The translations under genes were made by a program, and so were the position numbers. Shown here one piece after another: positions 1-23,000 of a DNA stretch of 23,000 bases. The DNA is from a virus. The first letter of the stretch is position 1, and every line of letters starts with the position of its first letter. Where the stretch lies: positions 1 through 23,000 of IMG/VR virus record IMGVR_UViG_3300032116_001361. The stretch is one strand, 5' to 3'. The notes under the pieces are model-generated. The model saw only the letters and a program-made list of their open reading frames with translations, was not told where the DNA came from and searched no databases.

Positions 1-449
1 CACCAGCTGTTGAAGAAGCTCCTGCAGATGCAGTAGTAGACGCTTCTGCCGAAACTCTAGAAAAAGCAGCCGACGTATCAGAAGTTATGGTTGATGAACC
101 TGATTTTGCAAAGATGCTAGGCGATCTTAAAGGCTTTTTCTCAGAAACACTAAATAAGGCTTCAGAAGCAAATGCTGCTCAAGTTTCACTTATCAAAGAT
201 ACAGTTGAAACATTCAGCAAGAGCGTTGATGGTCGTATTTCAGAATTGGCAGAACAACATACAGCACTTTCAAAGGCTGTAGAAGATATCAAGAACACGA
301 TTGATGGCGTAGAAAAGCGTGTCGATGCAGTAGAATCAGAGACTGCAATTAAGAAGTCCTCTGACCTTGGCGGGTCACAGGAAGTAACAATCAAAAAATC
401 AAAGTGGAACGGTTCTTTCCTCGGTTCCGTAACAGAATTAATTAAATAA
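1..449 (+). CDS. C-terminal part of a capsid maturation protease/scaffold-type protein (5' end outside window)
   Basis: The reading frame is open to the left edge (first full codon at 3), so only the last 149 residues are visible; the ATG at 87 is most likely internal. The visible part starts with an Ala/Glu/Asp-rich linker (residues 1-28). A long, helical, heptad-rich stretch follows (about residues 35-110, with repeated Val/Ile/Leu and Glu/Lys), then a short basic tail containing LGGSQE and KWNGSF. Directly before a major capsid gene this is the usual place for a prohead protease or XkdF-like serine protease fused to a scaffolding coiled coil. The coiled coil would organise capsid subunits inside the procapsid and be removed on maturation. 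The protease domain, if present, lies upstream of the window, so the enzymatic part of the call rests on position and C-terminal character only. A stand-alone scaffold is the alternative. Confidence 0.6.
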   Translation, partial: PAVEEAPADAVVDASAETLEKAADVSEVMVDEPDFAKMLGDLKGFFSETLNKASEANAAQVSLIKDTVETFSKSVDGRISELAEQHTALSKAVEDIKNTIDGVEKRVDAVESETAIKKSSDLGGSQEVTIKKSKWNGSFLGSVTELIK

Positions 450-466
450 GGTAGGTGAAATATAAT

Positions 467-1519
467 ATGAGTAATGAAACATTAGAGAAGGCAATCGCAG
501 CAGGAACAACTGCAACAGCGACATTTGCCTCAACTACTGGCGCAACTTCAGGAGTACACGTAGCTGGCGAAGCTGGTAACGGTGGACTTCTAAACGCAGA
601 ACAATCAGCCCGCTTTTTAGATTATATGTTCGACGCAACCGTAATTGGAAAAGTCGCACGTACAGTCAGAATGAGAAGCGATACAGCAGAGATTGATCGT
701 ATGTCCGTTGGTGAGAAGCTTATGACTCTCGCAACAGAAGGAGATACAACTGGCTCAAACGCAGCAGTTACTTTCTCAAAGATCTCTCTTTCAACAAAGA
801 AACTTCGTCTAAATTGGGAGCTTTCAACTGAGTCTCTAGAAGACAACATCGAAGGTCCAGATTTAGAAGATCATATTGCTCGCTTGATGGCAACACAGGC
901 AGGTAACGACATTGAAGATGTAATCCTTAACGGAAACACATCACTAACCAGCGATGACCTATATAAGTCATTTGATGGTGTTGTAAAGAAGGCAAAGGCT
1001 AGCGGACACGTTGTAGCTGGTGCAGGCGCAGGAGTATCTCGTGAGCTTTTCAATAAGGCTCTAAAGGCACTTCCACGTAAGTACAAGCAACGCCGTGGCG
1101 ACCTTCGCTTCTTGGTAGGCTCAAACCTAATCCAAGATTTCCTATATGCTAACAGCATTGGAACAAACCAAACAATTCCACAAGATATCGCATCAAGCGT
1201 TATCCGTGGCGCAACTCCAGGACTTGGTGGTCCAGCAGGATATGTAGCACCATTCGCATTCGGTATTCCGATTGTTGAAGTTCCTATGCTAAAAGAAGCA
1301 CAGGATGGCACATATTCAGGCGAGACTGGCGATCACGGAGATATCCACTTGACATTCCCAAATAACGTAGTTATTGGTATCAAGCGTGATGTAACCGTCT
1401 ATCGTTTCTTCCAGCCACGTAAGGACTCAATCGAGTACACAATGTATACTCGTGTTGGCGTTCAAATCGAGCAGGCAGACGCATGGGTAGTTGTTAAAGA
1501 CGTTAAGATTGCTTCCTAA
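467..1519 (+). CDS. Major capsid protein, probably HK97 fold
   Basis: A 350-residue protein that would form the icosahedral shell. Its length, its position right after the scaffold-type gene and its sequence character suit an HK97-fold capsid protein: a flexible Ala/Thr/Gly-rich N-terminal arm (about 1-45), an E-loop-like region with alternating strands (about 70-120), a long helix with EDHIARLMATQAGNDIEDVI (about 130-150), and a C-terminal strand-rich domain with FGIPIVEVP and ending in VGVQIEQADAWVVV. I chose the ATG at 467 because the purine-rich GGTAGGTG at 450-457 lies about 9 bases before it; a GTG at 455 in the same frame lacks such spacing. Arginine is written almost only as CGT/CGC, unlike the AGA-rich genes downstream, which suggests very high expression. 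A strong terminator follows. The family-level identification is from pattern recognition, not from a search. Confidence 0.88.
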   Translation: MSNETLEKAIAAGTTATATFASTTGATSGVHVAGEAGNGGLLNAEQSARFLDYMFDATVIGKVARTVRMRSDTAEIDRMSVGEKLMTLATEGDTTGSNAAVTFSKISLSTKKLRLNWELSTESLEDNIEGPDLEDHIARLMATQAGNDIEDVILNGNTSLTSDDLYKSFDGVVKKAKASGHVVAGAGAGVSRELFNKALKALPRKYKQRRGDLRFLVGSNLIQDFLYANSIGTNQTIPQDIASSVIRGATPGLGGPAGYVAPFAFGIPIVEVPMLKEAQDGTYSGETGDHGDIHLTFPNNVVIGIKRDVTVYRFFQPRKDSIEYTMYTRVGVQIEQADAWVVVKDVKIAS

Positions 1520-1540
1520 TTAATAGGATTTAGATCTGCT

Positions 1541-1574
1541 AAAAGCCCCCTGAATTAATTTTTGGGGGGCTTTT
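1541..1574 (+). terminator. Strong rho-independent terminator after the capsid gene
   Basis: AAAAGCCCCC (1541-1550) is perfectly complementary to GGGGGCTTTT (1565-1574) across a loop of about 14 bases, and the descending arm ends in a T run. It begins 21 bases after the capsid stop codon. Because the A/T ends pair, it could also act in the reverse direction, but no reverse-strand gene is supported nearby. Confidence 0.9.
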
Positions 1575-1599
1575 CATTTTAATTTAGTAATGCTATAAT
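1571..1599 (+). promoter_or_regulatory. Sigma-70-type promoter with extended -10
   Basis: A perfect TATAAT lies at 1594-1599 and is preceded by TGC, giving the extended -10 form TGnTATAAT. A partial -35, TTTTCA (1571-1576, 4 of 6 matches to TTGACA), lies 17 bases upstream and overlaps the tail of the preceding terminator. Transcription would start near 1606, leaving a leader of about 20 bases with AGGAG at 1616-1620 before the ATG at 1627. It would restart transcription for the connector/neck block. Confidence 0.72.
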
Positions 1600-1626
1600 T
1601 GTTTAGAGTAGAAATAGGAGATATGC

Positions 1627-2022
1627 ATGTCATTTGAGACATTGAAGGTATCTGAGATAAAGAAGATTGCAGAAGATTTTGCAGTTGATACAGATGGTCT
1701 AAAGAGTAAGGCCGATATTATTGCCGCCCTCGCAGAAGAAGGCGTAACTTGGTCTGTATATAACAAGACCATGGATAAGATGGAAGAAGAAGATATGACC
1801 GTAGAGATCTTGCCTAAGTTTGATCCAAAGGCGGAACAGCCAGAAAACACAGTATTAGTAAGAATGACTAGAGATAACTTTAGATATGATATTATGGGAT
1901 TTACGTTCACAAAAGAACACCCATTTATTGCAATGAGTAATGAAGCAGCGCAAGCAATTTTTGATAAGGAGGAGGGCTTTAGATTAGCAACTCCAAGGGA
2001 AGTCCAGGAGTACTACAACTAG
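1627..2022 (+). CDS. Small conserved phage head protein with helix-extended-helix-like N-terminus, function unknown
   Basis: A 131-residue acidic protein. The first 40 residues (TLKVSEIKKIAEDFAVDTDG followed by KSKADIIAALAEEG) read like the short two-helix HeH/LEM/Rho-N module often seen in phage proteins next to capsid genes. A Met/Glu/Asp-rich linker follows (about 45-70). The C-terminal half (about 75-131) is a compact beta/alpha unit with VLVRMTRDNFRYDIMGFTFT, then EHPFIAM and LATPREVQEYY. I recall comparable C-termini beside actinophage capsid genes, but no established function comes with them. The ATG at 1627 has AGGAG six bases upstream; an ATG at 1623 is out of frame. It is the first gene of its own transcript, just after the capsid terminator. 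Candidates are a decoration/head accessory protein or part of the head-tail joint; both are inference. Confidence 0.75.
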   Translation: MSFETLKVSEIKKIAEDFAVDTDGLKSKADIIAALAEEGVTWSVYNKTMDKMEEEDMTVEILPKFDPKAEQPENTVLVRMTRDNFRYDIMGFTFTKEHPFIAMSNEAAQAIFDKEEGFRLATPREVQEYYN

Positions 2023-2036
2023 TCTACGCCTCTTAA

Positions 2037-3023
2037 ATGGCAGAAGTATTAGTAGGTTCACAATCTCCAGTAACACATAAGGTGTTCTGGAATGGAGACG
2101 TTGCAAACGCAACCTCTGCACCAATTGTCAAAATTTATGACGTAACAAATGATCCAGCAGTAAGTCCTGCAATTGCTTCAACCACGCTTTTGACAACCAT
2201 TACATCAACCTTGGATGAAAACAATCCAGGAACATATACAATAAATGTCCCTTATGAATATACAAACAGAAACAGGACTCTGAGACTTAAGTGGGAATAT
2301 GCAGTTAGCGGAACATCTGTTGTAAAAACAGAAGATGTTTTTGTTGTAACACCATACGTTGATTTCAATCATATTCAGGATATGGGCTTTGCCTCAGATT
2401 CATCTGATCCAGGATATAAGTCATACTCAGATTTACTTAAAGCAGAAAAATATGCTCGTAAACAAATTGAGGGATATACAGGACAGTACTTTTATCTATA
2501 TGATGACGTATATGTTGTATACGGATATGAGTCAGATACTCTACCACTTCCCGCCAAGATTAACTCTTTGCAAAAGCTATTCGTAAAAGATATTTTACTT
2601 ATAGATAATTTATCTACACCTACAGTCAACAACTGGGGCTTAGCAGTAAATATATCAGAAACAAAATTTGGTCTTAGGGTAGATAGATCTAGCACACTAG
2701 ACAACGCTGTATATATTGCAAACGGAATGGTGCCTCCAAGCATTCATGACTACTCTGGAATATTCCAGTCTGGTATTCCTTATAAGGTTCAAGCAAGATT
2801 TGGATGGGATTCTGTTCCTGAGAATGTAGAACAAGCGGCGGCAGAATTAATGAAAGACTACTTCTCTAAGGATACAATGTGGAGAAACAAGTATGTAAAG
2901 AACATATCTACATTTGACTGGGACTTTGAATATACAGGAGATGCCTACACTGGAACAGGTAATGCATATGCAGACAACCTGTTAGCAGATTACGTCTTAA
3001 CATCTAAAGTAGAGATTATATAA
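2037..3023 (+). CDS. Head-tail connector (adaptor) protein with an N-terminal Ig-like domain
   Basis: A 328-residue protein in two parts. Residues about 1-105 form a beta-rich, Thr/Val-rich Ig-like domain (strands around VTHKVFWNGD, GTYTINVPYEYT and RTLRLKWEYAV). Residues about 115-328 look like the HK97 gp6/SPP1 gp15 type adaptor: a helix with LLKAEKYARKQIEGYTGQYF (about 133-152), a strand-rich middle, and a C-terminal helix with VPENVEQAAAELMKDYFSKD (about 259-278). Such adaptors form a dodecameric ring under the portal. The extra Ig-like domain makes it longer than the usual adaptor of 100-200 residues. The gene starts 14 bases after the previous stop with no recognisable Shine-Dalgarno sequence, so coupling to the upstream gene is likely. 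The adaptor call is supported by the next genes, which follow the standard neck order. Confidence 0.72.
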   Translation: MAEVLVGSQSPVTHKVFWNGDVANATSAPIVKIYDVTNDPAVSPAIASTTLLTTITSTLDENNPGTYTINVPYEYTNRNRTLRLKWEYAVSGTSVVKTEDVFVVTPYVDFNHIQDMGFASDSSDPGYKSYSDLLKAEKYARKQIEGYTGQYFYLYDDVYVVYGYESDTLPLPAKINSLQKLFVKDILLIDNLSTPTVNNWGLAVNISETKFGLRVDRSSTLDNAVYIANGMVPPSIHDYSGIFQSGIPYKVQARFGWDSVPENVEQAAAELMKDYFSKDTMWRNKYVKNISTFDWDFEYTGDAYTGTGNAYADNLLADYVLTSKVEII

Positions 3024-3451
3024 TGAATAGCATCGTAGACTCTGTCTTGTCTATGAACTTAGATGTATATAGACAGTCTGAGATTCAGGATACCGATACA
3101 GGAGCAATAGTTAGAGAATGGAACTTTTATAAAACCGTTCCATGCCACGTAAAGGGAGTTATTAGCAACTCTGCTACTACCCGCTCTAGCGACAAGCAGA
3201 TATTCTCAAATAAGTATTTAAACGATCAGGTTATTCAAGTTAGAACAGCAGAGAAATTAACTGCCAGAGAAAAGGTTACAAACATCAGAGACTCTGAAGG
3301 CAACACTATTTGGAATGAAATTAACTATCCAAATGAGACCCCAACAGTATTTGAAGTTATGGGAACAACTCCAGTCACCGACCCATTTGGTAGAGTGATT
3401 GCATATAACTCATCTATGAAGAGATCGGAGAACCAGCAAATTGGACAATAG
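3023..3451 (+). CDS. Head closure (stopper) protein
   Basis: A 142-residue, strand-rich protein beginning MNSIVDSVLSMNLDVYRQSE, with a conserved-looking core in which a construct like VREWNFYKTVPCHVKGVI is followed by an extended loop and later FEVMGTTPVTDPFGRVIAY. This layout (N-terminal strand, EW.Y...PC.v motif, small beta barrel) matches head-closure proteins such as SPP1 gp16, which plug the connector after DNA packaging and dock the tail. Its ATG overlaps the previous stop codon by one base (TAATG), so the two genes are translationally coupled. Position between adaptor and neck/terminator genes supports the call. The family is inferred from size, order and motif style. Confidence 0.7.
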   Translation: MNSIVDSVLSMNLDVYRQSEIQDTDTGAIVREWNFYKTVPCHVKGVISNSATTRSSDKQIFSNKYLNDQVIQVRTAEKLTAREKVTNIRDSEGNTIWNEINYPNETPTVFEVMGTTPVTDPFGRVIAYNSSMKRSENQQIGQ

Positions 3452-4223
3452 CGGAATGTTGGTTCAAGCGGCAAGCGGACTAGAAAGAATGATGTACGCA
3501 AATCAAAACGGACCTTTAAAAGATAGCACAGTAGCTCAGATATCAGCCTATGTATACTATGAGGCAGCAGTTATATCTAAATTAACTACAAACAAACAAT
3601 TTCAGTCAGCATTTTCAAAGATAATTTTTGATCAAATAGACACAGATTTTGGAAACTATATAGATGCTCTAGCAAGATCAAAACCCAAATCATTACATCA
3701 TGTTTATGAATGGAAAAAGGTTGGAAACAAAAATGCTAGACTTTTTAAATTAAATAAGATATCTCAGGATGGACTTTCATTTAAAATTAACTATGAACTA
3801 CTTCAATCTAAATCCCTAGTTCCTTCATCAAATGGAAAACGCAGACATGTTTTTGCAAATAAGGCGAAGGTAATAGACGAAGGAAAGCCATTAGTTATTC
3901 GTCCTAAAAATGCAGAGCGTTTGGTTTTTGAATATGACGGAGAAACCGTATTTATGCCTAAAGGCAAATCTGTAACAGTTAGACGCCCAGGAGGATCTTC
4001 TGCTACAAATCAATTTTCTTTGGCCCATTCAAGATTTTTTAGTGGCAGGCTAGTTAATGAATCTATTAAAAGATCTGGATTTCAAAAAATATTTAATTCA
4101 AGTATGACTAAAGCTTTGAGGGTTCCTTCTGATATTAAAAGAGTTAAGTATTCTTTTTCTGCAAACACTATTAGGAATCAAGCCGATGCAGCACTAGCGG
4201 CATCATTTGGAGGTGCAATGTGA
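3441..4223 (+). CDS. Neck/tail-completion protein (HK97 gp10-like position)
   Basis: A 260-residue basic protein, longer than typical gp10-like tail completion proteins of about 120-170 residues. Visible features are an N-terminal helical region (about 1-75), a conserved-looking SLHHVYEWKKVGNKNARLFK block (about 81-100), a beta-rich middle with VIRPKNAERLVFEYDGETVF and FMPKGKSVTVRRPGG, and a helical basic C-terminus. The start is TTG at 3441, overlapping the previous gene by 11 bases, with GGAG at 3427-3430 about 10 bases upstream; the ATG at 3456 is the alternative and lacks a good Shine-Dalgarno sequence. The neighbours (stopper before, tail terminator after) place it at the head-tail joint. 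The assignment is mostly positional. Confidence 0.6.
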   Translation: MDNSGMLVQAASGLERMMYANQNGPLKDSTVAQISAYVYYEAAVISKLTTNKQFQSAFSKIIFDQIDTDFGNYIDALARSKPKSLHHVYEWKKVGNKNARLFKLNKISQDGLSFKINYELLQSKSLVPSSNGKRRHVFANKAKVIDEGKPLVIRPKNAERLVFEYDGETVFMPKGKSVTVRRPGGSSATNQFSLAHSRFFSGRLVNESIKRSGFQKIFNSSMTKALRVPSDIKRVKYSFSANTIRNQADAALAASFGGAM

Positions 4224-4732
4224 CGGCTAATTATAAATTAGATGCAATGCTAGAGCTTCGAAAGTATCTGTGGAAAGAACTATACACCCGCAATATATTT
4301 GATGAAGATGATTATTGGTCAGATAACCTAAATGAGAATATTATCCCAATTATCCCAGTTCAGCAAGCAGCCGAAATGAATCAGTTCTTGAGCGGCAAGA
4401 AACATATAGTCTATGACAAGATAGGTATGTCATATGAAGACAACTGGCTAATATGCTGTGAGCAGATCCTATTTACCGTATATTCAACATCGGTAGCGGA
4501 CATAAATGAAATTAGAAACTACATGACAGATGAATTTAGGAGAATGGACGAGTCTGCTAGGGATATAAATAAATGGACAGGTTTATCAGATAAGTTTAAA
4601 TTCCATACAGTATGGATAGCAGATATCTCGCCTACCGCCCCTTCTGAAGAGTTGCAGGGATTCTTTTCTTCAGAAATCATTTTAGAGATAAAGTATTCTA
4701 GAATTACAGACTCCGTGGGCAGGTTCCTTTAG
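4220..4732 (+). CDS. Tail terminator protein
   Basis: A 170-residue protein of mixed alpha/beta character. Residues about 1-20 form a helix (LDAMLELRKYLWKELYTRNI), a strand with IIPIIPVQQ follows, and a central block with CCEQILFTVYSTSVADINEI and NYMTDEFRRMDESARDIN is followed by a C-terminal strand pair (FFSSEIILEIKYSRI). The strand-helix-strand pattern and its place directly before the major tail protein match tail terminator (lambda gpU-like) proteins, which cap the tail tube and join it to the neck. It starts at GTG 4220, overlapping the previous stop by four bases (ATGTGA arrangement), with GGAGGTG at 4209-4215 as a strong ribosome binding site. A weak terminator overlaps its end. Confidence 0.68.
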   Translation: MTANYKLDAMLELRKYLWKELYTRNIFDEDDYWSDNLNENIIPIIPVQQAAEMNQFLSGKKHIVYDKIGMSYEDNWLICCEQILFTVYSTSVADINEIRNYMTDEFRRMDESARDINKWTGLSDKFKFHTVWIADISPTAPSEELQGFFSSEIILEIKYSRITDSVGRFL

Positions 4733-4745
4733 GGTTTGCCTTTTT
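4718..4745 (+). terminator. Weak possible terminator overlapping the end of the tail terminator gene
   Basis: GGCA (4718-4721) pairs with TGCC (4737-4740), extended by two G-U pairs, around a loop of 11 bases, and five Ts follow (4741-4745). The stem is short, so termination would be partial. It is listed because it lies exactly at a block boundary, before the major tail gene. Confidence 0.3.
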
Positions 4746-4764
4746 AGCCTCAATGGCATACAAT
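4736..4764 (+). promoter_or_regulatory. Possible promoter for the major tail protein
   Basis: TTGCCT (4736-4741) and TACAAT (4759-4764) are separated by 17 bases, a reasonable match to sigma-70 elements. A start near 4771 would give a leader of about 80 bases before the major tail gene. The 121-base intergenic stretch 4733-4853 is the longest non-coding gap here, which fits a regulatory role. The -35 match is partial. Confidence 0.42.
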
Positions 4765-4798
4765 TAGACCAAGAGGAAATGAGCCTAGCCAGCTTGAA

Positions 4799-4814
4799 GT
4801 AAAATTGATTTTAC
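4799..4814. repeat. Perfect 7-bp inverted repeat in the leader of the major tail gene
   Basis: GTAAAAT (4799-4805) and ATTTTAC (4808-4814) are exact complements with a 2-base centre. The two-base spacer is too short for a stable RNA hairpin without opening the central pairs, so a DNA-binding palindrome is as likely as an RNA structure. It may also be chance in AT-rich DNA. Confidence 0.35.
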
Positions 4815-4853
4815 AATTTAGTACTAAAGAATTCCAGGAGGTGGCAACACAAT

Positions 4854-5606
4854 ATGGCACAAAATACAGGTAATGCCAGAAATATTCTCGTAGGCGCATC
4901 ACCGTTGTTTATTTCAAACATTGATTCAACAACATCAGGATACGCAACATACGAAAACGCAGAACCAGGCACATCTAATGCTGGTGCATTTGTAGCAGGA
5001 ACATCCTATACAGATACACTTAACGCAATAGATACTGGTACTTTCTATTACAGAAACGTAGGTTTTACAAACAATGGTTTGCAAATTACTTACAACCCAA
5101 CATATGATTCAGTAACAGTGGATCAGCTTCTTGACACAGCTAAACTGTTCAAGTCTGCTATGGAGGTTATGATCGCAACTGAAATGTCAGAAGGTACACT
5201 AGAAAACGTTCTAGTAGTATTCGGACAACCAGACGATCCATCCAACAACTCTGCAATTACTCAGGATAATACAATTATTAAGAGTGGAGCAGGAAATGCA
5301 CACAAGACTACACTAGGTCTTGCAGCAGGTGCTCTTGGTATTGCACCAACAGAGCGTCAGCTTATTGCAGTTGGTCAAGCACCAACAAGATTAGCTTCAG
5401 GAACATCTCTCGCAGATGCAAACGTAGCAAAATCAGAGCGTGTATATTATGGACGCCGTGTGCTTTCAGTACAGCAATCAGCTTTCACACTAGCACGATC
5501 AGCTCCAACTACATTCCCAGTAACATTCCGTCTTCTTCCAACCGCTACAAGCGGCTACGAAGGACAAGAGTACGGTAAGATTATTGACCGTGTACTAACA
5601 GCCTAA
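4854..5606 (+). CDS. Major tail (tube) protein
   Basis: A 250-residue protein rich in Thr, Ala, Ser and Gly, without Cys or membrane segments, forming the tail tube by polymerisation. The first residues (MAQNTGNARNILVGASPLFI) resemble the start of many siphovirus tube proteins. A strand-rich body follows with VGFTNNGLQITYNPTYDSV (about 63-81), a helix with LDTAKLFKSAMEVMIATEMS (about 90-110), and the C-terminal FPVTFRLLPT strand typical of the tube fold. The ATG at 4854 is preceded by AGGAGGTGG (4836-4844), the strongest ribosome binding site of the window. Arginine codons are mainly CGT/CGC, as in the capsid gene and unlike most others, suggesting high expression. It is flanked by a possible promoter and a strong terminator, and precedes the frameshifted chaperones and tape measure, the normal order. 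Confidence 0.85.
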   Translation: MAQNTGNARNILVGASPLFISNIDSTTSGYATYENAEPGTSNAGAFVAGTSYTDTLNAIDTGTFYYRNVGFTNNGLQITYNPTYDSVTVDQLLDTAKLFKSAMEVMIATEMSEGTLENVLVVFGQPDDPSNNSAITQDNTIIKSGAGNAHKTTLGLAAGALGIAPTERQLIAVGQAPTRLASGTSLADANVAKSERVYYGRRVLSVQQSAFTLARSAPTTFPVTFRLLPTATSGYEGQEYGKIIDRVLTA

Positions 5607-5628
5607 TAATTAAATAGTTATTCTACAG

Positions 5629-5653
5629 GGCCCCCAAGAAATTGGGGGCCTTT
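5629..5653 (+). terminator. Strong terminator with GAAA tetraloop after the major tail gene
   Basis: GGCCCCCAA (5629-5637) and TTGGGGGCC (5642-5650) form a perfect 9-bp stem closed by a GAAA loop, which belongs to the very stable GNRA class. A short T run (5651-5653), then GT-rich sequence, follows. It begins 22 bases after the major tail stop codon and parallels the terminator after the capsid gene. Confidence 0.87.
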
Positions 5654-5657
5654 GTGG

Positions 5658-5686
5658 TTGTATTAGTATATTTCTTTTAGTATAAT
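5658..5686 (+). promoter_or_regulatory. Promoter for the chaperone/tape-measure block
   Basis: A perfect TATAAT lies at 5681-5686 with TTGTAT (5658-5663) 17 bases upstream. Transcription would begin near 5693, giving a leader of about 23 bases, very like the promoter at 1571-1599. It would restart transcription after the terminator at 5629-5653. Confidence 0.62.
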
Positions 5687-5698
5687 GTTTATGAGTAG

Positions 5699-5711
5699 AT
5701 CCTAGGAGGAT
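5699..5711 (+). promoter_or_regulatory. Small hairpin holding the Shine-Dalgarno sequence of the tail chaperone gene
   Basis: ATCCT (5699-5703) and AGGAT (5707-5711) are complementary around AGG. The ribosome binding site AGGAGG (5704-5709) lies in the loop and descending arm. Together with the TTG start at 5716 this could lower translation of the chaperone. A five-pair stem with a three-base loop is marginally stable, so this is a possibility only. Confidence 0.3.
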
Positions 5712-5715
5712 TAAA

Positions 5716-6048
5716 TTGGCAACAACAGTATATAGCGTAGAAGAGGTTCAGCTACAAAACGGGCAGACCGTAAAGCTAAAGCCTTTATCAATTAAAGAAC
5801 TTCGCAAGTTCATGATCGCAATCAAGAAAACTGGGGAATCCCAGACAGAGGATGAGACACTAAACATCCTAATTGACGCATGTGCAATTGCACTAGAAAA
5901 ACAACTACCAGAATTGGTAGCAGATAGAGAAGCATTTGAAGATGCAATCGACGTTCCAACAATGAATCGCATTCTTGAAGTTTGCGGAGGAATTAAACTT
6001 GACGACCCAAACCTACTAGCGGCAGCGGTTCTGGCTGGTCAGAACTAG
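5716..6048 (+). CDS. Tail assembly chaperone, short form (lambda gpG analogue)
   Basis: A 110-residue acidic protein between the major tail gene and the tape measure, the fixed place of the gpG/gpGT pair. It would bind the tape measure and help tail tube subunits polymerise around it, and it is not expected in the finished virion. Sequence features are an N-terminal strand pair (VYSVEEVQLQNGQTVKLKPL, about 5-24), then helices with IKELRKFMIAIKKTGESQTE and LNILIDACAIALEKQLPELV, and a final helix with VPTMNRILEVCGGI before the tail DDPNLLAAAVLAGQN. The start is TTG at 5716, fixed by AGGAGG at 5704-5709; there is no better ATG. Most ribosomes would stop at 6048; some would shift at 6006-6012 to make the long form. 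Confidence 0.82.
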   Translation: MATTVYSVEEVQLQNGQTVKLKPLSIKELRKFMIAIKKTGESQTEDETLNILIDACAIALEKQLPELVADREAFEDAIDVPTMNRILEVCGGIKLDDPNLLAAAVLAGQN

Positions 6049-6380
6049 ATTTAGCCGCTTTAGAAGGAGAAGTTTTCTTAATTGGACATTGGAAGAATTA
6101 CGATGAACTTGAAGAAAATTTATCAATGCCAGAACTTATAAATACTTTACAGGCTTTAAAGAAAAAAGATTATGAAGATAAAAAATTCTTTGCATCTTTA
6201 AAGGGAGTAGATATAGGTGACAACGAAAATGATAAAAATGGAGGTCCTACTTTCGAAGACATGGAGTTAAGGGCAGCAGGAATAAACGCTGCAAGTAACG
6301 ACGTTGTTTCTTTACAAGGAAGATTCGCAGCTCAGGCTGGTTTTGGAATTGGAGAGGGATTAGGATACTCGAAGGAGTAA
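5716..6380 (+). CDS. Tail assembly chaperone, -1 frameshifted long form (gpGT analogue)
   Basis: The frame -1 to the short chaperone is open from 6003 to the TAA at 6378-6380. Shifting on the slippery CCCAAAC (6006-6012) joins residue Asn99 to a 122-residue extension, giving 221 residues. The extension runs PTSGSGSGWSELDLAALEGE, then VFLIGHWKNYDEL and SMPELINTL, then KKDYEDKKFFASLKGVDIG, a pattern I recognise from the second half of actinophage-type tail chaperones. The ATG at 6126 inside this extension lacks a ribosome binding site, and the protein-like sequence continues well upstream of it, so a separate gene starting there is unlikely. In lambda the T part recruits tube subunits while the G part holds the tape measure. 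The Gly/Ser-rich junction would act as a linker. The C-terminal 45 residues look flexible and Gly/Ala-rich. Confidence 0.8.
6006..6059 (+). promoter_or_regulatory. Programmed -1 ribosomal frameshift signal
   Basis: The slippery heptamer C CCA AAC (6006-6012) fits X XXY YYZ in the reading frame of the short chaperone. After a 5-base spacer an outer stem AGCGGC (6018-6023) / GCCGCT (6054-6059) encloses an inner stem GTTCTG (6028-6033) / CAGAAC (6040-6045) with a 6-base loop. The zero-frame stop (6046-6048) lies inside this structure. Position, phase and spacing all match known -1 frameshift signals. Confidence 0.83.
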
Positions 6381-6391
6381 TTTGAATATAA

Positions 6392-9300
6392 ATGGCTGAC
6401 GAAACAATCAGTACCCGAATAGTCGCTAATGCCGACTTCTCAGCCCTTATTGCCGATGTGCATAAGGTTACTGCCAGCCTATCAAAATTACAAGAACAAT
6501 TAGCTAACTCTAATAAGATGATGGCAAATCAAATTGCCGTCATGAACAGGTCTTTTGCAGACACCTTAAGAAGCACAGGCCAGTTCTCCACACACTTTGT
6601 AAGCCTACAATCAGATGTAGAAAAATTTGGTAAAAATCTAGATGGCGGAAAGTTAAAGTTAAATCAATACTTTAATACATTTAGAGATCATGCTAGAACA
6701 TCTGGCGGACTTATAAGAGAGTTAGCAAAACAACAAGTAGCCCTACAAAATTCAGTATTACAACCGCTAGGCAGAAACGCACAAGGACTTATGCAGTTCA
6801 ATGTGCATGTTCCAAGAGGGCTAGATGAAGTAAAAAATAAATCAGCAATACTAAGACAAGAGATGCAAATCTTGAATAAGGTTATTCAGGATGGTGCAAC
6901 TGGACTTATTAACTGGGGTAAAAATACTCAGTGGGCAGGTCGTCAGTTAACAGTAGGACTAACAGTCCCCCTTGTAGCATTTGGAGCACAAGCTGCTAAA
7001 GCATTTAGAGAAGCTGATCAAGAATTAGTTCGTTTAACTAAGGTTTACGGAGATGTTGCGGGAACTTCAGCAGCAGAATTAGGAAGAGTTAGAAATGAAG
7101 TATCTGCTACTGCAAAAGAAATTTCTGCGGCAATGGGTGTTTCATTTAAAGAAACTATTGGACTTGCAGCGGATATTGCAGCAACTGGCAAAACTGGCGA
7201 TGAACTACTAGGCTCAATTAAAGAAACAACTAGACTCGCAGTACTTGGTGAAGTAGATAGACAAGAAGCAATGAAAGCAACCCTTGCGATTCAGTCTGCA
7301 TTTAAACAAAATACAGATGAGCTTTCAGAATCAATTAACTTCCTTAACGCAGTTGAAAACCAAACATCAACAACTCTTAATGACTTAGTAGAAGCAATTC
7401 CAAAAGCTGGTCCAGTAATTCAAGGACTAGGCGGAAGCGTACAAGACCTTGCCCTTTATCTTACAGCAATGCGTGAGGGCGGTATTAATGCATCAGAAGG
7501 CGCAAACGCATTAAAGTCAGCACTAGCATCTTTAATTAACCCAACAGATGTTGCAGTAGGCAAATTTCAATCTTTAGGAATTGATCTTTTAGGAATTGTA
7601 AATAACAACGCTGGTAATCTAACTGGCACATTAATGGCATTACAGGGAGCGCTAGATAACTTAGATCCATTACAGAAGCAACAAGCAATTGAGCAATTGT
7701 TTGGTAAGTTCCAGTTCTCAAGACTTAATGCTTTATTTGAAAACTTAGGCAGACAAGGAAGCCAGACCTTACAGGTATTAGATCTTATGAAAGCCTCTAC
7801 TGGAGAATTGGCTTCTGTGGCAGATCGAGAATTAGCAGCGGTAACAGAGTCAGCATCTGGTAAATACCGTAGAGCAATTGAAAGTTTAAGAGCATCTTTA
7901 GCTGAAGTCGGAGAGCAATTTTTAACTATCAACACAGTACTTATTCAAGTTATTGACAAGGTTGTTCAGTTTGCTAATAATCTTCCAGGACCAGTAAAAC
8001 AAGTACTGGCTTTGGCTGGAGGATTTACAGCAATAATTGGACCAGTAATTATGTTAACTGGTGTACTTGCTAACTTCTTTGGTTATTTATTAAAGGGTGC
8101 ATTCCACATGAAGTCATTCCTTAAGGGTGGAGAGGGATGGAAATATTTAACTCCAGAAATGTTGGCGGCAGAAAAAGCTGGAAGATTAGTTGAACAATCA
8201 TTTTACAGTGATGCCAAAGCAGCGGCGGTATTACAACAGGCACTGAGAAACCTCCTGGATGAATTTGCATTACTAGAAGCAAAAGCAAAATCAGGAGCAA
8301 TGGCAGTAAATCCAGCAGTATCAACAATGGCTGGCAGCATGATAGTAGGCGGACAAAGAATAGTAAATCCACAACACCCACTTGCAGGTCAAGAAGGAAC
8401 AAGAGCAAGTTCTCACATGGTTCCAAGATCTGGTATGAGCGAAGCACAAAGATTACAGCAAACAATGTTTGGTATGGTTCCAGGATCAATTCCTGTAAAT
8501 CAGAAGATTGGTCAAAACCCACAAATTTATATGAACGAGCCTTTGCCAAATGTTCCTGGGCTTACAACAATTAATGGAGTATCCACAGGTATTGTTTCTG
8601 GAGAAGCTTCTAGATGGCATGCAATGATGGCTACACTTAGCATGCAGTCAAAGGCAGAAATTGAAACATTAAAGAAAACAATTGCAGCCACAGGTACCGT
8701 AAGTAAAGAATTTATGATGCAGTTTGATGATATCTTGCCAGTAGTTTCAAGACTTACAGATAATGCAGCAAGAGAATCTGCAATGATTGTGGCAGAACTT
8801 CGTGCAGGTAAATTAACTGTCGAAGCTGCAAGAGCAAAGATTGTAGCACTTAATCTGCAAACTGAACAGATGATTGCTTCTTCTGTTTCCGCCTCTGCGG
8901 TTTCAATGGGAAGAACAATTAATCCAACAATGGTTCCTACATTAAATCAACCAGTTGTAGATCCTACTGGTAAGTCTAATATGAGAGAGCTATTTAAAAA
9001 GGGTAAGACAAGAGATTTTATTAATAGAATTGCTGGCGTACTTGGAGTAAGAACATCTGGCGCTGGATACAATATTGAAACAACAGTTCCTAAAAAGTTT
9101 GCAACAGGCGGAACTGTAGTTCCTGGGCCAAGGTCGGACACTACAGATACTCAATATATGAATTTAAATGCTGGAGATTTTGTTCTTAATAGAAAAGCAT
9201 CAGACGCCTTACTAGGATTTAATCGTGGCGGACAAGTTCCAGCAATGGTTACTCCTGGAGAAATTGTTGTTCATGACCCAAGCCGTGATGAAATAGATAT

Positions 9301-12300
9301 GCTTTCAGCATACAACAACCAATTTGCAGTAGGCGGAATAGTAAGACCTAACAAAATAAATTATGGCACAATGACTCCTGCAAATGCTCTTTCTATGTTT
9401 AGAGGCGCCGCATCGTTTTTTGGAAATCCTAATTACACCAATAACATGAAAATAGGAACAATTGCTTCAGATGCAGCAATTTTGCACGGAATGGGAATGG
9501 ATCCACAAGCTGCGATTCAAATGGCTTCGGCAGATTATGATGATGCAATCAGATATGCTACAGGCAAAGACGGCACATTTAGTTTAAGTAGATTTACTCA
9601 ACGCAGAAATCAGTTGCTAAGACAAGTTCAACAATATGGATCTTTGATGGGAATTTCTGGAAATCCAATATCGCAATTTACCCCAGGTGGTAAAGGCGCA
9701 AAAAGAGCTGCGGGATTTGGTAGATTTGATTCTGGCATTAAAACAATATATAGCCTACTTATGGGTTCAAATAAATTTGATCCAGAGTCTAAAAAATATT
9801 TAAAGGGGTTAGGTTTACTTAATCCAACTGGAATAAGATCTACAGCACGTGCTCATTTTCAAAGATTTCAAACTCAAGATGTACAGGGACAAGAGTATTT
9901 GTATCAAGCGTCACCAATTCCAGCCCCAGTAAATTCTTTCCTGGCAACTAGTGAAAGTAAAAGACTTGGGAAAGATCTACTTCCTCCAGTAGCAGAAGGA
10001 CGTGGCGGCGCTAAAGGATTCTTTCAAAGAATATTACAAAATGCAGCTTCTCGTGGTGGATATAACAGGGCACAAGTTCCTGCAGCTTCTGATGTATTAG
10101 CGCCATCAAAAAAAGCAACTCCACTTCAAAGAATGTTGCAAGCAGCTTTATCTTCAGCTCTTACAAGAAGACCAATTCCAGTGATGAGAAATTCTGGCGG
10201 TATGATTCCAGGATATAACATGGGCGGGTTAGTTCCTTCTGCAAACGGACAAAAGTATAATCGTGGAGGAAGAGTTCCAGGTGTTCAGTATATGCAACGA
10301 GGCGGTTTCTTAAAAGGCATGCTCGGAGGCGCAGCAATTGGTATGGGCGGACAAATGCTAGGAAACAGCATTGGCGGAGGACTTGGAACTGCTATATCAT
10401 ACGGCTCTTCTATTTTGGGATCTATGATAGGATTTGGCGGAATTGGAAGTAGGGGAGATGAAAAGGGTTCTGGATTTATTGGCAAGCAAATGCAAAAACT
10501 TGATCCAAATTTAACTAAGCCAATTGGACCATTAAATAGTTTATCTACGGCCAGCAAAGGCCTTGCAGGAAATCTTGGCGGAATTGCTAAAATTTTTGGT
10601 CCTGTATTAAGAGGATTTTCAACACTACTAAAACTTACTAGTCCTTTAGGAATAGCAATTACTGGAGTAACTGCCGCTATTGGATTTTTTGTAAAAGCTC
10701 AAAAAGAGAAGGCTGCTGCACTAGAAATAGGAAGACAAGCATTCGGTATGGATGCAGAAGCTGCAAAAAAAGCTGGATTTACATACACAGACTATAATGC
10801 TAAAATTAAAGAAGCAATTTCAAACGCTCAAGCTTTAAAAGAAAGAAATGTTATGATTTACGAAAGCATGACAAAAGCTAACGTTCCAATAAATTTAACA
10901 ATTGAGCAATATAAAAAACTTAAAGAACAAGTAAAAGAAACTATGGGAAGCTACATTCAATTGTTTGATCAAACAAATAGAAAAGATGTTGGCAACGTTG
11001 CCGTTCAGCTAAAGGCGCAGTTTATGGCCGCTGGAGATACAGCAGAAGTTGCTACTGCAAAAATATTTACAATGATTAAAGAATCTAAAAATGCTAGTGC
11101 GGCTGCTCAAGCAATTAGCGCTAGCGCCTTCCAAAGCATTCAAAACATAGAGCAAGCTTCTGCTCAAACAGTAAAAACATATGAAGCAGCAACGAAAACT
11201 GGAGATGCTGAATCTCAAGCAAAAGCTTTACACACAGTGTTTATGGCAATGGATGCCAGTATTGCTTCAGTTGTTGAAGAGCAAAAAAAGCTAGGCGGAA
11301 CGGGAGAAGAGGCTGCAGAAAGAGTAGCTGGCGCAATAAAATCTAAGGTTGCAGAAATAAATAGGCTATTTGGAACACAGGCAACTTTAACTGAAGATGT
11401 TATTTCTGAAATTGGAAAAGCCAACCCGTTACTGGCTGAAATGTTAAATGATACAGATACTTTAAATAGTGCATGGGCTAAATATAGACTAACTCTTAGC
11501 GGAGTTACAATGAATTTTCAGTTTATGAGTGGAGAGGCAGCAATTGCTGCAAATGAATTAAATGAAATTGTAAAGGCTCAAGTTCAACTTAATCCAGCAG
11601 TAAAATCAGCAAACGCAGAATACGGAAAAATGACAGCCAGGATTAAAGATCTTGAAAAAGCACAAAAAGGTCAATCCGTTAAAGCTCAATATAATGCTAA
11701 AGAAGAATCTAAAAGGCTACAAGAGCAAATTGCAGATATTAAAAAAGCTGCTCAAGAAAAAATTGAAGGAATCCGTAAAGCAACTGAGGCAGAAAATACT
11801 CAGCTAGAAATTCAAAAAGCTCAATTAAGAGCCCAGCAAGCGCTTATCCAAGGCAACATGACTGCATATGCTGAAGAGCAGATGACTATTGAGCAGTTGA
11901 TGAATGAGGCTAATCGTAAAGACGCAGAAGAAGCAATTATAGCTAAAGCAGAAATTGATATTAAGCCTCTTCAAGACGCACTAGATGCCATAGCAAATAA
12001 GCAAGAAGCGGTTGCAAAAAAAGCAGCCCTTGCAGGAGACAGCTTGGCAGCAATGAGAACTAAAGCAGATGATTACAATTCTAACTTAACTCAATATACA
12101 ACTAACTTAACTAACTTAATGACAAAGCTTCAAATAGAAGGAGATAAGTTTAAATTAACTAAAGAGTTTACTACCACTATGACGGCACTTGAAACATTGG
12201 GCAAAAACCTAGGAATAAAAACTACTCCACAACAGGTTTTAGATCAAATTGGTGCAGCTCTTTCTAAAAATCAAATTGTAGCAAATCAGGTTAATATATT

Positions 12301-12934
12301 AACAGGCAAAATTAGAGACGGAAGCATAACTGGCGCAGGAACATTTTCAAGTCCTTATAGTTTAGGTCAACAAGGAATTGGAACTAAGGGTGAAATTCAA
12401 GGAGCATCACTAAAAAATTATGGAAACGTTCTAAAAGATTTTGGTGAAACTGGCATTGGGCAAAAGCTTAAGAATTTTGCATACAAACAAGGTTTAGTAA
12501 TGGGAGATTACTTTTCAGCAGAAGACGACAAAGGGCTTGTATCCGTATTTAAGGTAACAGATGAAGATGGAAATATTAAAAGAGTAAAAAATCCTTACGA
12601 AAAGAAATCCCTTGGAGGACAATTTGCGGCAGGAGATAATCTATTAATAAATGATAGAAAGAATGCTTTAGGAACCCAAATAGAGGGTATTGCAATATCT
12701 CCTAATTTCTCTGGAACAGTATATCCAAATGCGGCTACAATGCCTACATATAATATTCCTACTGGTCAAAAAGGTTATGGAGTAAATATATCAAATAGCC
12801 CAAGTAGCAATAATGTGTATGATATAAATATTGTTCTAAATGGAACTAATGTTACGGCAGAAGATGTTATAATTCAGATGAAGAGAGAAATGGCATTGGT
12901 TAACGCAAAAGAAGGAATAAATAGAAGGGTCTAA
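6392..12934 (+). CDS. Tape measure protein
   Basis: A 2180-residue protein, the longest gene here, which sets tail length and may help DNA enter the cell. At about 0.15 nm per residue of helical tape, the tail would be roughly 0.3 micrometre long. Residues 1-150 are helical; about 160-560 match the TP901-type tape measure domain (NWGKNTQWAGRQLTVGLTVP, later LTAMREGGINASEGANALKS). Hydrophobic segments lie at about 538-568, 1310-1350 (Gly-rich) and 1417-1437. Two zones of Gly-Gly/Pro-Gly motifs, each followed by a short loop (about 905-960, with NLNAGDFVLNRKASD and VTPGEIVVHDP; and about 1266-1310), flank an unrecognised region of about 285 residues. A long Lys/Glu/Gln-rich coiled coil spans about 1740-1885. 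The start ATG at 6392 is fixed by an in-frame stop just before it; GAAGGAG (6371-6377) lies 14 bases away, which is rather long. No muramidase or peptidase motif was recognised. Confidence 0.93.
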   Translation: MADETISTRIVANADFSALIADVHKVTASLSKLQEQLANSNKMMANQIAVMNRSFADTLRSTGQFSTHFVSLQSDVEKFGKNLDGGKLKLNQYFNTFRDHARTSGGLIRELAKQQVALQNSVLQPLGRNAQGLMQFNVHVPRGLDEVKNKSAILRQEMQILNKVIQDGATGLINWGKNTQWAGRQLTVGLTVPLVAFGAQAAKAFREADQELVRLTKVYGDVAGTSAAELGRVRNEVSATAKEISAAMGVSFKETIGLAADIAATGKTGDELLGSIKETTRLAVLGEVDRQEAMKATLAIQSAFKQNTDELSESINFLNAVENQTSTTLNDLVEAIPKAGPVIQGLGGSVQDLALYLTAMREGGINASEGANALKSALASLINPTDVAVGKFQSLGIDLLGIVNNNAGNLTGTLMALQGALDNLDPLQKQQAIEQLFGKFQFSRLNALFENLGRQGSQTLQVLDLMKASTGELASVADRELAAVTESASGKYRRAIESLRASLAEVGEQFLTINTVLIQVIDKVVQFANNLPGPVKQVLALAGGFTAIIGPVIMLTGVLANFFGYLLKGAFHMKSFLKGGEGWKYLTPEMLAAEKAGRLVEQSFYSDAKAAAVLQQALRNLLDEFALLEAKAKSGAMAVNPAVSTMAGSMIVGGQRIVNPQHPLAGQEGTRASSHMVPRSGMSEAQRLQQTMFGMVPGSIPVNQKIGQNPQIYMNEPLPNVPGLTTINGVSTGIVSGEASRWHAMMATLSMQSKAEIETLKKTIAATGTVSKEFMMQFDDILPVVSRLTDNAARESAMIVAELRAGKLTVEAARAKIVALNLQTEQMIASSVSASAVSMGRTINPTMVPTLNQPVVDPTGKSNMRELFKKGKTRDFINRIAGVLGVRTSGAGYNIETTVPKKFATGGTVVPGPRSDTTDTQYMNLNAGDFVLNRKASDALLGFNRGGQVPAMVTPGEIVVHDPSRDEIDMLSAYNNQFAVGGIVRPNKINYGTMTPANALSMFRGAASFFGNPNYTNNMKIGTIASDAAILHGMGMDPQAAIQMASADYDDAIRYATGKDGTFSLSRFTQRRNQLLRQVQQYGSLMGISGNPISQFTPGGKGAKRAAGFGRFDSGIKTIYSLLMGSNKFDPESKKYLKGLGLLNPTGIRSTARAHFQRFQTQDVQGQEYLYQASPIPAPVNSFLATSESKRLGKDLLPPVAEGRGGAKGFFQRILQNAASRGGYNRAQVPAASDVLAPSKKATPLQRMLQAALSSALTRRPIPVMRNSGGMIPGYNMGGLVPSANGQKYNRGGRVPGVQYMQRGGFLKGMLGGAAIGMGGQMLGNSIGGGLGTAISYGSSILGSMIGFGGIGSRGDEKGSGFIGKQMQKLDPNLTKPIGPLNSLSTASKGLAGNLGGIAKIFGPVLRGFSTLLKLTSPLGIAITGVTAAIGFFVKAQKEKAAALEIGRQAFGMDAEAAKKAGFTYTDYNAKIKEAISNAQALKERNVMIYESMTKANVPINLTIEQYKKLKEQVKETMGSYIQLFDQTNRKDVGNVAVQLKAQFMAAGDTAEVATAKIFTMIKESKNASAAAQAISASAFQSIQNIEQASAQTVKTYEAATKTGDAESQAKALHTVFMAMDASIASVVEEQKKLGGTGEEAAERVAGAIKSKVAEINRLFGTQATLTEDVISEIGKANPLLAEMLNDTDTLNSAWAKYRLTLSGVTMNFQFMSGEAAIAANELNEIVKAQVQLNPAVKSANAEYGKMTARIKDLEKAQKGQSVKAQYNAKEESKRLQEQIADIKKAAQEKIEGIRKATEAENTQLEIQKAQLRAQQALIQGNMTAYAEEQMTIEQLMNEANRKDAEEAIIAKAEIDIKPLQDALDAIANKQEAVAKKAALAGDSLAAMRTKADDYNSNLTQYTTNLTNLMTKLQIEGDKFKLTKEFTTTMTALETLGKNLGIKTTPQQVLDQIGAALSKNQIVANQVNILTGKIRDGSITGAGTFSSPYSLGQQGIGTKGEIQGASLKNYGNVLKDFGETGIGQKLKNFAYKQGLVMGDYFSAEDDKGLVSVFKVTDEDGNIKRVKNPYEKKSLGGQFAAGDNLLINDRKNALGTQIEGIAISPNFSGTVYPNAATMPTYNIPTGQKGYGVNISNSPSSNNVYDINIVLNGTNVTAEDVIIQMKREMALVNAKEGINRRV

Positions 12935-12936
12935 TT

Positions 12937-13440
12937 ATGACAACATACTTACCTAGAGGTTCCGTTTTAAATATAGAGGCAAAAGATCTTCTTGCCACCC
13001 CAGAAGGAACTACAAAAATTTGGAATAAAATTACTGAGCATAACCGTTCAGACATTAGTATATCTGTAGAAAGAATTGAAAAGGCTGTAAGAACATCTAA
13101 CGGAACGTTGAGAAAAAACCACATAGCAGACAAGAGAAGGTTTTCAATGTCTTGGACAATGCTTCCTTCATATCGATCATTAACTGTTGACGGAGGCTGG
13201 GGAGCAGAAGACCTAAGATCTTTCTATCTAAGCGATGACGGCAAAAAAGAATTTAATGTAAGAATTAACTTGGCAAAAGGCGGAACAGACACATCTTCAT
13301 CTGGTGCAACATATACGCCAACTATGGCAAAAACATCGTCAGAATTATATACGGTGGTATTTGGAGGCTGTAATTTTTCAGTTGTAAAACGTGGTCTACA
13401 GCCACACTGGAATGTTTCGATTGAACTGGAAGAGGTATAA
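12937..13440 (+). CDS. Small tail protein after the tape measure, possibly distal tail protein
   Basis: A 167-residue protein rich in beta strands and in Ser/Thr/Lys. Visible blocks are an N-terminal strand (YLPRGSVLNIEAKDL), a segment with KAVRTSNGTLRKNHIADKRR followed by FSMSWTMLPS, an aromatic loop GGWGAEDLRSFYLSDD (about 86-101), and a C-terminal strand pair with YTVVFGGCNFSVVKRGLQPH and WNVSIELEEV. The last strands resemble the closing of a tail-tube-like sandwich, the fold shared by tube and distal tail (Dit) proteins. Directly after the tape measure and before the hub is the usual Dit position, and the size is close to an N-terminal Dit domain alone. It begins two bases after the tape measure stop with AGAAGGG at 12923-12929. 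Function is inferred mainly from order. Confidence 0.55.
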   Translation: MTTYLPRGSVLNIEAKDLLATPEGTTKIWNKITEHNRSDISISVERIEKAVRTSNGTLRKNHIADKRRFSMSWTMLPSYRSLTVDGGWGAEDLRSFYLSDDGKKEFNVRINLAKGGTDTSSSGATYTPTMAKTSSELYTVVFGGCNFSVVKRGLQPHWNVSIELEEV

Positions 13441-16400
13441 TGATTTCGTATCCAGCTGTTGAAACTTTATTAGAAGAATATACTACAATACAAACTAATG
13501 TGGGTTGCACTATTGAATACAATATGAATTCAATGGTTGACAATATTACTGTTGTAGGAACAGATTATGTTAGATCTTCAGATAATGCTAAACCTTACAA
13601 AAAATTATTTCCAGCATCTTCTGTTATTAAATCATTTAGGCCAGTAGGAGCTGGAGTTAAGTATGCTGTATTTGGAGATGTAGGCGAGCACACTTGGAAA
13701 AATCCTAAGAATATAGATTACCCATTAAATTTTAGAACCTATTATCCTGGTATAGATACGTATTACAAATACTGGCTATCTCAAAAAAGCGTAGGGGCAA
13801 ACATAACAATTACATACCCTCAAGCAGTTTTAACTAATAAGATTGTTGTCAGGTTTGAAATATCTCACTCTATACCAGCCACATGGACTGTATATAAAGA
13901 AGGAGACGCAGTTCTTGCAACAGGCACAAGTTCTGCCATAAAGCCTTTTACAACCAGCGGAACAAAAAATTATGACTCTGGAACATTGACTCTTTATTAT
14001 AATGGAACATCATGGGCAACAACTGAACCTTCAACAATATCAGCTCCTATATCAATAACATCTTTAAAGCTAACAACGGGAGCAGTAAGTGGTGCACATA
14101 TTGGAGTTATTGAATTATCTCCTAGATGGATAACAGACTTAACAGAACATATCGTAGATTTCTCTATATCAAAAGAATCTTCTACAAGCGCTGACGATAT
14201 TTTGCCAGTAGGCAAGGTTTCAGCAAATTCAATTTCTATGGGATTAGTTTCATACGAAGCAACTAGAAAAATTATTACATATGAAAAGGGAACGGCGTTT
14301 GATGCTACTAAGCTATATATGTATAAATCAGCAGAATTAAAACCTTACATTAAAGTATATTACTCAGGAGCTCCGTATACAGATTCAAAAGGATTACATG
14401 AAAGAGTAAAGCAAGGAACATTTTATATTGATAACTGGAACACATCAGAGTTTGGAGACATATCTTTAGATGCACTAGATGGAGCAAAGTATTTACAGGA
14501 TATAATTTGTCCTGGAATGGTTTGTAAAGATACAAGTGTTGCAGGAATTATTAGAAGACTTTTAGACAATGTTGGATTTACTAATTATAACTTAAACTAT
14601 AGAACAGAAATTGAAAATGGAAAAACAGTTATAAAAGATGACTCAATTTTAAACCCAATTTATTGGTGGACAGATGACGGCGAAACCGTATGGAATGCTA
14701 TTCAAGAGCTGTGCAGAGATTCTCAAATGGTTGCCACATTTGATGAAAATAACATATTGCAATTTTACACAAGAGACTATTTGTTTAAGCAGACAACCAC
14801 ACACTGGAATTTTAACTATGCAAAAAATGGTAACATATTGCCAGACATTATGTCTTTTCAAAAAAGAGATCTGCCAGCAGTAAATCAAGTAAAAATTTTG
14901 TGGAATCCAGTAACATCTAGCCAACTAATTGGAGATGGTCAACCAATATGGAAATCTGGAACATCATACCTAGGAGCATATTCTTTAGTTCAAGATATTC
15001 CAGCTAGCACAAGCGGCGGAGGTGCTAATACAGAAATTACATTATTCCCAATAACAGTACAAGATGTTAAACAGATTGTATACAACTTTTCTGGATACCT
15101 AGTTATAGATTCTGAAATTATAGAATATGACGCAATAGAGTATCAATACTTAGACACTCAAAATACATTAAAAAAATTATGGATTACTCAAGTTTCTGAT
15201 CTACAAAAAATAGCAAATGATTTATATGCTTCAGCATCTGCTGATAAAATAATTGCACAAACTGGAAAGGTTAGAGTAAAAACCAGAGGAGCATTTGGAA
15301 CTAGTGCGGTTGCTCATGCAAAAACTGGATCAATAACTGGCTGGAGCGGATTTGAGAATACTCTTAGAGCTAGTGGTGAAAATTTACAAGGCACAAGCAC
15401 ACCTTCAAGTGTTACTAATAATACAGCATCACTTCCTTCGTTAGACAAAATGCCACCTGAATCAGAATCTAAAGATCCAGATGTTGGAACTAAATTAATT
15501 CAAAAGTCTTTATTGCAAATAACTGCACTGGGTTCAACAAGCCAACAAAGCAAGCAGTACTCTGTTGCAGTAAAAAACATGGGAATAAATACTTCAGGAA
15601 GCTATTATAATTTTGGAACGGGTTTATTTTTTAAAGGATCACAAAATAATACAAGAGGGTCTGGTGGTATAGCATTCTTTACAAGTGCAAACGGATTAGA
15701 TGGATATTATATTAAACTAGAGACAACAAGCAATCAACCAGAAAGTGGATCTGATAAACCACTATCAATATTTAAAGTAAAAAATGGAGTAATAACTAAT
15801 TTACAGGATAGTCAAACAGATAAAACCAAGACTTTGGCATATCTAGCACAAGGGGTATCCTATAAAGTTGATGTTCGTGTGCAGGTCAAAGAGTCCGCTG
15901 TTGTGATAGATGCCCGTATAAATAACTTTAAAGTAACAGCAGTTGATTCAGTAAACGCACTTTCTAAAACAAGCAACATTGCTGTTTTTTCAAACTCTAA
16001 TTCTACATTCTTTGACTACGTACACGCTATTCCCCTTAACGAAAAACAATATTCAGAAGGAATAATATCAGATCAATATTCTGGAAGATTTGGATCTACT
16101 ACTTTAGACTTTTTATACGGTGAAAAATTATCAAGTGGATCTGATAATAGCGCTATACCTAGCGGCATATTAGACGAGTTTGGAACAGTTGCAAGAGAAC
16201 TTTTAAAAGTAAATATTAAATATGACTCAAGGCCTGCCTTCCCTATAATAACCAGTCTTGGACTAAATCAATTTGTAGAGTTAATTGGATACAGGCTTAC
16301 GTCATTTGGCGCAGAGGTTTATGTTTTAAATAATGCTGGAACATTCGTGCCCTTAGACGATTCCAGGTTTGCCTCATTTAGCGTTATTGGAAATACAATA

Positions 16401-16730
16401 GTTCAGTCTGGCCAAAATGAATATTTAGATAAAACAATAAATGAATTTACCGTTCCAGAGCAGGTGACCTTTGAATCAATATGGATTCAAAGAGAAGAAG
16501 ACGCAAAAAGCCTTTCTAAATTTATTAAAGATCAATGGTCAAAAAAACAGTCTGTTTGCGAACTAGAAGTATTTTCAAATCCCTTAATTTCCGTAGGAGA
16601 CATTGTTACAATTAATTATCCTGCTAATGGTCTAAACGGCACACAAAAGTTTATGGTTTCTGGTGTTAATAATTCATTTGATGGGGGGCTAACTACCAAG
16701 ATAACGACTAGATCTATTTATAGTCTATAA
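13440..16730 (+). CDS. Tail hub / tail-associated protein with discoidin-like and lectin-like domains
   Basis: A 1096-residue protein at the tail tip. Residues about 98-160 and onward look like a discoidin/F5-8C-type sandwich (VGANITITYPQAVLTNKIVV then ISHSIPATWTVY). About 235-300 and 325-480 resemble hub strands and helices (SLDALDGAKYLQDIICPGMV; WTDDGETVWNAIQELCRDSQ). About 690-870 reads as a concanavalin-like jelly roll (GGIAFFTSANGLDGYYIKLE; later VVIDARINNFKVTAV and NIAVFSNSNSTFFDYVHAI), apparently inserted. The last 100 residues return to hub character, with ELEVFSNPLISVGDIVTINY and a closing TTKITTRSIYSL. Hub proteins close the tail tube, carry fibres and sometimes bind the cell surface; no lytic motif was seen. 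Its ATG overlaps the previous stop (TAATG). A serine/threonine-rich linker at about 640-680 separates the hub and lectin-like parts. Confidence 0.75.
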   Translation: MISYPAVETLLEEYTTIQTNVGCTIEYNMNSMVDNITVVGTDYVRSSDNAKPYKKLFPASSVIKSFRPVGAGVKYAVFGDVGEHTWKNPKNIDYPLNFRTYYPGIDTYYKYWLSQKSVGANITITYPQAVLTNKIVVRFEISHSIPATWTVYKEGDAVLATGTSSAIKPFTTSGTKNYDSGTLTLYYNGTSWATTEPSTISAPISITSLKLTTGAVSGAHIGVIELSPRWITDLTEHIVDFSISKESSTSADDILPVGKVSANSISMGLVSYEATRKIITYEKGTAFDATKLYMYKSAELKPYIKVYYSGAPYTDSKGLHERVKQGTFYIDNWNTSEFGDISLDALDGAKYLQDIICPGMVCKDTSVAGIIRRLLDNVGFTNYNLNYRTEIENGKTVIKDDSILNPIYWWTDDGETVWNAIQELCRDSQMVATFDENNILQFYTRDYLFKQTTTHWNFNYAKNGNILPDIMSFQKRDLPAVNQVKILWNPVTSSQLIGDGQPIWKSGTSYLGAYSLVQDIPASTSGGGANTEITLFPITVQDVKQIVYNFSGYLVIDSEIIEYDAIEYQYLDTQNTLKKLWITQVSDLQKIANDLYASASADKIIAQTGKVRVKTRGAFGTSAVAHAKTGSITGWSGFENTLRASGENLQGTSTPSSVTNNTASLPSLDKMPPESESKDPDVGTKLIQKSLLQITALGSTSQQSKQYSVAVKNMGINTSGSYYNFGTGLFFKGSQNNTRGSGGIAFFTSANGLDGYYIKLETTSNQPESGSDKPLSIFKVKNGVITNLQDSQTDKTKTLAYLAQGVSYKVDVRVQVKESAVVIDARINNFKVTAVDSVNALSKTSNIAVFSNSNSTFFDYVHAIPLNEKQYSEGIISDQYSGRFGSTTLDFLYGEKLSSGSDNSAIPSGILDEFGTVARELLKVNIKYDSRPAFPIITSLGLNQFVELIGYRLTSFGAEVYVLNNAGTFVPLDDSRFASFSVIGNTIVQSGQNEYLDKTINEFTVPEQVTFESIWIQREEDAKSLSKFIKDQWSKKQSVCELEVFSNPLISVGDIVTINYPANGLNGTQKFMVSGVNNSFDGGLTTKITTRSIYSL

Positions 16731-16731
16731 A

Positions 16732-16740
16732 TGGTATAAT
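16732..16740 (+). promoter_or_regulatory. Extended -10 promoter giving a leaderless mRNA
   Basis: TGGTATAAT combines the TGn extension with a perfect TATAAT (16735-16740). Six adenines (16741-16746) separate it from the ATG at 16747, so a transcript starting at the usual distance would begin on the A of the start codon. No Shine-Dalgarno sequence is present. No good -35 is seen, as is common for extended -10 promoters. Confidence 0.68.
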
Positions 16741-16746
16741 AAAAAA

Positions 16747-17145
16747 ATGGGAACTCAAGATAAAAGCAAGCCCTCGATAAGTAGCCAACCACACGCTGCC
16801 GCTATTGTTACAGTAGATGGCTCGGAGCTTGATTTTTTTACTAACACTAATTATCTAGCAAAAGAGCTGCCTCAGTTTGCAGCAGCAAGAAACTCTGGTG
16901 GCCTTGGAAGCGACGACATAGATGACAATTTGTCCGAAGAAGAAGAGATCGAAGAAGAAGAAGAGACCGAAGAAGAGGAAGAAGAGGAAAACGATGGTCG
17001 ACCAAGCCTCTCAGATATTGAAGTAGTTTCAAACAAAGTAGTTTTTGACGCAGCAAATAATCCTACAGCAACAGTAATTTTTAAAGTTAAAAACAGCAGT
17101 GGAGTAGAATTAAAAGCAATAAACGTAAGAGTGGAGAAAAAATGA
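16747..17145 (+). CDS. Small acidic tail-module protein with a poly-glutamate spacer, function unknown
   Basis: A 132-residue, strongly acidic protein. Residues 1-56 are an N-terminal region with HAAAIVTVDGSELDFFTNTN and YLAKELPQFAAARNSGG. Residues 57-84 are an acidic spacer (Asp-rich, then 16 Glu broken only by one Ile and one Thr, 64-81). Residues 85-132 are a small basic beta unit (SLSDIEVVSNKVVFDAANNP; ATVIFKVKNSSGVELKAINV) that looks like half of an Ig/FN3-type sandwich. I do not recognise the family. Neighbouring hub and fibre genes, and the four-base overlap with the next gene, suggest a tail-tip adaptor holding a fibre, with the charged rod as a spacer or as a cation-binding segment; this is inference. 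Expression appears to depend on the leaderless promoter just upstream, since the stop of the hub gene lies 17 bases away and no ribosome binding site exists. Confidence 0.72.
   Translation: MGTQDKSKPSISSQPHAAAIVTVDGSELDFFTNTNYLAKELPQFAAARNSGGLGSDDIDDNLSEEEEIEEEEETEEEEEEENDGRPSLSDIEVVSNKVVFDAANNPTATVIFKVKNSSGVELKAINVRVEKK
16936..16989 (+). repeat. GAA/GAG triplet tract coding for poly-glutamate
   Basis: Eighteen successive codons, sixteen of them GAA or GAG, interrupted by ATC and ACC. The purine strand is nearly unbroken, so the tract could change length by in-frame slippage without breaking the gene. Confidence 0.85.
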
Positions 17146-18068
17146 TAACAAAATTTGGTAAAAGATTTTTAACAAGCTACCTTTCTGGTGGCAGATCGTT
17201 TTCATCTAAAGAATTAGCTTTTGGAATTGGCTCTACTACTCCCAATGTTAAAGGTAACGATACTAGACTTAATTTTGAATTTTATAGGGTGCCAGTAGAG
17301 CTGTCAAGTTTTAATGTTGTACAAAACGGCGTTGATGGCGATGGAGATCCAGTATATAATTATTCTGTTACTTATAAATCAACAATACCGCAAGATGTGT
17401 CTGGAGTAATTTCTGAAATAGGACTATATCCAGCAGAAAGACAATCATTTAATAACTTTGATAGTAAATTTATTACATCTTTTACAAATGAGTTTAATTG
17501 GTTTGATGGCTCTACTAACCCCACTTCTCAATCTAATACACAAGATTCTAATGGAGCGTATACATTTTTATCAAAGGTTAGTGATAGTATGGTAAGAGTA
17601 GATGTTGCTTCTGGACAAACAAAAGAATACATAAATTCTTTAATATCTGACGATATATCTGGATACAGTATAAATGACACAATTGCTATTGCTTATAAGA
17701 AAGCAGATAATAATGTATCTAAGATTAGAGTAAAGTTTTATAGTTCTGAGCTGGCATATTATTACGTAGATTTTACTCCAGAGTCTGGAACAGGGGATAA
17801 AATACAAGAGCTATCTCTTAACAATCTTTTTTCAAATTATACTGCTTCTCCAAATTTACCAGACCCATCTTCAATTATAAAAATTGGTATAGCAACAACT
17901 GCAACTGGCGGCGCCACAACAGTTTACTTTGATGCTATTAGAATAAATGACGAGGATACTTTTGACCCAGGATATGGATTAATTAGCAGATCTGTTTTGT
18001 CAACACCATTAATTAAGAAACCTGGTAGACCAGTAGATATAGAATATAAGTTACAGTTGGATTTTTAA
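17142..18068 (+). CDS. Tail fibre / baseplate protein with an inserted beta-sandwich (sugar-binding-like) domain
   Basis: A 308-residue protein. Residues 1-110 resemble the N-terminal attachment domain of many tail fibres and baseplate proteins (KELAFGIGSTTPNVKGNDTR, then FYRVPVELSS, then TIPQDVSGVISEIGLYPAER). About 110-275 is a different strand-rich unit with YTFLSKVSDSMVRVDVASGQ, IRVKFYSSELAYYYVDFT and TTVYFDAIRIND, which looks like a galactose-binding/CBM jelly roll. The last 30 residues (LSTPLIKKPGRPVDIEYKLQ and two more) read like the closing strand of the first domain, so the sandwich seems to be inserted into it. The ATG at 17142 overlaps the previous stop (ATGA) with GGAG at 17133-17136. 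The domain order suggests attachment near the hub and display of a surface-binding domain. Family names are from pattern recognition. Confidence 0.68.
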   Translation: MITKFGKRFLTSYLSGGRSFSSKELAFGIGSTTPNVKGNDTRLNFEFYRVPVELSSFNVVQNGVDGDGDPVYNYSVTYKSTIPQDVSGVISEIGLYPAERQSFNNFDSKFITSFTNEFNWFDGSTNPTSQSNTQDSNGAYTFLSKVSDSMVRVDVASGQTKEYINSLISDDISGYSINDTIAIAYKKADNNVSKIRVKFYSSELAYYYVDFTPESGTGDKIQELSLNNLFSNYTASPNLPDPSSIIKIGIATTATGGATTVYFDAIRINDEDTFDPGYGLISRSVLSTPLIKKPGRPVDIEYKLQLDF

Positions 18069-21000
18069 ATGGTATATAGAGGAATATTAATTGATGGTGG
18101 CGGGGGAACATCTGACTATCCAAACGATTTAAATAAAAACAATCAGGTAAAAACTGATCAAGATTACTTTACAATTCCTGTTGTTAATTTAAAAATTAAT
18201 CAGACATATTCTTTTAATTTTCAATGGGCTTACCCAGACGGCAGACTAAGTCCTTGGTCAGATGGGCTATCTTTAACAACCGCTAATCTTCCTAGTTTAG
18301 TGCCCCCTAAATTTTTAAATACAGATTTAAGTTATTTTAACGGTCAATTAATTATTACGTGGAATGGATTAGATGCTAACGGTAATCCTTACACAAAAGC
18401 CTTTGACAGAATAAATGTATATATAAAAGATGAAACGTTAATAGGTTCTCCATATAGGTTAGTTGGGTTTTTAAAATCTGCAGGAACTATTCGTGTAGCG
18501 GTTCCCCCTAGAGCCCATAGCGTAAAGTTAACTGTTGTATCAGTAGATGGAACTGAATCTCTTTTTAGCGAAGCGCAATTTGAAACCCCAAAGCTTGTTC
18601 CAAACACTCTTCCTACAGCACTAGGAGCACAGTGGATAGGCTCAGATTTTAAATTAACCTGGACTCATGATCCAGCCGAAGAATTTTTTAGCTACTATAG
18701 AATATCATTAACTTCAACAAGTGGCAATACTACAAAAGTAATAGAAGTTGTTCCAACATCAGGAGTATCTAATCAATCATATGTTCTTAGCTTATCTCAA
18801 AATAAAGCAATGTTTGGTTTAGTTCAAAGAAATATATCAGCCACAATAAAAATTGTAAATATATATGGCAACGAAGGGTCTCCAGTATCTTTTCCAACAG
18901 CAATTTATGCATCTTCTCTTCCAGCCGCAGTAATTACTGCTTCTCCAATAAGCAATGGGTATAGTGTTTTTTATACAATTCCAGCTAATGCAAATTTTTC
19001 TAAAATAGAAATACAGGAAGTTGAGTCATCTGCAACAACAGCACCAACTACTGGATTTTCAACTGTATTTACTGGATCAAGTAATCCAGCAGTTGTAATT
19101 GTTCCAAATACAAACAAGCGGTGGGTTCGTGCTAGGTTTATGGATGACACAGAGGCATTCGGATCCTATGGAGACGCAGTCCAAGTTGAGCCAACAAATC
19201 CAGTTGTTGTAGATAATACTGGCCCAGACAACGTTGCGTCAGTATCAGCAGTAAGTGGAATTGATACAAGCGGATATTTAGGTTTTAATGCTTACGCAGA
19301 TATATCTTGGCCAGCTGTTACAGGTGGCGGATTACGTGGATATAGAATTAGATTTAGCAATGATAATAATACAACATTTTCTTATGTAGATTCTCCAGGA
19401 TCTGGCACTACATATAGGCTCGGCGGTCTTGCGATAGGCGCAGCTTACAAGATTGCAGTTGCTACATACGATGAATATAACAATACATCTTCCGCATATG
19501 TTGCTGGCCCAGATGTTTTAGTTACTGGAACTCCAGCAGTTACTAATTATATTACTGGAGGACCGTTCCAATTTGGAGTAGGAGTCGGTGCTCCAATAAC
19601 AACTACACAATTTACTGTAACAAATAATGGAACAGGCTCATATTCAATAAATGGCACACCATCACTAACATTAACTTTGTCTCGTGGGGTTACCTATACA
19701 TTTAATATTAATGCCCCAGGTCATCCCTTTTATATTCAAACAACAGGAAACGGATACAACGCTTTAAACGTATTTTCTAGCGGAGTTTCTTTGACTTCTG
19801 GCACAAGATCTTCGGGGGTAATTACATTTCAAGTTCCTCAAAATGCACCAGATACACTTTACTATCAGTGCGAATTTCATCCAGCAATGTATGGTCAAAT
19901 AAACATAATTAACTCAACTACTGGGAATAAGGGTCTATACTTTGACGATAGTAACTATTGGTATTTAAATGCATCTAATAGCGCAAGGCTTAAGGTTGGA
20001 GGATCAAACAGCAACTATCTATATTGGGACGGAGCTACGTTTGCTATAGATGGAAACATTACAGCAAGACAAGGAACATTTAGCGGTAATGTAAGTATTG
20101 CATCTGGAGGTTCTTTATATTCAGGAACTCTTACCACCCAAGGGGCGCTTAGCGGTTCTGGATATATATTAAACAATTTAGGGCTTACTTTTAACTCATC
20201 AACAACAAATGGTATAACAACAATAGATGCATCAACAGGATTATTTACAACATCCAGCGCTAATATTGGTGGATGGAATGTTAATTCTTCATCTGTTAGT
20301 AAAACTTCTAATCAAGGAACAATAACCTTAGACTCTTCTAATGCTCAAATAAGAGCTTCAAGTGCTAGTTACACTGCAGGAATTGCCGCTCCAGATTTAA
20401 ATAACGAAGCGGATATTGTTATTTGGGCAGGCGGTCCTAGAAGTACTTCTTCTAATTTTTATGTAACAGCAAACGGAACAGTTGTAATGAAATCAGCTGT
20501 TATTACTGGATATGCTTCTGAAGGCTCAATAGCTGGGCTTGCAAAAACAGATATGAGTAACGTAACCGTTATTGATGGCGCAAAAATAACTACGGGACAA
20601 ATAAAATCTGCTAACCATACAGTTGGAAACGTTTCTCAGCTTCCATTTTCTGGCTCAGGAACATTAATTGATTTAGCTAATGGATCTATTATTACTCCTC
20701 AATTTTATATTGGATCTGACGGAACAGCTCAATTTAGAGGAACTTTATATGCTGGAATATCAATATCTTCTCCAAGCATAACTAGCGGAACTATTGGTGG
20801 AGCAACAATTACTGTTTCTGATTCATTTACTTCAAGTGGTTTAACAGTAGCAAGTGATTCTGGATTAGGAGATGACGATTCTACTTCTGGAGGAACTCAA
20901 ACAACTGTTGGAAATACAACATTTACCCCAACCCTTACCTTAGCTAATGGAAAAATTTCTTCAACTAGCATACTAAAATTAGAAGGCCAAAGTTATACAG

Positions 21001-21293
21001 AGATACTTTCTGGAGGAACACAGTCTGCAATATTTGATTCAACCAAATCTTCTTTAATATTTTCTACTGGACTATATTTAGGAAATCCAAATACATCTTC
21101 AAGTTCTGAGATACAAAACCATTCTACTCCTTACGTTACAGTAGACGCAAGAATGCGTTTAAGAAGAGGTGCTCCATTAACATACCCTAGCGGAAGTACT
21201 GGAGCATACGTTAGAAACATTTATATTAAAAACACAACAAATAACCCATCTCCTACAACAGGTCATGTCGGCGATATCATGATTACGTATTAG
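18069..21293 (+). CDS. Large tail fibre protein with FN3-type repeats and a cupredoxin-like domain
   Basis: A 1074-residue protein of serial beta domains. Residues 1-75 and about 79-490 form FN3-like units; clear examples are GQLIITWNGLDANGNPYTKA (about 92-111) and AYADISWPAVTGGGLRGYRI (about 411-430, followed by a YKIAVATYDEYNN strand). About 495-617 is a cupredoxin-like domain: LTLTLSRGVTYTFNINAPGH, then PFYIQTT, and YYQCEFHPAMYGQINI, with His552, Cys601, His604 and Met607 in the amicyanin C-x2-H-x2-M arrangement. The remaining 450 residues are Gly/Ser/Thr-rich, low in charge and repetitive (FAIDGNITARQGTFSGNVSI; QFYIGSDGTAQFRGTLYAGI; SITSGTIGGATITV), as in fibre shafts that trimerise, ending with TGHVGDIMITY. 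It starts right after the previous stop (TAAATG) with no ribosome binding site, so it probably depends on coupling. It likely reads the host surface. Confidence 0.82.
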   Translation: MVYRGILIDGGGGTSDYPNDLNKNNQVKTDQDYFTIPVVNLKINQTYSFNFQWAYPDGRLSPWSDGLSLTTANLPSLVPPKFLNTDLSYFNGQLIITWNGLDANGNPYTKAFDRINVYIKDETLIGSPYRLVGFLKSAGTIRVAVPPRAHSVKLTVVSVDGTESLFSEAQFETPKLVPNTLPTALGAQWIGSDFKLTWTHDPAEEFFSYYRISLTSTSGNTTKVIEVVPTSGVSNQSYVLSLSQNKAMFGLVQRNISATIKIVNIYGNEGSPVSFPTAIYASSLPAAVITASPISNGYSVFYTIPANANFSKIEIQEVESSATTAPTTGFSTVFTGSSNPAVVIVPNTNKRWVRARFMDDTEAFGSYGDAVQVEPTNPVVVDNTGPDNVASVSAVSGIDTSGYLGFNAYADISWPAVTGGGLRGYRIRFSNDNNTTFSYVDSPGSGTTYRLGGLAIGAAYKIAVATYDEYNNTSSAYVAGPDVLVTGTPAVTNYITGGPFQFGVGVGAPITTTQFTVTNNGTGSYSINGTPSLTLTLSRGVTYTFNINAPGHPFYIQTTGNGYNALNVFSSGVSLTSGTRSSGVITFQVPQNAPDTLYYQCEFHPAMYGQINIINSTTGNKGLYFDDSNYWYLNASNSARLKVGGSNSNYLYWDGATFAIDGNITARQGTFSGNVSIASGGSLYSGTLTTQGALSGSGYILNNLGLTFNSSTTNGITTIDASTGLFTTSSANIGGWNVNSSSVSKTSNQGTITLDSSNAQIRASSASYTAGIAAPDLNNEADIVIWAGGPRSTSSNFYVTANGTVVMKSAVITGYASEGSIAGLAKTDMSNVTVIDGAKITTGQIKSANHTVGNVSQLPFSGSGTLIDLANGSIITPQFYIGSDGTAQFRGTLYAGISISSPSITSGTIGGATITVSDSFTSSGLTVASDSGLGDDDSTSGGTQTTVGNTTFTPTLTLANGKISSTSILKLEGQSYTEILSGGTQSAIFDSTKSSLIFSTGLYLGNPNTSSSSEIQNHSTPYVTVDARMRLRRGAPLTYPSGSTGAYVRNIYIKNTTNNPSPTTGHVGDIMITY

Positions 21294-21300
21294 GAAATAA

Positions 21301-23000
21301 ATGGGAATTTTTTCTAAAGTAGCTAGCACTGGTTCTTCGACAGACTGGAGAACTACAAAAAAAGTATGGGCTAAAATAAACTCTGGATGGGTAGCAGCTA
21401 CGGGTGTTTTTGCAAAAACAATAAGTGGCTGGGTAAAAATGTGGCCAGGAAATGCTCCATCCGTTAGAGCGTCAGACCCAATAAACATAAGACTTGGCGG
21501 ATATAACGGAACTGTAGCAACTAGCCCACAATTGTTTGCAAGTACGGATGCTGGAACATCTGGAACATTTTTAAAATTGTGGGGAAACGACGGATCTTTT
21601 GATGGAGTAACTCCAATTACTATTTCTAATAGAAGAATGTTATGTTCAGATAACATTGATGGTCAGGTAGAAAGATTTACTTTAACTGGAAATGATACGA
21701 TAGATTTTGCAACGGTAAGTCAAGCCACCAGAGATCTTGCCGAAGGATATTATATTTTTTATCAGTTACGTGCTACAAACGTAGACGGTGTGTTAGAAGC
21801 TTACTCTCCACCAATTAAAGTTATTAAAAGAAAACCAGCCCTGCTAAGCTATACAGTTTTTTCTGAAACAGGTGGGGTCCTACAAGGACAAAGCGGATTT
21901 GGTTCGCTTGATGTTATTGAAATTAATGCTCAAATAAGATGGGGCTGGTGGATAAAGCCAGGAGGGTATTTAGGAGGAACTCCACTACTAAGATGGTGGA
22001 AAAATACCAGTAAATCTCCTGGGGGTACATTATTAAAATCAATTAATATTGAAACTGGGTACGATTATGTTTCTCAATCAGTTGACCCTAATTATACTTC
22101 TGATACAAATACTTCAAACGTTTTAACAATATATAATAATTATGGTGTAGGCCTTACCCCGCTTCAAGCGGGGGAATATATTGTTGCTGAACTTTATTTA
22201 GAAAATTCTTATACAGCACATTATGCTTCCCCAGTTAGCTATTGGGGTTCTACTGGGTCGGCCCCTAGCTTAACAAGCGTAAGTTTAAGAACCTACGATG
22301 GTCAAGTAGACACCGTAATGGACAATCAGTCTGATCCCAGAATTGTATCTCAAGCTTATTTTGAAATAGTTGCTCAGGTAGCGGACTATGAATCTGGCAC
22401 AACTTTTAATTTTGAGCCAAGAATTTACAAAGCTGACACAGGGGTTTATTTAAATTACGATAGCGGTGCTACAGCATCAAATGGATTTCCTGTAGACGTT
22501 TCTCCGTATTCTGTATCACAATCTGGAACAACCGCTACTGTTATATGGAGAACTTATATAAATTCAAACTTTTTAACTGGATCTCCAACATACGGAGGCG
22601 GCCAAGCAAAATATTGGTTTGAGTTTAGATTAAGTGCTACAAAGCCTGGTGGATCTCCATCTTATTATACGGGATCAGTATTTTCTAATCATGGCAATTC
22701 TACTCTAATTCCAACATATTTGTATGGATCTAGCGGAGGTGCAATATATATTCATTCACATACGCAAAGCGTATTGTCTGCTAATAATTATAATCCTGGC
22801 AATGCCCCACAAACGGTAAGATTTTCAATTACTGGAGACTCATATCCTTCAGGATACGCCTCTTATCCAAGATCATATGGAATAGATTTTGGTGATGGAG
22901 TAATAGAAAACATTGAATGGCCTACTGGAACAAACAATCCTTCCTATACAACTTGGGATCATACTTATACAACAAATGGAACATATACTGCAAGACTAAT
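21301..23000 (+). CDS. Large minor tail protein with Trp-rich repeat and PKD-type domain (3' end outside window)
   Basis: The frame is open from the ATG at 21301 to the right edge, giving 566 residues of an unfinished protein. TAGGAAATAA just before the ATG offers a weak ribosome binding site. The N-terminus carries a tandem 14-residue motif: VWAKINSGW (22-30) and VFAKTISGW (36-44), followed by VKMW. Similar Trp/Lys motifs occur at the start of actinophage minor tail proteins and probably serve attachment. An Ig/FN3-like part follows (about 50-180, ending in EAYSPPIKVI), then two larger strand-rich regions with many Trp and Tyr (about 180-340 and 345-500). Near the edge a PKD-type domain begins: DFGDG at 529-533 and DHTYTTNGTYTARL. 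PKD domains are common in surface-binding proteins. The C-terminal receptor-binding part is not visible. The call rests on domain style and position. Confidence 0.78.
   Translation, partial: MGIFSKVASTGSSTDWRTTKKVWAKINSGWVAATGVFAKTISGWVKMWPGNAPSVRASDPINIRLGGYNGTVATSPQLFASTDAGTSGTFLKLWGNDGSFDGVTPITISNRRMLCSDNIDGQVERFTLTGNDTIDFATVSQATRDLAEGYYIFYQLRATNVDGVLEAYSPPIKVIKRKPALLSYTVFSETGGVLQGQSGFGSLDVIEINAQIRWGWWIKPGGYLGGTPLLRWWKNTSKSPGGTLLKSINIETGYDYVSQSVDPNYTSDTNTSNVLTIYNNYGVGLTPLQAGEYIVAELYLENSYTAHYASPVSYWGSTGSAPSLTSVSLRTYDGQVDTVMDNQSDPRIVSQAYFEIVAQVADYESGTTFNFEPRIYKADTGVYLNYDSGATASNGFPVDVSPYSVSQSGTTATVIWRTYINSNFLTGSPTYGGGQAKYWFEFRLSATKPGGSPSYYTGSVFSNHGNSTLIPTYLYGSSGGAIYIHSHTQSVLSANNYNPGNAPQTVRFSITGDSYPSGYASYPRSYGIDFGDGVIENIEWPTGTNNPSYTTWDHTYTTNGTYTARL
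22157..22173. repeat. GC-rich perfect inverted repeat inside the last gene
   Basis: CCCCGCTT (22157-22164) and AAGCGGGG (22166-22173) are exact complements around one C. It is the most GC-rich short palindrome of the window and lies inside coding sequence (TPLQAGE). There is no T run after it, so it is not a classical terminator. Confidence 0.4.

Follow-up and report, generated by a model that had tools for sequence, protein, structure and literature searches.

The window, a stretch of 23,000 nucleotides from an uncultured virus record (IMG/VR record IMGVR_UViG_3300032116_001361, positions 1 to 23,000), has tail genes in a siphovirus-like order. Downstream of the tape measure gene lie, in order, the genes for a 167-aa tail protein, a 1096-aa minor tail or hub-like protein, proteins of 132 and 308 aa, and a 1074-aa fibre (Table 1). 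One more protein, with a weak PKD match, is last in the series. The order is identical in Streptomyces phages of the Stanwilliamsviridae, such as Wofford, where gp65 occupies the place of the fibre gene, after the genes for the tape measure and the hub-like minor tail proteins. These phages also provide the best matches of the window's hub-like and tape-measure proteins (24-35% identity), and part of the fibre, an fn3-like region, is common to their fibres. The cupredoxin domain described here follows this region and precedes the C-terminal half. At 16747-17145, between the hub-like and fibre genes, a small protein is encoded that includes a glutamate run (EEEEIEEEEETEEEEEEE); its counterpart by position in the Streptomyces phages is a small hypothetical protein.

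Table 1. Tail genes and fibre features of the window.
Feature	Position	Strand	Basis
Tape measure	6392-12934		
Tail-fibre / minor tail protein with cupredoxin domain, 1074 aa	18069..21293	+	ORF; phrog_11445 minor tail protein 4.7e-19; phrog_677 1.9e-15
fn3-like region common to Streptomyces phage fibres, aa 183-474	18615..19490	+	tblastn ~26% identity to Stanwilliamsviridae minor tail proteins; Pfam fn3 aa 411-473
Cupredoxin domain, aa 515-617	19611..19919	+	AlphaFold2 model; Foldseek cupredoxin matches; profile matches
His552, N-terminal copper ligand by alignment	CAT 19722-19724	+	Aligned with His of PF00127 members; CAT/CAT/CAC in three close relatives
Cys601, copper ligand by alignment	TGC 19869-19871	+	Aligned with PF00127 Cys; TGC/TGC/TGT in close relatives
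His604, second His ligand by alignment	CAT 19878-19880	+	Aligned with His of PF00127 Cys-His-Met loop; lost jointly with Cys
Met607, axial ligand position, amicyanin-like C-x2-H-x2-M	ATG 19887-19889	+	Aligned with PF00127 Met; Met in 98% of site-bearing homologues
Variable C-terminal part, aa 901-1074	20769..21290	+	Highest dN/dS of the fibre, 0.32-0.38, in 3/3 pairwise comparisons

The fibre ORF includes NAPGHPFYI and LYYQCEFHPAMYG. The AlphaFold2 model has a mean pLDDT of 90.4, rising to about 97 in the domain, a confident beta-sandwich at residues 515-617. The first histidine directly precedes model strand 57-60, the cysteine ends strand 99-104, and the methionine directly precedes strand 111-117. 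All of the best 50 PDB matches to the model (Foldseek) are cupredoxins, and the matches include rusticyanin (E 3e-5), Cu nitrite reductase, pseudoazurin with the amicyanin loop, plastocyanin, amicyanin and CuA. The confident model and these matches identify a cupredoxin-type Greek-key beta-sandwich, in which His, Cys, His and Met occur in the order and at the aligned positions of a type-1 site. The sequence-only reading had numbered the four ligands exactly, and the codon positions agree. Its interval for the domain, 19560-19920, contains the domain but begins too early, since the first ~17 residues (aa 498-514) are a low-confidence linker in the model.

The similarity to copper proteins was detected with profiles. 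The window sequence alone finds no real match in the PDB, and in Pfam it finds no PF00127 at E < 1, only PF25489/DUF4352, which is no copper family. PF25489, the At5g54830-like domain, is matched by the domain alone at 28.2 bits, above the gathering cut-off of 27, and by 61 of the 106 relatives from which a family profile was built; its name implies no function. With the NCBIfam amicyanin model (TIGR02657) the window scores 12.7 bits, below the curated cut-off of 110.2. The profile of the 106 relatives, when compared with the PDB, matches almost only blue-copper chains (E 3e-4 to 1), and 19 of its members match Pfam Copper-bind directly (best 3.9e-6). In an hhalign comparison with PF00127 members from bacterial genomes, the similarity is significant (E 2.5e-7, probability 93%) and all four ligands are aligned. 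The cyanophage module family phrog_677 is matched at 2.2e-21 over profile positions 304-411, that is, its C-terminal module only. It is near certain that residues 515-617 are a cupredoxin domain. The four-ligand pattern exceeds a chance motif, given the fold match, the profile matches to blue-copper PDB chains and PF00127, and the recurrence of all four ligands in homologues down to 28-35% identity to the window. The profile comparisons and the structure prediction thus bear out the earlier proposal of a cupredoxin domain within the fibre, with a complete type-1 ligand set in the amicyanin spacing.

Amicyanin, plastocyanin and pseudoazurin (PF00127 Copper-bind) share with the domain the eight-stranded sandwich and a His followed by Cys-x2-His-x2-Met, with the ligands aligned by hhalign. 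However, these proteins are soluble electron carriers, whereas the window domain is one module within a viral fibre. Rusticyanin is among the top Foldseek matches (TM 0.59 by query) but has only about 23% sequence identity, and its C-terminal loop is longer.

Among named phages, the module is present in 346 records, 339 of them cyanophage; the others are marine and Pelagibacter records, an uncultured virus and one Actinomycetia phage. This agrees with the earlier statement that related modules appear in structural proteins of aquatic phages. IMG/VR yields, at the least, over 500 candidates. The carriers are baseplate, fibre and fibre-connector proteins, and also subtilase fusions. Modules homologous to the window domain, with the ligands retained, belong to virion structural proteins of T4-like cyanophages: that of gp9, the 'baseplate wedge tail fibre connector' (phrog_677), and others related to it in fibres. 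Among cultured cyanophages, S-ShM2 and P-SSM2 are examples with the site in gp9. Unlike the window fibre, gp9 is a different protein in a contractile tail, and it has no copper-protein annotation. In baseplate wedge extra copies of S-ShM2 (L219, 4286-7840) and P-HM1 (gp7, L224), the module is very divergent and retains His, Cys, His and Met. In S-H9-1 (L221, 2231-4237) an intact copper-site module is at the C-terminus of a protein with a subtilase (Peptidase_S8) domain by Pfam. An intact copper-site module is also C-terminal in ACG-2014e (L223, 1180-3240), one protein of which carries the BFVD name Peptidase S8/S53. In the Prochlorococcus phage P-SSM5 (L218, 4515-6194), the module is flanked on both sides by long collagen-like Gly-Pro repeats. 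Sensitive profile search did not find the module in the fibres of the soil Streptomyces phages Wofford and Riptide. As these phages have the same tail order and the region of aa 183-474 in common with the window, the module was either gained in the window's lineage or lost in the soil phages.

Bacterial members of the family have signal-peptide or lipobox-like starts. They are single domains or form the C-terminus of CHRD or Lipoprotein_15 repeat proteins, and one weakly matches amicyanin, halocyanin, plastocyanin and rusticyanin models. Their ligands are nearly invariant (35/37 clusters complete). By sequence, the fibre domain belongs to the cupredoxin superfamily and has a complete predicted type-1 site, in a family that includes secreted or lipid-anchored bacterial proteins.

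Because ordinary searches favour motif-bearing sequences, extra homologue searches were run with the ligands and neighbouring residues masked. In the masked scan nearest the window, which is the least biased, the 62 clusters divide into 37 complete and 25 incomplete; the masked scan of cyanophage type has 47 complete clusters among 51. The incomplete clusters indicate that ligand-free relatives are real. All scans were pooled and clustered at 80%, giving 186 representatives, a set partly biased to complete sites. His, Cys and His are all present in 161 of these, one or none is present in 25, and exactly two are present in none. Two apparent two-of-three cases had been set aside as artefacts before this count: in L358 the alignment displaces the His by two positions, and in L371 the ORF is cut off after the Cys. 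About 52 representatives with two would be expected under independent loss, a guide figure only, owing to shared ancestry. The tree requires a minimum of nine losses, at least three of them forced by well-supported branches. In six distinct proteins a degenerate copy adjoins an intact one; fragment matches in L169, L152 and L168 were judged to be false, not cupredoxin. L191 is an example of paired copies, with QSGM in copy 1 and HCHM in copies 2-3. Conservation of the core residues Gly540, Tyr543, Pro594, Tyr599 and Gly609 is the same whether the site is present or absent. This equal conservation, together with the all-or-none loss, suggests that the fold is independent of the ligands and that the site is one selected unit. 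Most lineages retain the site even though the fold can do without it. The repeated all-or-none loss, often in extra copies, argues for a metal site that would be working where it is present.

These results bear on whether the domain is a plain beta-sandwich spacer, an Ig-like building block of the fibre whose ligands are a functionless remnant of a cellular ancestor. Indeed, fn3/Ig-like modules are abundant in fibres, and ligand-free modules exist that retain the core residues. However, a relic should decay residue by residue, and the class with exactly two ligands is empty. Moreover, the ligands persist to the low identities given above across unrelated phages, and in close relatives the ligand codons show synonymous changes only (CAT/CAC, TGC/TGT). 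We therefore regard a plain spacer as unlikely. The sequence-only reading had also argued from ligand retention against a fold relic; that argument stands in that selection keeps the site, and needs tempering in that ligand-free homologues are found, so that conservation among homologous fibres is widespread and not universal.

Selection along the fibre was assessed by dN/dS in all three pairings among the window and the two relatives nearest to it. Each pairing gives the same extremes along the fibre: the minimum (0.08-0.13) in the cupredoxin domain and the maximum in the final 174 residues. The domain is under strong purifying selection, and the variable C-terminal part is likely the distal receptor-binding end. 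As the domain is the most constrained segment and the far C-terminus the most variable, the domain is probably not the host-range tip, and the receptor contact suggested earlier becomes less likely as a fibre-tip role. The low dN/dS suits a conserved shaft function better than a strain-specific receptor tip. High conservation could partly stem from packing against neighbouring fibre chains.

A different form of contact would be mediated by copper itself: a host protein of copper or metal uptake, or of electron transfer, would recognise the metal on the fibre, as in a copper Trojan horse. In known cupredoxins the second His is exposed at the docking surface. A precedent is offered by iron-carrying fibres, proposed to exploit uptake receptors (PMC11705849). 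However, no other part of the fibre is as conserved as this domain, which is thus unlike variable host-range tips, and the module occurs in phages of unrelated hosts, which makes one shared receptor unlikely. This explanation ranks next after the spacer and is likewise improbable. The iron on tail fibres is the nearest published idea: metal carriage was proposed for the HxH iron-binding tail fibres of Alteromonas phage R22Y (PMC11705849), but motif, metal and fold all differ from those of the window domain. The YHYH domain, a predicted Zn hydrolase with a His triad plus Asp (PMC7824862), is also tail-associated with a predicted metal site, but has a different ligand set. In the open-access literature we found no paper describing the module as a copper domain; an earlier mention elsewhere is possible.

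The isolated domain probably binds copper. The reading we favour as a whole, and hold to be probable, is that the fibre displays a predicted copper-binding domain that acquires its metal once outside the host; copper binding, the time of loading and the role in the virion are the parts of it that we infer. The domain would be synthesised metal-free inside the host, whose cytoplasm contains little free copper, and would take up copper during or after lysis. The bound copper would then fix the exposed Cys-His-Met loop, producing a rigid conserved surface that might steady the fibre or make a general, non-strain-specific contact with the cell envelope. Such a structural or general-contact role fits best; a copper Trojan horse or a redox role is a lesser possibility. 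That the virion carries copper, and that copper matters to it, is plausible, with chances somewhat better than even. Against the favoured reading, the cytoplasm is not the usual place of metal filling for type-1 sites, and the ligand-free clade shows that the module can persist metal-free.

Alternatively, the site might hold a different soft metal, for instance Zn(II) or Cu(I), that clamps the structure. The four ligands are compatible with Zn, which cupredoxin sites can accept in vitro. However, copper is favoured by the conservation of Met and by how closely the domain matches Cu families, and a clamp of this kind seems quite improbable. Least probable of all, and by our estimate very unlikely, is a redox or protective role in which Cu(I)/Cu(II) cycling oxidises surface thiols or scavenges radicals or toxic copper near the virion: the C-x2-H-x2-M loop is of the electron-transfer type, the nearest folds are electron carriers and some cyanophage copies are fused to subtilase domains, but neither a partner protein nor an electron path is visible.

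Copper-carrying tail fibres among water-dwelling phages are a realistic possibility on these comparisons. The wider proposal, that aquatic phages as a class have working fibre copper proteins and use copper in attachment or entry, through redox chemistry or a host copper or electron-transfer protein, is doubtful. If the site is filled, virions that carry metal would be common in both sea water and fresh water, dissolved copper may influence how infective phages are, and iron would no longer be the sole metal proposed on tails. The family also provides a natural experiment: the module exists in homologous copies that have the site and others that lack it, in some cases within a single protein, which allows the role of the metal to be compared directly. 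In the ligand-free clade, for which a structure model (pLDDT 62, 12 sequences) was set aside for low confidence, two ORFs (L248, aa 162-377, and L233, aa 168-384) appear to have a full module between the N-terminal and C-terminal halves of another, as if one cupredoxin domain had been inserted into a second. The fold is also matched by small 'beta-sandwich proteins' of 124-169 aa in Pithovirus/Marseillevirus metagenome records (BFVD A0A481Z6J5, A0A481Z7Q7 and A0A481YVH3), which are possible free-standing cupredoxins of giant viruses.
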